DNA of 64,000 nucleotides from Pseudoalteromonas sp. N1230-9 (GTDB lineage Bacteria; Pseudomonadota; Gammaproteobacteria; Enterobacterales; Alteromonadaceae): assembly GCF_032716425.1 (NCBI RefSeq), contig NZ_CP090419.1:2916001-2980000 (forward strand). The letters run 5' to 3'. Below are positions 1 to 64,000 of the stretch, piece after piece. The notes beneath the pieces are model-generated. The model was not told the DNA's origin. It saw only the letters and a program-made list of their open reading frames with translations, and searched no databases. The stretch's first letter is position 1. Each line of letters begins with the position of its first letter. Both the position numbers and the translations under genes were made by a program.

Positions 1-165
1 AATAAACTGAGTATTTTCGCCTTTTTTTACAACCTGTAAGCAAACATGTTCACCAGAACCTGTAAACTCAATACCCAAGTCTTCATCAACCATAAAATCT
101 TCAGCAAACGTTTTAAAGTCAGCCTTAGAAAGAGGTTTACCGTAAAGGTAGTTTAACTCGCTCAT
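1..165 (-). CDS. truD: tRNA pseudouridine(13) synthase TruD, N-terminal part
   Basis: Only the first 55 codons lie in the window; the gene runs off the left edge. The translated N-terminus ([20 protein letters not shown], then a segment ending [10 protein letters not shown]) matches the start of TruD, which makes pseudouridine 13 in tRNA-Glu. The ATG overlaps the ispF stop codon by four bases (ATGA), so the two are translationally coupled. ftsB-ispD-ispF-truD is a conserved order in gammaproteobacteria, which supports the call. Catalytic residues lie outside the window and cannot be checked. Confidence 0.9.
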
Positions 166-644
166 GAATTGTGTTTACTCATAATAACGACTGCGTGGCT
201 TGAGATGCCCTCTTTGCGTCCTTCAAAACCTAACTTTTCGGTGGTTGTCGCTTTCACGTTAACCTGTGAAATGTCAGCCTCTAAATCTGCGGCTAAGTTT
301 TCACGCATTGCTTGTATATGTGGCAGCATTTTTGGCGCTTGTGCAACAATCGTAACATCGGCATTGCCAAGTACGTACCCCTGCTGTTTAGCAAGCCCAA
401 CCACATGGCGTAATAAAATACGACTGTCGATGTTTTCGTATTCACTGGCTGTATCAGGAAAGTGCTTACCAATGTCACCCATAGCCAAAGAACCTAATAT
501 CGCATCACACAATGCATGAATAGCCACATCACCGTCTGAATGTGCTAAGAACCCTTGTGGGTAATCAATTTTTTCACCACAAATAACCAGCGGGCCTTCG
601 CCGCCAAATTTATGAACATCGAAGCCATGGCCAATTCGAATCAT
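162..644 (-). CDS. ispF: 2-C-methyl-D-erythritol 2,4-cyclodiphosphate synthase
   Basis: IspF cyclises CDP-methylerythritol 2-phosphate to MEcPP, with release of CMP, in the non-mevalonate isoprenoid pathway. The 160-residue protein has the usual family length. It begins [13 protein letters not shown] with the metal-binding DxH at residues 9-11, followed by the [16 protein letters not shown] segment and a C-terminal [21 protein letters not shown] motif typical of the family. It overlaps ispD upstream and truD downstream by four bases each, so all three are probably translated from one transcript. Nothing unusual is seen. Confidence 0.97.
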
Positions 645-1342
645 GGGGTACTCTCATTTTGTTGTTTATTTAGTAGGAACTCAGCTAAATCTAAGTCTTC
701 TGGCGTGGTGATCTTAATATTGTCACTACGACCTAGCACCAATTTAACAGGCTGCTTAGCCCACTCCATTGCAGATGCTTCATCCGTGATGGTTACACCA
801 TTTTTAAGCGCATTTGTAAGGGCATCTGTCAGCGCTTGATAAGGGAAGAACTGGGGGGTAAGTGCCTGCCATAAATCATCACGCGGCACTGTTTGCTTAC
901 AATGCGTCTCACCACGCTTTATGGTGTCCTTTACTTTAGAGGCTAAAATACCGCCTTCATTCGTAGCAACACAGTCTGCAATTAAGCGCTCGATATCAGT
1001 TAAACATACCAGCGGCCTTGCAGCATCATGCACCAAAACCCAATCAGGAGGATTATCAGCAAGTGATAACAAGGCATTCAACACTGAGTCAGCGCGCTCT
1101 TTCCCCCCCGTTACTCGCTCTATACGGTTATCCATGTGCGGTAAATCAGCAAAATAGCCGTCACCATCGCTGATTGCGACTTTAATAGTGCGAAGGAGGT
1201 TAAGTTCAGCAAGCTTGCTAAGGGTATGTTCTAAAATCGTTTTGCCAGCAAGTTCAATATATTGCTTAGGCGTGGAATGTTGCATGCGGCTACCAACCCC
1301 TGCGGCAGGGACGATAGCGGTAATTATTTGCTTATCTTTCAT
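641..1342 (-). CDS. ispD: 2-C-methyl-D-erythritol 4-phosphate cytidylyltransferase
   Basis: IspD joins CTP and MEP to give CDP-methylerythritol, two steps before IspF. I start the gene at the ATG giving [20 protein letters not shown], because the nucleotide-binding motif should sit near the N-terminus; an in-frame extension to 1381 would add 13 residues unlike the family. With this start the protein has 233 residues and overlaps the end of ftsB by 11 bases. The [17 protein letters not shown] segment and the VHDAARPLV motif are visible. It precedes ispF with a four-base overlap. Confidence 0.96.
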
Positions 1343-1622
1343 TATTTTGTTGTCTAGGTAACACTCGAATAAATGTTTCACCTGGTTTAATCATTCCTAA
1401 CTCATTCCTTGCACGTTCTTCAATTCCCTCTTGGCCGAGCTTTAAATCTTTTATATCAGCTTTAAGTACTTTATTTCGCTTCAAAAGCTTGGCATTGGTA
1501 TCTTGATGAGACGTAACCGCTTGCTTAAGGCGAGTGTAATCCTGTACCCCATTATGGCCAAACCATAAACGGTACTGAATAAATAGCGCCAAACATAACA
1601 AGGCGAATTGAAAAACCCGCAT
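1332..1622 (-). CDS. ftsB: cell division protein FtsB
   Basis: FtsB is a bitopic inner-membrane protein of the FtsQ-FtsL-FtsB divisome subcomplex. The 96-residue protein has a short cytoplasmic start, one membrane segment at about residues 4-20, a heptad-like coiled coil at about 28-65 and the EERARNELGMIKPGETFIRV region found in FtsB. It opens the ispD-ispF-truD group, as in E. coli, with an 11-base overlap into ispD. The gene immediately upstream (1645-2277) is 22 bases away and co-oriented, so it may share the transcript. Confidence 0.93.
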   Translation of the reverse strand: MRVFQFALLCLALFIQYRLWFGHNGVQDYTRLKQAVTSHQDTNAKLLKRNKVLKADIKDLKLGQEGIEERARNELGMIKPGETFIRVLPRQQNNER

Positions 1623-1644
1623 TGAACACTCCTTCGCGGTTAAA

Positions 1645-2277
1645 TTAAGTCTTTGGGCGCTTTAGGTTGCGCCAATTTATATTGCTTGCTAATAGCATTT
1701 CTCTTAAAGATAAACGCTTAGGTGTTACTCGTTTATTAAACTGCCATTGGTGACCACAGCACGCCGCTATCATTATCGTTTTTGAAGGCTTTAATAATTG
1801 AGCGTGCGTGTCTTCCAATGACTCACCCGAATGATTAAACCAGCCAAGCTCATTGCAATGTACCTTATTGTCGCTTACTTGATCTAAGCTGTCTATGCGA
1901 ACTGTGGTACATTGACCGTCATTAATTAACACGGGAACAATTAACCCGCGCTTAGCGTATTGACTAAAAAAACGCGCTGACTCATTTTTACTATGCACAG
2001 GAGGCTGCGTTTTTTGCTTCTCGAGCCAACTACCATTTTGTGAATCAAGTTGTAGAGGCGCATCCCCACTCACAATTCGTATAGCAAGCCGTTCAATATA
2101 AAAAGGTAAACTGGCTAATAATCGTCTTAATCTTGCCGCATCTGGCTCTTCAACTAAACGTGGAATTTCACGCGCATAAAAAGCATTACACAACTGAGCA
2201 TACAAAGCCCGCTCGGCATCAGTTTGCCAAATTTCGGCTTGTTGTAACGATTTGCTCTGAGAGTTTGAAGTTGACAA
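1645..2277 (-). CDS. conserved hypothetical protein, 210 aa
   Basis: I do not recognise this family. The 210-residue protein has no signal peptide or membrane segment. It has an Arg/Leu-rich helical stretch at about residues 35-65 and a C-terminal third with an IAACCGHQWQF segment whose Cys-Cys-x-His could bind metal, followed by a basic tail. It lies 22 bases upstream of ftsB on the same strand and could be co-transcribed with the division/isoprenoid operon. That position says nothing firm about function. A long inverted repeat (2281-2326) sits directly in front of it. Confidence 0.7.
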   Translation of the reverse strand: MSTSNSQSKSLQQAEIWQTDAERALYAQLCNAFYAREIPRLVEEPDAARLRRLLASLPFYIERLAIRIVSGDAPLQLDSQNGSWLEKQKTQPPVHSKNESARFFSQYAKRGLIVPVLINDGQCTTVRIDSLDQVSDNKVHCNELGWFNHSGESLEDTHAQLLKPSKTIMIAACCGHQWQFNKRVTPKRLSLREMLLASNINWRNLKRPKT

Positions 2278-2280
2278 TGC

Positions 2281-2326
2281 GCGCTCTTATAAAACAATTG
2301 CTTGACTGTTTTATAGCATAGAGCGT
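2281..2326. repeat. AT-rich interrupted inverted repeat
   Basis: Arms TATAAAACA (2288-2296) and TGTTTTATA (2307-2315) are perfect complements. An outer GCGCTCT/AGAGCG pair adds a second stem, with a small bulge on the right side. The element fills the 59-base gap between the end of the 160-aa gene and the start of the 210-aa gene, both on minus. It could be the terminator of the former, an operator of the latter, or both. Confidence 0.5.
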
Positions 2327-2336
2327 TAATTGAGCG

Positions 2337-2819
2337 CTACTTTACTGCGCCTTTTTTACCCAGTTTGGCATTACCTGACTCTAAAAACTGCACAACAGCA
2401 TCGCGTTTTTTGCCCATTAACAAACTGCCATCAGCTAAAAACATAAAGTTTTGCCAACAACGTTTAAAGACAGCAAAACTAGTTTCGATGATATTGTCGC
2501 GTGCCATGCAAAAATACACTGTCGTGTTTGCTTCCCAATCAAGGTGCGCCAAAATAGCCTCGGGGAGTTGCTCTTCGCCGGCTTCCCATGCGTTTTCCCA
2601 ATTAAGTGTCTCGATAAAGCTCTCTTCTTTGCCGCACCAATCTGTTTTATCAAAAAAATCTGGGTGGTCATGCTCGCGGCTGACCATGGTAGTCCAAAGC
2701 ACTGCAGCGCGTTCACTTGTCATTGGCTTAATTTGCAGTGCATCATCTGCGCTGATAGGCATGTCTTTATGGCGAAAAACCCATGCTTTCTTGTATTCAT
2801 CTAACGAAATATAATTCAT
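2337..2819 (-). CDS. DUF2947-like protein
   Basis: A 160-residue soluble protein beginning MNYISLDEYKKAWVFRHKDM with a Trp- and acid-rich middle. It resembles the gammaproteobacterial family DUF2947, of unknown function; this is recalled from the N-terminal pattern and could not be searched. No catalytic motif, signal or membrane segment is visible. It is divergent from the DUF1653 gene at 2881, so the 61-base gap must hold both promoters. No functional inference is made. Confidence 0.7.
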   Translation of the reverse strand: MNYISLDEYKKAWVFRHKDMPISADDALQIKPMTSERAAVLWTTMVSREHDHPDFFDKTDWCGKEESFIETLNWENAWEAGEEQLPEAILAHLDWEANTTVYFCMARDNIIETSFAVFKRCWQNFMFLADGSLLMGKKRDAVVQFLESGNAKLGKKGAVK

Positions 2820-2880
2820 AGTGTTGGCGATTTATTTAGCATTAAAAAGTGCAAAACGTAATTATACAAGAGATCAAAAC

Positions 2881-3120
2881 ATGACTACAGCAATAAAACC
2901 TCATCCTCTCAAATCAGGTATATATCAACACTACAAAGGCCCAAAATACAAAGTTGAGTATGTTGCCACCCACAGTGAAACCGAAGAGCAACTTGTTATT
3001 TACCAAGCACTGTATGGTGAGTTTAGTATGTGGGCACGCCCACTTAGTATGTTTTTAGAAACCGTTGAAATCGATGGCAAAACTGTGCCGCGTTTTGCAT
3101 ACCTTTCAGACACAGAATAA
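2881..3120 (+). CDS. DUF1653 domain protein
   Basis: A 79-residue protein that is essentially one DUF1653 domain: GIYQHYKGPKYKVEYVATHS, then a VIYQALYG segment, a WARPLSMF segment and a C-terminal PRFAYL. The family is small, widespread and of unknown biochemical function. I use the ATG at 2881 because an upstream in-frame start at 2821 would add 20 residues overlapping the divergent promoter region and unlike the family. A MoxR-type ATPase gene follows 52 bases downstream. Confidence 0.85.
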   Translation: MTTAIKPHPLKSGIYQHYKGPKYKVEYVATHSETEEQLVIYQALYGEFSMWARPLSMFLETVEIDGKTVPRFAYLSDTE

Positions 3121-3172
3121 CTATGGCATCATAACGTTATTAATCTCTGCTCAGACCAGATAAGGTGACATC

Positions 3173-4021
3173 GTGCTTTTTAATTCAACCGATAACTACA
3201 TTGCAAGTTCTGCATTAAAACAAGCCGTTAACGCGGCCATATTGCTCGAAAAACCGCTGTTGATAAAAGGCGAGCCAGGCACGGGTAAAACCATGCTGGC
3301 CGAGGAGCTTGCAAAAAGCTTAGACACCCCCCTCATTCAATGGCACATCAAATCAACCACCAAAGCGCAGCAAGGCCTTTATGAGTATGATGCGGTATCA
3401 CGTCTACGCGACAGTCAGTTAGGCGATGAACGAGTTCACGATATCGGCAATTACATTGTTAAAGGAAAACTATGGCAAGCCTTTACCTATGGTGAGCAAC
3501 ATAATAAACGCCCAGTGCTACTGATTGATGAAATCGATAAAGCCGATATCGAATTTCCCAACGACTTGTTATTAGAGCTCGATAAAATGGAGTTTCATGT
3601 TTATGAAACCGGTGAGCGCGTTATTGCTAAGCAACGTCCGATTGTGATCATCACGTCGAATAACGAAAAAGAGCTACCAGATGCTTTTTTACGTCGTTGT
3701 TTTTTCCACTACATTGATTTTCCGAGTAGTGAAGAAATGGCGCAAATTATCGATGTGCATCACCCGCATGTTAAACAAGACCTAGTACGCCAAGCACTTG
3801 AGGTGTTCTTTAATCTACGTGAAGTTAATGGCATTAAGAAAAAACCATCAACAAGTGAATTACTTGATTGGTTAAAATTGCTGATGGCTGAAGATATTGA
3901 CGCTAAAACACTGCACGACAAGAGCCAAAAAGGTGGCCTAATGCCCATGTTTGGCGCGCTATTAAAGAACGAGCAAGACATTAGCTTAATCGAAAAACTT
4001 GCGTTTATGAGCCGCCGTTAA
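3173..4021 (+). CDS. MoxR-family AAA+ ATPase
   Basis: A 282-residue AAA+ protein of the MoxR/AAA_5 type. These are chaperone-like ATPases that work with VWA proteins to mature or insert metal cofactors or remodel targets. Walker A is GEPGTGKT at about residues 33-40, Walker B is LLIDEIDKAD near 120, and sensor residues follow in the VIITSNNEKELPDAFLRRC segment near 160-180. The start is GTG at 3173, with an AAGG ribosome site eight bases upstream. The VWA partner begins two bases after the stop, so they form a two-gene unit. The client is not identifiable here. Confidence 0.9.
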   Translation: MLFNSTDNYIASSALKQAVNAAILLEKPLLIKGEPGTGKTMLAEELAKSLDTPLIQWHIKSTTKAQQGLYEYDAVSRLRDSQLGDERVHDIGNYIVKGKLWQAFTYGEQHNKRPVLLIDEIDKADIEFPNDLLLELDKMEFHVYETGERVIAKQRPIVIITSNNEKELPDAFLRRCFFHYIDFPSSEEMAQIIDVHHPHVKQDLVRQALEVFFNLREVNGIKKKPSTSELLDWLKLLMAEDIDAKTLHDKSQKGGLMPMFGALLKNEQDISLIEKLAFMSRR

Positions 4022-4022
4022 G

Positions 4023-5210
4023 ATGTTAATTGCGTTTTTCTTTAAGCTTCGCGAATACCGCTTACCAGTAAGTTTGCGAGAGCTACTTGATTTGATCAAT
4101 GCGCTCAAGCAAGGAGTTATTTTTGCCGATGTAGACGCGTTTTATTACTTAGCGCGTACCATCATGGTGAAAGATGAAACCCATTTTGACCGCTTTGATA
4201 AAGCCTTTGCTGATTACTTTAGCGGAGTCGCCGACCTTGATCTGCTCGAAAGCTTAAAACAGCAACATGCATTGCCTGATGATTGGCTACGCAAAGAGTT
4301 TGAAAAGCACTTAAGCGACGAAGAAAAAGCGCAATTACATGCCATGGGTGGCCTTGACAAACTTATGGAAACCCTCAAGCAACGCCTTGAAGAACAGCAA
4401 AAACGCCATGCAGGCGGCAACAAGTGGGTTGGCACAGGTGGCACTTCGCCGTTTGGCGCCTATGGTTATAACCCTGAAGGTGTGCGCATTGGTCAAGACG
4501 GTAACCGACATCGCCGTGCGGTAAAAGTATGGGATAAACGTAGCTACCGTAACCTCGATAGTGACCGTGAAATCGGCTCGCGCACCATAAAACTTGCCCT
4601 CAAAAAGCTGCGTAAATTTGCCCGCACTGGCGCTAGCGATACACTGGATTTAACCGAAACCATCCGCGCAACCGCAAAGCAAGGCGGCATGCTCGATGTA
4701 AAAATGGCACCTGAACGCCACAATGCGGTAAAAGTGTTGATGCTGTTTGATATAGGTGGCTCAATGGATGATTACATTCATACTTGCGAAGAGTTATTTA
4801 GCGCCGCCCACAGCGAGTTTAAACACCTTGAATTTTACTATTTTCATAACTGTTTGTATGAGCATGTTTGGCAAGACAATGAACGTCGTCACTCTAACGT
4901 AATTGATACCATGACCTTGATTAACAAGTTCACCAGCGACTACAAGGTGATTTTTGTTGGCGATGCCACCATGGGTCCCTACGAAATCGCCTACCCCGGT
5001 GGCAGCGTTGAGCATTGGAATGAAGAGCCAGGCAGTGCTTGGCTAAACCGTATCACCAACCATTTTGATAAAGTCGCTTGGCTCAACCCACAACCCGTTG
5101 AACACTGGCGCTATTATCAATCGATAGATTTTATAAAGCAGTTAATGGATAACCGTATGTATCCACTCACGCTAGATGGGATTAGTAATGCAATTAGGGA
5201 ATTGAGTTAA
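4023..5210 (+). CDS. CoxE-like VWA domain protein
   Basis: A 395-residue cytoplasmic protein of the CoxE-like VWA type, partner of the preceding MoxR ATPase. The N-terminal half is helical and charged. A Gly-rich linker containing GGTSPFGAYGYNPEGVRIGQ lies near residues 135-160. The VWA fold starts at about residue 235 with the metal-ion-dependent adhesion motif DIGGSMD at 243-249, a variant of DxSxS with Gly in place of the first Ser. A later DATMGPYEI segment supplies further MIDAS residues. Two bases separate it from the ATPase gene. A strong hairpin follows its stop. Confidence 0.88.
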   Translation: MLIAFFFKLREYRLPVSLRELLDLINALKQGVIFADVDAFYYLARTIMVKDETHFDRFDKAFADYFSGVADLDLLESLKQQHALPDDWLRKEFEKHLSDEEKAQLHAMGGLDKLMETLKQRLEEQQKRHAGGNKWVGTGGTSPFGAYGYNPEGVRIGQDGNRHRRAVKVWDKRSYRNLDSDREIGSRTIKLALKKLRKFARTGASDTLDLTETIRATAKQGGMLDVKMAPERHNAVKVLMLFDIGGSMDDYIHTCEELFSAAHSEFKHLEFYYFHNCLYEHVWQDNERRHSNVIDTMTLINKFTSDYKVIFVGDATMGPYEIAYPGGSVEHWNEEPGSAWLNRITNHFDKVAWLNPQPVEHWRYYQSIDFIKQLMDNRMYPLTLDGISNAIRELS

Positions 5211-5239
5211 TAAGCCTCAAGTACCTCTTGAGGCTTATT
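5209..5239. terminator. bidirectional terminator hairpin
   Basis: Perfect 13-bp stem AATAAGCCTCAAG (5209-5221) and CTTGAGGCTTATT (5227-5239) with a five-base loop, between two convergent genes. A-rich and T-rich flanks allow termination in both directions. Confidence 0.85.
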
Positions 5240-5244
5240 ATTAG

Positions 5245-7422
5245 TTATTTTGCGTAATACTTACCACTAACTAACTTTTTGAACATTTGCTCATAAGGCT
5301 GAGCTTTTCTCTGAGTTGAAAACTGACGATTTTGCGCTGAAGTATACAAAATTAAGTCATCTTCAAACTTATTCACTTCGACAATTTCAACAGCCCCTGT
5401 TTCACTTACAACCAAATCAAATACATGCCACAAATCCTCGACACCACTACTCGGAGGTGTAAACACACGGCGTTGGTTGTTTATAACAAGCTCTACTTTT
5501 GCTGTGGTGCTGTCAATCTCTGGTGTATTTGAATAATTGTGTACTTTATAGGTGTAAGTTCCAGGTAGCGGAAATTCTGGGATTGAAATAACCTCAGGGC
5601 CATAACTTGTTATGTCATCAACGTCTAAAAACATAATAATATCGTTTACAGTCGCTGTATCACTACCAAAATAAATATGGAACTGTTCACCTTCTGTCGC
5701 TGTTGGGCCCCATAAATGAGAATCTAGATCCGATGGAGTCGCCCCCCAGTTAAGCTTAATTTTGGTAAATACTTCATCTAACACAATACATTCATCAAGA
5801 GTTAAATCGGTTAAATTCGTTTCGACAGAGAATGTGCGGCTCAAACCACCTGAAGTTGATGAAATTAAGACGGTACTGTCCATCTTAACAGGAATCGAAA
5901 AGTCTCCGTTAATGTCTGTTACAGCAGATGATGACCCGATGTAATCACGTCCTTGGGAGTTCACTAAAGCACCCGCGATTCGATTTTGGTTATTATCTTC
6001 TAAGCAACCATGAATAAATACCGTTTCATAAATTCGGTCGGCATTCCAAGTAGTAAAGTGCGAAACGGAACCTGTGTAGAAATTACCTTCTGCGCTGTTA
6101 ACAAGTTGGGCTTCACCTTCTTTAACCCATAAACCTGTCTGCTCATTGTAATAGTAAAGTGGCACGGTACTCGCTAGCTCTCCTACAGCAGGAATATTGA
6201 TAATAGCTTGGCTATTTTCAGCAAGATTTAGGGTTTCACCATTTTCATCTTCAAATGTGACAGTTATAGCTCCAAATGATTCGATTGGTTTTATTTCTCC
6301 ATTCTCATCCGTTGTGAGCATTTCACCCGGCATCAAATACACATCAACCGCAGGATTAATAATCGTTAACTCTGCGCTCACTGGCCCTGTTACTAGCGAG
6401 TTGTCAGCTCTAACTAAACTATTCGCTGGTAGTTCAACCAACACAGCATCTTCTACTTGTAAGTTGCTGGCAATGGTGGGATCAAATGTTACTTGCGCAT
6501 GTATAGGTTGCAATAAAATATCAGTGGGTAAAGATAAACGTGTTTCGTTTAATAGTGCAGCCATTTCTGCATAACCATTAGCATCACTTGTTATAACCAT
6601 ATGGTTAGTAATTGTTATATCTTGGACTGAAAAAGATACCTCACCGTTACCATCGGTAGTTCCTGTTGCCAATATCCCATTACCGTTTGTTATCGATGCG
6701 GTTGCGTTAGAGATAGCATCTTCTGTGTAGTAGTCTTTAATTCGCGCAGTAACATCTACAAAATATTGAGCATCAAGATTGAAAGACGCGGTTGCAGCAC
6801 TTGCATTATCTTCACCGCCATCATTTATTTTAATATTTACGTTATAGGCTGTTGTTTCAGTATTATTGGCTTGATAGCTTAATAAGCCAGTGTCAGAAAC
6901 AGCCATGCCTTCAGGACCAGACAATAATGTGAAACTTATTCCACCTTCAATAGTATCATCAGGATCTGTTACATTAAGCTGGTAATTAAATAACTCACCA
7001 TTTTTGATAATCTGATCTTCGATATCAGCAACCATAGGGGCATCATTGACTGGTGTCACCGTAATTTCGAATGTTTGAGTCACCTTATCGTTGTGATTAT
7101 CACTAACACTTACGATCACCTCACCTGAAGTTAAAACGCCTTCTGTAGGCAGCCACTCAATCTTACCCGTTTGAGATATGGTCATGCCTGTAGGTGCTGT
7201 ATCTAATGCAAAACTTAACTCAGAGTCGTCGTCTTGAACTAAAACCGTGTAGCTATAGTTTTCGTCTTCAGTCGCTGTAGTTACTGCTTCTGAAGTGATG
7301 GTTGGGATAGTATTACCAGATGATGTGTCTTTATCATCATTTGAGTCTGATGAGCCACATGCTGTCAAAAAAGCAAAAGCGGGTACGATAACAAAAGGTT
7401 TGAGCTTGAATATCCTTTTCAT
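5245..7422 (-). CDS. surface lipoprotein with cadherin-like and YfaP (DUF2135) domains
   Basis: A 725-residue exported lipoprotein. The start is the ATG giving MKRIFKLKPFVIVPAFAFLT, with an AAGGA ribosome site; the lipobox LTAC ends at Cys22, followed by a Ser/Asp-rich spacer. Two cadherin/He_PIG-like beta domains (about 40-125 and 130-215) are followed by a carboxypeptidase-regulatory-like module, another module near 475-540 and a C-terminal DUF2135 (YfaP-like) domain with WGATPSDLDSHLWGP near 580. Such proteins are probably involved in surface adhesion or matrix contact; the exact role is unknown. It is monocistronic, with a bidirectional terminator at its end. Confidence 0.85.
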   Translation of the reverse strand: MKRIFKLKPFVIVPAFAFLTACGSSDSNDDKDTSSGNTIPTITSEAVTTATEDENYSYTVLVQDDDSELSFALDTAPTGMTISQTGKIEWLPTEGVLTSGEVIVSVSDNHNDKVTQTFEITVTPVNDAPMVADIEDQIIKNGELFNYQLNVTDPDDTIEGGISFTLLSGPEGMAVSDTGLLSYQANNTETTAYNVNIKINDGGEDNASAATASFNLDAQYFVDVTARIKDYYTEDAISNATASITNGNGILATGTTDGNGEVSFSVQDITITNHMVITSDANGYAEMAALLNETRLSLPTDILLQPIHAQVTFDPTIASNLQVEDAVLVELPANSLVRADNSLVTGPVSAELTIINPAVDVYLMPGEMLTTDENGEIKPIESFGAITVTFEDENGETLNLAENSQAIINIPAVGELASTVPLYYYNEQTGLWVKEGEAQLVNSAEGNFYTGSVSHFTTWNADRIYETVFIHGCLEDNNQNRIAGALVNSQGRDYIGSSSAVTDINGDFSIPVKMDSTVLISSTSGGLSRTFSVETNLTDLTLDECIVLDEVFTKIKLNWGATPSDLDSHLWGPTATEGEQFHIYFGSDTATVNDIIMFLDVDDITSYGPEVISIPEFPLPGTYTYKVHNYSNTPEIDSTTAKVELVINNQRRVFTPPSSGVEDLWHVFDLVVSETGAVEIVEVNKFEDDLILYTSAQNRQFSTQRKAQPYEQMFKKLVSGKYYAK

Positions 7423-7604
7423 AGGAATTTCCTTATACAATTACAAATCGAAACACATGTTAACCAAAAAGTACCACTTTTGGCAACACATAAGAAACAC
7501 CTAATTCTCAAGCTATTTTATTATTGAGTAGTCAAATCTTGAACTTTATAGTTGTGTAGCCTTAAACCACAATATTCCTTACGCATAGTTAAATGCCAAG
7601 TAAT

Positions 7605-8852
7605 CTACATTACCTTCCAAACCAAAAACACTAGCGCAAAGCCCACCAAATAAGCTAAGCCTAACCAGCTCAATATGCGAAGTAAGGTTGAGTGATGAAT
7701 ACTGGCTTCTGAGCGAACTAAACTAAAGTTCAGCCACGCAAAGACAGGGGTCGTGACAAAAGCGAGGGTCATTGCAAAGGTAAGCATTGGCCCAAGGGCT
7801 GATTTAAAAAATAAAATCACTGCCATGCCAGCAAATGCTTGTAATAATAGCCACATATTCAAGCTATGTTTTGACTGTTTAACGGGTAGCAATTTATGCG
7901 ACTCATTTAATGTTCTGGCGTAGCCGTCAAGCACGGTCAGCGTGGTACCAAACATACATAAAAAAGCGATACCTGAAACCAGCGGCCTTGCCCACTCCCC
8001 CATGGTGAGTGCATACATATCAATCAACTGTTTGGCAAACGCCACGCCACCTAATTGAACTGCCTGCACGTGACCATATTGCACCAACACACCTAATGAA
8101 AAAAACACTAACGCCAGTGCTGCGGTAAGCCAGTAACCCAAATTAAAATCAAACAAGCCTTGTTGTTTTGTCACCGCTTGTTGATGTTGCTTCTCTTTTA
8201 GCCATAACGAGCTAATCGCTGAAATTTCGATAGGTGCTGGCATCCAGCCCATAAGTGCTACCATAAAGCCAAGCATGGCAAGTTCATACGGCGATGGGCC
8301 CACATAGTCAGCAGGCGCCACTGCTGCATGGTTTATAGCACCATTGTTAATAGCTACAATCAACGCAGCCACGGTTGTTACAGTAAGCAGCCCCATAATA
8401 AGCTTTGAAACATTATCGAGCGCCTTAAAGTGCCCCAATAGCAAAATAAGCAAACACACAGCCAAAATTAGCCAGCACAGCAGTGTAACTGAAATACTTA
8501 TAGGTAACGCGTAGTGCAATAAGCTGGCCGTTAATAGTAATACCCCTGCGGTATTCACCACAGCCGCAACAATATTCAGCGCAATAAAACTATAAAAGTA
8601 GCCTGGCCCTTTTTGCTTATAACCCTCAACTAAACTTTGTTTAGTGGCTAAGGTGTATTCCATACCAAATCGAAAAAATGGGTACTTTAATACATTTACT
8701 ACAATGATTAGCCAAAATAGCTGCCAACCAAATAATGATCCCGCTTGTGTTGACGCCACTAAATGCGAGCCACCAATTGCCGCTGTAGCCATTAAAATAC
8801 CCGGCCCTAATGCATTTAATTTAGATTGCCAATTTGATACTGCTGATTGCAT
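7605..8852 (-). CDS. Nramp-like transporter lacking canonical metal motifs
   Basis: A polytopic inner-membrane protein of about 415 residues with 10-11 membrane segments and the Nramp fold signature: GPGILMATAAIGG in helix 1, then TQAGSLFGWQLFW. Canonical Nramp/MntH proteins carry DPGN in helix 1 and MPHN in helix 6 to bind Mn/Fe. Here the corresponding stretches read GGSHL and WMPAPIEIS, so the Asp, Asn and His ligands are absent. It therefore belongs to a divergent Nramp-related clade whose substrate I cannot name. I chose ATG 8852 over an upstream TTG (8882); neither has a strong ribosome site. Confidence 0.8.
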   Translation of the reverse strand: MQSAVSNWQSKLNALGPGILMATAAIGGSHLVASTQAGSLFGWQLFWLIIVVNVLKYPFFRFGMEYTLATKQSLVEGYKQKGPGYFYSFIALNIVAAVVNTAGVLLLTASLLHYALPISISVTLLCWLILAVCLLILLLGHFKALDNVSKLIMGLLTVTTVAALIVAINNGAINHAAVAPADYVGPSPYELAMLGFMVALMGWMPAPIEISAISSLWLKEKQHQQAVTKQQGLFDFNLGYWLTAALALVFFSLGVLVQYGHVQAVQLGGVAFAKQLIDMYALTMGEWARPLVSGIAFLCMFGTTLTVLDGYARTLNESHKLLPVKQSKHSLNMWLLLQAFAGMAVILFFKSALGPMLTFAMTLAFVTTPVFAWLNFSLVRSEASIHHSTLLRILSWLGLAYLVGFALVFLVWKVM

Positions 8853-8941
8853 AAGTTGTGTGTGTTTTATTCTTAGTAACAAGCAACTTACAGCGTTTTA
8901 GATGAGATTGGAAGTTGGATAAGGTAGAAAGTAAAAACCAA

Positions 8942-8973
8942 AAAAGCCAATCGCTGTGAAGCGGTTGGCTTTT
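8942..8973 (-). terminator. terminator of the hibernation factor gene
   Basis: Read on minus, an AAAGCCAACCGC / GCGATTGGCTTT stem (with one wobble pair) is followed by a T run. A second perfect hairpin (GCTAGCC 8988-8994 / GGCTAGC 9001-9007) precedes it directly after the stop codon. Confidence 0.8.
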
Positions 8974-9016
8974 CAATTTTAGTATAGGCTAGCCATTTCA
9001 GGCTAGCACATTGTAA

Positions 9017-9373
9017 TTAGCTCAGATCCATTTCTTGAATGATTTCGTGGGCGATTTCCGGCGTGGTACTGACCGGTTTTTCATGTAATTTGGCTTTCAT
9101 TTGCCCTTTTCGATGTTTAAGTGATGCATCGAGTTTTTTAGCCGCGCTTGCGATAGCCGGATACATCACGTCATCTTCTCCTTTAACCGATAAACGCGTA
9201 CCTTCATAAGTGGTACTGATCTCAGCTTGATACTTGTGATGTTCTTTTGAAAGAATAATATCGAGTGATATTAATGATGGAAAATGGCTAGCAATTTTCG
9301 AGAATTTCTCGTTGATGTGAGCTCTAACAGCCTCAGTAACGTCAACATGATGACCAGAAATATTAATCTTCAT
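9017..9373 (-). CDS. hpf: ribosome hibernation promoting factor, HPF/RaiA family
   Basis: A 118-residue HPF/YfiA-family protein: N-terminal MKINISGHHVDVTEAVRAHI, then the beta-strand-rich middle with GEDDVMYPAIASAAKKLD, and a basic helix ending in HRKGQMKAKLHEK. Members bind the 30S decoding site and inactivate or dimerise ribosomes in stationary phase. The length fits short HPF/RaiA rather than the long form. It is monocistronic with an AAGGAT ribosome site and its own terminator, and is not in the rpoN-ptsN cluster where E. coli hpf lies, so raiA would be an equally fair symbol. Confidence 0.9.
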   Translation of the reverse strand: MKINISGHHVDVTEAVRAHINEKFSKIASHFPSLISLDIILSKEHHKYQAEISTTYEGTRLSVKGEDDVMYPAIASAAKKLDASLKHRKGQMKAKLHEKPVSTTPEIAHEIIQEMDLS

Positions 9374-9507
9374 AGGGTATCCTTTTTTCTTGTTACCTCA
9401 CAGTTAGTATTGGGGGCGAATTGAATTAACACAAGCGAAAATTACAGATAATTAGTAATTGATTGTAACCACAGATGATTTAGATCATGCGTTGCAGATA
9501 AAATATG

Positions 9508-9533
9508 CAAAAGCCCGCATCGCACGGGCTTTT
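9508..9533 (-). terminator. terminator of ppnP
   Basis: Stem AAAAGCCCG / CGGGCTTTT with a short loop, lying 22-48 bases after the ppnP stop on the minus strand; the stem end supplies the T run. Confidence 0.75.
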
Positions 9534-9555
9534 CACAGAGGTTAACAACTGCTCA

Positions 9556-9867
9556 CTAAGCGTACGAACAACAGTAATCTGCAAACTCACTCACTTTTAC
9601 TAAAAAGGTGACATTCGCATCAACCGTGAATGACTCCCCTGCTTGCATTGTTTGCCATTCGCTCTCATCAGGTAATAGCACTTGCCAACTGCCGCCGTTA
9701 AGTTCCATTAACTCTTTTTTACTCGTAGCAAACTCAAACTCACCCGGTTGCATAAAGCCTAAGGTTTTCGTGCTGCCATCAGCAAATACCACTGTACGGC
9801 TAGACACTTTACCATCAAAATACACATTGGCTTTTTTCAGCACACTTACATTATCAAACTGAGACAT
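9556..9867 (-). CDS. ppnP: pyrimidine/purine nucleoside phosphorylase (DUF1255)
   Basis: A 103-residue single-domain cupin of the PpnP family, which phosphorolyses several nucleosides to base plus ribose-1-phosphate. It starts [20 protein letters not shown] and carries the family segment [17 protein letters not shown] followed by a WQVLLPD segment. ATG 9867 is preferred over an in-frame GTG six bases upstream because an AGGAG site lies five bases before the ATG. The last residues include a Cys-Cys pair. It is monocistronic with its own terminator. Confidence 0.9.
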
Positions 9868-10101
9868 CCTCACTCCTGTTGTGTTTTGTTATTAAGCTAC
9901 AGACAGTGCCAGTTGTCGGTTTAGCATTCAAGGGGAGCTGAGTGAGAAATAATCAAGTCCGGTTAGCCGTAGTTAGCCATAAGCCGATCTTGCAAGCAAG
10001 GTCGTGCTTTAGCGCGTCAATTGTACGGGAGATTTAAAATGTCGTTTGTGAGTCATAGCGCTCAAAGCAGCGGTGCGTAACATCCGACGGTCCCCTAATT
10101 A

Positions 10102-10410
10102 TTAAGTTATTTCATATCGTTGCTTTAATAGCGGCCTTCTGGATAAAAATCGTTCTATCTCAAACCCAGACCAAGTTTCAATATTTATTCCACGTCTATC
10201 AGAGATTCCATCAAGACGATCAAAAAGTGTAGAGTCAATGTAGCAATTACACATCAAACCATAACCATCCGCTCTATACTGATCTATAACGTCAGATACC
10301 GAGCCTACATTTGAAGTATTAATTGATTTTTCTCGCCCAGATAATTTGCATTGGAATATATATTTCTTTGGCTTCTCTCCAAAAGTAGATTTAGTAAATA
10401 CAACTATAGG
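10102..10410 (-). pseudogene. C-terminal remnant of a restriction-endonuclease-like (Mrr-type) protein
   Basis: An open stretch of 102 codons read on minus, bounded upstream by an in-frame TAA and without a plausible start in its first half. The translation contains KKYIFQCKLSGREKSINTSN; the hydrophobic-QCK pattern resembles the QxK catalytic end of Mrr/PD-(D/E)xK nucleases. The next part, INIETWSGFEIERFL, also fits such proteins. The part expected to carry the first catalytic acid is missing. I read this as a truncated defence-type gene; the family call is by pattern only. The surroundings are AT-rich. Confidence 0.5.
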
Positions 10411-10490
10411 TTATACTAGCGCTAAGTGCCAAGCCAGCTGTTAATTTTGCCAATTAAGTATACAAAATTAAGCAACTTGCTATATGCACG

Positions 10491-10925
10491 CTACTCATTA
10501 AGTCTTCGTTCTTTTTCTGCTTCTGGTAATTTATCCCACAGAATTTCGTAGTAAAACTTTCTAATTAGAGGATAATTAGCCTGAGCAAATTCTTTTACTT
10601 TATCAGGATCAGAATACTTTGTTGATTGATGAAATAACTCGTTAGCCTTTTCCATGAGTTCAAATAACTCTATGAAATCATTTTGGGATAATCTAATGGA
10701 AGGTAAATCATCTAAAATTTCAAATTCAGCGTCTTTTGAATCAAAAATTTCCAACCAAATTGTACAGCCATCACTGTCGCAACACTCAAGCTCAAAAGCT
10801 CCATCATAAACATCCACAATAGTAGCAACATCACCAACGCTGGGAGAGCGTGTACCCATGTGACTTTCATTAAATGTGAACTCTCGATTCAACTTTTTAA
10901 TTCTAACAATTGAATACTGTTTCAT
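10491..10925 (-). CDS. hypothetical protein with SH3-like N-terminus
   Basis: A 144-residue protein with an N-terminal beta-rich part (about 1-70) containing GTRSPSVGDVATIVDVY and an IWLEIFD strand, which recalls the small SH3-like DUF4926 fold. The C-terminal half is an acidic helical region (about 80-140). No catalytic motif, signal or membrane segment is seen. It is isolated in AT-rich DNA beside another orphan gene of the same orientation. Small soluble proteins of this kind occur as immunity proteins or cassette genes, but nothing here proves either. Confidence 0.6.
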   Translation of the reverse strand: MKQYSIVRIKKLNREFTFNESHMGTRSPSVGDVATIVDVYDGAFELECCDSDGCTIWLEIFDSKDAEFEILDDLPSIRLSQNDFIELFELMEKANELFHQSTKYSDPDKVKEFAQANYPLIRKFYYEILWDKLPEAEKERRLNE

Positions 10926-11032
10926 CAGTGACCTTAGTGCAATTCACAATTAATGAGCTAAAAAGGGCGAAGCAATAGCCCAACGCTTTTAACTCTATTA
11001 AATTGCTTGTTATATTTTGATACAAAAGGCTT

Positions 11033-11380
11033 TTAGCCTGAAAAAGTTAATGATGAATTAAAACAAAATACTGGTTCTAGATCTATATAAGGTTCAGGAG
11101 CCCAACAAGTGCTTCTAAACTTTTCATAAACATCTCTGAAGGGAGATATGATTAATTCACTTTCATCCATCATTATTTTAGAAAAATCTTTCGATTTGAT
11201 AACAATATAGATATATTCAAATTCGTCACTTTTCTCATAAAATACGGAATCCCAAAAGTAGCCTTTTTGCTCCATTTCACTTTTTGGAAACTCGATGTTT
11301 TCACGCATATAAGTGATTAAAGTATCTAAATCACTTCGAGAATTGGGATTCAACTTGATTTTTAACAGCTTAGATTCCAC
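11033..11380 (-). CDS. hypothetical protein, possibly DUF6176-like
   Basis: A 115-residue protein beginning MESKLLKIKLNPNSRSDLDT with a later GYFWDSVFYEKSDEFEYIYI segment. The alternation of a ferredoxin-like beta strand, helix and a second strand pair resembles DUF6176, recalled with low certainty. It has no signal or membrane segment. Low GC compared with the neighbouring tkt and ppnP genes and the lack of an obvious partner suggest transfer into this site. The stop is followed by a TATAACAAGC stretch discussed as an attC-like candidate. Confidence 0.6.
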   Translation of the reverse strand: MESKLLKIKLNPNSRSDLDTLITYMRENIEFPKSEMEQKGYFWDSVFYEKSDEFEYIYIVIKSKDFSKIMMDESELIISPFRDVYEKFRSTCWAPEPYIDLEPVFCFNSSLTFSG

Positions 11381-11582
11381 TCATACCTCACGAAAAACAT
11401 AAAAGCTTAATAATTAAAATGCGTATAACACCTTTCAACCTTGAATCTCTAAACGCAGTTTCAATTAGTTTAAAATTAAACAACTCTATAAACTTAACCC
11501 TTGATTAATTAGAGCGCAACAAGAGTTCTAGCTTTTTCGCGCGAAATAAATTTCACGCCTACGGCCAAGTAAAAAGCCATAA

Positions 11583-11618
11583 AAAAGCCCGCGCTGTGGT
11601 TATACAGCGCGGGCTTTT
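11583..11618 (-). terminator. terminator of tkt
   Basis: Perfect 14-bp stem AAAAGCCCGCGCTG / CAGCGCGGGCTTTT with an eight-base loop, 19 bases after the tkt stop. Confidence 0.88.
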
Positions 11619-11636
11619 AAGTTTAGCGGTTAAAGC

Positions 11637-13628
11637 TTAGAACAAAGCGTTTGCTTTGTTTACGATGTTTTCAACAGTGAAACCAAAGTGCTTGAATAAC
11701 TCGCCTGCAGGTGCAGACTCACCGAATGTCGTCATACCAACTACTGCGCCATTTAGACCTACGTATTTGTACCAGTAGTCTGCAATGCCCGCTTCAATTG
11801 CTACGCGGCGTGTTACGCTTGCTGGTAGTACGCTTTCTTTATAAGCAGCGTCTTGCTCATCAAATAAATCAGTTGAAGGCATAGAGACCACACGTACTTT
11901 CTTACCTTGTGAACGAAGTTCTGCAGCGGCATCTTGTGCAAGCTGTACTTCAGAACCTGTTGCAATAAGGATAAGCTCTGGCTCACCGTCACAGCTCAGC
12001 ACGTAACCACCTTTTTTCACGTCGCTTAACTGCTGTGCAGTACGCGTTTGTTGCTCAAGGCCTTGACGAGTGAAAATCAGTGATGTTGGGCCGTCTTTAC
12101 GCTCAATCGCTTGTTGCCATGCAATCGCAGACTCAACTTGGTCACATGGGCGCCAATTAACTAGGTTTGGCGTTAAACGCATGCTAGCAATTTGCTCTAC
12201 CGGTTGGTGCGTCGGACCATCTTCACCTAGACCGATTGAATCGTGCGTATAAACGAAGATGCTTGGCTGCTTCATCAATGCGGCCATACGAACTGCGTTA
12301 CGTGCATATTCCATAAACATTAAGAATGTAGCACCGTAAGGAATAAAGCCTTTGTGCAGTGCAATACCGTTCATAATTGCCGACATACCAAATTCACGTA
12401 CACCGTAGAAAATGTAGTTACCACTTGCATCGTTTGCTTCTAAGCCTTTTGAGCCATCCCAAAGTGTTAAGTTAGAACCCGCAAGGTCAGCAGAGCCGCC
12501 CATGAATTCTGGTAATAATGGGCCAAATGCGTTTAATGCATTTTGTGATGCTTTACGTGTTGCTGGGTTTGCTGGGTTTGCTTGTAACTCTTCGATGTAA
12601 GCTTGTGACTTTTCAGCCCAATCAGCTGGTAATTCACCGTTGGTACGACGTTTAAACTCAGCAGCAAGTTCAGGGTGCGCACTTGCGTAAGCGGCAAATT
12701 TTTCGTCCCAGCTTGCTTCTAGTTGCTTACCTTTTTCTTTGCCATCCCACTCGCTGTAAATATCAGCAGGGATTTCAAATGCCTCGCCAGTCCAACCTAA
12801 GAACTCACGAGATGCTTTAATTTCATCTTCACCGAGTGGTGCACCATGGCAGTCATGGCTACCTGATTTATTCGGTGAACCGTAGCCAATCACTGTTTTA
12901 CAACAAATAAGTGATGGTTTATCGGTGATGCTACGCGCTTCTTCGATAGCGGCGCGAATTGCATCAGGGTTGTGCCCATCTACATCGCTAACTACGTGCC
13001 AGCCGTATGCTTTGAAGCGCGCTGGTGTGTCATCGCTGAACCAACCTTCTACTTCACCATCAATTGAGATGCCGTTGTCATCCCAAAACGCAACAAGTTT
13101 ACCTAGGCCTAATGTACCCGCTAATGAACAAGCTTCGTGTGAAATACCTTCCATTAAACAGCCATCGCCCATGAACGCATAGGTGAAGTGGTCAACAATA
13201 TCGTGACCTTCACGGTTAAACTGTGCAGCAAGTGCTTTTTCGGCAATCGCCATACCAACCGCATTTGTGATCCCTTGACCTAATGGGCCCGTAGTGGTCT
13301 CAATACCTGGTGCATACCCATACTCTGGGTGGCCTGGTGTTTTTGAGTGCATTTGACGGAAGTTTTTAATTTCTTCTAACGGCAGATCATAACCACTTAA
13401 ATGTAGAAGAGAATAGATCAGCATTGAACCGTGACCATTTGAAAGAATAAATCGATCGCGGTCTGCCCACTCTGGATTCGTTGGGTTGTGCTTTAGATAA
13501 TCGCGCCATAGTACTTCTGCGATATCTGCCATGCCCATAGGGGCGCCAGGGTGACCAGATTTGGCCTGTTGTACTGCGTCCATTGATAAGACGCGAATAG
13601 CATTTGCAAGTTCTTTGCGTGATGGCAT
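11637..13628 (-). CDS. tkt: transketolase
   Basis: Transketolase moves two-carbon ketol units between sugar phosphates in the pentose phosphate pathway, using thiamine diphosphate and a divalent metal. The 663-residue length is standard. The N-terminal pyrophosphate domain has [17 protein letters not shown] near residue 25 and the [13 protein letters not shown] motif near 155 with its downstream Asn ([10 protein letters not shown]). The central domain has [16 protein letters not shown] and [19 protein letters not shown] motifs near 410 and 470. A GGAG ribosome site precedes the ATG. It is divergent from metK across 266 bases. Confidence 0.97.
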
Positions 13629-13776
13629 GAATTCTCCTACCTTTATGTATTTGCGCTGGTTGTGTGTAAGGCACCATTCTTACTTAATGTAAGGGTACAG
13701 TGCAATTAAAAATCCGTATTAAATGCACCTATTATTACTGTTTATTAAGAACGAAATGTTATTAGTAATTTTAAAT

Positions 13777-13792
13777 AGACGTCTAGGCGTAA
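13777..13792. promoter_or_regulatory. tandem MetJ boxes (operator of metK)
   Basis: AGACGTCT (13777-13784) is an exact copy of the E. coli met-box consensus and is followed immediately by AGGCGTAA, a 5-of-8 second copy. MetJ binds tandem eight-base boxes cooperatively with S-adenosylmethionine as corepressor. The site is 103 bases before the metK start. An AT-rich stretch with GATAAAAT (about 13818-13826) downstream is a candidate -10 region. Confidence 0.75.
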
Positions 13793-13894
13793 AATTACTA
13801 TGCAAACATATTTGTTTTAGATAAAATACGCCCCTTAATTTTTTAGCGCTATTACCGACGTATGTGAAGCGCAATATTTGTGAGCAGAAATACA

Positions 13895-15046
13895 ATGGCA
13901 AAACATTTATTTACTTCTGAATCAGTTTCTGAAGGTCATCCGGATAAAATCGCGGACCAAATCTCTGACGCGGTTCTAGATGCTATTTTAGAGCAAGATT
14001 CTCATGCCCGTGTTGCATGTGAGACTTACGTTAAAACCGGTATGGTGATGGTGGGTGGTGAAATCACGACTAGCGCTTGGGTTGATATCGAAGAAATCAC
14101 ACGTAAAACAGTACGTGAAATCGGTTACACACACTCAGATATGGGATTCGATGCTGACTCGTGTGCAATCCTAAACACAATCGGTAAACAATCTCCAGAT
14201 ATCAACCAAGGTGTTGACCGTGCTCGCCCTGAAGAGCAAGGCGCTGGTGACCAAGGTTTAATGTTTGGTTATGCATGTAACGAAACTGACGTGTTAATGC
14301 CTGCACCTATCACGTATTCACACCGTTTAGTTCAGCGCCAGGCTGAAGTTCGTAAAAGCGGTGAGCTTAACTGGTTACGCCCAGATGCAAAATCTCAAGT
14401 AACGTTTGCATACGAAAATGGCAAGCCTGTTGGTATTGATGCTGTTGTTCTTTCAACTCAACACTGTGATTCAATCTCACAAAACGACTTAGTTGAAGCA
14501 GTAATGGAAACGATCATCAAGCCAGTTCTTCCTGCTGAGCTTATCTCAAGCGCGACTAAGTTTTTCATCAACCCAACTGGCCGTTTCGTAATCGGTGGCC
14601 CAATGGGTGACTGTGGTCTGACAGGTCGTAAAATCATCGTTGATACATACGGTGGTATGGCTCGTCACGGTGGTGGTGCTTTCTCTGGTAAAGATCCATC
14701 AAAAGTTGACCGCTCAGCTGCATACGCTGCACGTTACGTTGCTAAAAACGTAGTTGCTGCTGGCCTTGCTGACAAGTGTGAACTACAAGTTTCTTACGCT
14801 ATCGGTGTTGCAGAGCCAACATCTATCAGCATCGAGACATTTGGTACAGGTAAATTAGAAGAAGCGCGTCTAATCGAATTAGTACGTGAGCACTTCGACC
14901 TTCGCCCATATGGCTTAATCCAAATGCTTGACCTTGAGCGTCCTATTTATCAACCGACAGCGGCTTACGGTCACTTCGGTCGTGAAGAGTTCCCTTGGGA
15001 GCGCACAGACAAAGCAGACGCACTTCGCGCAGCTGCTGGTCTGTAA
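13895..15046 (+). CDS. metK: S-adenosylmethionine synthetase
   Basis: MetK makes S-adenosylmethionine from methionine and ATP. The 383-residue protein begins [20 protein letters not shown], has the [15 protein letters not shown] loop near residues 115-130 and the [20 protein letters not shown] phosphate/metal motif near 235-255. I use ATG 13895, not the in-frame GTG at 13880, because the family starts at this Met. It is the only gene of its transcript and ends at a strong hairpin. Upstream met boxes indicate feedback repression by MetJ. Confidence 0.97.
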
Positions 15047-15062
15047 TAGGTTATATAAGATG

Positions 15063-15088
15063 AAAAAGCGCCTTTTGGCGCTTTTTTT
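15063..15088 (+). terminator. terminator of metK
   Basis: Stem AAAAGCGCC / GGCGCTTTT with a tiny loop followed by a T7 run, directly after metK; the A-rich left side could also serve the converging dgkA gene. Confidence 0.88.
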
Positions 15089-15090
15089 GT

Positions 15091-15495
15091 TTAAAACTGC
15101 ATCATTATCTTTTCATAAATTGCCACTGCCCAAACCAGTAGCAAAATAATTAATGCCAACGTCACTGCCGCTGAGGCCATATCTTTAGCTCGCCCCGACA
15201 ATACATGGTACTCAATACCGACTCTATCAGTCAGCGCCTCTATTGCTGAGTTGAGTAGCTCAACTATCAACAATAATAAGTAAGGAATAAATAGCATCAG
15301 CCAATGGCTTAATGATTGGGCAAGCAACACTGATAACGGAAATAATACCAGGCCTAAATAGGTTTCAGTGCGAAATGCAGATTCTTCTTTAAATGCAGCT
15401 TTAAAGCCTTTGATTGAGCATTTGGTGGCTTTTAAAACACGCCCTACCCCAATACCATTTGGTTTGTTCACCAAGGGAATTTTTGGCTCTTTCAT
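15091..15495 (-). CDS. dgkA: diacylglycerol kinase
   Basis: A small integral inner-membrane kinase of 134 residues that phosphorylates diacylglycerol for reuse in phospholipid synthesis. Diagnostic motifs are EESAFRTE near residue 45, the ELLNSAIEALTDRVG helix near 85 with catalytic Glu and Asn, and the AKDMASAAV segment near 110. Three membrane helices are visible. ATG 15495 is chosen because AGGA lies six bases upstream; an extension to 15549 would overlap the START gene. It converges on metK. Confidence 0.93.
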   Translation of the reverse strand: MKEPKIPLVNKPNGIGVGRVLKATKCSIKGFKAAFKEESAFRTETYLGLVLFPLSVLLAQSLSHWLMLFIPYLLLLIVELLNSAIEALTDRVGIEYHVLSGRAKDMASAAVTLALIILLLVWAVAIYEKIMMQF

Positions 15496-15538
15496 TTTCT
15501 TCCTACGACTAAATAGACTAATAAAAGGTATTATGCCT

Positions 15539-16186
15539 TCAAGAAGCACACTTCCCAGGCACGCTTGGTGTGTTTAGGCGCGTAAACCTATTATAGCTGA
15601 GCTCCTTACGTAGTGACTGTAAGGTCTCAAACACACTTTTTAATGATACCTTGTTACTCAACCAATGTGGAATAGAACCCGCAGGGTCTGCATAAGCTTG
15701 ATGACTAACCAGTAAGTCATTTTGCTGATGTGTTAAGCGCCAAAAAGCGGTTAAATCTTTAATACGCACTACACCATTTACTGCCGGTTTTGCATGGGGC
15801 TGACTAATAATTTTAAGCTCAGTTTTGTGCTCACTCAGACGGTGGTAACACGAATAGCTAACCAAATCGCGATCTGAAACAGGCCAAGGCGAATTAAAGT
15901 GTGTGTACACAAGCGTTTCAGAAGGGCTTAAACGCTCCATTAAGGTGACACTTTTCACATTTTCGAGCCAATCAGGCGCATTGTCAGTATCGCTCAATAG
16001 CACCATAAAGTCATGGGCTTTCGCATTTTTTACCAGCACCGAGGCACTTATTTCTATAATACCGTTTTGATGCGTTTTGTAAGTGACGCTTATGCCATCT
16101 TGCTGTTTGTAAGTTTGCCATTCGGTTGAGTTAGCAAATGCCGATATACTCAACATCGCTAACCCTATCCATAGGCAAACAGGCAC
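15539..16186 (-). CDS. exported START-domain lipid-binding protein
   Basis: About 215 residues: a hydrophobic signal-like N-terminus ending near SISAFA, then a START-type domain with WQTYKQQDGISVTYKT, the SDTDNAPDWLENVKSV segment and the FNSPWPVSDRDLVSY motif typical of bacterial START proteins. The fold makes a hydrophobic ligand pocket, so lipid or lipid-precursor binding in the envelope is likely. The start is uncertain: GTG 16186 lies just after the upstream stop, while an alternative GTG at 16246 would overlap that gene by 56 bases; neither has a good ribosome site. The neighbour dgkA also acts on lipids. Confidence 0.8.
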   Translation of the reverse strand: MPVCLWIGLAMLSISAFANSTEWQTYKQQDGISVTYKTHQNGIIEISASVLVKNAKAHDFMVLLSDTDNAPDWLENVKSVTLMERLSPSETLVYTHFNSPWPVSDRDLVSYSCYHRLSEHKTELKIISQPHAKPAVNGVVRIKDLTAFWRLTHQQNDLLVSHQAYADPAGSIPHWLSNKVSLKSVFETLQSLRKELSYNRFTRLNTPSVPGKCAS

Positions 16187-16190
16187 AGGC

Positions 16191-17711
16191 TTACAACCAA
16201 TATGGATCAGTATTGAAAGACGCGTGACGGCTTTGCTCCATTGCACTGACCAAAAAGTCAGATTTCTGATCTAACCAAGCCTGAATTTTAGCAAGCTCTT
16301 GATCATCTTGACCTGCGCATAGCTGTTTTAAATAATCAAGTGTACTAAGCTCATAAATACCGTGGGAGATATCTAACCATGGAATTCGAAACTCATTTCT
16401 ATCATCAGTATTAAATAGGGCACCCAAGCAGTTACCACTTAATAGTGAATTTTCAAGGCGAGTTCTAAGTGATAAATAGTCTTTATCTGTAAACACTTGC
16501 TGCTCAGGAATAAGCTCGTGCATATCGTGCCAGTCTTTGGCAAATAAACGCTTAGCGATTTCAGCAACCGGTTTTTCTGCGGCTTGAAACTCCGCTTGGC
16601 CCCATGATTTACGCCACTGTTTTTCAATTAGCCATGTTGTAAGTTGCAACAACAAACGATTGTATCGCTTGCTGTGAAACAGTTCTTGTACATCTTCAAT
16701 ACTTGGCTGTAATTCTTTTAAATCGTTGATGACTTGAGTCAGCTCAGGGGCGCTATTAATCTTTTTGTAATAGGCATGTCGCTTCGAGGTATAGGTTTTT
16801 AGCTGTATAGCATTTTCAACCCAAGCAAGCTCACTTAAAAGCCATTTTAGCTCTACTCGTAATGAGTCCGTATCATCTTTACTGACAATATCATCAAATA
16901 ACCAAAATGCATGACGGATAAGTCGAATACCATCCGTGACTCGCTTTAAGGTTTTTAAGCTTGGTTTAATGAAGTAACACGCTTCATGTTTTTGTACAAA
17001 ACGAATAGCATAGTTAATGCTTGCCACTAATGCTTGTTCTTGTGTCGCGCCACTGTTTAGCGGTACAAAGCCTATCGATTTACTCGCTTTCAAAGGCGTG
17101 TTATCAGCAAGGCGGTAACCACGCGCAGCCTTTGAATAAAGTCCTAAGCGCACATGACTTTCACTGACCAGCTTATCTGCTAAAGCAAATAACTCTTGGC
17201 GGCTACCTTCTAATAACTCAATTTCAAGCTCAGAAATAAGTTCAACCTGACCAGAGGCCGCTATTTCCCCTTTATCTAACACCACTTCGATTTTAGCGCC
17301 GCTATCGGTTTCAATTAACCACGTGCGACGAATAAAGTTAGTGCTAAAAATAGGGTAAAGGTTATCGGCTATCGCATTAACTTGCATTGCGTGAGGCCAG
17401 ATTGACGCATCAAAGGCCAATAAATCAGGACGATTACCTTCAAGAGGCAAGTTATATTCAGGGCGTTGATGCAACCCCCCCACCACTTCACCGGCTAACT
17501 TAATAGTTTGCTCACAGTCGGTATCGCTGCAGCGTGTACGTAAGCCTATATCAAGTGCACGTAACTCACGACTCGGCGTGTCGTAATAGGCATTTTGTAG
17601 GCTGCGTGACGGTTTGTTGGTAACGGTTTTTGCAAATTGGGTAATTAATGCGGGGATCAGTGGAACAACGGCATCTGACACCAAAAACTTCAGTTCTATC
17701 TCAGTATCCAT
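16191..17711 (-). CDS. ygiF: CYTH/CHAD inorganic triphosphatase
   Basis: A protein of 506 residues with an N-terminal CYTH domain (about 1-210) and a C-terminal helical CHAD domain (about 230-500). The CYTH signature ExExK is E4-I-E6-L-K8 when translation starts at ATG 17711, and tunnel Arg/Lys residues follow in GLRTRCS and EQTIKLAGEV. CYTH proteins of this layout hydrolyse inorganic triphosphate; CHAD domains bind polyphosphate. In E. coli ygiF lies next to and divergent from ygiM, and the same holds here with the gene at 17925. It is longer than E. coli YgiF (433 residues). Confidence 0.88.
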   Translation of the reverse strand: MDTEIELKFLVSDAVVPLIPALITQFAKTVTNKPSRSLQNAYYDTPSRELRALDIGLRTRCSDTDCEQTIKLAGEVVGGLHQRPEYNLPLEGNRPDLLAFDASIWPHAMQVNAIADNLYPIFSTNFIRRTWLIETDSGAKIEVVLDKGEIAASGQVELISELEIELLEGSRQELFALADKLVSESHVRLGLYSKAARGYRLADNTPLKASKSIGFVPLNSGATQEQALVASINYAIRFVQKHEACYFIKPSLKTLKRVTDGIRLIRHAFWLFDDIVSKDDTDSLRVELKWLLSELAWVENAIQLKTYTSKRHAYYKKINSAPELTQVINDLKELQPSIEDVQELFHSKRYNRLLLQLTTWLIEKQWRKSWGQAEFQAAEKPVAEIAKRLFAKDWHDMHELIPEQQVFTDKDYLSLRTRLENSLLSGNCLGALFNTDDRNEFRIPWLDISHGIYELSTLDYLKQLCAGQDDQELAKIQAWLDQKSDFLVSAMEQSRHASFNTDPYWL

Positions 17712-17924
17712 TCGCTTTGCGGAGTACATTTAAAATAAATAAGTGGTCAAAATAAACAAAGCAGCTACTTAATGCAAATTTTTTCCTGATTTTTGCGATT
17801 AAGCTCATACACGGATTACAATATCAGCCTTGCTATTAATAGTTGAAATCCCTACTATCTCTATACATAAAGAAATTATAAATTTAGCCACTTCTCGGCA
17901 AGATCACATTAACAAGGTAGATTG

Positions 17925-18524
17925 ATGTTAAAACAGTGTATTTTTGGGTTGCTCCTTGCGGCCACCTCTTTTATTAGCTACGCAGAAGAAGCGCCAAGCA
18001 GCAACAACGAAAACACCGCCTACATAGTCGATAACCTGTACACTTTTATGCATTCAGGTCCGAGCAAAAACTACCGTATTTTGGGCTCTGTTGATGCAGG
18101 TACACAAGTAGAATTATTATCAGGTGAAGATAATGGCTACTTTAAAATTCGTGATGATAAAGAGCGTGAAGGTTGGGTAGAAGCAAAGTTCATCACTGAA
18201 AACGCTGGTATTCATCAACAGTTTCAAGCGCTGAATAACGACATGACATTAATGCAAGAGCAGTTACGTCAAGCCGAAATAGAATTACCACAGCTACAAG
18301 AGCAAAACCGCTCTCTTAACGAACAAAACCAAGCCCTGACAGCACAAATCGATAAGCTTAAAAATACTATCGAGTCTGAGCGTAATGCTAAACAAGCAGC
18401 CAGTGCTAAAGAAAAGCGCCAATTACTTACATATGGCGGCGCAATTGCATTTATCGGCTTATTGTTGGGTATTATTTTAACGATTATGTTGTCTCGCCGT
18501 AAACGCTATGACGGCTGGGCTTAG
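17925..18524 (+). CDS. ygiM: TIGR04211-type SH3 domain membrane protein (YgiM-like)
   Basis: A 199-residue envelope protein with a signal peptide (about 1-21), a bacterial SH3 domain (about 30-92, with a GSVDAGTQVELLSGEDNGYF core), a Gln/Glu-rich coiled coil (about 100-160) and a C-terminal membrane segment (about 168-190) ending in RRKRYDGWA. This architecture is that of TIGR04211/YgiM, whose precise function is unknown. ATG 17925 is taken rather than TTG 17922; AAGG lies about ten bases upstream. It is divergent from the CYTH/CHAD gene. Confidence 0.87.
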   Translation: MLKQCIFGLLLAATSFISYAEEAPSSNNENTAYIVDNLYTFMHSGPSKNYRILGSVDAGTQVELLSGEDNGYFKIRDDKEREGWVEAKFITENAGIHQQFQALNNDMTLMQEQLRQAEIELPQLQEQNRSLNEQNQALTAQIDKLKNTIESERNAKQAASAKEKRQLLTYGGAIAFIGLLLGIILTIMLSRRKRYDGWA

Positions 18525-18548
18525 TTCTAAACTTCCCATTTTAGATTA

Positions 18549-18580
18549 AAAAGAAACCCTGCTTAGCAGGGTTTCTTTTT
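18549..18580. terminator. terminator of the ygiM-like gene
   Basis: Perfect 11-bp stem AGAAACCCTGC / GCAGGGTTTCT with the loop TTA and a following T run; flanking A and T runs suggest use in both directions by the converging small gene as well. Confidence 0.85.
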
Positions 18581-18613
18581 TTAGACTTAACCACTTTTAC
18601 TACCAACATTGCT

Positions 18614-18814
18614 TTAGGGAGATTTTTGCTTAAGTGTATTAAGCACTTCTCGCTTAAGCACTAAAAAGCCCCCTTTATATCCTAAAATAAGTAGCAATAA
18701 CATCAGCCCCCCTGGTACTAGTACGGCAATAAGTAAGGGGCCTAAAATAAAGCTATAAAAGAAAATACCTGGTAAAAATAATACATAGCCAATAAAGCGT
18801 TTTAATATGTCCAT
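18614..18814 (-). CDS. small membrane protein, divergent from a TetR regulator
   Basis: A 66-residue protein with two hydrophobic segments (about 9-28 and 30-50) separated by a Pro/Gly turn, and a basic C-terminal tail. I do not recognise the family. It is divergent from the TetR gene at 18935, and twin palindromes lie between them, so it is probably the regulated target. Its size and charge pattern would fit an envelope-stress or lipid-associated small protein, but that is inference only. Confidence 0.65.
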   Translation of the reverse strand: MDILKRFIGYVLFLPGIFFYSFILGPLLIAVLVPGGLMLLLLILGYKGGFLVLKREVLNTLKQKSP

Positions 18815-18834
18815 GGTGCTAACCTTTTATTAAT

Positions 18835-18868
18835 TGAGCACGCTCATTTTAAACTTGAGCGCGCTCAA
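18835..18868. promoter_or_regulatory. twin palindromic operator for a TetR-family repressor
   Basis: TGAGCACGCTCA (18835-18846) and the perfect 14-bp palindrome TTGAGCGCGCTCAA (18855-18868) share arms TGAGC/GCTCA. Their centres are 21 bases apart, two helical turns, so two dimers would bind the same DNA face. They lie between two divergent genes, the usual place for TetR autoregulation. Confidence 0.75.
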
Positions 18869-18934
18869 TTTACAATAGTCTTGATTGAGATTTTTTAAAT
18901 TTCTGGTTAAATAGCATAAAAATTGGAGTGTGCA

Positions 18935-19462
18935 GTGACTAAGAAAGAGCAAACAAAACAGCAGATACTAACAGCCTCATGGCAGTTGTTTTCAGAGCAG
19001 GGTTATCATCAAACGAGTACGCGAGATATTGCAAAGGCAGCCAATGTTGCCAATGGCACCGTATTTAGTCACTTTGCGACTAAGGTTGCGATACTCAAGT
19101 ACAGCTTTGAAAATGAACTGACAGACATTCTAAGCACCGCAGAGAGTTTAGATACCAGTACAACAGCCACAGATAGAATGTACCACTACGCTCGCTTTCT
19201 CTATGCTTTTTACTTGGCGAAAAAAGAATTTAGTCGAGAGTTGTTCAAAGAAATTATGTGGCAACAAAATGAACTTGAACCACAACTAAATGCTTTTAAG
19301 AAACGCTTGATAAATGATAATGACGCTACCCCTACAGATGCAGATATCATTATTGACCTTTACTTTATGACGCTGATGGAAGGACTCAGTCATGCTGATA
19401 GTTCTGTCGATTCAATGCTTGCGACTCTGAAAAGAAAACTCGCTAAAATTAATATCAATTAG
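18935..19462 (+). CDS. TetR/AcrR-family transcriptional regulator
   Basis: A 175-residue regulator with an N-terminal helix-turn-helix (about 5-50) showing TRDIAKAANVANGTVFSHF, typical of TetR proteins, and a variable ligand-binding helical C-terminus. GTG 18935 is preferred because GGAG lies six bases upstream; an in-frame TTG exists at 18923. Twin palindromes in front of the gene should be its operators, controlling itself and the small membrane protein. The inducer is not predictable from sequence. Confidence 0.87.
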   Translation: MTKKEQTKQQILTASWQLFSEQGYHQTSTRDIAKAANVANGTVFSHFATKVAILKYSFENELTDILSTAESLDTSTTATDRMYHYARFLYAFYLAKKEFSRELFKEIMWQQNELEPQLNAFKKRLINDNDATPTDADIIIDLYFMTLMEGLSHADSSVDSMLATLKRKLAKININ

Positions 19463-19566
19463 GCTGGTAATGGGAAGGCTTATGAGACTCCAACATTCGC
19501 TGTTTACTCTTATACTGAAGTCTCTTTTTAAAATACAAAAAAGGAAACCACGTAGGTTTCCTTACA

Positions 19567-20049
19567 TTAAATATCGAATCGAAGCCCTGTGTCCTGTTTA
19601 ATTTTTTCAATCACCATATAAGTATGATGTGTGCCAACCCCAGGTATATCGACTAAATCCCCTAAGACTTGGCGATATTCGTCCATATCAGAGACACGCA
19701 CTTTCAATAGATAGTCATATCCTCCTGCAACCATGTCACATTCAACGACCTGAGGAATATTTAAAATATACTCTCTGAAAACTTTAAAAACAGAGGTGTT
19801 AGAAGTAACCAAAGACACCTGCACATGCGCTAATAAGCTTTGATTAAGCTTAGCTTCGTTAAGCTTGGCATAGTAGCCTTCAATATAGCCCTCTTGTTCT
19901 AATCGTTTAACACGATCAAGACACGGGCTCGGGCTCAAATTAACCTGTTTTGCGAGGTTTACGTTTGAGATTCTGCCATTTTTTTGCAGAGCGTCTAAAA
20001 TTGCTAAATCAATGCGATCTAACATGCGTAATCGATTCGGGCTGGTCAT
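19567..20049 (-). CDS. Lrp/AsnC-family regulator, probable activator of putA
   Basis: A 160-residue Lrp-type protein: helix-turn-helix at about 12-60 (LDALQKNGRISNVNLAKQVN, then LSPSPCLDRVKRLE) and a C-terminal RAM/AsnC effector domain (about 75-150, with VAGGYDYLLKVRVSD). It is divergent from putA across 166 bases with a palindrome in between. In several gammaproteobacteria, putA lacking its own DNA-binding domain is controlled by such a neighbour (often called PutR), with proline as signal. That role is inferred here from position and from PutA architecture. Confidence 0.88.
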   Translation of the reverse strand: MTSPNRLRMLDRIDLAILDALQKNGRISNVNLAKQVNLSPSPCLDRVKRLEQEGYIEGYYAKLNEAKLNQSLLAHVQVSLVTSNTSVFKVFREYILNIPQVVECDMVAGGYDYLLKVRVSDMDEYRQVLGDLVDIPGVGTHHTYMVIEKIKQDTGLRFDI

Positions 20050-20114
20050 AACAGAATTTTATGCGGCTAAGTTCAAGGTATGCCCTGTAAATTATCGTAA
20101 ATTGAAAAATTTAA

Positions 20115-20131
20115 CCAGCATATTCTGCTGG
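20115..20131. promoter_or_regulatory. inverted repeat in the putA/lrp-type intergenic region
   Basis: CCAGCA-TATTC-TGCTGG, flanked by AATTT on both sides, forms an extended symmetric site about 85 bases before putA and 66 before the regulator. The symmetry with an A/T centre fits Lrp-family binding sites. Confidence 0.55.
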
Positions 20132-20215
20132 AATTTAATTAGAATGCACGAATTATATCAATGGTAAGAAATGCTTTTTTGGCGTTTCTAGACTCCACAT
20201 ACCAGAGGGTTACAT

Positions 20216-23200
20216 ATGCTATTTAATGGCGATTTGACAACTGAGTGTCCAATAAGACAAAAAATCCGTGATTTCTACCGTATTGACGAAAATGCGGTTA
20301 TTGATCATATCTTACCGCTGGCTGAAGTAGGCGTAAAAGCACGAAGCCGTGCATGGGAACGTGCCCGTCAAATGGTTTTAAATATCCGTCGCGATCAAGA
20401 TGGTCAAAGCGGTGTTGACGCACTGTTAAACGAATTCTCACTTTCGACAGAAGAAGGTGTGGTTCTAATGTGTTTAGCTGAAGCACTTTTACGTGTACCA
20501 GACAAAGCGACTCAAGACTCACTTATTCGTGACAAACTAGCAAAAGGTGATTGGAGCTCGCATTTAGGTAGCAGCGATTCTTTATTTGTGAACGCATCAT
20601 CTTGGGGCCTACTAGTAACCGGTAAAATGGTTAACTACAGCGACAAATCGAAAGAACAGCAATTTGGTGTACTTAAGAAAACCATTGGCCGTCTAGGTGA
20701 ACCCGTTATTCGTAAATCTGTGAACTTCGCGATGAAGATCATGGGTAAGCAGTTCGTAATGGGTCGTACCATTGACGAAGCGATTGAGCGAGCTGCTGAT
20801 AAAGAACAAAAAGGCTACGTATATTCGTACGATATGCTAGGTGAAGGCGCACGCACTATGAAAGATGCAGAGCGTTACTTCCAAAGCTACATGACTGCTA
20901 TCCACGCAATTGGTAAAGCAGCAAATGGCCGTGGCCCTATCAAAAGCCCAGGTATCTCTGTGAAAATTTCTGCAATACACCCACGTTATGAGTTCACTCA
21001 TCGTGAACGTGTGATGGCAGAAATCGTACCTAAGCTAAAAGAACTTGCACTTGCTGCGAAAAGCTACGACATCGGCTTCACTGTTGATGCTGAAGAAGCT
21101 GACCGTTTAGATATTTCATTAGATATTATCGAAGCCGTATTCAGCGATGATGAACTAGGTAACTGGAATGGCTTTGGTTTAGCTGTGCAAGCATACCAAA
21201 AGCGCGCTATTTTTGTAGTTGAATGGGTTGCTGACCTTGCGCGCCGCGTGGGCCGTAAGCTAATGGTTCGCCTCGTAAAAGGTGCTTATTGGGATACCGA
21301 AATCAAAACCACTCAGCAAGATGGTTTAGACCACTTCCCTGTGTTCACACGTAAAGCAACAACAGACGTATCTTACAAAGCATGTGCTATCAAACTACTA
21401 GAAGCCCGCGATGTACTTTACCCGCAATTTGCAACACACAATGCTTACACTGCGGCAACGATTTTAGAAGTTGCTAAAGGTGACCACGATGGATTTGAAT
21501 TCCAACGTCTGCATGGCATGGGTGAGTCTTTGTTTGACCAAATTGTTGAACAAGAAAAAATTCAGTGTCGTGTATACGCACCGGTAGGCCAACACGAAGA
21601 CTTACTTGCGTACTTAGTGCGTCGTTTATTAGAAAACGGTGCTAACTCATCATTCGTTAACGCAATTGTTGATACCTCTAAGCCGGTTGAGTCATTACTG
21701 CCAGATCCAGTTGAAACTTTGCAAGGTTTACGCAACAAGTTCAATACACAAATTAATATGCCAATTGATTTGTACGGTGACGAACGTGCAAACTCAAAAG
21801 GGATGGATTTAACTGATATTAATGTTATTACTCCATTCAAAGAGAACTTAGATGCATGGTTTGAAGAACACCGAATTGAATTAAGCGATGTACCTGAAGG
21901 TTCATTGCCAGTGAAAAACCCGGCAAACCACAAAGAAGTTATTGGTCATGTGAAACTTCAAACATCAGAAGATATGACATCACTTCTAGAAAATGCAGAA
22001 AAAGCATTTGAGTCATGGTCACAAACACCTGTAAAAGAACGTGCAAACCTGCTACGCCGTGTTGCTGACATTTTAGAGCGCCACCACGATGAGCTAGTTG
22101 CTATTTGTATTAAAGAAGCGGGTAAAGTTGCACAAGATGGTATTGACGAAGTACGCGAAGCCGTTGACTTCTGTCGTTACTACGCTGCACGTGCAGAAGA
22201 ATTATCACAAGACGAGCGCTTTGAAGCCCGTGGTGTGATCTTATGTATCAGCCCATGGAACTTCCCACTGGCTATCTTCTTAGGTCAAGTTGCTGCTGCT
22301 ATCGTGACTGGTAACACGGTTATTGCAAAACCAGCTGAGCAAACAAGTTTAATCGCTCTTCGTACGATTGAACTGATGCTGTCTGTCGGCTTACCTGAGC
22401 ACGTAGTGCAACCTGTTATTGCCCGTGGTAGCGAAGTAGGTAAAACAATTGTACCTGACGAGCGTATTCAAGCGGTTATGTTTACAGGTTCAACTGAAAC
22501 AGGCACATTAATCTCACAAACACTGGCTGCACGTAACGATATCCAAGTACCGTTAATTGCAGAAACAGGTGGTCAAAACTGTATGATCGTTGACTCAACA
22601 GCGCTTCCTGAGCAAGTGGTTGATGATGTGATCAGTTCAGGTTTCCAAAGTGCTGGCCAACGTTGTTCTGCGCTACGTGTATTGTTTATTCAAGAAGACG
22701 TTGCTGATGGCATTATTGAGATGATCAAAGGTGCGTTAAAAGAGCTTCATGTTGGTGACCCTTCGCTACTTTCAACCGATATCGGTCCTGTTATCGATGA
22801 AAAAGCGTTAAAGAACTTAAATGAACACGTTGAGTATCTTAAAGGCAATGCAACACTTCATTACGAGTGTGCTATTCCTGATAACAACGAGAATGGCGCT
22901 TATTTCTTTGCTCCTCGTTTGTACGAAATCAAAGACTTATCTGTGCTTAAACGTGAAGTATTTGGTCCATGCGTTCACATCATTCGTTTCAAAGGCTCAG
23001 AGCTTGATAATGTGATTGATCAAATCAATGGCACAGGCTACGGCCTGACAATGGGTGTTCACTCACGCATTGAAGAGCGTTGTGAGTACTTAGCAAAGAT
23101 GTCTCGTGCAGGTAACGTATACATCAACCGTAACATGATCGGTGCAATCGTAGGTGTTCAACCTTTCGGTGGTCGTGGCCTTTCAGGTACTGGCCCTAAA

Positions 23201-24019
23201 GCAGGTGGCCCTAACTACTTGCAACGTCTTGTGAAAGAGAAAGCGTCACCAGACAACGTACAAATGACGAACCTATCACCTGATGAGCTAGACACTCACC
23301 ACTATTCAGGTGCGGCTGAGCAAGTTGCTAAGTTAATGGAAAACTCATTACGCGATGAAAAAATCTGGCGTGCGACACCACTAAATGACCGTGTTTCTGC
23401 TGTTCGTCAATTACTAGCAAAAGTTGCAACGGTTGAGATCATCGACGAGCTTGCTGATGACTTAGCATTAACATTGGCTGATGCACGTGCGCAGCTTAAC
23501 CGCCTTGAAAAGCACATGCGTAAGCACACTGTATTACCTGGACCTACAGGTGAATCTAATACGCTCCACCTTGAGCCACGTGGTTGTGTGGTTTGTTATG
23601 CCGATAAGAGTACATCATTTAACTTCTGGGCAATTTCTATTATCACAGCACTTGCTGCGGGTAATACGGTAATCACTGTAGCCTCTGAGTTGTTCTATGA
23701 GGAAGCTGTTGCGTTTAGAGATAAGTTTATCTCAACGGGTATTGCTGAAGGTGTTTTCCAAGTTGCTAAGCCTAATCAGTTGCAAGCTATCTTAGCGCAC
23801 CCTCACCTTGCAGGTGCGGTTGTTGCAGCTCGTTCATCACGTTTAGGCTACTTCAGCCAGCAGCTAGCACAACGTAAAGGTGCAATACTGCCGGTTATTA
23901 GCTCAGAGTACTATGATACGCTGATCAAACGTTTACTTACTGAGAAAACAATCAGTATCGATACAACAGCATCAGGTGGTAACACATCACTTATGACGCT
24001 TGTAGAAGATGACGAGTAA
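20216..24019 (+). CDS. putA: bifunctional proline dehydrogenase / glutamate-semialdehyde dehydrogenase
   Basis: PutA oxidises proline to glutamate in two steps, passing electrons from FAD to quinone and then to NAD. The 1267-residue protein has an N-terminal arm, a PRODH barrel (about 80-490; RLVKGAYWDTEIK, FATHNAYT), an aldehyde dehydrogenase domain (about 560-1020; catalytic Glu783 in AETGGQN and Cys817 in SAGQRCSALR) and a C-terminal ALDH-like domain found in long PutAs. The ribbon-helix-helix DNA-binding domain of E. coli PutA is absent, so it cannot repress its own gene. That agrees with the divergent Lrp-type regulator. Confidence 0.97.
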   Translation: MLFNGDLTTECPIRQKIRDFYRIDENAVIDHILPLAEVGVKARSRAWERARQMVLNIRRDQDGQSGVDALLNEFSLSTEEGVVLMCLAEALLRVPDKATQDSLIRDKLAKGDWSSHLGSSDSLFVNASSWGLLVTGKMVNYSDKSKEQQFGVLKKTIGRLGEPVIRKSVNFAMKIMGKQFVMGRTIDEAIERAADKEQKGYVYSYDMLGEGARTMKDAERYFQSYMTAIHAIGKAANGRGPIKSPGISVKISAIHPRYEFTHRERVMAEIVPKLKELALAAKSYDIGFTVDAEEADRLDISLDIIEAVFSDDELGNWNGFGLAVQAYQKRAIFVVEWVADLARRVGRKLMVRLVKGAYWDTEIKTTQQDGLDHFPVFTRKATTDVSYKACAIKLLEARDVLYPQFATHNAYTAATILEVAKGDHDGFEFQRLHGMGESLFDQIVEQEKIQCRVYAPVGQHEDLLAYLVRRLLENGANSSFVNAIVDTSKPVESLLPDPVETLQGLRNKFNTQINMPIDLYGDERANSKGMDLTDINVITPFKENLDAWFEEHRIELSDVPEGSLPVKNPANHKEVIGHVKLQTSEDMTSLLENAEKAFESWSQTPVKERANLLRRVADILERHHDELVAICIKEAGKVAQDGIDEVREAVDFCRYYAARAEELSQDERFEARGVILCISPWNFPLAIFLGQVAAAIVTGNTVIAKPAEQTSLIALRTIELMLSVGLPEHVVQPVIARGSEVGKTIVPDERIQAVMFTGSTETGTLISQTLAARNDIQVPLIAETGGQNCMIVDSTALPEQVVDDVISSGFQSAGQRCSALRVLFIQEDVADGIIEMIKGALKELHVGDPSLLSTDIGPVIDEKALKNLNEHVEYLKGNATLHYECAIPDNNENGAYFFAPRLYEIKDLSVLKREVFGPCVHIIRFKGSELDNVIDQINGTGYGLTMGVHSRIEERCEYLAKMSRAGNVYINRNMIGAIVGVQPFGGRGLSGTGPKAGGPNYLQRLVKEKASPDNVQMTNLSPDELDTHHYSGAAEQVAKLMENSLRDEKIWRATPLNDRVSAVRQLLAKVATVEIIDELADDLALTLADARAQLNRLEKHMRKHTVLPGPTGESNTLHLEPRGCVVCYADKSTSFNFWAISIITALAAGNTVITVASELFYEEAVAFRDKFISTGIAEGVFQVAKPNQLQAILAHPHLAGAVVAARSSRLGYFSQQLAQRKGAILPVISSEYYDTLIKRLLTEKTISIDTTASGGNTSLMTLVEDDE

Positions 24020-24051
24020 ACTTTAAGAACACTTTCTTAGTTAAATTTTAT

Positions 24052-24082
24052 AAGCCTCTACAATTTTTGTAGGGGCTTTTTT
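24052..24082 (+). terminator. terminator of putA
   Basis: Stem AAGCCTCTACAA / TTGTAGGGGCTT (one G-T pair) with a T-rich loop and a terminal T run, 33 bases after the stop. Confidence 0.85.
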
Positions 24083-24222
24083 ATTAAACCACATTAAACC
24101 GTTGAAAATTTTCTGCTTTCAGTTCAAAAAACATACTTATTACCTAAAAACTCACCTTTATTATTATTTACTCAGATACGAAATATCTGCTAATTTTATA
24201 GTAATGTATTCAACTTGAAGTA

Positions 24223-25440
24223 ATGTCCTTGAAAACACTTCCTATCAATCAACTTAAACTCGGCATGTTTGTGCAAAGCGTGACAAAACAAACAGGCAAG
24301 ATCCGCATCAAAAACCAAGGCTGGGTAAAAACGCAAGGAAGTATAGATAAGCTAATAAAAGCTGGCATTCTAGAAGTTGAAATTGATCCTGACAAAACAC
24401 TCACTTTAAACGAAGAAAACAAAGTGGTGCAGAAAAAAGCCAGCCCCCTACCTGCGACTGAAAAAGTTGAGCAACATAACCCGTGGCACACGACACACAG
24501 TGTTAGTGCGGAAATGACAAAAGCCAACAGTTTATACACTGAAGCCAAGTCATTGCAGAGCAAAGCTTTCGATGATATTCGAGCGGGCAATAAAATTGAT
24601 GTTGCGCCATTTCAGGAGCTAGCAAGTGGCTTTATAGACTCAGTGTTTCGTAACCAAGATGCCCTAGCCTGCATTACGCGTATGCGTGAAAAAGACGCCT
24701 ACCTACTAGAGCATTCAATCAATGTGTCTATTTTAATTAGTATTTTTGCTAAACACTTAGGTATTGATAGAGACATCATTCAAGAGATAGCAACAGGTGC
24801 CCTGCTGCATGATATTGGCAAAATTAATATTCCAGATAACATTCTTAATAAGCCTGGAAAATTAACAGATGAAGAATACCAAGTGATCCAAAACCATGCC
24901 CGTTTTAGTAAAGAGATCCTCGAGGAGTCTGGGCTAAGCGGAATAGCGGTTGAAATTGCAGCTTTTCATCATGAACGCTTAGACGGCAGCGGCTATCCTT
25001 TTGGTAAACATGCCGATGAATTGAGCTTATATGTGCGTATGGCTTCAATCGTCGATGTATATGATGCCCTCACCGCCGAACGGGTTTACAAAGCAGGTAT
25101 GGAGCCGATTAAAGCATTCAAAATACTCAAAGATGGATGCCCTGATAGCTTTGATGGTGATTTAGTGACTAAATTTATCCAATGTATTGGCATTCATCCT
25201 GTCGGTACTTTAGTTAAATTGGAAAGCCAAAAATTAGCTGTGGTTACACATAGTAACCCGACAAGTCCATTAAAGCCGCAAGTTAAAGTGTTCTACAATG
25301 CAAAACATTCTCGCTATACAGAAGTACATGATATAGACCTTGCGAACAGTCGTTGCCATGAGAACCTTGAGGCAGCCATAAAACCAACTGATTTTAATAT
25401 TGATTTAATTAAGTTTTTTAAACATTCAATTTTACCTTAG
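24223..25440 (+). CDS. HD-GYP cyclic-di-GMP phosphodiesterase with DUF3391
   Basis: A 405-residue protein with an N-terminal DUF3391 domain (about 1-140; LPINQLKLGMFVQSV) and an HD-GYP domain (about 150-330). Metal and catalytic residues are intact: HDIGK at 196-200 and HHERLDGSGYP at 249-259. Such proteins hydrolyse c-di-GMP and so lower biofilm formation or raise motility. It has no membrane segment. It stands upstream of the TonB receptor/hexosaminidase locus but is separated from it by a hairpin, so co-regulation is not shown. Confidence 0.92.
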   Translation: MSLKTLPINQLKLGMFVQSVTKQTGKIRIKNQGWVKTQGSIDKLIKAGILEVEIDPDKTLTLNEENKVVQKKASPLPATEKVEQHNPWHTTHSVSAEMTKANSLYTEAKSLQSKAFDDIRAGNKIDVAPFQELASGFIDSVFRNQDALACITRMREKDAYLLEHSINVSILISIFAKHLGIDRDIIQEIATGALLHDIGKINIPDNILNKPGKLTDEEYQVIQNHARFSKEILEESGLSGIAVEIAAFHHERLDGSGYPFGKHADELSLYVRMASIVDVYDALTAERVYKAGMEPIKAFKILKDGCPDSFDGDLVTKFIQCIGIHPVGTLVKLESQKLAVVTHSNPTSPLKPQVKVFYNAKHSRYTEVHDIDLANSRCHENLEAAIKPTDFNIDLIKFFKHSILP

Positions 25441-25456
25441 AAGTTATTCCCAAAAA

Positions 25457-25524
25457 TATCCCTTCATTCGTTAATAGATTTAAAGCAGCCATTTGCTGCT
25501 TTATAAAAAACAACAATGAAGGGA
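25457..25524 (+). promoter_or_regulatory. inverted repeat covering the ribosome site of the receptor gene
   Basis: TATCCCTTCATT (25457-25468) pairs with AATGAAGGGAATA (25515-25527, one bulged A). The right arm contains AAGGGA, the ribosome binding site of the receptor gene whose ATG is at 25530. Between the arms is a hairpin AAAGCAG/CTGCTTT (about 25482-25502) that may terminate the HD-GYP transcript. Together they could form a leader that hides the start site; function is inferred. Confidence 0.5.
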
Positions 25525-25529
25525 ATAAA

Positions 25530-28058
25530 ATGAAAAAACACACACCTCGCTATAAAAAGCATTTACTAGCATTGGCAATCGGAAGTGCCTGCTTGAGCTT
25601 AAACCTACAAGCAGCTCAAAATTCTGAACAAGAAACTAAACCTGCATCAGAAAAGAAAAAACTTCTCGATCTTGAGCGAATTGTCGTGACCGGTAGTGGT
25701 GGCCGTGGCCAAACCAAACTCGAATCATCCGTATCAATTACCACACTAGATGCCGAGCAACTCGCTAGAGAGGCCCCGCTAGGTACCGCCGATTTGCTCG
25801 AAACTGTACCAGGGTTTTGGGTCGAAGATTCTGGCGGTGAAACCAATAACAATGTGGCTCCAAGGGGCTTACGTGGCGGTGAAGGCTTTCGTTATATTGG
25901 TGTTGAAGAAGACGGCTTACCGGTTGTTTATGACGGTGTGTGGGTCGACTTTTATCAACGCCAAGACATCACGATTGAACACATGGAAGCTGTGCGCGGT
26001 GGTACATCAGGCCTATTAACAACCAATGGGCCTGCAGCCTTGGTTAACTTTATTACACGAAAACCTGATAGTGTCGAAGAAGCAACCATTCGCCTAACTA
26101 CGGCGGATTATGGCCTATACCGCAGTGAGTTTTTCTATGGCACACCTATTAGTGAAAACTGGAAAATGTCTGTCGGTGGTTTTTATCGTCGCTCTGATGG
26201 CGTAAGGGATACAGAATTTACGGCAGATCACGGCGGACAACTGAGATTAAACCTTGTGCGCGAGTTTGATAAAGGCCAACTTACACTCTCTGCCAAGCAT
26301 TTAAATGATCACACCACGTTTTTTGTACCTATTCCTCTACAAGATCAAAAAAATCCAGAAGGGATCGCAGGTGTGGATCCACAGCATGGAACCTTAATCG
26401 GAAATGGCCAACGCCTTTTAAATTACCTGCAAGAAGATGGTAGCTACAAAACACGCGATCTTAAAGATGGGCAGCATACTAAGTTTACCACTTTGGGCTA
26501 TAACCTTGATTGGGAACTAAATGATCGTTGGCTGTTAAATACAACAGGCCGTTATTCAAGCTTCGAAAACGACATGTACATTCTACTTAATTTCGATAAC
26601 TCCACTTTAGTAAATGCCAACGATAGACTTGGTCAACAAGATGTACTCTCCATGCTCGACCAATTTGCAGCTGACGGCGCTGTTGCAGCTAAATATCAAT
26701 ATGTTGATACAGGCGAAATACTCAACGATGTAACAAACTTAAACGGCAATGGTTTAGTGACCACAAGCTATCCACTTTATTCACGATATGATGCCGAGCA
26801 ATTCGTCAATAAACTCAATTTTACTTACGAAGGTGATCGCCACACACTCACTATGGGCTGGCTATTCGCATACGTTGATGCAAACTCGCTACCCGTTGAT
26901 AAATGGGAGTCACAGTTCTTAACTGAAGTGAAAGATAATGCACGACTTCTTGATATTGTTGCTCTGGATGACAACCAGCAAGTGGTCGGTCAGTTAACCG
27001 ACAATGGTTCAACAGGCTATGCACTTGGCTGGGGCCAAGCCACTGCATTTGGTACAAGCACATCACACTCACTGTTTATCAATGAGCAATTTCAAGCCAC
27101 AGATAGTCTTCGTATTGACGGGGGCATTCGTATTGAGTGGTTAGAATTGGATAGTACCGCATCAGCAACCCAGTTTGCCGTGCCAGTGGATGGTGCTTTC
27201 GATGCCAATGGCAATGACGTTGATAACAACCTTGCCAATAACTATGTTGATACCCCCTCGAACAACTACTTATCAAAAACCCGCGATGAAACTGAAACAG
27301 CATGGACGATTGGCTTCAACTATAAATTTTCTGACAGTGTCTCAATGTTTGGCCGCTATGCAGATGCGTTTGAGATGCCACGCTTAATGAGCTATGGACA
27401 AAATATACATGCCGGAATTGATGCAGACTTTAATGACAGTGTAAACCTTACCTTCAGTGAGTTTGGTGGGCGCTATTCTGGCGACACACTCGGCGCGTCT
27501 GTAACTTTATTTAGAACAAAGTTCAATGACCTAGTAGAGCGTAACTTTACCGGTAGTAATGGTGAAGTGGCTAATCAAACTATCGATACCGTCACCGACG
27601 GTATTGAATTTGAAGCCGTTTGGCAAGCACACGAAAACATCCAACTGGATTTAACGGGTGTGTTGCAAGATCCTAAAATGGAAGGCTTCACCGGTGCTTT
27701 TAAACATTGGGAAGGCAAGCAAGTTAAACGTACACCAAAAATTCAGCTACGTTTAACTCCCACCTATTATTTTGATGATGGTGATGTTTATTTAACCGTA
27801 CACCACTTAGGTGAACGTTATTCAGATGGCGAGAATAAGTTTGAACTCCCTGCTTACACAACCGTCGATATGGGCGTTAATTATCGCTTTAATGACAGCG
27901 CTGCCGTTCATTTAAAAGTAACCAACCTAACTGACGAGTTAGGCTTAACTGAAGGTAATCCGCGTGCCATTAACGATGTTCAAGCTGGTTTCGACTATTA
28001 CTACGCGCGTCCTATTTTAGGCCGAACCATTAGTGCTTCGTTAACCCTTAATTTTTAA
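25530..28058 (+). CDS. TonB-dependent outer-membrane receptor (non-transducing)
   Basis: An 842-residue outer-membrane receptor: signal peptide (about 1-28), TonB box-like LERIVVTG near 51-58, plug domain (about 65-170, with GFWVEDSGGETNNNV and a GLRGGEG loop) and a beta barrel ending in the aromatic ASLTLNF. It has no STN domain. It is clearly paralogous to the receptor at 35090. The two hexosaminidase genes follow, so the substrate is likely a GlcNAc-containing oligosaccharide rather than a siderophore. An inverted repeat covers its ribosome site. Confidence 0.92.
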   Translation: MKKHTPRYKKHLLALAIGSACLSLNLQAAQNSEQETKPASEKKKLLDLERIVVTGSGGRGQTKLESSVSITTLDAEQLAREAPLGTADLLETVPGFWVEDSGGETNNNVAPRGLRGGEGFRYIGVEEDGLPVVYDGVWVDFYQRQDITIEHMEAVRGGTSGLLTTNGPAALVNFITRKPDSVEEATIRLTTADYGLYRSEFFYGTPISENWKMSVGGFYRRSDGVRDTEFTADHGGQLRLNLVREFDKGQLTLSAKHLNDHTTFFVPIPLQDQKNPEGIAGVDPQHGTLIGNGQRLLNYLQEDGSYKTRDLKDGQHTKFTTLGYNLDWELNDRWLLNTTGRYSSFENDMYILLNFDNSTLVNANDRLGQQDVLSMLDQFAADGAVAAKYQYVDTGEILNDVTNLNGNGLVTTSYPLYSRYDAEQFVNKLNFTYEGDRHTLTMGWLFAYVDANSLPVDKWESQFLTEVKDNARLLDIVALDDNQQVVGQLTDNGSTGYALGWGQATAFGTSTSHSLFINEQFQATDSLRIDGGIRIEWLELDSTASATQFAVPVDGAFDANGNDVDNNLANNYVDTPSNNYLSKTRDETETAWTIGFNYKFSDSVSMFGRYADAFEMPRLMSYGQNIHAGIDADFNDSVNLTFSEFGGRYSGDTLGASVTLFRTKFNDLVERNFTGSNGEVANQTIDTVTDGIEFEAVWQAHENIQLDLTGVLQDPKMEGFTGAFKHWEGKQVKRTPKIQLRLTPTYYFDDGDVYLTVHHLGERYSDGENKFELPAYTTVDMGVNYRFNDSAAVHLKVTNLTDELGLTEGNPRAINDVQAGFDYYYARPILGRTISASLTLNF

Positions 28059-28106
28059 CCTACCCCTTGCTAATTTGCACTATGCCCAGTGCTGATTAGT
28101 TTATCC

Positions 28107-28130
28107 AAGCCCGCAAATGCGGGCTTTTCT
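28107..28130 (+). terminator. hairpin after the first receptor gene
   Basis: Perfect 8-bp stem AAGCCCGC / GCGGGCTT with an AAAT loop and a short T run. It lies between the receptor and GH20 genes and may limit expression of the enzyme genes rather than fully separate them. Confidence 0.7.
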
Positions 28131-28142
28131 TAGGAAATAACA

Positions 28143-30428
28143 ATGATTAAAAATGCTTTTTACCAATACTTGCGAAGCAGCTTTGTGTTATTCATTCTGC
28201 TATTAGCTCCTTATTATGTCAGCGCTAACATCACACCAAAGCCAACAAGCAGCCAATATGGTGAAGATCACTTTCACTTAATGCACAACACACAGATTAG
28301 CTATAACCACCAAGATGCAAAACAAGTGGCTCTACAACTTGCTGAGTTTCTACGCCCACCAACCGGCTATGAATTACCTGTATCACACGCAAAAAATACG
28401 ATGAAAAACACCATCGCTTTTAACATTACCGACTCAGTAGTGGCTGAGGAAGGTTATCAATTAATAGTAAGAAGTGGTTTTATTGAAATAAAAGCCAGCA
28501 CAACAAAGGGGTTATTTTGGGCAATGCAATCACTCAGGCAACTGCTCCCCATTGAAATAGAATCGCGTATGCCAATAAACCAACGAAGCTGGCTCATTAC
28601 CAATGCAGAAATACTCGACGAACCTCGCTTTACTTATCGTGGTATGCATTTAGATGTCAGCCGCCATTTCTTTGATGTGAGCTTTGTAAAACAATACATT
28701 GATTGGCTCGCAATGCATAAGTTTAATGTTTTTCAATGGCATCTAACCGATGATCAAGGCTGGCGTATAGCCATAGATGCATACCCTAAGCTTACAGAAA
28801 TAGGCGCTACACGCCCTCATACTGTTGTTGGTCATACTTATGATTACAAACCTTTGTTTGATAATCAAAGCGTTTCAGGTTTCTATACAAAAGCACAAAT
28901 CAAAGAAGTCATAGAGTATGCTAAAGCACGTCACATCGAGGTGATCCCTGAGATAGATATTCCAGGGCACAGCACGGCATTACTGGCTGCTTATCCTGAG
29001 ATGTCTTGCCACCAGCAGGCTGTCGACGTACAAGCACAATTTGGTATTTTTGAAGACGTGTTATGCCCTCGCGAGGATGTGTTTGAGTTTTTATCTGTCG
29101 TTTACAAAGAAGTAGCAGCACTTTTCCCTAGTAAATACATCCATATAGGGGGTGATGAAGTAATAAAAAAACAATGGTTAGAAAGCCCCGTTGTGAAAAA
29201 ATTAATGCAGCAACATGACCTCACTACACCAGAGCAAGTACAAAGCTACTTTATTAAGCGAGTTGCTAAAATAGTGCAAGATCTTGATAAAACAGTCATC
29301 GGCTGGGATGAAATTTTAGAAGGTGGAGTTGCAGATGATGCTGTCATCATGTCTTGGCGAGGAACCGAAGGAGGCGTGCAAGCAGCAAAAATGGAACATC
29401 AAGTCATTATGAGCCCATACCAGTATATCTATTTTGATGCCTATCAATCTCGTAACCTTGATGAACCCAAAGCAATTCATGGACTATCGAGTTTAAAAAA
29501 TGTCTACCAATACGACCCTGAACCTAGCCATTTAACTTCACAGCAGCGCGAATACATTATAGGTGCTCAAGGCGCACTCTGGACTGAGTATATAAAAACA
29601 CCGCGTCATGCTGAATACATGCTATTCCCTAGACTCAGTGCGCTGAGTGAAACCTTGTGGTCAAACAAAGAAAGTAAATCATGGCATGATTATAGTCAAA
29701 ATCGCTTACCTCGCTTATTAAAGCGCTATCAAAAAATGCATATCAATACCGCTAAAAGTAGCTATAAACCGATTATTAGCAGCACTGTGCAAAACAATAA
29801 ACTACTTGTCACTATAACCACTGATATCGCAGATACCGCTATTTATTATACGCTTGATGGCAGCGAACCCACTTTAGCCTCTAATAAGTATCAAGCACCT
29901 ATCACGATTCAATCAAACACCCAAGTCCGTGCTCGTAGCTATGTGAAATCACAAGGGCAACTTATTGGCGATGCACGCCTTACACTTAGCCCTCACCTAG
30001 CACTGGGTAAAAGCATCACCCTAACTTACCCTGCAGCTGAGCAATCAGCGCATAAATTGCAAGATGGTCAGTTTGCATTTGATCAGTTCTATAGTGTCGA
30101 AGATTACGCTATTTTTTATGACACCGATCTTGAGGCCATTATTGATTTTGAATCACCGACTTTAGTTAAACAAGTGCAATTAGGCTATAACAGTGGTCGT
30201 CACCGTCAGTTGCATCCGCCAACAGAAATAGTCATTCTCGGCTCTGATGATAAGCAGCAATGGACAACACTGGCAAAAGTAACCTCACCGCAAGGCCCTA
30301 TGTCGGTGTTATCTTTTCAGCCGACAACATTACGCTTTTTAAAAGTGATCGCTATCAATAGCAAGAAATCTCAGGATATTCAGATCCCTAAACTTCCTTT
30401 ATATATTGATGAAATTGCAGTTCATTAA
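28143..30428 (+). CDS. GH20 beta-N-acetylhexosaminidase
   Basis: A 761-residue exported enzyme: signal peptide (about 1-28), GH20b beta/alpha domain (about 30-150), GH20 catalytic barrel (about 158-515) and C-terminal beta modules, including a Fn3-like chitobiase segment (TAIYYTLDGSEPTL near 565) and an F5/8-type end. The catalytic Asp-Glu pair is D338-E339 in HIGGDEV, for substrate-assisted cleavage of terminal GlcNAc/GalNAc. The GWRIAIDAYP and PEIDIPGHS motifs are intact. It probably acts in the periplasm on oligosaccharides brought in by the receptors. Confidence 0.93.
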   Translation: MIKNAFYQYLRSSFVLFILLLAPYYVSANITPKPTSSQYGEDHFHLMHNTQISYNHQDAKQVALQLAEFLRPPTGYELPVSHAKNTMKNTIAFNITDSVVAEEGYQLIVRSGFIEIKASTTKGLFWAMQSLRQLLPIEIESRMPINQRSWLITNAEILDEPRFTYRGMHLDVSRHFFDVSFVKQYIDWLAMHKFNVFQWHLTDDQGWRIAIDAYPKLTEIGATRPHTVVGHTYDYKPLFDNQSVSGFYTKAQIKEVIEYAKARHIEVIPEIDIPGHSTALLAAYPEMSCHQQAVDVQAQFGIFEDVLCPREDVFEFLSVVYKEVAALFPSKYIHIGGDEVIKKQWLESPVVKKLMQQHDLTTPEQVQSYFIKRVAKIVQDLDKTVIGWDEILEGGVADDAVIMSWRGTEGGVQAAKMEHQVIMSPYQYIYFDAYQSRNLDEPKAIHGLSSLKNVYQYDPEPSHLTSQQREYIIGAQGALWTEYIKTPRHAEYMLFPRLSALSETLWSNKESKSWHDYSQNRLPRLLKRYQKMHINTAKSSYKPIISSTVQNNKLLVTITTDIADTAIYYTLDGSEPTLASNKYQAPITIQSNTQVRARSYVKSQGQLIGDARLTLSPHLALGKSITLTYPAAEQSAHKLQDGQFAFDQFYSVEDYAIFYDTDLEAIIDFESPTLVKQVQLGYNSGRHRQLHPPTEIVILGSDDKQQWTTLAKVTSPQGPMSVLSFQPTTLRFLKVIAINSKKSQDIQIPKLPLYIDEIAVH

Positions 30429-30434
30429 CGTGCT

Positions 30435-30470
30435 CAGCCCTAATACAAAAGCAGTATTTAGGGCTTTTTT
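30435..30470 (+). terminator. terminator of the first GH20 gene
   Basis: AGCCCTAATA pairs with TATTTAGGGCT (one bulge), followed by a T run. Confidence 0.75.
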
Positions 30471-30572
30471 TAAATTTTAATTCCCAAATTTTCTTCTTAA
30501 GACGTTTATAAAATTAGAGTCAACTTGCGGTACCAGCTCTATCTATACAATAACAATGTCTTAGGAGCCACC

Positions 30573-33317
30573 ATGTTTGCAAAGAAGCACACAATTACAA
30601 CAACACTATCGAGCTTAGCACTACTCACAGCAAGCCAATTTAGCATTGCACAACCTCACCCCGATAACCTTGCTTTAAGTTGGCAAGTCATTGATCACGG
30701 GATTGGTGAAAATATTTTTCTTGGTAGTTTAACAATCACCAACAATGGCTTAGAACCATTAGGTGAATCAGGCTGGTCGTTATTTTTTAGCTCAGTAAGA
30801 CCACCAGCCAGTGTTCTGCCTGACTCTGACCCAAACGGACAATACGCGCGCCAACATATTGCCGCACAAAAACTAAGCCTAGAAAATGCAGATGCCGCCA
30901 AAAGCGGTGATTACTTTGTTTTAAAACCTATTGCAGGTTTTACGCCTATTCAACCTGGGGAGTCACGTGAAATTGAGATCATTGCTCAATACTGGCAAAT
31001 GCTGAAAAATGACTCTCCTTCTGGCTTTCATATCAGCTATAACGGACAAACACCTCAAGCTGTACTTGTTGATGTGTTTATGGACCCTAGTGATCCTAAA
31101 CAAACGACACAGGCCACAAATGATGTGATGCCCGTGCAAACCACCGCATTAAGATATGCTGAAAATAATGCATCGATTCTCTCATTGCCATTAAAAAACC
31201 AGCTGGTTCCACAACCTCATTCAGTCGTTACAATCGACAATGAGTTTTTAACATTAATGAGTCAACTAACAACGATTTCTGCACCAGCATCACTCAATAA
31301 AGAAGCGGCTTTTTTACAAACTGCTTTAAGCGACATATTAAGTGGCACATTTGCACTCAATACAACAACTCAAAATGGCCCAAATCATATCAAGTTACAA
31401 CTTGATCCACATTTAGATACTAATCAAGATAATCAAGCTGATAAAAGTGCCTACAAACTAGAAGTAGATCCATTTACAGGTATTACAATTACAGGCAGCG
31501 ATGAGCAAGGTGTATTTTACGCAATACAAACACTACGCCAGATGATCCCCACATCGGTGTATAAAAACGCAAAAAACTCAAGCACCTTATCCGACAACAC
31601 CATTCTACCTGCCACGACGATTTTAGACGCTCCTCGATTTGAGTACCGCGGCATGATGCTTGATGTTTCTCGTAACTTTCAGTCTAAGGAAACTGTGTTT
31701 AAGCTGTTAGATTTAATGGCTTTTTACAAACTAAATAAGTTTGAGATTAATGTCGCCAACGACGAAGGCTGGCGATTAGAAATTCCTGGTATTCCTGAGT
31801 TAACTGAATTTGGTGCTAAGCGTGGCTATGACCTCAATGAAACATCTATGCTGCATACATTTATGGGCGCAGCCAATGAATTTGCTCATGGTGATGGCAT
31901 TGACAATAAACCAAGTGATAAAACAGCTGCGAATTTAGGTACCCCGCCCAGTTTTCAAGGGTTCGAAATCGCGCAGCAAAACTACCTAGGTAAGGGCTGG
32001 GGTTTTTACACTGTTGAAGACTTTAAAGAAATTTTGCAATACGCAGCCGACCGTCATATTGATGTTATTATTGAATATGATTTTCCTGCTCATGCCCGCG
32101 CAGCAATTAAAGCGATGGAATATCGCTACAATAAGTACAAAAATACAGACCCAATCGAAGCGTCTAAATATAGATTAATCGACCCACTCGACCAGTCTCA
32201 ATATTACACACCACAGTTTTACACTGACAACTTTATCAATCCATCCCTAGAGAGCACGTTTACTTTCTTAAATCATGTTATTGAGCAAACACGTGCAATT
32301 TATGATGCAGTACCTGATGCAACCATCACACGCCTGCACGGCGGGGGCGATGAATTGCCTCACTTAGGTCCAAATGAATGGTGGGCACAATCTCCTGCAA
32401 TACAACAAAACCCTGCCACAGCAGGAAAAACAGATGCTGAAATTTTTGATTACTTTTTTCTTCGTTGGAAGCAAATAATTAATCAACACGGCTTCGATAT
32501 GGCAAGTTGGGGAGACGTGTTATCTCACAACGGCACAGGCAATGTTGACTACGGCGATATCTACCCTGTGTTTTGGAATAATGTCTGGGGCTGGGGAAAT
32601 GAACATCAAGCTTATAAGTTCGCAAACCAAGGTAAAAAAGTAGTACTTGCTCATGCAACTAACTTGTATCTTGATTTAGCTTACAACAAGCACCCTGATG
32701 AAATTGGTTATCATTGGGCTGGCTATACAGACACGAAAAAGACATTTGAGTACCGCCCATTTAATATTTATGCCAACGCGGTAAAAGACAAACTTGGCAA
32801 CCCTGTGCCATGGGATCCTAAGTGGGTTTTACTCAGTGAAACGGGTAAACAAAACGTGCAAGGTATTCAGGCACAGCTATTTGGTGAAAACCAAAAATCA
32901 CCCGAAATACTAGACTACATGACATTTCCTAAGTTACTCGGCGCAGCAGAGCGAGCTTGGGTGCAAGATATGCCAGCCGAAGGTTTAGCCATTGAACAAG
33001 CATGGCATACATTTACAAACACATTAGGGCAACATGCCTTACCACTATTGGACTACTACCAAGTTGTCGATATTAATGCTCAAATGCCTAAACAGTTTGG
33101 AGTAAATTATCGCATCCCACTTCCTGGGGCAACGATAGATAATGGCCAGTTAATCGTTAATACACGATTTGTTGGCATGCAGACCCAGTACTCATTAGAC
33201 AATGGAATGACATGGCATGACTATACAGGACCCGTAACATTAACAACATCAGCTGCTGTTCAACTAAGAACAGTGAGTGATTCAGGCAAAGTGAGCCGAG
33301 TGGCCACCTTGAATTAA
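30573..33317 (+). CDS. chitobiase-type GH20 beta-N-acetylhexosaminidase
   Basis: A 914-residue exported enzyme with a chitobiase layout: signal peptide (about 1-26), CHB_HEX carbohydrate-binding domain (about 30-190; LALSWQVIDHGIGENIFLGS), GH20b domain (about 205-340), GH20 barrel (about 345-800) and a C-terminal CHB_HEX_C beta domain. The catalytic pair is D593-E594 in HGGGDELPH. ATG 30573 is chosen because AGGAG lies five bases upstream; an earlier TTG would add 16 unlikely residues. Chitobiases split chitobiose and short chitooligosaccharides in the periplasm. It differs strongly from the neighbouring GH20, so specificities may be complementary. Confidence 0.94.
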   Translation: MFAKKHTITTTLSSLALLTASQFSIAQPHPDNLALSWQVIDHGIGENIFLGSLTITNNGLEPLGESGWSLFFSSVRPPASVLPDSDPNGQYARQHIAAQKLSLENADAAKSGDYFVLKPIAGFTPIQPGESREIEIIAQYWQMLKNDSPSGFHISYNGQTPQAVLVDVFMDPSDPKQTTQATNDVMPVQTTALRYAENNASILSLPLKNQLVPQPHSVVTIDNEFLTLMSQLTTISAPASLNKEAAFLQTALSDILSGTFALNTTTQNGPNHIKLQLDPHLDTNQDNQADKSAYKLEVDPFTGITITGSDEQGVFYAIQTLRQMIPTSVYKNAKNSSTLSDNTILPATTILDAPRFEYRGMMLDVSRNFQSKETVFKLLDLMAFYKLNKFEINVANDEGWRLEIPGIPELTEFGAKRGYDLNETSMLHTFMGAANEFAHGDGIDNKPSDKTAANLGTPPSFQGFEIAQQNYLGKGWGFYTVEDFKEILQYAADRHIDVIIEYDFPAHARAAIKAMEYRYNKYKNTDPIEASKYRLIDPLDQSQYYTPQFYTDNFINPSLESTFTFLNHVIEQTRAIYDAVPDATITRLHGGGDELPHLGPNEWWAQSPAIQQNPATAGKTDAEIFDYFFLRWKQIINQHGFDMASWGDVLSHNGTGNVDYGDIYPVFWNNVWGWGNEHQAYKFANQGKKVVLAHATNLYLDLAYNKHPDEIGYHWAGYTDTKKTFEYRPFNIYANAVKDKLGNPVPWDPKWVLLSETGKQNVQGIQAQLFGENQKSPEILDYMTFPKLLGAAERAWVQDMPAEGLAIEQAWHTFTNTLGQHALPLLDYYQVVDINAQMPKQFGVNYRIPLPGATIDNGQLIVNTRFVGMQTQYSLDNGMTWHDYTGPVTLTTSAAVQLRTVSDSGKVSRVATLN

Positions 33318-33330
33318 TAGTCAACACTGA

Positions 33331-33352
33331 CGAGCCGACTATGTTCGGCTCG
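33331..33352 (+). terminator. hairpin after the second GH20 gene
   Basis: Perfect stem CGAGCCGA / TCGGCTCG with a six-base loop but no T run; a weak terminator or mRNA-stabilising end. Confidence 0.5.
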
Positions 33353-33390
33353 CTACATGCAATACAAATGGAAGAGTAGGATGCGGATTC

Positions 33391-33966
33391 ATGCCACCGT
33401 TATTATCTTTTAGACGCAAATCCATTGATTCAGTCGATACCGAATCAGACTGTCAGCGTAGTCGCCGCCAGCAAGTTGAGCAGTTGTTTTTAAAGCAACA
33501 GCAAAAACTGATACGTCATATCATGAGTAAAGGATTAGACAAACGTGAAGCAGAAGATGTTGCGCAAGAAGCCTTTGTTAAGCTGCTAGGTTTAGAGCAA
33601 GAAAAAATAAGCAATTACATCGCTGCTTACCTGTATAAAATAGCAACAAATTTAGCAATAGATAAATTGAGACGTAAAGCACGCAGCCCATTTGATGAGT
33701 TTATCTCTGATACAGATAACAGCACGCAACCTGTCAGCTCTATAAACCCAGAGAAGACACATCATAATAATGAGTTGCTAAAAGAAATGGAAAAATCTCT
33801 CATTAGTTTGCCTGATAAATGCAGACTGGCATTCTTGTTATATAAAATACGAGGACAAAGCTACGAAGAAATAGCTTTAACCTTACAGATTTCACCCAGT
33901 ATGGTAAGAAAATATGTTTTACGTGCAGTTCGTCATTGCTACCAGCAATTGCAACATGAGCTTTAG
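33391..33966 (+). CDS. ECF sigma factor, FecI type
   Basis: A 191-residue sigma-70 family protein with region 2 (about 30-95; DKREAEDVAQEAFVKLLGLE) and region 4 (about 130-185; DKCRLAFLLYKIRGQSYEEI then a typical helix-turn-helix). It is followed at once by a FecR-like gene and then by an STN-bearing TonB receptor, the classic FecIRA order. It should direct transcription of this glycan locus when the receptor signals. The target promoter could not be identified. The gene product has a Lys/Arg-rich N-terminal extension. Confidence 0.9.
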   Translation: MPPLLSFRRKSIDSVDTESDCQRSRRQQVEQLFLKQQQKLIRHIMSKGLDKREAEDVAQEAFVKLLGLEQEKISNYIAAYLYKIATNLAIDKLRRKARSPFDEFISDTDNSTQPVSSINPEKTHHNNELLKEMEKSLISLPDKCRLAFLLYKIRGQSYEEIALTLQISPSMVRKYVLRAVRHCYQQLQHEL

Positions 33967-33989
33967 TCATGAGTTTTAAGGATCTTAGC

Positions 33990-35015
33990 ATGAACCCATC
34001 ACCGAACGACTTAGCAAATATCGAAGAGCAAGCTGCTGAGTGGTTACTTGTATTAGATGAAAAGTTTACTGAAAGCGAAACAAACCGCTACCCTGACGAG
34101 CTTAACGATTGGCTAGCTCAAAGCACAGTCCATCGTGAAGTGTTTGAAAAAATGCAGTCGCTTTGGACGGCATCAACCACATTAAGTGATGAGTTTGTGA
34201 CACAACAATTGGCTGAGCTTGATGCTGTTACCTCTAACAAAACAAATTCTAAATATCGCTCTATCACAAGCTATTTAGCCATAGCAGCAAGCTGCTTGCT
34301 ATTTGGTTTTATTTTTTTAGTAAATCAAGAGTCGCCTTTAAAAACAATGAGCACTGTGAGCCCCCAAGCAAGTGCAAATGACAAAGTATCAAATGAATTT
34401 TTTCATACCACAATTAATGAACATCGCTCTTTTACTTTAGACGATGGCAGTCAAATAGATTTAGGTGCGAATACTCAACTTGCCGTTCGTTATAGCAGCG
34501 CATCTCGCGAACTAATTTTATACCAAGGCGAAGCACTATTTAACGTCAGTAAAGATAAACAAAGACCCTTTGTTGTACGTTATCAAAACAGTGAAGTAAC
34601 AGCGTTAGGCACCGTATTTAATGTACGAGCAAATCCAGCCTCTATTCGTGTTGATGTACTAGAAGGCAGTGTCTCTGTAGCTCAACAAGACGCTGTCACA
34701 CTCACTCAAGGACAAGCTGTCGAAATGACAAAGGCGGGTAAAGTCACACACACTAAAGCACAAGGTGACTCGCTGACTATGAGCTGGCAAAAAGGCTATT
34801 TAGTCTACCAAAACGCGCGCTTGGGTGATGTGCTTAATGATGTTGCAAGGTACAGTGAAGTTCAGGTTAACTTAAGCGATAAAAAACTAACTGAACTCAC
34901 CTACAACGGCACGTTCTTAACAACCGAGATTGAAGGTTGGTTAAGTAGTTTAGAAAAAATTTACCCTATTACAGTGACTCAAAAAGGCCGTGTTTTTACA
35001 TTGACAGCAGATTAG
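33990..35015 (+). CDS. FecR-family anti-sigma/sensor protein
   Basis: A single-pass inner-membrane regulator of 341 residues: cytoplasmic DUF4880 domain (about 5-55) that would hold the sigma factor, membrane helix (about 85-105; SYLAIAASCLLFGFIFLV), periplasmic FecR domain (about 130-225) and a C-terminal DUF4974/STN-like domain (about 260-335). ATG 33990 is preferred because AAGGA precedes it by eight bases; an earlier in-frame ATG at 33969 lies just two bases after the sigma gene. It should link the transducing receptor at 35090 to the ECF sigma factor. Confidence 0.9.
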   Translation: MNPSPNDLANIEEQAAEWLLVLDEKFTESETNRYPDELNDWLAQSTVHREVFEKMQSLWTASTTLSDEFVTQQLAELDAVTSNKTNSKYRSITSYLAIAASCLLFGFIFLVNQESPLKTMSTVSPQASANDKVSNEFFHTTINEHRSFTLDDGSQIDLGANTQLAVRYSSASRELILYQGEALFNVSKDKQRPFVVRYQNSEVTALGTVFNVRANPASIRVDVLEGSVSVAQQDAVTLTQGQAVEMTKAGKVTHTKAQGDSLTMSWQKGYLVYQNARLGDVLNDVARYSEVQVNLSDKKLTELTYNGTFLTTEIEGWLSSLEKIYPITVTQKGRVFTLTAD

Positions 35016-35089
35016 CTAAAAGTGTCATAGCGAAAATAAGCTAAAAGTGGTACAAAGTTTAAACAATAATAAAAATATCTAATTAAACT

Positions 35090-37762
35090 ATGTTGTTAAG
35101 ACTATTAGCCACAACACTAATATGGTTAATATTATTTACTAGCAAAGCACATGCTACCACTGACTATGCATTCGATTTAGCTGAAGCAACCTTGCAACAG
35201 CGCTTGCTTGATATTGCAACGCAAAGTGGCTGGCAGCTCAGTGCTGCCTCAATCACTGAGCATAGCGTGCTTCCACCTTTACAAGGGGACTTCACGTTGA
35301 GTGAAGTACTCACTGACGTCCTGCAAGACTCTCGCTATCAGTTCACACTCGCTTTGACTGAGCAGCGCATCTTTGTCACGTTATCAAAGCAAACGCACAC
35401 TGATGATTTTGAGCGCATCATTGTAACAGGCGTCAGTGGTAAAAGTCGTAATATCTTAAATTCTTCCATTTCTATTACACAACTATCCAGCTCTAAGCTT
35501 GAGCAACAAACACCTTATTCAAGCGCTGAGGTGCTTAAAAATGTCACCGGTTTTTGGGTTGAAGACTCAGGCGGCGAAACAAACAATAATGTCTCACCAA
35601 GAGGCTTAAGAGGCGGTGAAGGGTTTCGTTTTATTAGTTTGATGGAGGATGGCTTACCCATTACGTACGATGGAATATGGGGGGATTTTTTCTTACGACC
35701 CGATCTGACCCACCAAACCATCGAAGCTGTACGTGGTGGTAGCAGCGGTATTTTTACCCTTAATGGCCCTGCGGCTATGGTGAACTATATAACAAGGCAA
35801 GGCTCTGCAATACCATTTAACCTAATCAAATTAAGTCATGGCATCAGCTATGATTACACACGCTTTGATGGTGTCTTTACGGGCCCTTTAACTGATGAAC
35901 TGTTTTATACAATCGGTGGATTTTACCGTACCTCAGATGGTATTCGTGAGCCTGGCTATAAAGCGGATAAAGGAGGCCAATTAAGTGCAAAAATCAGTTG
36001 GTTAACTGACAGTTTTGAGTTTGACTTTAGCTACAAACACCTAAATGATAAAACCAGCTTTTATGCTCCGCTAATTTTAGAAAATAAACAAAAAATTCAA
36101 CAACTCGATAGCCTTGCCTATGACGATGGCACGCTATTAAGTGACGATTTAAAATTATTAGCGTTTCGCACTCCTGAAGGCACGCTTGTTCATGATCTGG
36201 GTGATGCTCAGCACACACAAATGAATAGTTACACGTTAGTATTTAAAGCGCCACTGAGTGACAAAGTAAATATCACTAACCGCACTCGTTACGCCAAGCT
36301 AAACAATGAACTTTACACGCTTATGAACTTAGGCAACCAAACCATTGTTGATGCCCAAAGCCGTTTACAACAACAAGATATAACCGACTTTAAACACTCT
36401 TTTGAAGATACAAATTTAACCGCGCAGTACCGACGGGTTAGCGACCAAAAGTTAATCGATGCCCCTAGCCGCCTCAATGAAAATGGCTTAGTCACCTCCA
36501 GTTTCCCACTGCACTCACACTACAAACAACAACAGTTAATTAACCACTTTCGAATCAATTACCTTGATGATCACTGGTCACTCAGCTTAGGGCATATTTA
36601 TGCGCGCAGCGACTTTAGCTCATTACCCCTTGACCAATGGTTTGGTGAATTACTCACTGATGTAAAGCATCAACCTGATCGTTTAGAAATTGTACTGACA
36701 AATAATCAAGGAGAAGTTGTTGGTAACTTCAATGAACAAGGCTTTTTATCGTATGCAGGTCCTGTGTATTTAAAAGGAGTAGGTTTATCTGAGTCCCATT
36801 CTTTTTATGCTAATTTTGATTGGCAAATCACAGACAGCCTTAGGTTTGACCTTGCGCTTCGTAATGAAAACCTCAACTTAGACAGCACCCTATTTGAAGG
36901 CGCAATATCACCAACCGATTCGCTAAAGCCTTATTACTCGCATTACCTTGCCCCAAGTTCATTACATGACACATTTAACCAAACAGCGTTTAGTGTTGGC
37001 GCTAATTATCAGATACAGCAACACCTTGCGGTATTTGCTCGCTACTCAGACGCTTTTGAAATGCCTCGATTAATTAATTTTGGTAATGCGCGTGGTTGGG
37101 CTTCCAACAATATTGAGCGAGACCAGCAAAACTTTGGCAAGCCAATACGTTTAACCTTGGGTGAAATTGGTTTACGACTGCAAACATCACAATGGCAATT
37201 TAGTGGGGCTTTATTTGATACTAATTTTGACCCGCTCCCTTTTACTGTTTATAGAGGTGCAACAGGGCCACAAAAGGCAATTTTAATTAACACACAAACG
37301 CAGGGGTTAGAATTTGAATTCAGCTACCAATACAACGCATCTTGGCAATTCAAAGGCGTTGGGGTATGGCAAGATGCAGGGTTCTACGGGATCCCATCAT
37401 ACCTTCCTCAGAGCGAGTTTAATGGTAACCAAATAACCCGTACACCCGAGCTACAGTTTAGGCTAACACCTGAGTATAAGTCAGACAATTTTCAAGCTGC
37501 AATCACATGGGCTTACATCGGCAAGCGATACTCAGATACCGCCAATCAATTCGCATTGCCTGCTTATCAAACATGGGATTTTTTCAGTGAGTTCACCATG
37601 AATGAGCAATTAAGCTTACAGCTAGAAATTAAAAACCTCACCAACACACTTGGTTTAACAGAAGGCAATCCCAGAGATGATTTAAACCACCAAGATCCCC
37701 TATTTTATGGGCGACCTATATTTGGTCGTAATATAAAAGTCGCCCTAAGCTATCAGTTTTAG
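35090..37762 (+). CDS. TonB-dependent transducing receptor with STN domain (FecA type)
   Basis: An 890-residue receptor: signal peptide (about 1-22), STN secretin/TonB short N-terminal domain (about 35-100; DIATQSGWQLSAAS), TonB box-like FERIIVTG near 108-115, plug (about 120-230) and beta barrel ending in KVALSYQF. It shares the GFWVEDSGGETNNNV plug segment and the GLRGGEG loop with the receptor at 25530, so the two arose by duplication and differ mainly in the signalling domain. It completes a FecIRA-like signalling set around two GH20 genes. It converges on gspB with only five bases between stops. Confidence 0.92.
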   Translation: MLLRLLATTLIWLILFTSKAHATTDYAFDLAEATLQQRLLDIATQSGWQLSAASITEHSVLPPLQGDFTLSEVLTDVLQDSRYQFTLALTEQRIFVTLSKQTHTDDFERIIVTGVSGKSRNILNSSISITQLSSSKLEQQTPYSSAEVLKNVTGFWVEDSGGETNNNVSPRGLRGGEGFRFISLMEDGLPITYDGIWGDFFLRPDLTHQTIEAVRGGSSGIFTLNGPAAMVNYITRQGSAIPFNLIKLSHGISYDYTRFDGVFTGPLTDELFYTIGGFYRTSDGIREPGYKADKGGQLSAKISWLTDSFEFDFSYKHLNDKTSFYAPLILENKQKIQQLDSLAYDDGTLLSDDLKLLAFRTPEGTLVHDLGDAQHTQMNSYTLVFKAPLSDKVNITNRTRYAKLNNELYTLMNLGNQTIVDAQSRLQQQDITDFKHSFEDTNLTAQYRRVSDQKLIDAPSRLNENGLVTSSFPLHSHYKQQQLINHFRINYLDDHWSLSLGHIYARSDFSSLPLDQWFGELLTDVKHQPDRLEIVLTNNQGEVVGNFNEQGFLSYAGPVYLKGVGLSESHSFYANFDWQITDSLRFDLALRNENLNLDSTLFEGAISPTDSLKPYYSHYLAPSSLHDTFNQTAFSVGANYQIQQHLAVFARYSDAFEMPRLINFGNARGWASNNIERDQQNFGKPIRLTLGEIGLRLQTSQWQFSGALFDTNFDPLPFTVYRGATGPQKAILINTQTQGLEFEFSYQYNASWQFKGVGVWQDAGFYGIPSYLPQSEFNGNQITRTPELQFRLTPEYKSDNFQAAITWAYIGKRYSDTANQFALPAYQTWDFFSEFTMNEQLSLQLEIKNLTNTLGLTEGNPRDDLNHQDPLFYGRPIFGRNIKVALSYQF

Positions 37763-37767
37763 TAAAC

Positions 37768-38769
37768 CTATTCAGGCCAATCTTGTAGTGCTTTCAAGGT
37801 AAACTCGTGACCATCGTAACTGAGTAAACTTTGCTCTGGCGTAATCTCGATCACTGACAGCACACCTATACTGTCACCTTCATATAATTCACGGCCATTT
37901 AGCTTAATCCAACGTTTTGATATTTCTGACGCATAAATATGTGCCTGATACTTAATCGTAGGTAACTGATTTTGTAGCGATACAGGTAATAGCTCTATGG
38001 GCTCGGCATACGATGAGTTTTTCGTACTGTGAGTGACTTCTGAAAAATGCTGGCTATCAACATCCTGCACCGCTTTAGCAAATGCATCTTTCAACGTATC
38101 GGGCACATCTTTAAGCTCGTCATTGTCGGGGGTTTGCTGAGGGGGTGCTGATGGCTCGCTATTTAGCGGCTTACCCAATACCTTATATTTACTTAAATCA
38201 ATACCTTGGTCGCTTACCTGTTGCGAGCTATTATTTTGCATCATTTGCACAGGCTGTGAAAACTGTGGCTGTGTTTGATAAACCGGTTGGCCTTGATAAA
38301 TTGGCTGCTGATAAACAGGCTGCCCCTGATTAACATACACAGGAACTGAATTTACAGGTACCTGAACCCATTGATATTGTTGCCCTTGCACTGGCATTTG
38401 TTGCATTGAAGGTTGCGGGGGTTGTGTTGACGTTACAGCCGCATTTATTGCGTGTGGCTGAGCAGTCGTTTGCGCAGCATCAGTGGCAGCTTGTTCCGCC
38501 TTTTCCACTACCTCGTTTTTATCAATCGTTTGCTGCGTGCTTGTAGCAACTGCGCTATCCAATGACTTATTGTTTTGTAGCCATTTGCCAATCGAAAACC
38601 CTGCCATTAGCGTCAAAATTGCAGCTAATAAAAGCCCAAATGACAAGGCTAGGCGTCTGTAACGAGTTAATTCCTGCTGCTGTTTTAATTGTAATGCAGC
38701 TTGGTCATGCTCAGCGGCGGTTTGCTCATGCTGACCAGATTGTTTAATTGCATCTAAAAGTAATGACAT
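37768..38769 (-). CDS. gspB: general secretion pathway protein GspB-like
   Basis: A 333-residue protein with one membrane helix (about 41-62), a long Gln/Pro-rich periplasmic linker (about 95-200, repeated YQQP and GQPVY units) and a C-terminal GspB domain (about 250-333; KYQAHIYASEISKRWIKLNG). GspB/ExeB works with the ATPase GspA/ExeA to place the type II secretin through the peptidoglycan. The gspA-like gene lies just upstream (13 bases) on the same strand. No other secretion genes are nearby. Confidence 0.85.
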   Translation of the reverse strand: MSLLLDAIKQSGQHEQTAAEHDQAALQLKQQQELTRYRRLALSFGLLLAAILTLMAGFSIGKWLQNNKSLDSAVATSTQQTIDKNEVVEKAEQAATDAAQTTAQPHAINAAVTSTQPPQPSMQQMPVQGQQYQWVQVPVNSVPVYVNQGQPVYQQPIYQGQPVYQTQPQFSQPVQMMQNNSSQQVSDQGIDLSKYKVLGKPLNSEPSAPPQQTPDNDELKDVPDTLKDAFAKAVQDVDSQHFSEVTHSTKNSSYAEPIELLPVSLQNQLPTIKYQAHIYASEISKRWIKLNGRELYEGDSIGVLSVIEITPEQSLLSYDGHEFTLKALQDWPE

Positions 38770-38782
38770 AAATGAGCACTCT

Positions 38783-39703
38783 TTATATTAGGTAGGATAA
38801 ACCAATACCCACACCTAATACGACTAAAAATGAAACAGGGTAAAGCCAAACATAATTGGATTGTGTATTGGCGGTTGCTGTAATGACGGTGCTACTTGGT
38901 GGCAAAGCTTCCTCAGCAGAACGCATCACCAGTTCACTATCTATGCTCAACTTTTGTTGAGAAAAAGCACCCACTAAACAGCGTTCACACAATAAGTTAA
39001 TCAACCTCGGAACGCCCTGCGTCACTTGGTAGATAGCCTTTAGAGCATCCCTGGAGAACAACGCTTGTTCGGTTCCTGCTTTAGACAAACGATGTTTAAC
39101 ATACGCAAATACTTGCCCTTCAGTTAGCGGTAATAGGTGATAGCGTGCTGTTATACGCTGTGCCAATTGCCTAAGTTCTGTGCGTTTAAGTAATGCTTGT
39201 AGCTCTGGTTGTCCCACTAAAACGATTTGTAATAGCTTTTTATGATCCGTTTCTATATTGGTCAATAAACGCAATTGCTCAAGTACATCAGGAGCAAGTA
39301 ATTGCGCTTCATCAATAATTAAAATAGTGTGGCCACCAGCGCTATTATTTGACTCCAAGTGCTTTTTGATCACATCGGTTAATGTTTTCAACGTCGCATT
39401 ATTGCTGTCGTAAGTAATATTTAGTTCATCACAAATACTGGCCAGCAATTCAAGTTGCGATAAGGCAGGGTTATGAATTTGTGCAACTTGTGTATTTTCT
39501 GGAAGCTGTTCTTGCAGGCTTCTTGTTAATGTTGTTTTCCCTGTACCAACCTCACCTGTCAGCAATACAAACCCTCCCGCTTCTCCTAGGCCGTAAGTTA
39601 GATGCGCTAACGCTTCTTTATGGCGCTCACTGAGAAATAAATATTCAGGGTTCGGAGCAATCGAAAAAGGTTTTTCTGACAAGCCGAAATAGCTTAAATA
39701 CAC
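38783..39703 (-). CDS. gspA: ExeA/GspA-like AAA ATPase
   Basis: A 306-residue AAA protein with Walker A GEVGTGKT at 50-57, Walker B HTILIIDEAQLL near 125 and a C-terminal membrane helix (about 287-305). It matches the ExeA/GspA ATPase that, with GspB, supports type II secretin assembly. GTG 39703 is chosen (MYLSYFGLSEKPFSIAPNP fits the family start) with AAGGA eight bases upstream; an ATG at 39730 would add nine residues. The periplasmic peptidoglycan-binding domain of Aeromonas ExeA is missing, so the protein ends at the membrane. Confidence 0.87.
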   Translation of the reverse strand: MYLSYFGLSEKPFSIAPNPEYLFLSERHKEALAHLTYGLGEAGGFVLLTGEVGTGKTTLTRSLQEQLPENTQVAQIHNPALSQLELLASICDELNITYDSNNATLKTLTDVIKKHLESNNSAGGHTILIIDEAQLLAPDVLEQLRLLTNIETDHKKLLQIVLVGQPELQALLKRTELRQLAQRITARYHLLPLTEGQVFAYVKHRLSKAGTEQALFSRDALKAIYQVTQGVPRLINLLCERCLVGAFSQQKLSIDSELVMRSAEEALPPSSTVITATANTQSNYVWLYPVSFLVVLGVGIGLSYLI

Positions 39704-39828
39704 CGTGATATTCCTTGCGTTTAAAATCACGGCCTATAATGGCAAAAAAAAACGCCACTTAAAACCTTGTTCGCATTTTAATAGATAAATAACGTAAAAT
39801 ACCAAAAAGGCAAAATAGCAGGTGAACT

Positions 39829-40938
39829 ATGCAGGTTTATTTAGTGGGTGGTGCAGTCAGGGATGCCCTACTTGGTCGTCAGATAAAAGAGCGTGATTAC
39901 GTTGTGGTTGGTGCGACACCAGAAGAACTACTTAAGCAAGGCTATCAACAAGTTGGTAAAGATTTTCCTGTTTTTTTACATCCAAAAACAAAAGAAGAAT
40001 ATGCACTCGCTCGCACAGAGCGAAAACAAGGAGAAGGTTATACTGGCTTTATCTGCGACTTTACCCCTGATGTCACCTTAGAAGAAGATTTAATACGCCG
40101 TGATCTGACCGTTAATGCGATTGCTCAAGCGAAAGACGGCACATTGTTCGATCCCTTCAACGGCCAAAACGATATTAAAAACCGTGTTTTACGCCATGTG
40201 TCCGATGCCTTTAGTGAAGATCCTTTACGCATTTTACGTGTTGCTCGCTTTGCAGCCCGTTATCATTACTTAGGCTTTACCATTGCACCTGAAACTAACC
40301 GTTTGCTTGTGTCCATGGTGGCCAATGGCGAGCTTGAAACGCTCACCGCAGAACGTATTTGGCTAGAATGCGAAAAGTCATTAAGTGATGGAGCCTTTGC
40401 TGAATTTTTGAATGTATTATTCGACATTAAAGGCTTACACGTAATAAGCCCTTCACTTGAAAAGCAGTGGGACAGTGCCTTATATCGAACCTTACAAGCT
40501 CGTTTTAATTATGCGCAACAACGTGGAATTACCAATACTGCATTACTGTTTAGCCAAGTAACACTTTCGCTCAGTGAAGAGGCAATTAAAACGCTCGCTC
40601 TGAAAATTCGTTTACCCAATGAAGTACGAGATTTAGCATTAAACACGCAAGCACACAGGCAAACACTGTGTGCTAGTCAATTAGATAGCGATGCAGTTTT
40701 GAGCTGCTTTAATCAGCTTGATTTGTGGCGACGCCCAGAGCGTTTCGAGCAAGTTTTAGAAGCGCTTGAGATCAGTGAACAAAAACCACTTAACTTTGCT
40801 AATGAACTTAAACAGACTGCCAAGCAGGCACGCGCTGTAAATCCTCAGCAGTTTATTGCTCAGGGAATAAAAGGGGCTGATATAAAAACCGCGCTTGAAA
40901 AAGCGCGGCTAGAAATAATTCAACGTTACTTTTCGTAA
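39829..40938 (+). CDS. cca: CCA tRNA nucleotidyltransferase, variant without HD motif
   Basis: A 369-residue class II enzyme that adds or repairs the 3'-CCA end of tRNAs. The head and neck are well conserved (GGAVRDALLG at 7-16, DLIRRDLTVNAIA near 110, EDPLRILRVARFAARY near 140). Two deviations from E. coli Cca (412 residues) are seen: position 21, the first Asp of the catalytic DxD, is Glu (ERDYVVVG), and the C-terminal HD phosphohydrolase motif is missing from the shorter, diverged tail. Nucleotidyl transfer probably remains; phosphatase/phosphodiesterase activity should not. It converges on and overlaps the DUF1566 gene by 13 bases. Confidence 0.93.
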   Translation: MQVYLVGGAVRDALLGRQIKERDYVVVGATPEELLKQGYQQVGKDFPVFLHPKTKEEYALARTERKQGEGYTGFICDFTPDVTLEEDLIRRDLTVNAIAQAKDGTLFDPFNGQNDIKNRVLRHVSDAFSEDPLRILRVARFAARYHYLGFTIAPETNRLLVSMVANGELETLTAERIWLECEKSLSDGAFAEFLNVLFDIKGLHVISPSLEKQWDSALYRTLQARFNYAQQRGITNTALLFSQVTLSLSEEAIKTLALKIRLPNEVRDLALNTQAHRQTLCASQLDSDAVLSCFNQLDLWRRPERFEQVLEALEISEQKPLNFANELKQTAKQARAVNPQQFIAQGIKGADIKTALEKARLEIIQRYFS

Positions 40939-41447
40939 CGAACTAGGCGTAAATACAGATCCGACGTTTTCGCATGTAAGCTATTTACGCCTTTATCAAA
41001 TTGATAAACCCAAGCAAGATCAGTTCGTTCTTTACCTGAGGTACTGCTCCAGTAGTTTTGTAATTTGGTGGCATAGAAAACTTGTTCATTAATGCTCGGT
41101 TGAACACATTGATGTTCTAAAATACTCGCCAATTCTTTTATGTTTGGTACATGCCAGTCGTTATACTGAGCATAATCACTCATCGTTGCGCCGCGTAATG
41201 CCTCACCCCATGATAATTGTTGGCTAGTTCCTTCACAGTTTAATGTTTCTGTATTATAGCTTTGACCAAAGCTACAGCGTTGCCACATTAACCCTGTTTT
41301 ACTATCACTTACCGTGCCATCGTCATTAATAACAAACCGCGTTGTTGGCGTCGTTTCTGCGACACCGTCATAACACACTTGTGCTTGAGCAACACCGGCT
41401 GATGCTGCAAATAATCCTACCGATACTAGCAAAGATAATTGACGCAT
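40926..41447 (-). CDS. exported DUF1566 (Lcl-like) domain protein
   Basis: A 173-residue protein with a signal peptide (about 1-22) and one DUF1566 domain: TGLMWQRCSFGQ, WHVPNIKELASILE and a closing LYLRLVRYE. These domains are small C-type-lectin-like folds found in surface adhesins. Four or more Cys may form disulfides. It follows the lipoprotein gene with one base between stop and start and a GGAG site, so the two are co-translated and may form a surface complex. Its end overlaps cca convergently. Confidence 0.85.
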   Translation of the reverse strand: MRQLSLLVSVGLFAASAGVAQAQVCYDGVAETTPTTRFVINDDGTVSDSKTGLMWQRCSFGQSYNTETLNCEGTSQQLSWGEALRGATMSDYAQYNDWHVPNIKELASILEHQCVQPSINEQVFYATKLQNYWSSTSGKERTDLAWVYQFDKGVNSLHAKTSDLYLRLVRYEK

Positions 41448-41448
41448 T

Positions 41449-43131
41449 TTACTCTCCTGGTGTTCTGACTAAGCGAACAAACGCTGTATTGTTTTTTGGA
41501 TACGCTAAATCGTTCGCGCTACTCATATCAATAATATAGGCCTGCGATAAACTCGTACCATCAGCAGCAGTTTGTGATGTCCAGTACGGCATAAATGCGG
41601 CACTATTACTGCTTAACTGGGTCGCATCAGGTTGATTTGGGAAAAACTCACTACTCAGTAAGCTTGCTTCACCTTGTTTAGAGTAATCGAGCAAGCCTTG
41701 CAACTCAGTATAAGTAGGCACTCGCCAGTTTGTGCCCCCGCAAAAATCAGTGGCATTAACTTCTTCTACATAAGTTTGTAAACCACAGGCGGTATTACTT
41801 GGACATGTTGAGTTTGGCGCACCTTGCACACTTCCTGTTTGTGCTCCATTTCCCTCATCTAAATACCAAGTGTAGTGATTTGTTGAGGCACGGACAGTCG
41901 TTGCCGGCGGCAGTGCTGAACTTGCCGCTTTTACTTCCCAAATCAGCCCCGTAACATTATCTCGAACGCAGCTAAAGTTTGTGGCGTCATCGGGCAACTC
42001 ATCTGCAAATTGGTTTAATTTTGTGAAATCAAATGCCAAGTCACCTTGCCCTACCTTATCAAGCTGATTAGCAACACTGTCTCTGCCTAAATCAGCATCT
42101 TGATTTGGGAAATCGTCACTGTTGCAATTAATTTTTTGCGAATTGTTATAACAATCATTCATGCCCGTATCGTTAATGTAACCAAGTGGTTTAGGCCTGA
42201 TATCAATAACAACTGTATCATTATCACTGCGTGACTTACTATCCGTTACAGTGACTTCAAAACTGAGTGCTGTATCCGTATCAACATCTGGAGCTGTGAA
42301 TGAAGTAATACATTGATTTTGATTTGCAAGTGTCACAACGTCGCCCGTTAACTGCTGCCAAAAACATTGTTTGGTAGTGGTGACAACCTCACTATTAGTC
42401 GCATCAAGTGTTACGGTATCAAACTCAATAACTTGCTGATCTTGTCCTGCATTTGCAACGATGATCTCGTTCGTTTTATTTAACGTGAACGTTTGTTCGA
42501 TACTTGCAGAGCCCCCTTCGTCATCAGTGACAGTCAACTGCCATGTCATTTGTGTATTCGCTTCAAGCAGAGGGTGATTAAAGCTGATTGTTTTATCTGT
42601 ATAGCTATTGATAACGAGATCTGGGCCTGACAGTTGTGACCAAAGATAACCGTTTATTGAACCATTTTCGTCAAGATCGAACGATTCTTCACCACTTAAA
42701 ATAATTTCATCATTATACTGAGAAGGGAGTTCTTCAGGGGCGATTTGTGTGATTACAGGTTGTGGAAGCTGATTATTAGAGCTGATTAAAATGCTCACTT
42801 CATCGCTCACTAACTGCCCATCGGTTGTTTGGTAATCTACACGAAGTACAAGTTCTGAATCGAGCTTAATATCAGGAGCTGTTAAAGACTGCTCAGCACC
42901 GTCAGCAGGAAACCCTTCTATAGCGGGGCCACTCACACGCTGCCAAGTAAAGGTACCATCTGCTGGCGAGCCTTTTGCAACGACAGTAAATTCACTTTTT
43001 TCTATTATTTGTTGATCTGCGCCTGCGTTAACTGTCGCAGCAGTAGAGGTATTGTCGCTATCACTACCACCACCGCCGCCACATGCTGTTAGTGTTGTAA
43101 TAACAATAGCAAGAAGGGGCACTCGTCTCAT
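41449..43131 (-). CDS. surface lipoprotein with PKD/REJ-like repeats and DUF1566 domain
   Basis: A 560-residue exported lipoprotein. The start at ATG 43131 (MRRVPLLAIVITTLTAC) has AAGGTG eight bases upstream; the lipobox LTAC is followed by a Gly/Ser run. Three Ig/PKD-like beta repeats (about 30-300; NAGADQQIIEKSEFTVVAKG and a later NAGQDQQVIEF) carry the typical sugar/protein adhesion fold. The C-terminal third is a DUF1566 domain (GLIWEVKA, NWRVPTYTELQGLLDY, FVRLVRT). The next gene encodes a free DUF1566 protein. Together they look like an adhesion module. Confidence 0.85.
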   Translation of the reverse strand: MRRVPLLAIVITTLTACGGGGGSDSDNTSTAATVNAGADQQIIEKSEFTVVAKGSPADGTFTWQRVSGPAIEGFPADGAEQSLTAPDIKLDSELVLRVDYQTTDGQLVSDEVSILISSNNQLPQPVITQIAPEELPSQYNDEIILSGEESFDLDENGSINGYLWSQLSGPDLVINSYTDKTISFNHPLLEANTQMTWQLTVTDDEGGSASIEQTFTLNKTNEIIVANAGQDQQVIEFDTVTLDATNSEVVTTTKQCFWQQLTGDVVTLANQNQCITSFTAPDVDTDTALSFEVTVTDSKSRSDNDTVVIDIRPKPLGYINDTGMNDCYNNSQKINCNSDDFPNQDADLGRDSVANQLDKVGQGDLAFDFTKLNQFADELPDDATNFSCVRDNVTGLIWEVKAASSALPPATTVRASTNHYTWYLDEGNGAQTGSVQGAPNSTCPSNTACGLQTYVEEVNATDFCGGTNWRVPTYTELQGLLDYSKQGEASLLSSEFFPNQPDATQLSSNSAAFMPYWTSQTAADGTSLSQAYIIDMSSANDLAYPKNNTAFVRLVRTPGE

Positions 43132-43221
43132 GTTTATCACCTTAGAAAACAAAGCCAGACTCATTTCCAGCCGTCAAATTAGTGAATACCAAGCAAGTAA
43201 AGTGCCAAATTAAAGAAGGGC

Positions 43222-43554
43222 TTAGAGATAGCTATCCTGATGAATACGCACAAATAGCTTAGTGCCTACTTTACTGTAATCCACCTTATACTCTCGTCCA
43301 TCTAAAGATTGAATAAAGAGCAAACGCTTTTCTTCTGCGAAAACATCTGCACTAGTAATATAAACCATTTCAAGGTAGCGCTCTTTCGCTTCACGACGAT
43401 TTTTTGGCAGTTCTTCTTTAAAGGGTTCAAGCCCGTTTTGGGTCACCTTAATTCGTGGGTGGTTTTCGCCATTCACGATAACTAGATCGAGCTTTCTATC
43501 TTTATGAATTATCGTGTTTCGACCACTTTTAATAAAAGAACGTTCTTGACTCAT
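43222..43554 (-). CDS. hypothetical protein, 110 aa
   Basis: I do not recognise this family. It is a basic, soluble 110-residue protein with many Lys/Arg/Glu, a NRREAKERYLEMVYITSADV helix and a beta-rich C-terminus (GREYKVDYSKVGTKLFVRI). It has no signal, membrane segment or known catalytic motif. It follows the DUF2982-like gene by 23 bases on the same strand, so the two are probably one transcript. Confidence 0.65.
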   Translation of the reverse strand: MSQERSFIKSGRNTIIHKDRKLDLVIVNGENHPRIKVTQNGLEPFKEELPKNRREAKERYLEMVYITSADVFAEEKRLLFIQSLDGREYKVDYSKVGTKLFVRIHQDSYL

Positions 43555-43577
43555 AGCCTTATCCTGCTTACTACCAC

Positions 43578-44285
43578 CTAACGATTCACATTTTTGTGTA
43601 ATTGAGTATTTATAAACTCATTAGGGTTTAATTTCCAACGATTTAAATATGCACTAAATTGCCAAATATCAGTATCGAGTACATTGGCAGGTAACAGTAG
43701 ATCATACCCTGTCAATTGACCAAGATGCCGCGTTCGATTGGCAAACATAGCTATCAATCCTTTGTAACGCTGCCCGCTTGGAGCCGTGTATTGCGTATCC
43801 TCAATTAACCATTCTGATGGGCAATCCCCATTTTTGCAATGTTTTTGAACTACTTGCATAAATAGGTGACGCTGTTCAATCAATAATCGCCCTGCGATTC
43901 TTGGCTGGATCTGCATCAAAAACTCATCTATGTTATTGAGTTTAATACCAACTGCATTTAACTCAAGGTATTCTAAGCCTTGTTCCACTTTTGGTATACC
44001 ACTATGATGAAAATTCTCTCTATTTAACTGCCAATATCCGACTTTATGACGATAAATGAGCGCATCTTCGCAGAAAGTGAAACTAAAGTAGGGTTCCTGC
44101 GTTTTTAAATAACCAATGAATATTGCTGCAATGCAGCTACTTGCAAGAAAAATCTCGATAATGCTAATTTCGCCAGGCCTTAGCAAATTAAATAACATAA
44201 TAAATGTTAGCCCAATCCCACCCACAAGCAAAAATTCGATACCATGACGGGATGCATGAGCACGAATATTCAAAATATCAGACAT
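43578..44285 (-). CDS. membrane protein, probably DUF2982
   Basis: A 235-residue protein with two N-terminal membrane helices (about 15-35 and 40-60), then a PH-like soluble region with FCEDALIYRHKVGYWQLNRE and a C-terminal basic part. The layout resembles DUF2982, an Alteromonadales-restricted family of unknown function; this is a recalled resemblance. Bacterial PH-like domains after a TM pair are common in small envelope proteins. It heads a two-gene unit with the 110-aa protein. Confidence 0.65.
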   Translation of the reverse strand: MSDILNIRAHASRHGIEFLLVGGIGLTFIMLFNLLRPGEISIIEIFLASSCIAAIFIGYLKTQEPYFSFTFCEDALIYRHKVGYWQLNRENFHHSGIPKVEQGLEYLELNAVGIKLNNIDEFLMQIQPRIAGRLLIEQRHLFMQVVQKHCKNGDCPSEWLIEDTQYTAPSGQRYKGLIAMFANRTRHLGQLTGYDLLLPANVLDTDIWQFSAYLNRWKLNPNEFINTQLHKNVNR

Positions 44286-44532
44286 ATTAACCGTACACAG
44301 AAAAATAAAATACGAACATAACGATCCCCACTAACACGACTTTTCGTAACATCAGGCAGTAGTTACATTTTGACTCTTTACTCATAGCAAATACTCACTT
44401 TTAGTTACATTTCAGGAACAAACTCAGCCATTTTTTTACTTTTACGCCAAATGCACAAATTTACGGGATACCTGACATACTCGACACGTACTAATTTTGT
44501 ACACTACACTCAACTAATTCTCTGGTAACACA

Positions 44533-45588
44533 ATGATGTATTCTACACAATCTGGCAAAGCGCTTTTTCCTTTTATTATTACCCTGTTATTAGGGTTATG
44601 TGTTTATTTGTACTTACCTTCAAGCCAAGGTGAACAAACTGGCTTTGGTGATACTGCAACTCAGGTCAGCGCGCACACCGTTACCTCAGAAGAAAATGCG
44701 GTACTTATCGAAGCAATAGGTAGTGCTCGCGCTAACCAAGCCATTTATATTCGTAGTGCCCAAAGTGATTATGTGACTGATATCTACTTTAATGATGGCG
44801 ACTTGGTCAGTAAAGGTCAAAAACTCGTACAACTACAGTCACAAGAAGAACAACTGACCGTTAAAGAACTCAGTATTAACCTCAGAGAAGAGAAACGCCA
44901 ACTAGAGCGCTTAACTGAGCTTTCACGCTCACAAGCAACAGCTAAATCATTACTTGAAGAGCAATTATCACGTGTAGATGCAACCGAAGCTCAGCTTGAA
45001 AGTGCAAAAACAAAATTAGCCGAAATGACAATTACAGCGCCATTCTCGGGATTGTTAGGTAAACGTGAGATATCTATTGGTACCTATGTAAGTAGCGCCA
45101 CAAATATTACCACCCTTGATGACATCAGCATTATTAAAGTTGATTTTAAAGTGCCTGAAAAATACCTAGCACAATTACAGCTAGGTATGAAAGTTATGAC
45201 TCAAAACGATGCCTACCCAGAAAAAACCTTTAATGGCAAAGTGACCCACATTAGTTCACGCATTGATTCTGTAACACGCAGCGTTGAAGTAACAGCCAGC
45301 TTTGTAAATAGTAGCCGTTTACTACGCCCTGGTATGTTATTAAATACCGCCTTACAGCTTAGTTCAAACCAAGCGCTTATGGTGCCAGAAAAAGCAGTTA
45401 TTCCTCAGCAAGATAAACACTATGTTTTCCAAATTGAAGACGGTGTAGTGAACAAGGTTGAAGTGCACGTTGCTGGCCGTCACAATGGTTGGGTTGCTAT
45501 TGATAAAGGCCTTGAGAATGGCCAACAAGTTGTCACCGAAGGGATCATTAAAATCCGTACCGGCAGTAAAGTTAGTATCAAGGGCTAA
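44533..45588 (+). CDS. RND efflux periplasmic adaptor (MFP)
   Basis: A 351-residue membrane-fusion protein with one N-terminal membrane anchor (about 10-28), a barrel-sandwich/lipoyl part (YIRSAQSDYVTDIYFNDGDL near 75), a short alpha hairpin (about 105-155), a TITAPFSGLLGKREISIGTY second lipoyl half and C-terminal beta domains. It bridges the RND pump encoded three bases downstream to an outer-membrane channel that is not encoded here, presumably TolC supplied elsewhere. The gap upstream (44286-44532) shows no recognisable site apart from GTAC-TAATTTT-GTAC near 44488. Confidence 0.92.
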   Translation: MMYSTQSGKALFPFIITLLLGLCVYLYLPSSQGEQTGFGDTATQVSAHTVTSEENAVLIEAIGSARANQAIYIRSAQSDYVTDIYFNDGDLVSKGQKLVQLQSQEEQLTVKELSINLREEKRQLERLTELSRSQATAKSLLEEQLSRVDATEAQLESAKTKLAEMTITAPFSGLLGKREISIGTYVSSATNITTLDDISIIKVDFKVPEKYLAQLQLGMKVMTQNDAYPEKTFNGKVTHISSRIDSVTRSVEVTASFVNSSRLLRPGMLLNTALQLSSNQALMVPEKAVIPQQDKHYVFQIEDGVVNKVEVHVAGRHNGWVAIDKGLENGQQVVTEGIIKIRTGSKVSIKG

Positions 45589-45591
45589 AGC

Positions 45592-48500
45592 ATGAAAATT
45601 ACAGATACTAGCGTTAAACGTCCGGTCTTTGCGATCGTAATAAACTTATTGCTGCTTACCTTTGGTCTCGTTGCATTTTCAATGCTACCACTGCGCGAAT
45701 ACCCTGATATTGAAACGCCAATTGTGAGTGTAAGCACTGAGTACACAGGTGCCAGCGCAGAGATAATCGAAACCAAAATAACCCAAGTACTCGAAAACCG
45801 CATATCGGGTATTGAAGGTATCAAAAGTATTAACTCATCAAGCCGCAATGGCCGTTCTAACATCACCATTGAATTTAATATCAGTCGTGATATTGATGCC
45901 GCATCAAATGATGTTCGTGAACGTGTAGCGAGAGCACTTGATAGCCTACCAGAGCAAGTTCGCCCACCCGAAGTATCAAAATCAAATAGTGATGAAAGTC
46001 CGATTGCTTGGTTCGTACTAAACAGTACAACGATGGACTCATTACAGCTCTCTGACTACGCACAGCGTTTTATTGTCGACCGTTTAGCCGTTGTTGACGG
46101 TGTTTCAAACGTTCGTGTAGGTGGTGAGCGTAAATACGCAATGAAAATTTGGCTAAACCGCAAAGCCATGGCTGCTCGAGGTATCACCAGCAGTGACATC
46201 GAAAATACCCTTCGTACAGAAAACGTAGAACTTCCTGCAGGTGAAATTGAATCGATTGACCGTGACTTTACCGTTCGTACTGCCCGCAGCTATAAAGACC
46301 AACGTGATTTTAGAAACCTTGTTATTAAGCGTGGTGATGACGGCTACTTAGTTCGCCTTGGCGAAGTTGCAGATGTTCACTTAGAAGCGGCCGACGACGA
46401 AAGCCTATTTCGTGGTAATGGTCGAAATATGATTGGTTTGGGTATCGTAAAGCAAGCCAAAGCGAATACCTTAACTGTGGTTGATAACGCTCGCGCTGAG
46501 CTTGAAAAAATCAAACGCAACTTACCTGAAGGTACCACCATTGAAGACAGTTATGACTCGTCTGTTTTCATCAAAGAGTCGATTGATGAGGTGTATCGTA
46601 CCCTTGCAATTTCAATGGCACTCGTTGTATTAGTTATTTACTTATTCCTTGGCAATATTCGCGCAACCTTAGTGCCAGCTGTAACAGTACCTGTGGCACT
46701 TGTTGGTAGCTTTATGTTCTTACTTGCAATGGGCTACTCAATCAACTTACTTACCCTGCTCGCTTTAGTGTTAGCTATCGGCCTAGTGGTAGATGACGCC
46801 ATTGTTATGCTTGAAAATATCCACCGCCGAATTGAGCTTGGCGAGCCGCCTTTACTTGCAGCATTTCGTGGTGCCCGTGAAGTAGGATTTGCTATTATTG
46901 CCACCACACTTGTGCTTATTTCTGTATTCGTGCCGTTGGTATTTATGGATGGCCGAATTGGCGCGTTATTTACCGAGTTTGCTATGGCGGTGAGTGCTGC
47001 AGTGTTCTTTTCAAGTATCACAGCACTAACACTGTCTCCCGCTTTATGCTCAAAAGTACTTAAAGCCTCAGAGAAAGAAAGTAAATTTAGCCAATGGATG
47101 GATCGCTCGTTTAGCAAAATAGAGAATGCCTATCGCAACTCATTGCAATCGAACATGAGCCGTAAATGGGGTCTATTATTTACCATGATCTTAATGGGTG
47201 TTGTCAGCTTTATGCTATTTAAGCAGGTACCATCAGAGCTCACTCCAAAAGAAGACCGCGGCACTTTCTTTATCATGATGAGCGGCCCTGAAGGTGCAAG
47301 TTATGAGAATAACGCAGCAAACATGGCCAAAATTGAAGAACGTTTAATGCCTTACTCTGAATCAGGAGAACTAAGCCGCGTACTTATTCGTGTGCCTGGC
47401 TGGGGCGGCCAAGGTGGTGTAGCAATCGTTGGTATGGCCGATTGGGATAAACGTAAGCGTTCAACATGGGAAGTGATGGACGAAATTAGCGGTAAAATGA
47501 CCGAAGTGACAGATATTAGAGCATTTGCAATTATGCGCCGCGGTATTGGTGGCGGTGGCTCATCGCGTCCAATTGAGTTTGTATTACAAGGTAACGATTA
47601 TGATCAACTCGCCAAGTGGCGTGATCGCATCATAGAGCGTGCAGAGAAAAACCCTGGCCTTGTGCGTATTGACCATGATTATAAAGAAACGTTTCCACAG
47701 TTTTTAATCAACATAAACAAGAATAAAGCCGCAGATTTAGGCGTATCCGTTTCCGATGTAGGCCGCACTTTAGAGACCATGTTAGGGCAACGACGTGTCA
47801 CAACCTTTATCGATCGTGGTGAAGAGTATGACGTAATTCTCAAGGGGACCAAAGAAGACTTTGCTAACCCAACAGATATCTCAAATATCTACTTGAAATC
47901 GCGCAGTGGTGAACTCGTTCCACTGGACAGCCTTATTACCTTAAAAGAGGAAGCAACCGCATCGCGATTAAACCGTTACAACCGTATGCGTGCAATCACG
48001 TTAAGTGCAAACTTAGCTGATGGCTACACACTAGAAGAAGCACTTAATTTCTTAAACCAAGTAGCCGCTGAAGAGAATGACATTGATGGAGCCATTGATT
48101 ACAAAGGTGAATCGCAGTTGTTTTACGAAGGTGCATCAGCGATGACCTATGTGTTCATTCTTGCGCTCACAGTGACCTTCTTAGTACTTGCAGCCCAGTT
48201 TGAAAGCTTTGTACATCCATTTGTGATCATGCTAACCGTACCACTTGGCCTAGTTGGCGCGCTCTTTGGTTTATGGTTTACAGATCTGACGTTAAATATT
48301 TACAGCCAAATAGGTATCGTGATGTTGATTGGTTTGAGCGCCAAGAACGGTATCTTAATTGTTGAATTTGCTAACCAACTACGTGACAAAGGCGTTGAAT
48401 TTAACGAAGCCATTACCCAAGCGGCAACACAACGCTTACGCCCTATCATCATGACGTCACTCACCACTGTGATGAGCTCTGTTCCGCTTGTACTTGCAAG

Positions 48501-48690
48501 TGGCCCAGGTGCAGAGAGCCGAATGGTTATTGGTGTTGTGGTATTTACCGGTGTTATTGTAGCTACGTTACTAACATTATATGTAGTTCCCGCAGCGTAC
48601 ACAGCGCTTGCCCGTAATACTCAGTCACCCGAATACTTACAAGGTAAACTTGAACAGCAAGCGAAAGACAAACCGCTGGAAGACATTTAA
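45592..48690 (+). CDS. RND-family multidrug efflux permease
   Basis: A 1032-residue HAE1-type pump with twelve membrane helices and two large periplasmic loops. The N-terminus is typical (KRPVFAIVINLLLLTFGLVA with REYPDIETPIVSVST). The proton relay Asp pair lies in helix 4 (AIGLVVDDAIVMLEN near 400-415) and the partner Lys in helix 10. It forms a two-gene unit with the adaptor and ends at a hairpin. Sequence alone does not fix the substrate; such pumps export drugs, dyes or bile-like compounds. Confidence 0.94.
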   Translation: MKITDTSVKRPVFAIVINLLLLTFGLVAFSMLPLREYPDIETPIVSVSTEYTGASAEIIETKITQVLENRISGIEGIKSINSSSRNGRSNITIEFNISRDIDAASNDVRERVARALDSLPEQVRPPEVSKSNSDESPIAWFVLNSTTMDSLQLSDYAQRFIVDRLAVVDGVSNVRVGGERKYAMKIWLNRKAMAARGITSSDIENTLRTENVELPAGEIESIDRDFTVRTARSYKDQRDFRNLVIKRGDDGYLVRLGEVADVHLEAADDESLFRGNGRNMIGLGIVKQAKANTLTVVDNARAELEKIKRNLPEGTTIEDSYDSSVFIKESIDEVYRTLAISMALVVLVIYLFLGNIRATLVPAVTVPVALVGSFMFLLAMGYSINLLTLLALVLAIGLVVDDAIVMLENIHRRIELGEPPLLAAFRGAREVGFAIIATTLVLISVFVPLVFMDGRIGALFTEFAMAVSAAVFFSSITALTLSPALCSKVLKASEKESKFSQWMDRSFSKIENAYRNSLQSNMSRKWGLLFTMILMGVVSFMLFKQVPSELTPKEDRGTFFIMMSGPEGASYENNAANMAKIEERLMPYSESGELSRVLIRVPGWGGQGGVAIVGMADWDKRKRSTWEVMDEISGKMTEVTDIRAFAIMRRGIGGGGSSRPIEFVLQGNDYDQLAKWRDRIIERAEKNPGLVRIDHDYKETFPQFLININKNKAADLGVSVSDVGRTLETMLGQRRVTTFIDRGEEYDVILKGTKEDFANPTDISNIYLKSRSGELVPLDSLITLKEEATASRLNRYNRMRAITLSANLADGYTLEEALNFLNQVAAEENDIDGAIDYKGESQLFYEGASAMTYVFILALTVTFLVLAAQFESFVHPFVIMLTVPLGLVGALFGLWFTDLTLNIYSQIGIVMLIGLSAKNGILIVEFANQLRDKGVEFNEAITQAATQRLRPIIMTSLTTVMSSVPLVLASGPGAESRMVIGVVVFTGVIVATLLTLYVVPAAYTALARNTQSPEYLQGKLEQQAKDKPLEDI

Positions 48691-48708
48691 CGAGTCTTTA
48701 GCGATAAT

Positions 48709-48732
48709 AAAACGCCGTCTTTACGGCGTTTT
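48709..48732 (+). terminator. terminator of the RND operon
   Basis: Perfect stem AAAACGCCGT / ACGGCGTTTT with a four-base loop and following T run, 20 bases after the stop. Confidence 0.85.
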
Positions 48733-48773
48733 GTTTTTTCAGCTATAGTCAGCAAAAAGGTGAGGAAATTAAA

Positions 48774-49307
48774 ATGGAAAACAACATACAAATAGCCACT
48801 TTTGGCGGTGGTTGCTTCTGGTGTATTGATGCCGCATTTAGACGTGTTAAAGGTGTGCTAAACGTCAGCTCTGGTTATGCTGGTGGTGACATTGAAAACC
48901 CGAGCTATCAGCAAATTTGTACTGGCTTAACCGGTCACGCCGAAGTCGTTCAGCTTGATTTTGACAGCAGTATTATAAGTTACCACAGCTTACTTGAAAT
49001 GTTTTTTACTTTGCACGATGCCACGCAACTAAACCGTCAAGGTAATGATGTTGGCACCCAGTATCGCAGTGTTATTTATTACCACGATGAACAACAAAAA
49101 GTGGCGGCTGAGACAATGATTGCTAACTTACAAAAGCAAATTCGCGAGCCAATAGTCACTGAAATAAGCCCACTCACTAACTTTTACCCTGCGGAGCAAT
49201 ACCATCAAGACTACTACACCGAAAACCCTAACCAAGGCTATTGCAGTATTCTTATTGCACCTAAACTTGAAAAATTCGCTCAGTATTACGCAGATAAACT
49301 AAAATAA
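48774..49307 (+). CDS. msrA: peptide methionine sulfoxide reductase A
   Basis: MsrA reduces the S-epimer of methionine sulfoxide in proteins or free form. This 177-residue single-domain enzyme has the GGGCFWCIDAAFRRVKGV motif with catalytic Cys14, the YAGGDIENPSY and GHAEVVQLDF segments and the EQYHQDYYTENPNQGYC region near the C-terminus with a candidate resolving Cys. No signal peptide is visible, so it is cytoplasmic. It is monocistronic between the RND operon and the convergent btuB. Confidence 0.95.
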   Translation: MENNIQIATFGGGCFWCIDAAFRRVKGVLNVSSGYAGGDIENPSYQQICTGLTGHAEVVQLDFDSSIISYHSLLEMFFTLHDATQLNRQGNDVGTQYRSVIYYHDEQQKVAAETMIANLQKQIREPIVTEISPLTNFYPAEQYHQDYYTENPNQGYCSILIAPKLEKFAQYYADKLK

Positions 49308-49309
49308 AA

Positions 49310-49338
49310 AAAGCCCGCTAAGTAGGTAGCGAGCTTTT
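49310..49338. terminator. hairpin between convergent msrA and btuB
   Basis: AAAAGCCCGCT / AGCGAGCTTTT with one mismatch, flanked by A and T runs; usable from both sides. Confidence 0.7.
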
Positions 49339-49364
49339 AGACGCAGAACTAATAATTTTCTTTA

Positions 49365-51224
49365 TTAGAACTGATAACGGGCACCTACAAACAAGCGACG
49401 CTCAGCCGTGTTGTAGTAATAAAGCTCGTCGTTGATGAAGTCACCATCTAAGTCAGTGCCATAGGCATCAACGGCGTTGTACTGTTTATCGAACAGGTTT
49501 TCTACGCGAAGTGATAAGGTTAAATTATCAGTTGCTTGGTAGTGACCTACAAAATTCCACAGAGTATATGAAGGCAAGTGCGTGAGTTTACCATCGCGGT
49601 CTCCTCGGTACTGCATATCAATACCCGCATCAAAGTCACCCCATGCTTTATGTAGTGACCAGTTCACGCTTTGTTTTGATACATAAGTCAGCGCTTCACC
49701 TGTTTCAGTATCTTCTGCTGATAGGTAAGTAAAGTTAACGCTATGATCAAAACCAAATACTTGGTTTTCGAAACTAAACTCTATCCCTTCGTGGCGAGCT
49801 TCATTGATATTTGTTGGCTGCCAATTACCTGATGCATTTGGTGCCCACGCAATTTTGTTATCTATTTCATTACGGAAAATCGCAATATCCAGGCTAATGT
49901 CATTTACATTTAATGATAAGCCTAACTCTTGGTTATCAGATGTTTCAGGCAATAAATTGGGGTTGCCAGGGCTTGGTTCAGGGAAATATAAATCATTAAA
50001 TGTGGGCGATTTAAAGCCAGTGCTTTGGCTTACACGGAATGTTGCGATGTCGTTTAAGTGATAACCCACAGCAGCAGTATAAGTTGTTTCGTCGCCGAAC
50101 TGTTGGTCATCATCTTGGCGTAGCGTTAAATTAGCAAGTACTTGTTCATCATCATAATAAGCACCAATAAATGCTGCAAACACTTCGCGGCTATCTTTTA
50201 AGTAAGTACCAGAGTTAGTATTAACTTCATCTTTATACCAATTTAAACCGCCGCTTAGTGTCAGCGCTTGATTGAAAAAGTATTGACCGTTGTAATCGAT
50301 TTGCTTACGTTCAGTTTCAAACTTATCAACCACAGCAGCACCTGTATAGTCGATACGTGAATCGTCTGAGCTGTCGCTTGAGATTGCAATATCAATCGCA
50401 TGGCTGTGTTTTTCAAAGGCCTTTTTCCAACCTAATGAAGCCTGGTAGTTTTCGAATTCGCCTTTTTCTACCGTGCTATCCGCAGGACTAAAAGAACTAT
50501 CGTACTGCGCTTCACCTTCTGAGTACTGACCTTGTAATAAAAGTTCCCCTAGTTGCTCATTTTGATAGCCTAGGTTAAAGCCAAGGTTTTTATTTTCATA
50601 GCCATCTTCATCGGGTGCTACGCCTTGCAATACATCAAAGCCATCTGTTTTTTCATAACCAGCATTAACAGCAATATCAACACCAGCAAACTGACCACCA
50701 GTAGCCACTTGGTACTCTTGGTAAGAATCAGAACCAAATGTAACATCTAAGGTCGTGTTTTGTGCTTTGCGAGTAATAATATTAATCACACCCGCTAATG
50801 CATCAGAGCCATACACAGCAGCGCGAGAACCTTTAATAACCTCAACACGTTCAATACTGTTTAAAGGAATATTGCTAATGCCTTTATAGCCAAGCGTTGC
50901 AGACCCTGTGCGCACACCATCAATTAAGATAAGTGTATGACGTGTGCCTGAACCTCGCAGCGAAACACCTGCGTTTTGACCAAAGCCACCATTGGCATTG
51001 ATTTGAAAGCCTGCACGGGTAGCAAGTAAACTTGGTAGGTCTCGCGCATAGCTAGCTTCAATATCTGTGCGGTTAATGACAGTTACGCTGGCCAATACAT
51101 CATTAATTGATTGTTCGAATTTATTCGCCGTGACTGTAATATGTTCGATTGACTGCTCATCCGCAGACACAGAAAAAGACAACGCAGCAGCAACCGCTAC
51201 GCCTAAGGTAGATTTATTTAGCAT
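49365..51224 (-). CDS. btuB: TonB-dependent vitamin B12 receptor BtuB
   Basis: A 619-residue outer-membrane receptor: signal peptide (about 1-21), TonB-box region EHITVTANKFEQ, plug with LIDGVRTGSATLGYKGISNI and the ALAGVINIIT segment, and a beta barrel ending in GARYQF. The length is close to E. coli BtuB (614). A cobalamin riboswitch directly upstream makes the B12/corrinoid substrate the firm reading. ATG 51224 is preferred over an upstream in-frame start because it follows a GGGG ribosome site and begins the signal peptide. No btuCDF genes are adjacent. Confidence 0.95.
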   Translation of the reverse strand: MLNKSTLGVAVAAALSFSVSADEQSIEHITVTANKFEQSINDVLASVTVINRTDIEASYARDLPSLLATRAGFQINANGGFGQNAGVSLRGSGTRHTLILIDGVRTGSATLGYKGISNIPLNSIERVEVIKGSRAAVYGSDALAGVINIITRKAQNTTLDVTFGSDSYQEYQVATGGQFAGVDIAVNAGYEKTDGFDVLQGVAPDEDGYENKNLGFNLGYQNEQLGELLLQGQYSEGEAQYDSSFSPADSTVEKGEFENYQASLGWKKAFEKHSHAIDIAISSDSSDDSRIDYTGAAVVDKFETERKQIDYNGQYFFNQALTLSGGLNWYKDEVNTNSGTYLKDSREVFAAFIGAYYDDEQVLANLTLRQDDDQQFGDETTYTAAVGYHLNDIATFRVSQSTGFKSPTFNDLYFPEPSPGNPNLLPETSDNQELGLSLNVNDISLDIAIFRNEIDNKIAWAPNASGNWQPTNINEARHEGIEFSFENQVFGFDHSVNFTYLSAEDTETGEALTYVSKQSVNWSLHKAWGDFDAGIDMQYRGDRDGKLTHLPSYTLWNFVGHYQATDNLTLSLRVENLFDKQYNAVDAYGTDLDGDFINDELYYYNTAERRLFVGARYQF

Positions 51225-51234
51225 GATATCCCCT

Positions 51235-51440
51235 AGCCTGTGCCCACCGCACACGCAAATAGTAAGTTACTCCAAGGCCGGTCTCCGGACTTTGCGTATG
51301 CAGGGCACACACATTACCGTTGCGGGGGCAGTGTTGGCATTGTTTTCTCCATGAAAACGCACCAGCTTCCCGATTATCTTGCTGCTACTTCAACCTTTGA
51401 AGTATAGGTACCTTAGAAGGTACAGCAAGCACCTTGAAAA
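51235..51440 (-). ncRNA. cobalamin (adenosylcobalamin) riboswitch
   Basis: Read on minus, the btuB leader holds GGGAAGCTGGTGC (about 51358-51371), then GCCAACACTGCCCCCGCAAC (51319-51338), and the B12 box AGTCCGGAGACCGGCC (51276-51291), followed by a closing stem near the btuB start. This ordered set is diagnostic for the cobalamin riboswitch. B12 binding should hide the btuB ribosome site or stop transcription, so the receptor is made when B12 is scarce. The limits are approximate. Confidence 0.93.
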
Positions 51441-51506
51441 TAGGCCGCTATTGTGATGATTTTAGGGATAAAAGTCAATGGACGGCTATACCGCTAAAGG
51501 CTTTTT

Positions 51507-51541
51507 TATCAACAAAAAAGCCAAACGAATAGACCGCTTGG
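51507..51541 (-). terminator. probable terminator of yajQ
   Basis: AAGCCAA / TTGGCTCTT arms with a 13-base loop and a T-rich end on minus, about 65 bases after the yajQ stop; weak but placed correctly. Confidence 0.5.
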
Positions 51542-51604
51542 CTCTTTAGTGAAATTTAATTCATTTTTCATGCACTAGATTACGTATATAGTGCAAACAG
51601 CGAA

Positions 51605-52087
51605 TTAATCGCGGAAGTTCTTAAATTGAAATGGCTGACCTAAATCAGCAGTACGCACAACTTGCATCGCTTCTTGTAAATCATCACGCTTTTTACCCGT
51701 AACACGTAATTCTTCACCTTGAATTGCTGCTTGCACTTTGATCTTTGAATCTTTGATTAACTTAACGATTTTCTTCGCTACGTCTTTTTCAATACCTTGC
51801 TTAAGTGCAACATCACGCATAACGTACTTACCACTGCGCGACTCATCTTTAAGCTCAAGGCTAGATACATCTAAACCACGCTTTGAAATTTTCGCAGCGA
51901 GAATATCAAAAAGCTGCATAACTTGTTGTGGTGCTTCAGCTTTTAGCTTGATTACTTTATCACTTAATTCGATTGATGCATCAACACCACGAAAATCAAA
52001 ACGCGTCTCAAGCTCACGCTTGGCGTTGTCTACTGCATTTTGCGCTTCGTTCATTTCTACTTCAGAAACAATATCAAATGAAGGCAT
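51605..52087 (-). CDS. yajQ: YajQ family protein (c-di-GMP-binding)
   Basis: A 160-residue YajQ-family protein with two ferredoxin-like repeats: [20 protein letters not shown] at the start, [15 protein letters not shown] near 30-45 and a C-terminal [20 protein letters not shown] segment. Members bind nucleotides; some Xanthomonas and Pseudomonas members bind c-di-GMP and affect transcription. The length and sequence are standard. It is monocistronic. Confidence 0.94.
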
Positions 52088-52241
52088 GAGGTTCTCCTAA
52101 CAAATTTTCAAAATTAATATGGCAAGGATTATAACGTCAATTTTATAAATCTTTACATATTTCTGCACGCCGTTCAGGTGCGATAATAATTATGTTTGAT
52201 ATACTGCGGGTTCATTTTTAAACGACTTTTAGGATTTTTTC

Positions 52242-52592
52242 GTGACAAGGCGCGTTTACCAAGTTCTTTTTTTAATAAGTATTATCGGCTTCACTTTCTT
52301 ATTCGCCAAAGAAATTAAAGGCGTCGGTAGCCTTTTTCCACATATAGATAAAGTCGCACATTTTGGCATTTTCTTCGTGCTCGCTATGGTAATGGATAAA
52401 GCATTTAAACTCCCTCTTGTAGTTCAAATTCTGCTACTTGCAGGCTATGGTGCTGCTATTGAATTTATGCAAGATATGCTACCTTACCGACAAGCTTCTG
52501 TTGGTGATTTTGTTGCTGACTTTATTGGTGCTGTAAGCTACTTTGTTATAAAGCTTGGTTTTCACTTAGGTAATAAGCAACGCAATGGCTAA
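52242..52592 (+). CDS. VanZ-like membrane protein
   Basis: A 116-residue protein with about four membrane helices and the VanZ-type motif HIDKVAHFGIFFVLAMVMDK, then a IEFMQDMLPYRQASVGDFVA segment with the conserved acid and Asp of this family. The function of most VanZ-like proteins outside vancomycin clusters is unknown. The start is GTG 52242 with AGGA upstream. It overlaps panE by eight bases, suggesting co-translation, but a metabolic link is not apparent. Confidence 0.82.
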   Translation: MTRRVYQVLFLISIIGFTFLFAKEIKGVGSLFPHIDKVAHFGIFFVLAMVMDKAFKLPLVVQILLLAGYGAAIEFMQDMLPYRQASVGDFVADFIGAVSYFVIKLGFHLGNKQRNG

Positions 52593-53490
52593 GACTCTCA
52601 TTGTTGGTGATGGCGCAATTGGCTTATTATTTTGCTATTTTTTATCCACGCAGCATGACATCACATTACTTACCCGAAAACCAACCCTGACCACCCGCTT
52701 CTACCAAACGAGTAATGGTAAATCACACCCTATTAAAGCTCGTCTTATTAATCATCAAGAGCTTGCAGGGTCTGCCCCCTTTGACTTGGTGGTGATCACT
52801 GTTAAAGCATTTCAGGTGCAAGCGGCTTTTAAGCAAATAACACCTTACCTCAGTAAAGAGTGCCAGATCGTTATCTCTCATAATGGTATGGGTAATGTCG
52901 ATGAACTCAATGCCCAGCTGTTAGCTACTCAGGGGTTAGCGTTTTTAACAACACGTTTAGCTGGGTTTAAAGTAACACCTTATAGTGTAAACCATACTGG
53001 AAATGGTGAAAGCGTGCTGGGTGCATGTAATATAGCTGCAAGTGAAAAGCTCAATGAACTTAAACACCTATTTAGCAGCCTACCGCACTTTTCTGTAAGC
53101 GATGATATTCACGCATTGCGCTGGCAAAAACTGTTAGTGAATATTGCTATTAATCCATTAACAGCCATTCATAACGTTAAAAATGGTCAGTTACGTGCAC
53201 CGCAATTTAATACCCGTATCATTAATTTGCTCAGCGAAGCTTGCCTTGTGGCTAATAAACAAGGTATCAAAGTAAAGCTCAACGAGGCACTGGATCAGGC
53301 CTATTGTGTGATGACTGCAACCGCTGAAAACTTTTCATCTATGCAGCAAGACATCAGCCATAATAGAGAGTCTGAAATTGATGCTATTTGTGGTTATGTA
53401 TGTGAGCAAGGTGCAAAGCTGGGTGTAAAAACCCCTCATAATCAAGCAATGCTCAGTTTGATAAAAACCAAATCAGCTGAGTTTTCATAA
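52585..53490 (+). CDS. panE: 2-dehydropantoate 2-reductase
   Basis: PanE (ApbA family) reduces ketopantoate to pantoate with NADPH, a step to coenzyme A. The 301-residue protein has the N-terminal GxGxxG-type motif (LIVGDGAIGLLFCYFL at about 5-20), the central VKAFQVQAAF segment and the C-terminal catalytic Lys region WQKLLVNIAINPLTAI near 185-200. The family length is normal. It follows the VanZ-like gene with an eight-base overlap; coaD, another coenzyme A gene, lies about 2.6 kb downstream but in a separate transcript. Confidence 0.9.
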   Translation: MAKTLIVGDGAIGLLFCYFLSTQHDITLLTRKPTLTTRFYQTSNGKSHPIKARLINHQELAGSAPFDLVVITVKAFQVQAAFKQITPYLSKECQIVISHNGMGNVDELNAQLLATQGLAFLTTRLAGFKVTPYSVNHTGNGESVLGACNIAASEKLNELKHLFSSLPHFSVSDDIHALRWQKLLVNIAINPLTAIHNVKNGQLRAPQFNTRIINLLSEACLVANKQGIKVKLNEALDQAYCVMTATAENFSSMQQDISHNRESEIDAICGYVCEQGAKLGVKTPHNQAMLSLIKTKSAEFS

Positions 53491-53568
53491 AAAGTAAGCA
53501 CGCTTCAAGGGAAAAAGTAAACGGCGCGTAGGCATGAGCGCCAAATAAGTAATTCCACCAGCCATTAA

Positions 53569-53593
53569 AAAAGCGCGAACGTGTCGCGCTTTT
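53569..53593 (-). terminator. terminator of thiI
   Basis: Perfect 10-bp stem AAAAGCGCGA / TCGCGCTTTT with a five-base loop, 12 bases after the thiI stop and also usable by panE from the other side. Confidence 0.8.
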
Positions 53594-53604
53594 ATCAGTA
53601 TCCT

Positions 53605-55062
53605 TTATGGGCGATACACTTTTACATTACTGTAGCCTTCTTCGTGCAGGATCAGCGCTTGCAGCTGGCTCATTACCCCTTTCGCACAATATAGGTAATA
53701 TTCTTTATCTTTTGGTAAGTCGCCAAATTTAGTGGCTAAACGGAAGAAAGGTAAATGCACAACGTCAATACCTTCCAGCTCCAGTGGATTGGCATCTTCT
53801 TCCTCAGGTGAACGAATATCTACAACAACCGCCCCCTCTGGTAAGTCAGATACAGATTCGGCCTCTTTCACTTCTTCTTTTGCTTCGGTGTCGATATCAC
53901 GGATATCCATCACACGCGCATTTTCAACGACCGTATTTAGCACGTCGAAATCAAACTTAGCTTCTTCGGCAAGAATCGTTTTGATTTTAGCTTTAACTGT
54001 TGGCTTTTTAGAGATCACACCACAGTATTCAGGCATGCTTTCTGCCATTTCAGCCGTACCAATTTGACGCGCAATATTAATAATATCTTGCTTGTCGTGT
54101 TGGATTAACGGACGAATGATTAAAGTTTCAGTCACACGGTCAATCACACTCAAATTCGCAAGTGTTTGACTTGAAACTTGACCAATACTTTCACCCGTTA
54201 CAAGGGCTTGTACACCTAGTTTTTCTGCAACTTGGCTACCGGCACGCATCATCATACGTTTAAGAACCACACCCATTTGGCTGTTTTCTACGTTTTCAAG
54301 GATTTCAGCAACAACAGGTTCAAAATCAACAGTCACAAACTTAACTTTATGAGTAGAGCTGAACTGTTTCCAGATATAATAGCTTGCTTGCTTAACACCG
54401 ATTTCGTGTGCAGCACCGCCTAAGTTAAAGAACAAGAAGTGAGTACGCGCACCCTTACGAATCATTTGATAACTGGCAACACCAGAGTCAAAACCACCTG
54501 ACATAAGCGACAGTACATCTTCTTGTGTTGGTAGCGGGAAGCCCGCTATACCTAAGTGAGTTTGGGTAACGATATAGGCTTTATCGTCACGCACTTCTAA
54601 ACGTACTGTAACTTCAGGGTGAGATAATTTAACGCGCGCCCCTTCAACATGCTGGTTTAAACCACCACCTACGTAGCGCTCTACATCGCTCGATGTGAAG
54701 TCATGCTTACCTGAACGCTTACAACGCACGCAGAATGTTTTGCCTGCTATAGTGTGGCCAATTAGTTCAAGTGCTTTTTGGTAGATATCGTCGATTGAGT
54801 CGAATTCTGTTTCTGTTACTTCAATAAACTGTACGATACCAGGAATGCGTTTTAAGCCATCAATAATATCTAAGCGAACTTGCTCAGAGTCTAGGAGGCT
54901 TACTACTGAGATATTGTCCCAGTTATTTCTAACCTGCACTTTTTCGTCAACGCGACGTAAAACGATCTTAATGTTATTTTCTAATAACTTGGTGAAACGC
55001 TTACGAACAGACTTACTCTTAATAGCGATTTCAGGATGTAATTTGACGATAAATTTAAGCAT
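53605..55062 (-). CDS. thiI: tRNA 4-thiouridine / thiamine synthesis sulfurtransferase
   Basis: ThiI makes 4-thiouridine in tRNA and delivers sulfur for the thiazole of thiamine. The 485-residue protein has the THUMP/ferredoxin-like N-terminus (about 1-165), the PP-loop ATPase domain (about 175-370; DVLSLMSGGFDSGVASYQ) and a C-terminal rhodanese domain (about 400-485) with the persulfide Cys in YYLYCAKGVMSQLQA. The presence of the rhodanese domain and the length match E. coli ThiI (482). It is monocistronic. Confidence 0.96.
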   Translation of the reverse strand: MLKFIVKLHPEIAIKSKSVRKRFTKLLENNIKIVLRRVDEKVQVRNNWDNISVVSLLDSEQVRLDIIDGLKRIPGIVQFIEVTETEFDSIDDIYQKALELIGHTIAGKTFCVRCKRSGKHDFTSSDVERYVGGGLNQHVEGARVKLSHPEVTVRLEVRDDKAYIVTQTHLGIAGFPLPTQEDVLSLMSGGFDSGVASYQMIRKGARTHFLFFNLGGAAHEIGVKQASYYIWKQFSSTHKVKFVTVDFEPVVAEILENVENSQMGVVLKRMMMRAGSQVAEKLGVQALVTGESIGQVSSQTLANLSVIDRVTETLIIRPLIQHDKQDIINIARQIGTAEMAESMPEYCGVISKKPTVKAKIKTILAEEAKFDFDVLNTVVENARVMDIRDIDTEAKEEVKEAESVSDLPEGAVVVDIRSPEEEDANPLELEGIDVVHLPFFRLATKFGDLPKDKEYYLYCAKGVMSQLQALILHEEGYSNVKVYRP

Positions 55063-55170
55063 AGTTCACTCTTAGACAGTGGGATTCACACGGCCCGAGG
55101 CATACCAACCTCAAGGGCGCGCGATTATAACAAAAATTATAGCGTCTAGGAAATAAACTGCTTTGTAGGA

Positions 55171-55824
55171 TTATTGTTCGCTTTGCTCAGTGTCAGCAAG
55201 TGCTAAGTACTTTGCTCTTAATTTGTTTACTTGTGCCAAATGTTGCTCTGTACAATGAGCTTTTAATAGCAATAGTACTTTTAAAATACCGTTATAAATA
55301 TCTTCTCTGGCAAGCTCACCACTCAAGCGGCGGGCTTTAATGTAAGGTGTCCAAAAGCTCACTGTCATTTTAAGCATATGGGCAAGTTCTGTTACATCGG
55401 CGTCATCAATAGTAATAATGCCACCTGAACGTAATGCAAATAACACCTCTTTTACCTGCTCTAACAGCGCAGCTTGAAACTCAATATAGTCTTTTTTCAA
55501 TACTTCATCACGGGATAAAATATCACCCAAATTATCGTAAAAAAATTGAAATCGCCACATCAGTTCAAACAAAGAGTCTAAGTACCCTGCTAAGTTTTCA
55601 AGCGCATTGTCTTCAGGTTTTAGTGGTTTAAAGTGCGTATGGAGGTGTTCACTGTATAAAGCAAAAATGTGACGAATGATGTCTTCTTTATTTTTAAAGT
55701 GATAATACAGATTGCCAGGGCTAATACCCATGTGCGCAGCAATGTGATTGGTCGTAATAGCACGCTCTCCATGGAGATTAAATAGCTCAATGCTGGTATG
55801 TATGATTTTATCCTTTGTGCTCAT
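55171..55824 (-). CDS. TetR/AcrR-family transcriptional regulator
   Basis: A 217-residue regulator with an N-terminal helix-turn-helix (about 5-52; TNHIAAHMGISPGNLYYHFK) and a long helical effector domain. The YYHFKNKEDIIRHIF continuation and the WRFQFFYDNLGDIL helix place it in a TetR subgroup seen in marine gammaproteobacteria. It is divergent from coaD with 227 bases between, in which a CTGAA/TTCAG inverted repeat near 55860-55875 might be its site. No clear target gene is adjacent. Confidence 0.87.
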   Translation of the reverse strand: MSTKDKIIHTSIELFNLHGERAITTNHIAAHMGISPGNLYYHFKNKEDIIRHIFALYSEHLHTHFKPLKPEDNALENLAGYLDSLFELMWRFQFFYDNLGDILSRDEVLKKDYIEFQAALLEQVKEVLFALRSGGIITIDDADVTELAHMLKMTVSFWTPYIKARRLSGELAREDIYNGILKVLLLLKAHCTEQHLAQVNKLRAKYLALADTEQSEQ

Positions 55825-56042
55825 ATGCTGCTTACTCTATTTTTATATTTATTACGATCTGAAGTTCATTTTCAGCCAAGCAGTATAAACAAATGCGTGG
55901 CAATAAAATACTACCTTGAAAAATTCTAACTTCAATCGGCTTAGTACCTTATATAAAACCAAAAAATCTAATAGGATGCTCTTACTTCAAAGCTGCATAC
56001 GAGTGAAAACACTGTTACTATAGCAAGCAAATTTTTAACTAG

Positions 56043-57907
<1,865 letters not shown>

Positions 57908-57918
57908 ATCACTATCAC

Positions 57919-57943
57919 GGGTCAAGTTAGCTTTGCTTGACCC
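57919..57943. repeat. hairpin at the end of convergent genes
   Basis: Perfect 8-bp stem GGGTCAAG (57919-57926) / CTTGACCC (57936-57943). It includes the last codons of the third membrane paralogue and lies just after the Wzi-like stop. It has no T run, so the terminator role is uncertain. Confidence 0.5.
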
Positions 57944-58461
57944 CGACCCCATCTATACAACTTAACAAACCCCAGAAAGTCTTTGTTACATAAAAGCGCA
58001 ATTATCATCATTATATCCATCGTATTAACTGTCACGGTGTACACATCCCAAAACCACCAATGACCAGTAAAGTGGGCGTAGTTGGTGTCGTAGTACATTG
58101 CCAGAAACAATAAAATATTCACCGAGAGTCCTATAAAAATATATAATTTTGCAGGAACCTCATTTAAGCTTTTTTTACAGGTAACAAACCAAATGAAAGA
58201 CAACATAATTAAGTCTGACGCAGCCCAAATTAAATATGCAAGTGTCGTATTGAGGATGTTGTAGCCTAAAGTAGCGTTAAGGAGTGGATCACTAACCATA
58301 TAAGATAAAAACATTGCCAATGCTATCCACATCACCGTTTTATCTCCACCCCCTACCGATGAAGACTTTTTTACCATGTTGTACAAAAAGGCCATCAAAA
58401 AGCCCCACATGATAAAAGTGGCGAGATACACACCTAAGTATTCTTGGAGATATTCAAGCAT
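57922..58461 (-). CDS. multi-pass membrane protein, third tandem paralogue
   Basis: A 179-residue integral membrane protein with about five to six hydrophobic helices and no recognised family. It shares with the two genes upstream the N-terminal WGFLMAF-x-x-N block (W19-N28) and a C-terminal block with W-x-x-Y, V-N-x-x-D-I-x-M-I-x-A-L-L and NKDFL (about 135-165). It starts 11 bases after the stop of the second paralogue. A Ser/Gly-rich cytoplasmic-like loop (KKSSSVGGGDK) follows the first helix. Function is unknown; the conserved Asn and Asp within helices could bind a ligand or ion. Confidence 0.75.
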   Translation of the reverse strand: MLEYLQEYLGVYLATFIMWGFLMAFLYNMVKKSSSVGGGDKTVMWIALAMFLSYMVSDPLLNATLGYNILNTTLAYLIWAASDLIMLSFIWFVTCKKSLNEVPAKLYIFIGLSVNILLFLAMYYDTNYAHFTGHWWFWDVYTVTVNTMDIMMIIALLCNKDFLGFVKLYRWGRGQAKLT

Positions 58462-58472
58462 ACAATAAACCT

Positions 58473-58964
58473 CTAGCAGGCTTTGGCTTTAATATGACTA
58501 ACAAGTGCTCCAAGCTTTAAGAAATCTTTGTTCAATAATAAAGCTAAGATCATCATTATATCGATACTATTTACGCCAAGAGAGTATATTGTCCACAATA
58601 GCCATGGGGTTGTATTATCGTATACAAAAATATCAATGTAGATTGAGAGCATGAGAAATGAGTTCAGAAGTAAACCTATTAAAATATAAATTGCCGCATA
58701 AAAAATAGGATGCTGTTTCAGCTTCAACCAGGCAACAATAATAATAATCGTTACCAAATCATAGTATAACCAGTTCAAATAATGAAAAGAAGATAACTCT
58801 AAAACACCACTCAAAAAGTATGAGAGCATCATAATAAAAGCTAAAATTAAAGGACGACGATCATTCTTATTGATACTCATAGCAAGGTTGAAGAGAAAAG
58901 CCATTAAAAAGCCCCACTCTATAAACGTACCAATTAAACCACCTAGGTAGGCATTTATATACAT
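58473..58964 (-). CDS. multi-pass membrane protein, second tandem paralogue
   Basis: A 163-residue protein with the same plan as its neighbours: WGFLMAF-x-x-N at 17-26, hydrophobic helices, a Y-x-D-x-x-x-Y-D-N-T-T-P-W turn and the closing WTIYSLGVNSIDIMMILALL, then NKDFLKLG. It is 9 bases after the first paralogue's stop and 11 before the third gene. Levels of divergence among the three suggest old duplications kept for distinct roles, for example subunits of one complex. No enzyme motif is visible. Confidence 0.75.
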   Translation of the reverse strand: MYINAYLGGLIGTFIEWGFLMAFLFNLAMSINKNDRRPLILAFIMMLSYFLSGVLELSSFHYLNWLYYDLVTIIIIVAWLKLKQHPIFYAAIYILIGLLLNSFLMLSIYIDIFVYDNTTPWLLWTIYSLGVNSIDIMMILALLLNKDFLKLGALVSHIKAKAC

Positions 58965-58973
58965 CTGCTATTT

Positions 58974-59501
58974 TCAAGCTAATTTTTTATTTTTAAAAGA
59001 ATGGCGAATTAACTTTTTCAACTTATTCAGTCCAAGGATGTCTCGGTCGACAATTAATGCCACTATCATGGTGAAGTCTACGACATTAACACCTAGCGAA
59101 TAGATATCCCACAAGATCCAGTGTGTTGTATTTTTATACACTTGAACATCTAAATAAACAGACAAAAACAGAATAGTATTAATGATTAAACCAAAAACTA
59201 AATAGCTAAAGGAAGGAGTTGTACGTTTTACTACAAGGAATGCAAGAATTAAGAAGACTAAAGTGGCTATATCGTACAATGCCCACTCAAGAAAGGTTAC
59301 TGCAGTATAGGAGAGCCAGCTAAAAAAATAATCTCCAGCGATATAGGAGACCATCATTATAAATGAACTTAAGAGCAAAGTGGTTTTTCGTTTATTTTCA
59401 TTTACTGCGTAGACAAAAATATTAAAAAAAAATGCCATTAAAAATCCCCAAGCACTCATAGCTGAAAGGGAGAAAAAACCAAGTTGCTCAGTAAAAAACA
59501 T
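58974..59501 (-). CDS. multi-pass membrane protein, first tandem paralogue
   Basis: A 175-residue protein with the WGFLMAF-x-x-N block at 18-27, about six hydrophobic helices, a Y-x-D-x-x-x-Y-K-N-T-T-H-W turn and the closing WDIYSLGVNVVDFTMIVALI, then DRDILGL and a basic tail (KKLIRHSFKNKK). It follows the 68-aa gene by seven bases and leads the three paralogues. The basic tail suggests an inside C-terminus. Family and role are unknown. Confidence 0.75.
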   Translation of the reverse strand: MFFTEQLGFFSLSAMSAWGFLMAFFFNIFVYAVNENKRKTTLLLSSFIMMVSYIAGDYFFSWLSYTAVTFLEWALYDIATLVFLILAFLVVKRTTPSFSYLVFGLIINTILFLSVYLDVQVYKNTTHWILWDIYSLGVNVVDFTMIVALIVDRDILGLNKLKKLIRHSFKNKKLA

Positions 59502-59508
59502 TCAGTAC

Positions 59509-59715
59509 CTATTGCTCTTTCTTACTTGGTGGGAACATAGCACCACCACCGCGCTGAAGCTCTGCATCACCCGATAGTGACAGTGCTTGACTAGATAAAG
59601 TTACTGTATCAGATTGTAAGGTTTTATTACTAGTAGTTTGTTCTAGTGCAGGCTTTGTTTGTTGCATTTGGCTGTAAGCTTGCATCTGTAATTGGCTATT
59701 ATTTGAAATTTGCAT
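59509..59715 (-). CDS. small soluble protein heading the membrane operon
   Basis: A 68-residue Gln/Ser-rich protein: MQISNNSQLQMQAYSQMQQT at the start, then a SDTVTLSSQALSLSGDAELQ segment and a Gly-rich RGGGAMFPPSKKEQ tail. It has no signal, membrane helix or Cys. It is the first gene of the four-gene unit, seven bases before the first membrane paralogue. The TVTLSSQALSLS pattern recalls short proteins near motility or envelope genes in marine bacteria, but no family is assigned. Confidence 0.65.
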   Translation of the reverse strand: MQISNNSQLQMQAYSQMQQTKPALEQTTSNKTLQSDTVTLSSQALSLSGDAELQRGGGAMFPPSKKEQ

Positions 59716-59904
59716 GATTTAAATCCTTTAAGTTTAAATTGTAGTTAACGTGTGACGAATCACAAACGTACTCAGCGCTCTCGTTTTATTGACGCTTTCT
59801 GTACATTTTTGCAGCATTTTTGCTACATATCAAACTAAGCAACTAACGATCCAACTTTTCGCTTAAACAGATCTTTTTGATCAACTCAGCAAATTTCAGG
59901 CATA

Positions 59905-59935
59905 AAAAAACGCACAGGGGTAACCGTACGTTTTT
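59905..59935 (-). terminator. terminator of the arginine cluster
   Basis: On minus AAAACGTACGG and CCTGTGCGTTTT pair with wobble positions, ending in a T7 run, 15 bases after the NAGS-domain stop. It marks the end of the arg operon and supports the NAGS frame being part of it. Confidence 0.75.
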
Positions 59936-59949
59936 ACTATCCAGGGAAA

Positions 59950-60450
59950 TTAAGCTACGTTTTTACACGGGATCACCGCATTCTCACGAGGCCTTAAAAT
60001 AAATTCCATTGCGACTTCATCGCAATTGTCTTTGCGAAGGCAAAGCTCACAATCTTTCATGACTTTTTCCGGTAAGCTATCTTTACTGCAACAGCTGAAG
60101 CCTTGTTTTTTAAAAAAATCTGGCACGCGCGTTAATACAATGACACGGCTAAGCGCCAACTTTTTGGCTTTAACTAATAAGTGCTCAACTAATTGCCTGC
60201 CTTGGCCTTTGATACTCATCTTTGGATCAATCCCTAAAGATCGGATCTCTGCAAGTCCTGTATCGTAAATATACAATGAGGCGCAGCCTGCAACCTTGTC
60301 TGCAACCTCCGTGACTGCAAATTCATTGATTGAATGAATCATGTCACTTTTAGCGCGAGGTAAGTTCTCACCATTCATTGCCCAGTATTGAATTAGCTGA
60401 GCAATGCTCTCAACGTCATTTAAATTTGCATCACGTACTTTTATTTGCCG
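59950..60450 (-). CDS. argA: N-acetylglutamate synthase domain of ArgH(A), in the -1 frame after argH
   Basis: A GNAT domain that in vibrios and relatives is fused to ArgH as ArgH(A), making N-acetylglutamate, the first step of arginine synthesis. The domain reads from CGG at 60450 ([20 protein letters not shown]), through [20 protein letters not shown] with the acetyl-CoA loop, to [12 protein letters not shown]. Its first ATG is only at 60378, inside the domain, with no ribosome site; starting there would lose about 24 residues including the first strand. Joining at the A9C tract gives a 621-residue fusion, close to known ArgH(A) lengths. It may therefore be made by -1 frameshift, or the frame is broken. 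Confidence 0.75.
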
Positions 60451-61814
60451 TTTTTTTTTGCATATTTAATTGCACTAGAGACTTGCTCAACAGAGGTGCC
60501 ACCTAATGCCTGACGTGCTTTTATACATGCGTCTATTTCTAATACAGGATAGACATCTGACTCGAAAATGCTATGCACAGATTTAAATTGTTCTAAACTT
60601 AAATCTTCTAAGTTATTCCCTTTAGAAATAGCCATTTGCACTAAGGTACCAACAATATGGTGCCCTTCTCTAAAGGGGATACCTTTAGCCACTAAATAGT
60701 CAGCAAGCTCAGTCGCATTTGAGTGACCGCCTTTTGCAGCAGCAAGGGTTTTATCTGCATTAACTTTAATACCTTTGATGCACGCTTGCGCCATATGAAT
60801 ACACGCAAGCCACGTTGGCATCGCATCAAATAAGCCTTCTTTGTCCTCTTGCATATCTTTATTGTAAGCAAGCGGCAGTGCTTTAAGTGTCATCATCATG
60901 GCGCTAAATGCACCAAATACACGCCCCGTTTTACCACGGATTAACTCAAGTGCATCTGGATTTTTCTTTTGCGGCATTAATGATGAGCCTGATGTTACCC
61001 CATCAGACAGCTCTATAAAGCCTGCTTCGCCTGAGTTATAAAAAATCAGATCTTCGGCCATACGCGACAAATGAATCATTGAAATTGACGCGCAGCTTAA
61101 TAGCTCAACCACAAAGTCACGGTCAGATACAGCATCTAAACTGTTACGTGTTGCTGCGGTAAAACCTAACCCTTCGGCAAGAGTTTGCCTATCTATTGGG
61201 TACGCCGTTCCAGCTAAAGCACCGCTACCGAGTGGGCAATAATTCATACGATTTTTGGCATCGGTTAAACGGCTTTCATCACGCTCAAGCATTTCAACAT
61301 AGGCCATACACCAATGACTAAATAACACGGGTTGTGCACGCTGTAAGTGTGTGTAACCCGGTAAAATAGTACCAAGTTCACGCTCAGCTAGGGCAATAAA
61401 CTCACCTTTGAGCTCTGCAATTGCTTCAAGAATATGCTCGGCAGTATCACGACACCATAAACGGAAATCTGTCGCTACTTGGTCATTACGACTACGACCC
61501 GTATGAAGCTTTTTAGCAAGGTCGCCCACTTTATCAATCAGTGCTGACTCAACATAAGAATGAATGTCTTCATGCCCTGCTCCAGCCACTGCTTGTGGAT
61601 TTGCTTTTACTTCATCTAACAGCTTATTCAGTGCTGCAACGAGGTCATCATACTCTTGCTGATTTAACACATTAACCTGCTTAAGCGCTCCCGCCCAAGC
61701 AACCGAACCAATAATGTCTTGCTCTGCAAGTTGATAATCAAAAGGAAGAGAATCGTTAAATTGCTTAAACGCTTCATCTGGCCCCGTAGAAAAACGTCCG
61801 CCCCATAATGCCAT
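60441..61814 (-). CDS. argH: argininosuccinate lyase (ArgH part of ArgH(A))
   Basis: ArgH splits argininosuccinate to arginine and fumarate. The 457-residue product is complete as a lyase: [20 protein letters not shown] at the start, [13 protein letters not shown] near 105, [12 protein letters not shown] near 155 and the signature [12 protein letters not shown] near 280. It ends shortly after the A9C tract (60459-60450) at a TAA (60443-60441). In Vibrio-type operons the lyase continues into an N-acetylglutamate synthase domain; here that domain follows in the -1 frame. It is preceded by argG with 52 bases between. Confidence 0.96.
60450..60459 (-). promoter_or_regulatory. A9C slippery tract, candidate -1 frameshift site
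   Basis: On minus, argH codons GCA-AAA-AAA-AAC contain A-AAA-AAC in the right phase for tandem slippage by -1. After a slip the next codon is CGG, leading into the NAGS domain. Nine consecutive A can also cause transcriptional slippage. No clear upstream Shine-Dalgarno-like stimulator or downstream hairpin was seen. Confidence 0.6.
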
Positions 61815-61866
61815 TGAACTGCCTCCAAACTCGGCGATTGCCCCGCTTTGCAGGGCAATAATTAAA

Positions 61867-63069
61867 TTACTTTTTCGTTAGTGCTGAGATTCTGCTAGAT
61901 AGCGAGAATAAACGAATGAAGCCTTCTGCATGTGATTGGTCATATACATCATCTTCGCCGAAGGTTGCGAAATCTTCACTGTATAAGCTATTCGGTGATT
62001 TTTTCTGTACCGCAGTGACTTGACCTTTATAAAGCTTAAGCACCACTTCACCAGTTGCGAGTTTAGACAGAGATTCAGCCCCTGCTAGAATCGAATCTTT
62101 CAATGGTGTAAACCAACGGCCGTCATAGACAAGGTGTGAAAACTCACCACCCAGTACTTCTTTCCATTTACGGCTTGATTTATCGAGCACGAGTTCATCA
62201 ACCGCTTGTAATGCGGCCATGATCACTGTGCCCCCTGGTGTTTCGTAACAACCACGCGATTTCATGCCAACTAAACGATTTTCGACGATATCAACACGAC
62301 CCACACCGTGTGGCGCAGCAATGTCATTTAATTTAACTAAACAGTCATAAGGTTTAAGCGTCTCACCATTTACCGCAACCACTTCACCTTCAACAACATT
62401 TAATGTCACGTATTCAGGTTCGTTTGGTGCTTGCTCTGGCGAGTTAGTCCAGGTCCACACTTGCTCACTTGGTTGGCACCATGGATCTTCAAGCTCACCA
62501 CCTTCGTGTGAAATGTGCCACGCATTAGCATCACGGCTATAAATTTTTGTAGCAGACGCTGAACACGGAATATTACGCTCAGCCAAGTAATCAAGTAGTG
62601 ATTCACGGCTTGATAAATCCCACTCACGCCACGGTGCGATTACTTTTAGATCTGGTGCAAGGGCTGCGAAACATGACTCAAAACGCACCTGATCGTTACC
62701 TTTACCAGTACAACCATGCGAAAGTGCATCAGCACCTACTTTACGGGCAATCTCTACTTGGGCTTTTGCAATGATTGGGCGCGCCATAGACGTACCGAGT
62801 AAATAAGTGCCTTCGTAAATAGAACCCGTTTTTAAGGTTGGATAAATATAGTCACTGACCATTTCGTCTTTTAAGTCAACCACATAACATTCAGATGCGC
62901 CTGAAGCGATTGCTTTTTCTTCTACGCCTTCAAGCTCTTCAGCGCCTTGACCTACATCAGCAACGAATGCGATAACTTCACAGCCGTAGTTTTCTTTTAA
63001 CCATGGCACGATTGCCGATGTATCTAGACCACCAGAATAGGCTAATACGACTTTTTTGATTGAACTCAT
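61867..63069 (-). CDS. argG: argininosuccinate synthase
   Basis: ArgG joins citrulline and aspartate with ATP. The 400-residue protein has the PP-loop [17 protein letters not shown] at the N-terminus, the [13 protein letters not shown] segment near 120-130 and later [20 protein letters not shown], all typical of the family. It starts nine bases after the argF stop and lies 52 bases before argH, so the three form one transcript. Repression by ArgR is expected, but its site would lie beyond the window's right edge. Confidence 0.97.
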
Positions 63070-63078
63070 TGGTGTTCC

Positions 63079-63999
63079 TTAAACAAAATTTGGATTTAAT
63101 AATGTGACAAGCAGTGCGTTTTGCGCGTGCATACGGTTCTCTGCTTGTTGAATAATTTTTGATGCTGGGCCATCCATTACCTCAGAGGTAATTTCAAACT
63201 CACGATGAGCCGGCTGGCAATGCAACACAGTTTGTGCACCAGTTTGCTCAAGTAGTGCTTGATTTAACTGATACGGCATATATTTAGCTTTCACCTGCTC
63301 AAGCGGTGTTTTATCGCCCATCGATACCCACGTATCAGCATAGACTGCATTTGCACCCACTGCCGCTTCAATTCTGTCGCTAACCATGACAGACGCTCCA
63401 TTCATCGCTGCAATTTGCTCTGCTTGCTTAAGAATTTGCGAATCTGGCGAACTGCCTTTCGGGCACACAGCGACAAAATCAGTCCCTAAAGTAGCAGCTA
63501 ATAACATTAGAGAGTGTGTGACATTGTTACCTTCACCTAAGTATGCAAGCTTTAGTTTGCTGACATCACCATGCACTTCTTGCAGCGTTAAAAAGTCAGC
63601 GAGTGCTTGGCATGGGTGGTATAAATCGCACAGACTATTCACCACAGGGACTGACGAAAACTCAGCAAGGGTGGTTAATGTTTTATGTGCAAATACGCGA
63701 GCAACAATGCCATCAGCCCAAGTTGAAATATTTAAAGCAAAATCTTTTACTGACTCACGCGCACCCATTGCGCCATTTTGTGAATCTAAATAAACAGCAT
63801 GACCACCCAATTTATTAATACCAATATCAAATGATAAACGGGTACGTAAGCTTGGTTTTTCGAATAAGGTAACCACTGATTTACCCGCTAAAGCTTGGCT
63901 AAAATCGACTGGGTTTGCTTTAATTTTTTGCGCTAAATCGAGTAATTTAAGCGCGCCTTTTTGGTCTAACTCAAGACCAGATAAAAAGTTAGTTAACAT
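63079..63999 (-). CDS. argF: ornithine carbamoyltransferase
   Basis: OTC makes citrulline from ornithine and carbamoyl phosphate. The 306-residue protein shows the carbamoyl phosphate loop as EKPSLRTRLSFD (residues about 50-61; E. coli has STRTR), the HPCQALADFLTL segment near 130 and the closing HCQPAHREFEI instead of the usual HCLP. These variants match alteromonad OTC proteins as I recall them; an N-acetylornithine specificity seems unlikely but is not excluded by eye. The ATG is at 63999, one base before the window end, so upstream signals are not visible. It heads argF-argG-argH(A). Confidence 0.92.
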   Translation of the reverse strand: MLTNFLSGLELDQKGALKLLDLAQKIKANPVDFSQALAGKSVVTLFEKPSLRTRLSFDIGINKLGGHAVYLDSQNGAMGARESVKDFALNISTWADGIVARVFAHKTLTTLAEFSSVPVVNSLCDLYHPCQALADFLTLQEVHGDVSKLKLAYLGEGNNVTHSLMLLAATLGTDFVAVCPKGSSPDSQILKQAEQIAAMNGASVMVSDRIEAAVGANAVYADTWVSMGDKTPLEQVKAKYMPYQLNQALLEQTGAQTVLHCQPAHREFEITSEVMDGPASKIIQQAENRMHAQNALLVTLLNPNFV

Positions 64000-64000
64000 G

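Follow-up and report, generated by a model that had tools for sequence, protein, structure and literature searches.

The arg genes in the window (the whole 64,000-nucleotide stretch of Pseudoalteromonas sp. N1230-9 DNA that was analysed) all lie on the minus strand, with the genes for ornithine carbamoyltransferase (OTCase) and argininosuccinate synthase located upstream of argH, and an open frame for an N-acetylglutamate synthase (NAGS) domain beyond it. The features of the locus are the following:

63079..63999, minus strand: argF-type ornithine carbamoyltransferase gene, 306 aa (NF011380, 1e-158)
61867..63069, minus strand: argG, argininosuccinate synthase, 400 aa (NF001770, 3.5e-181)
60441..61814, minus strand: argH, argininosuccinate lyase, 457 aa (Lyase_1 and ASL_C2; NF008964 positions 1-455)
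60466..60468, minus strand: TAA closing the NAGS frame on its upstream side (sequence)
60451..60459, minus strand: run of nine A's (A9), then C (sequence; 79 of 88 orthologous junctions have a run of exactly nine)
59950..60465, minus strand: open -1 frame encoding an N-acetylglutamate synthase (GNAT) domain (PF00583; NF008964 positions 460-624)
59904..59930, minus strand: hairpin followed by seven T's past the NAGS stop, probable arg operon terminator (by eye)

The argH frame, which ends in ...KYAKKNGK with its TAA at 60443-60441, is read across the run as GCA AAA AAA AAC GGC AAA TAA. The NAGS frame, read there as AAA AAA AAA CGG CAA ATA AAA GTA CGT, adjoins argH without a gap, one base out of phase, and has its stop at 59952-59950. 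The split that the initial annotation had reported is real: the NAGS frame is open in the -1 phase from 60465 to that stop, the run at the junction (60459-60451) comprises exactly nine A's followed by C, and the argH frame holds the heptamer A_AAA_AAC there, the last two as annotated. Because of the TAA at 60466..60468, the NAGS frame cannot begin further up inside argH in the A9 sequence of the window.

Since both align along NF008964 (PRK12308, 624 aa), the argH half at positions 1-455 (E 7.7e-257) and the NAGS half at positions 460-624 (E 4.6e-70), argH and the NAGS frame each represent one half of a known fusion protein. The NAGS domain also matches solved structures, among them 5yo2 (E 6e-15), 5yge and 2r8v. 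This fusion, ArgH(A), occurs in Moritella, Vibrio and Pseudoalteromonas with the same two domains in the same order and in an arg gene cluster, whereas the window has two frames a one-base shift apart. The initial annotation had pointed to fused relatives in Vibrio and Moritella; the fusion family is indeed known, but the nearest fused relatives are found within the same genus.

A hairpin and T-run after the NAGS stop is also visible by eye in fused relatives, although a pattern scan did not flag the one at 59904..59930. Because this element comes after the NAGS stop and recurs in relatives, argH and the NAGS domain probably share one message. A separate NAGS promoter, which the initial annotation had counted as a contrary possibility, was rejected, the 1.05 kb scanned giving one weak match against 2.2 expected in shuffles.

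We searched 108 Pseudoalteromonas genomes with the NAGS domain and found ArgH and NAGS fused in 76, split in 12, and the domain absent from 20. The continuous frame of ~620 aa typical of ArgH(A) (PRK12308) is therefore present in all 76 of the fused genomes, and in the window it is replaced by two frames. In the 20 domain-less genomes only distant NAGS matches were obtained; argH was found, ending at 453-477 aa, and a search for the domain over 1.5 kb on each side of it gave two chance-level matches only. Eleven of the split genomes, the window's included, have nine A's at the frame junction, and one (G023) has eight (A8), which places NAGS in the third frame. Eight of the 12 are records of different isolates, and the set includes P. 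arabiensis JCM 17292, P. lipolytica UCD-48B, P. shioyasakiensis JCM 18891 and P. gelatinilytica NH153.

In a quick argH tree the 12 split genomes and G022, which has lost the domain, formed one clade (SH-aLRT 100), with the placement of G022 and G023 at its base unresolved, and a quick tree of the NAGS domain likewise put the 12 split genomes together (support 94). When 8000 candidate proteins were scored, no fused form sharing more than 89% identity with the window ArgH appeared among the 73 matches listed, and the split-type protein cluster P0001 (460 aa) had 201 members. These comparisons indicate that the split has one origin and has long been kept. Recent separate breaks in each genome are disfavoured: every one of the 12 domain-keeping members of the clade has NAGS out of frame, and the matches listed include no closely related fused protein. 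In the comparison of orthologous loci that the initial annotation had recommended, A9 with split frames is kept in 11 genomes of one clade within a genus in which 76 of 108 genomes are fused, and a mutation private to the window strain, one of the explanations it had offered, is excluded by the 12 split genomes in that clade, 8 of them from different isolates.

Among more distant loci, the argH of G282 (L220), a different member of the order, changes frame within its lyase portion, near residue 336, and not at the junction. G146 and two loci of family f3 had no ArgH match on the stretch examined, which for G368 is cut off by a contig end.

As the initial annotation had stated, the NAGS frame has no ATG, GTG or TTG before 60378, which is domain codon 21; the sole NCBI-listed possible start preceding the domain is ATA, and by eye alone no ribosome site is seen there. 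The same holds across the A9 genomes of the clade: in 11 of 11 the last upstream stop lies 2 to 9 codons ahead of the run, and from that stop to domain residue 1 there is no ATG, GTG, TTG, CTG, ATT or ATC, only ATA. The ATG at 60378 is confined to the window's own 3-genome group, and in the sister group of 8 genomes the first standard start is domain codon 33; G023, with its A8, does have an in-frame GTG. A start of its own with a ribosome site, as expected of a stand-alone NAGS, was thus found in none of the A9 genomes (the site again judged by eye). An independent start at 60378 was rejected, since the ATG occurs in only 3 of the 12 split genomes and the 20 codons that precede it are conserved.

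The NAGS domain has no internal stop in any of the 12 split genomes, and codon models gave a measure of the selection acting on it. In the fused groups omega for NAGS was 0.033 (A), 0.033 (B), 0.009 (C) and, from an unfinished run, 0.031 (D). In the split 8-genome P. lipolytica group it was 0.045, a value for which likelihood tests rejected omega = 1 (2dlnL 165.9) and found no difference from the fused 0.033 (p = 0.35). In the window's own 3-genome group omega was 0.226, and here both omega = 1 (p = 0.003) and 0.033 (p = 0.0005) were rejected. Joining the two A9 groups gave 0.064-0.065, again rejecting 1 (2dlnL 278) and 0.033 (p = 0.002), and all twelve split genomes gave 0.078; omega for ArgH in the same split groups was 0.015-0.017. 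Of 93 columns invariant across the 76 fused proteins, each split protein alters 0 or 1. Given this purifying selection and the invariant columns kept, the sequences indicate that the split genomes still make use of the NAGS domain, strictly in the 8-genome group and more loosely in the window's, where the same models indicate that selection is relaxed. For the first 20 domain codons, a sample of 20 codons only, omega was 0.001 when estimated from the 8-genome group, 0.074 with the two A9 groups combined and 0.039 over the full set of twelve split genomes, and this conservation implies that translation enters at or before the run.

Synonymous divergence between the two A9 groups (L001 versus L015) was 1.6-2.8 for NAGS against 0.55-0.64 for ArgH. 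The high value for NAGS was considered as a sign of decay and set aside, since ArgA dS in the two such between-group pairs computed was 1.2 and 1.5, which suggests that ArgH is the odd one; the low ArgH dS perhaps reflects recombination or gene transfer in argH.

The window genome also carries a classical ArgA (NF003641, 1.8e-198), and a search with it as query found ArgA in 33 of the 108 genomes: the 12 split, the 20 domain-less and one fused (G048). The other 75 fused genomes gave no ArgA match at E 1e-30, so that ArgA is present in 32 of 32 non-fused genomes versus 1 of 76 fused. ArgH(A) has been described previously, and the portion of that account consulted names Idiomarina loihiensis and P. 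haloplanktis as being without a classical NAGS (PMC1382215). In the 30 of 33 argA loci whose flanks were examined, the upstream flank resembled the window's in 13 and the downstream flank in 14 (query counted), and the loci with window-like flanks were those of the split genomes (L118 downstream only), G022 and G048. The last of these (L011 / L123), the sole fused genome of 76 with a classical argA, and one whose argA flanks are like those of the split clade, offers a possible look at the pre-split state.

The A9 run is itself conserved beyond the split clade and is more than a chance occurrence. The window genome has 25 exact runs of nine A or T, compared with 288 of length eight and 3 matches of length ten. 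When these 25 were sorted by a mechanical ORF test, no more than 7, argH included, were read as sense-strand A's in an ORF of at least 150 aa. At 88 argH-NAGS junctions in the genus the run is of nine A's in 79, eight in one, and five or fewer in eight, and the base that follows the nine A's is C in 68 loci and G in 11. Since A9 is conserved in the fused genomes too, the run was not made for the split. It stands in more than one phase there, as GCN or GTG followed by AAA AAA AAA in 53 of the 68 fused A9 loci and as GCA AAA AAA AAG or AAC in the remaining 15; where the preceding codon ends in A the last codon is not AAA, and the junction run is never ten. In the 53 loci none of the three Lys codons is ever AAG, and the preceding codon never ends in A, even though the base before the run changed at least 6 times on the tree. 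As background, 1 of 47 conserved Ala columns has no GCA and 3 of 15 conserved Lys columns have no AAG; on that count three of three would arise by chance at ~0.8%. A Poisson estimate from mean changes put the absence of AAG at 4e-5, both Lys tests being post hoc.

As a single control we used an A9 at a KKK site in another conserved ORF, presumably of a protease-like protein, whose first 330 aa had no NCBIfam match. Nine A's were kept at that site in 2 of 30 genomes, the 30 examined being drawn from 108 with a match, and elsewhere they were broken by AAG; matched by genome, the argH junction has A9 in 28 of the 29 control genomes having the junction. A second sense-A9 ORF, which we take to be FlgA-like, was found in 10 of 108 genomes and hence was not used. 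Of the 24 loci designated L196-L219, the 22 from outside Pseudoalteromonas (Idiomarina and relatives) all lack the run. At 68 of 68 fused A9 loci each of the two other frames meets a stop no more than 10 codons from the run, to which we give little weight as the background frequencies are high, at 72% and 57%.

Public protein records suggest further variation. The letters of P0001/P0074 and of P0075 imply A8 forms of the split lineages (read from protein, the DNA not having been seen), those of P0076 and P0078 look like A10 variants of fused lineages, and those of P0016 (Pseudoalteromonas sp. BSi20652) like an A8 variant of a fused lineage, the last three being either real or sequencing errors. 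Either the length of the run varies in nature or assemblies are prone to error there. In view of these A8- and A10-type variants the run is mutable as well, so that mutation, and not design, may account for part of the pattern, and the A8 genome and the A8-type proteins argue against a strictly tuned switch.

The account we put forward, tentatively and with a little less than even confidence, is that the window carries a split form of argH(A) derived from a fused ancestor, its NAGS domain being reached by polymerase slippage at the run. The ancestor would have had ArgH, a Lys-rich linker and NAGS in a single frame, as in the 76 fused genomes today; in one clade having a classical argA elsewhere, the A-run junction would have slipped out of frame and then become fixed, the fused NAGS having been made redundant by ArgA before the slip. 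Normal expression would yield free, complete ArgH, and the addition of one A by RNA polymerase on the nine-A run would give ten A's and put ArgH, linker and NAGS in frame, the product of the slipped transcript being a minor ArgH-NAGS fusion of the same length as in the fused relatives. Slippage is the simplest route to NAGS because the A9 genomes have no standard start for it and one extra A restores the frame; that it occurs, that it occurs at transcription and that it yields the fusion we infer from these sequences. The initial annotation had proposed free ArgH with a minor fusion made by ribosomal or transcriptional slippage, and for this the support is indirect, namely the purifying selection on the NAGS frame and the want of a standard start in 11 A9 genomes. 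Set against a single-insertion switch is the A8 of G023, which needs one A fewer or two more, and the A8 implied by the public proteins; also weighing against the account are the classical ArgA, which makes NAGS redundant, the near relative G022, which lost the domain, and the relaxed selection in the window's own group.

What has been published on slippage bears on both sides. According to three papers, slippage in bacteria takes place where nine A or T stand in a row, and it mostly inserts a single base (PMC1088944, PMC5009743, PMC5574713); in the first of these, nine A or T is the length at which many bacteria begin to show selection against slippage, and in the last, insertions in E. coli transcripts are mostly of single bases in A/T runs and rise with run length up to nine. 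The same genome-wide survey of E. coli and Buchnera transcripts reports no case of a transcription error bringing a reading frame back (PMC5574713). In PMC4256274, a split gene, tssM1, is rescued by slippage at an A11 run with a slipped product of about 20-25%, and in Yersinia tssM3 it is the short product that arises by slippage, a pair that parallels the split and fused states of argH-NAGS.

Other explanations would account for some of the same observations. Programmed -1 ribosomal frameshifting at A_AAA_AAC (or A_AAA_AAA) would make the fusion from the nine-A transcript; the heptamer is in frame in 11 of the 12 split genomes, the product would have the length of the fused relatives, and A-rich heptamers including A_AAA_AAC are in the predicted prokaryotic frameshift clusters of an extracted portion of PMC3711429. 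In E. coli, however, A_AAA_AAC shifts far less readily than A_AAA_AAG (PMC5009743), no Shine-Dalgarno-like element is seen by eye 10-14 nt upstream, downstream folding is modest (z -1.45 to -2.1 for 4 stretches from 3 genomes), and in G023 a -1 shift would not reach the NAGS domain. With a poorly shifty heptamer and no clear stimulators, polymerase slippage is more likely than programmed frameshifting, which we consider distinctly unlikely, and the dnaX-type mechanism of the initial annotation is the weaker part of its proposal. Rather unlikely, too, is translation of NAGS alone, from the ATA near the argH stop or from an ATG or GTG that comes into frame when the DNA or RNA run is of eight A's. 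With A8 the TATGC of the window group would give ATG CAA AAA AAA CGG in the NAGS frame (compare the predicted P0074, MQKKRQIKV...), the lipolytica group would gain a GTG (P0075; deduced from protein letters), G023 has its GTG already, and short stand-alone NAGS enzymes exist (PMC1382215, in part; PDB 5yo2); but in the 11 A9 genomes of 12 a stop 2 to 9 codons ahead of the run shuts the frame and leaves only ATA, and no Shine-Dalgarno sequence is seen by eye ahead of NAGS.

That the domain is a remnant heading for loss, redundant after ArgA, split at a mutation hot spot and without useful expression, we regard as unlikely. ArgA accompanies all 32 non-fused genomes, 20 genomes have lost the domain, one of them (G022) inside the split clade, the run varies in length (A8 in G023), and the window's own group is relaxed (omega 0.226), but neutrality is still rejected there (p = 0.003), and the 8-genome group retains an omega of 0.045, with 0-1 of the 93 invariant columns altered and no stop in 12 of 12 genomes. 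A sequencing or assembly error in a genome truly having ten A's, also raised by the initial annotation, is scarcely credible: homopolymers are error-prone, and P0016, 87% identical to the window ArgH, is recorded as 457 aa without the domain though its letters look to be of a fused lineage, but the same A9 is found in 11 genomes, eight of them different isolates, and among the 73 matches listed no fused protein exceeds 89% identity, versus a split-type cluster of 201 members; for the clade, therefore, we rejected it.

Polymerase slippage might also have a wider role. It is possible, though rather doubtful, that the nine-A run serves throughout the genus as a slippage site determining how much free ArgH is made relative to ArgH-NAGS, with selection keeping its length at nine in more than one coding phase and with the default flipped in the window's ArgA-bearing clade, where the fusion would arise by slippage. 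In most species, on this ratio-setting reading, the unslipped message would give the fusion and slippage would give free ArgH.

Several known systems invite comparison. Citrobacter rodentium tssM1 (A11 slippage, PMC4256274, in part) likewise has a poly-A run shortly before a premature stop and a functional C-terminal domain in the other frame, but the window run, a putative slippage site, is of nine A's and not eleven, and the product is a metabolic enzyme whose NAGS activity is redundant. Thermus dnaX (A9 slippage, PMC1088944, in part) has a sense-strand run of nine A's and long and short products; its unslipped product is the long one, as would be expected in fused Pseudoalteromonas, whereas that of the window is short. 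E. coli dnaX, a -1 ribosomal frameshift at A_AAA_AAG, shares an in-frame X_XXY_YYZ heptamer, but the window has A_AAA_AAC and no clear stimulators, and relatives also carry the run out of that phase. Short stand-alone NAGS proteins (Rv2747-type; PDB 5yo2) have a homologous GNAT domain (E 6e-15), but the A9 genomes have no standard start codon for theirs. A literature search for argH frameshifts in Pseudoalteromonas, slippage in argininosuccinate lyase and transcriptional slippage in Pseudoalteromonas, most subscription journals being outside its scope, found nothing, and the main text of the GeneTack paper (PMC3711429) mentions neither argH nor argininosuccinate.

If the slippage account is true, the stoichiometry of a core biosynthetic enzyme pair would be set by polymerase slippage, and the genus would offer a natural set of species with the default product reversed, in which cause and effect of recoding could be compared. 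The locus also lets a gene fusion be seen breaking up stepwise, from fused to split yet selected to lost, beside a redundant second enzyme. In A9 strains, routine gene calling can be expected to overlook the NAGS domain or cut it short.

Downstream of argH, three tandem minus-strand ORFs at 57922-59501 (179, 163 and 175 aa) resemble paralogous membrane proteins with a common WGFLMAF motif. Between them and the argH region, at 59509-59715 on the minus strand, a 68-aa frame too small for the ORF list, MQISNNSQLQMQ...FPPSKKEQ, was noted by eye.
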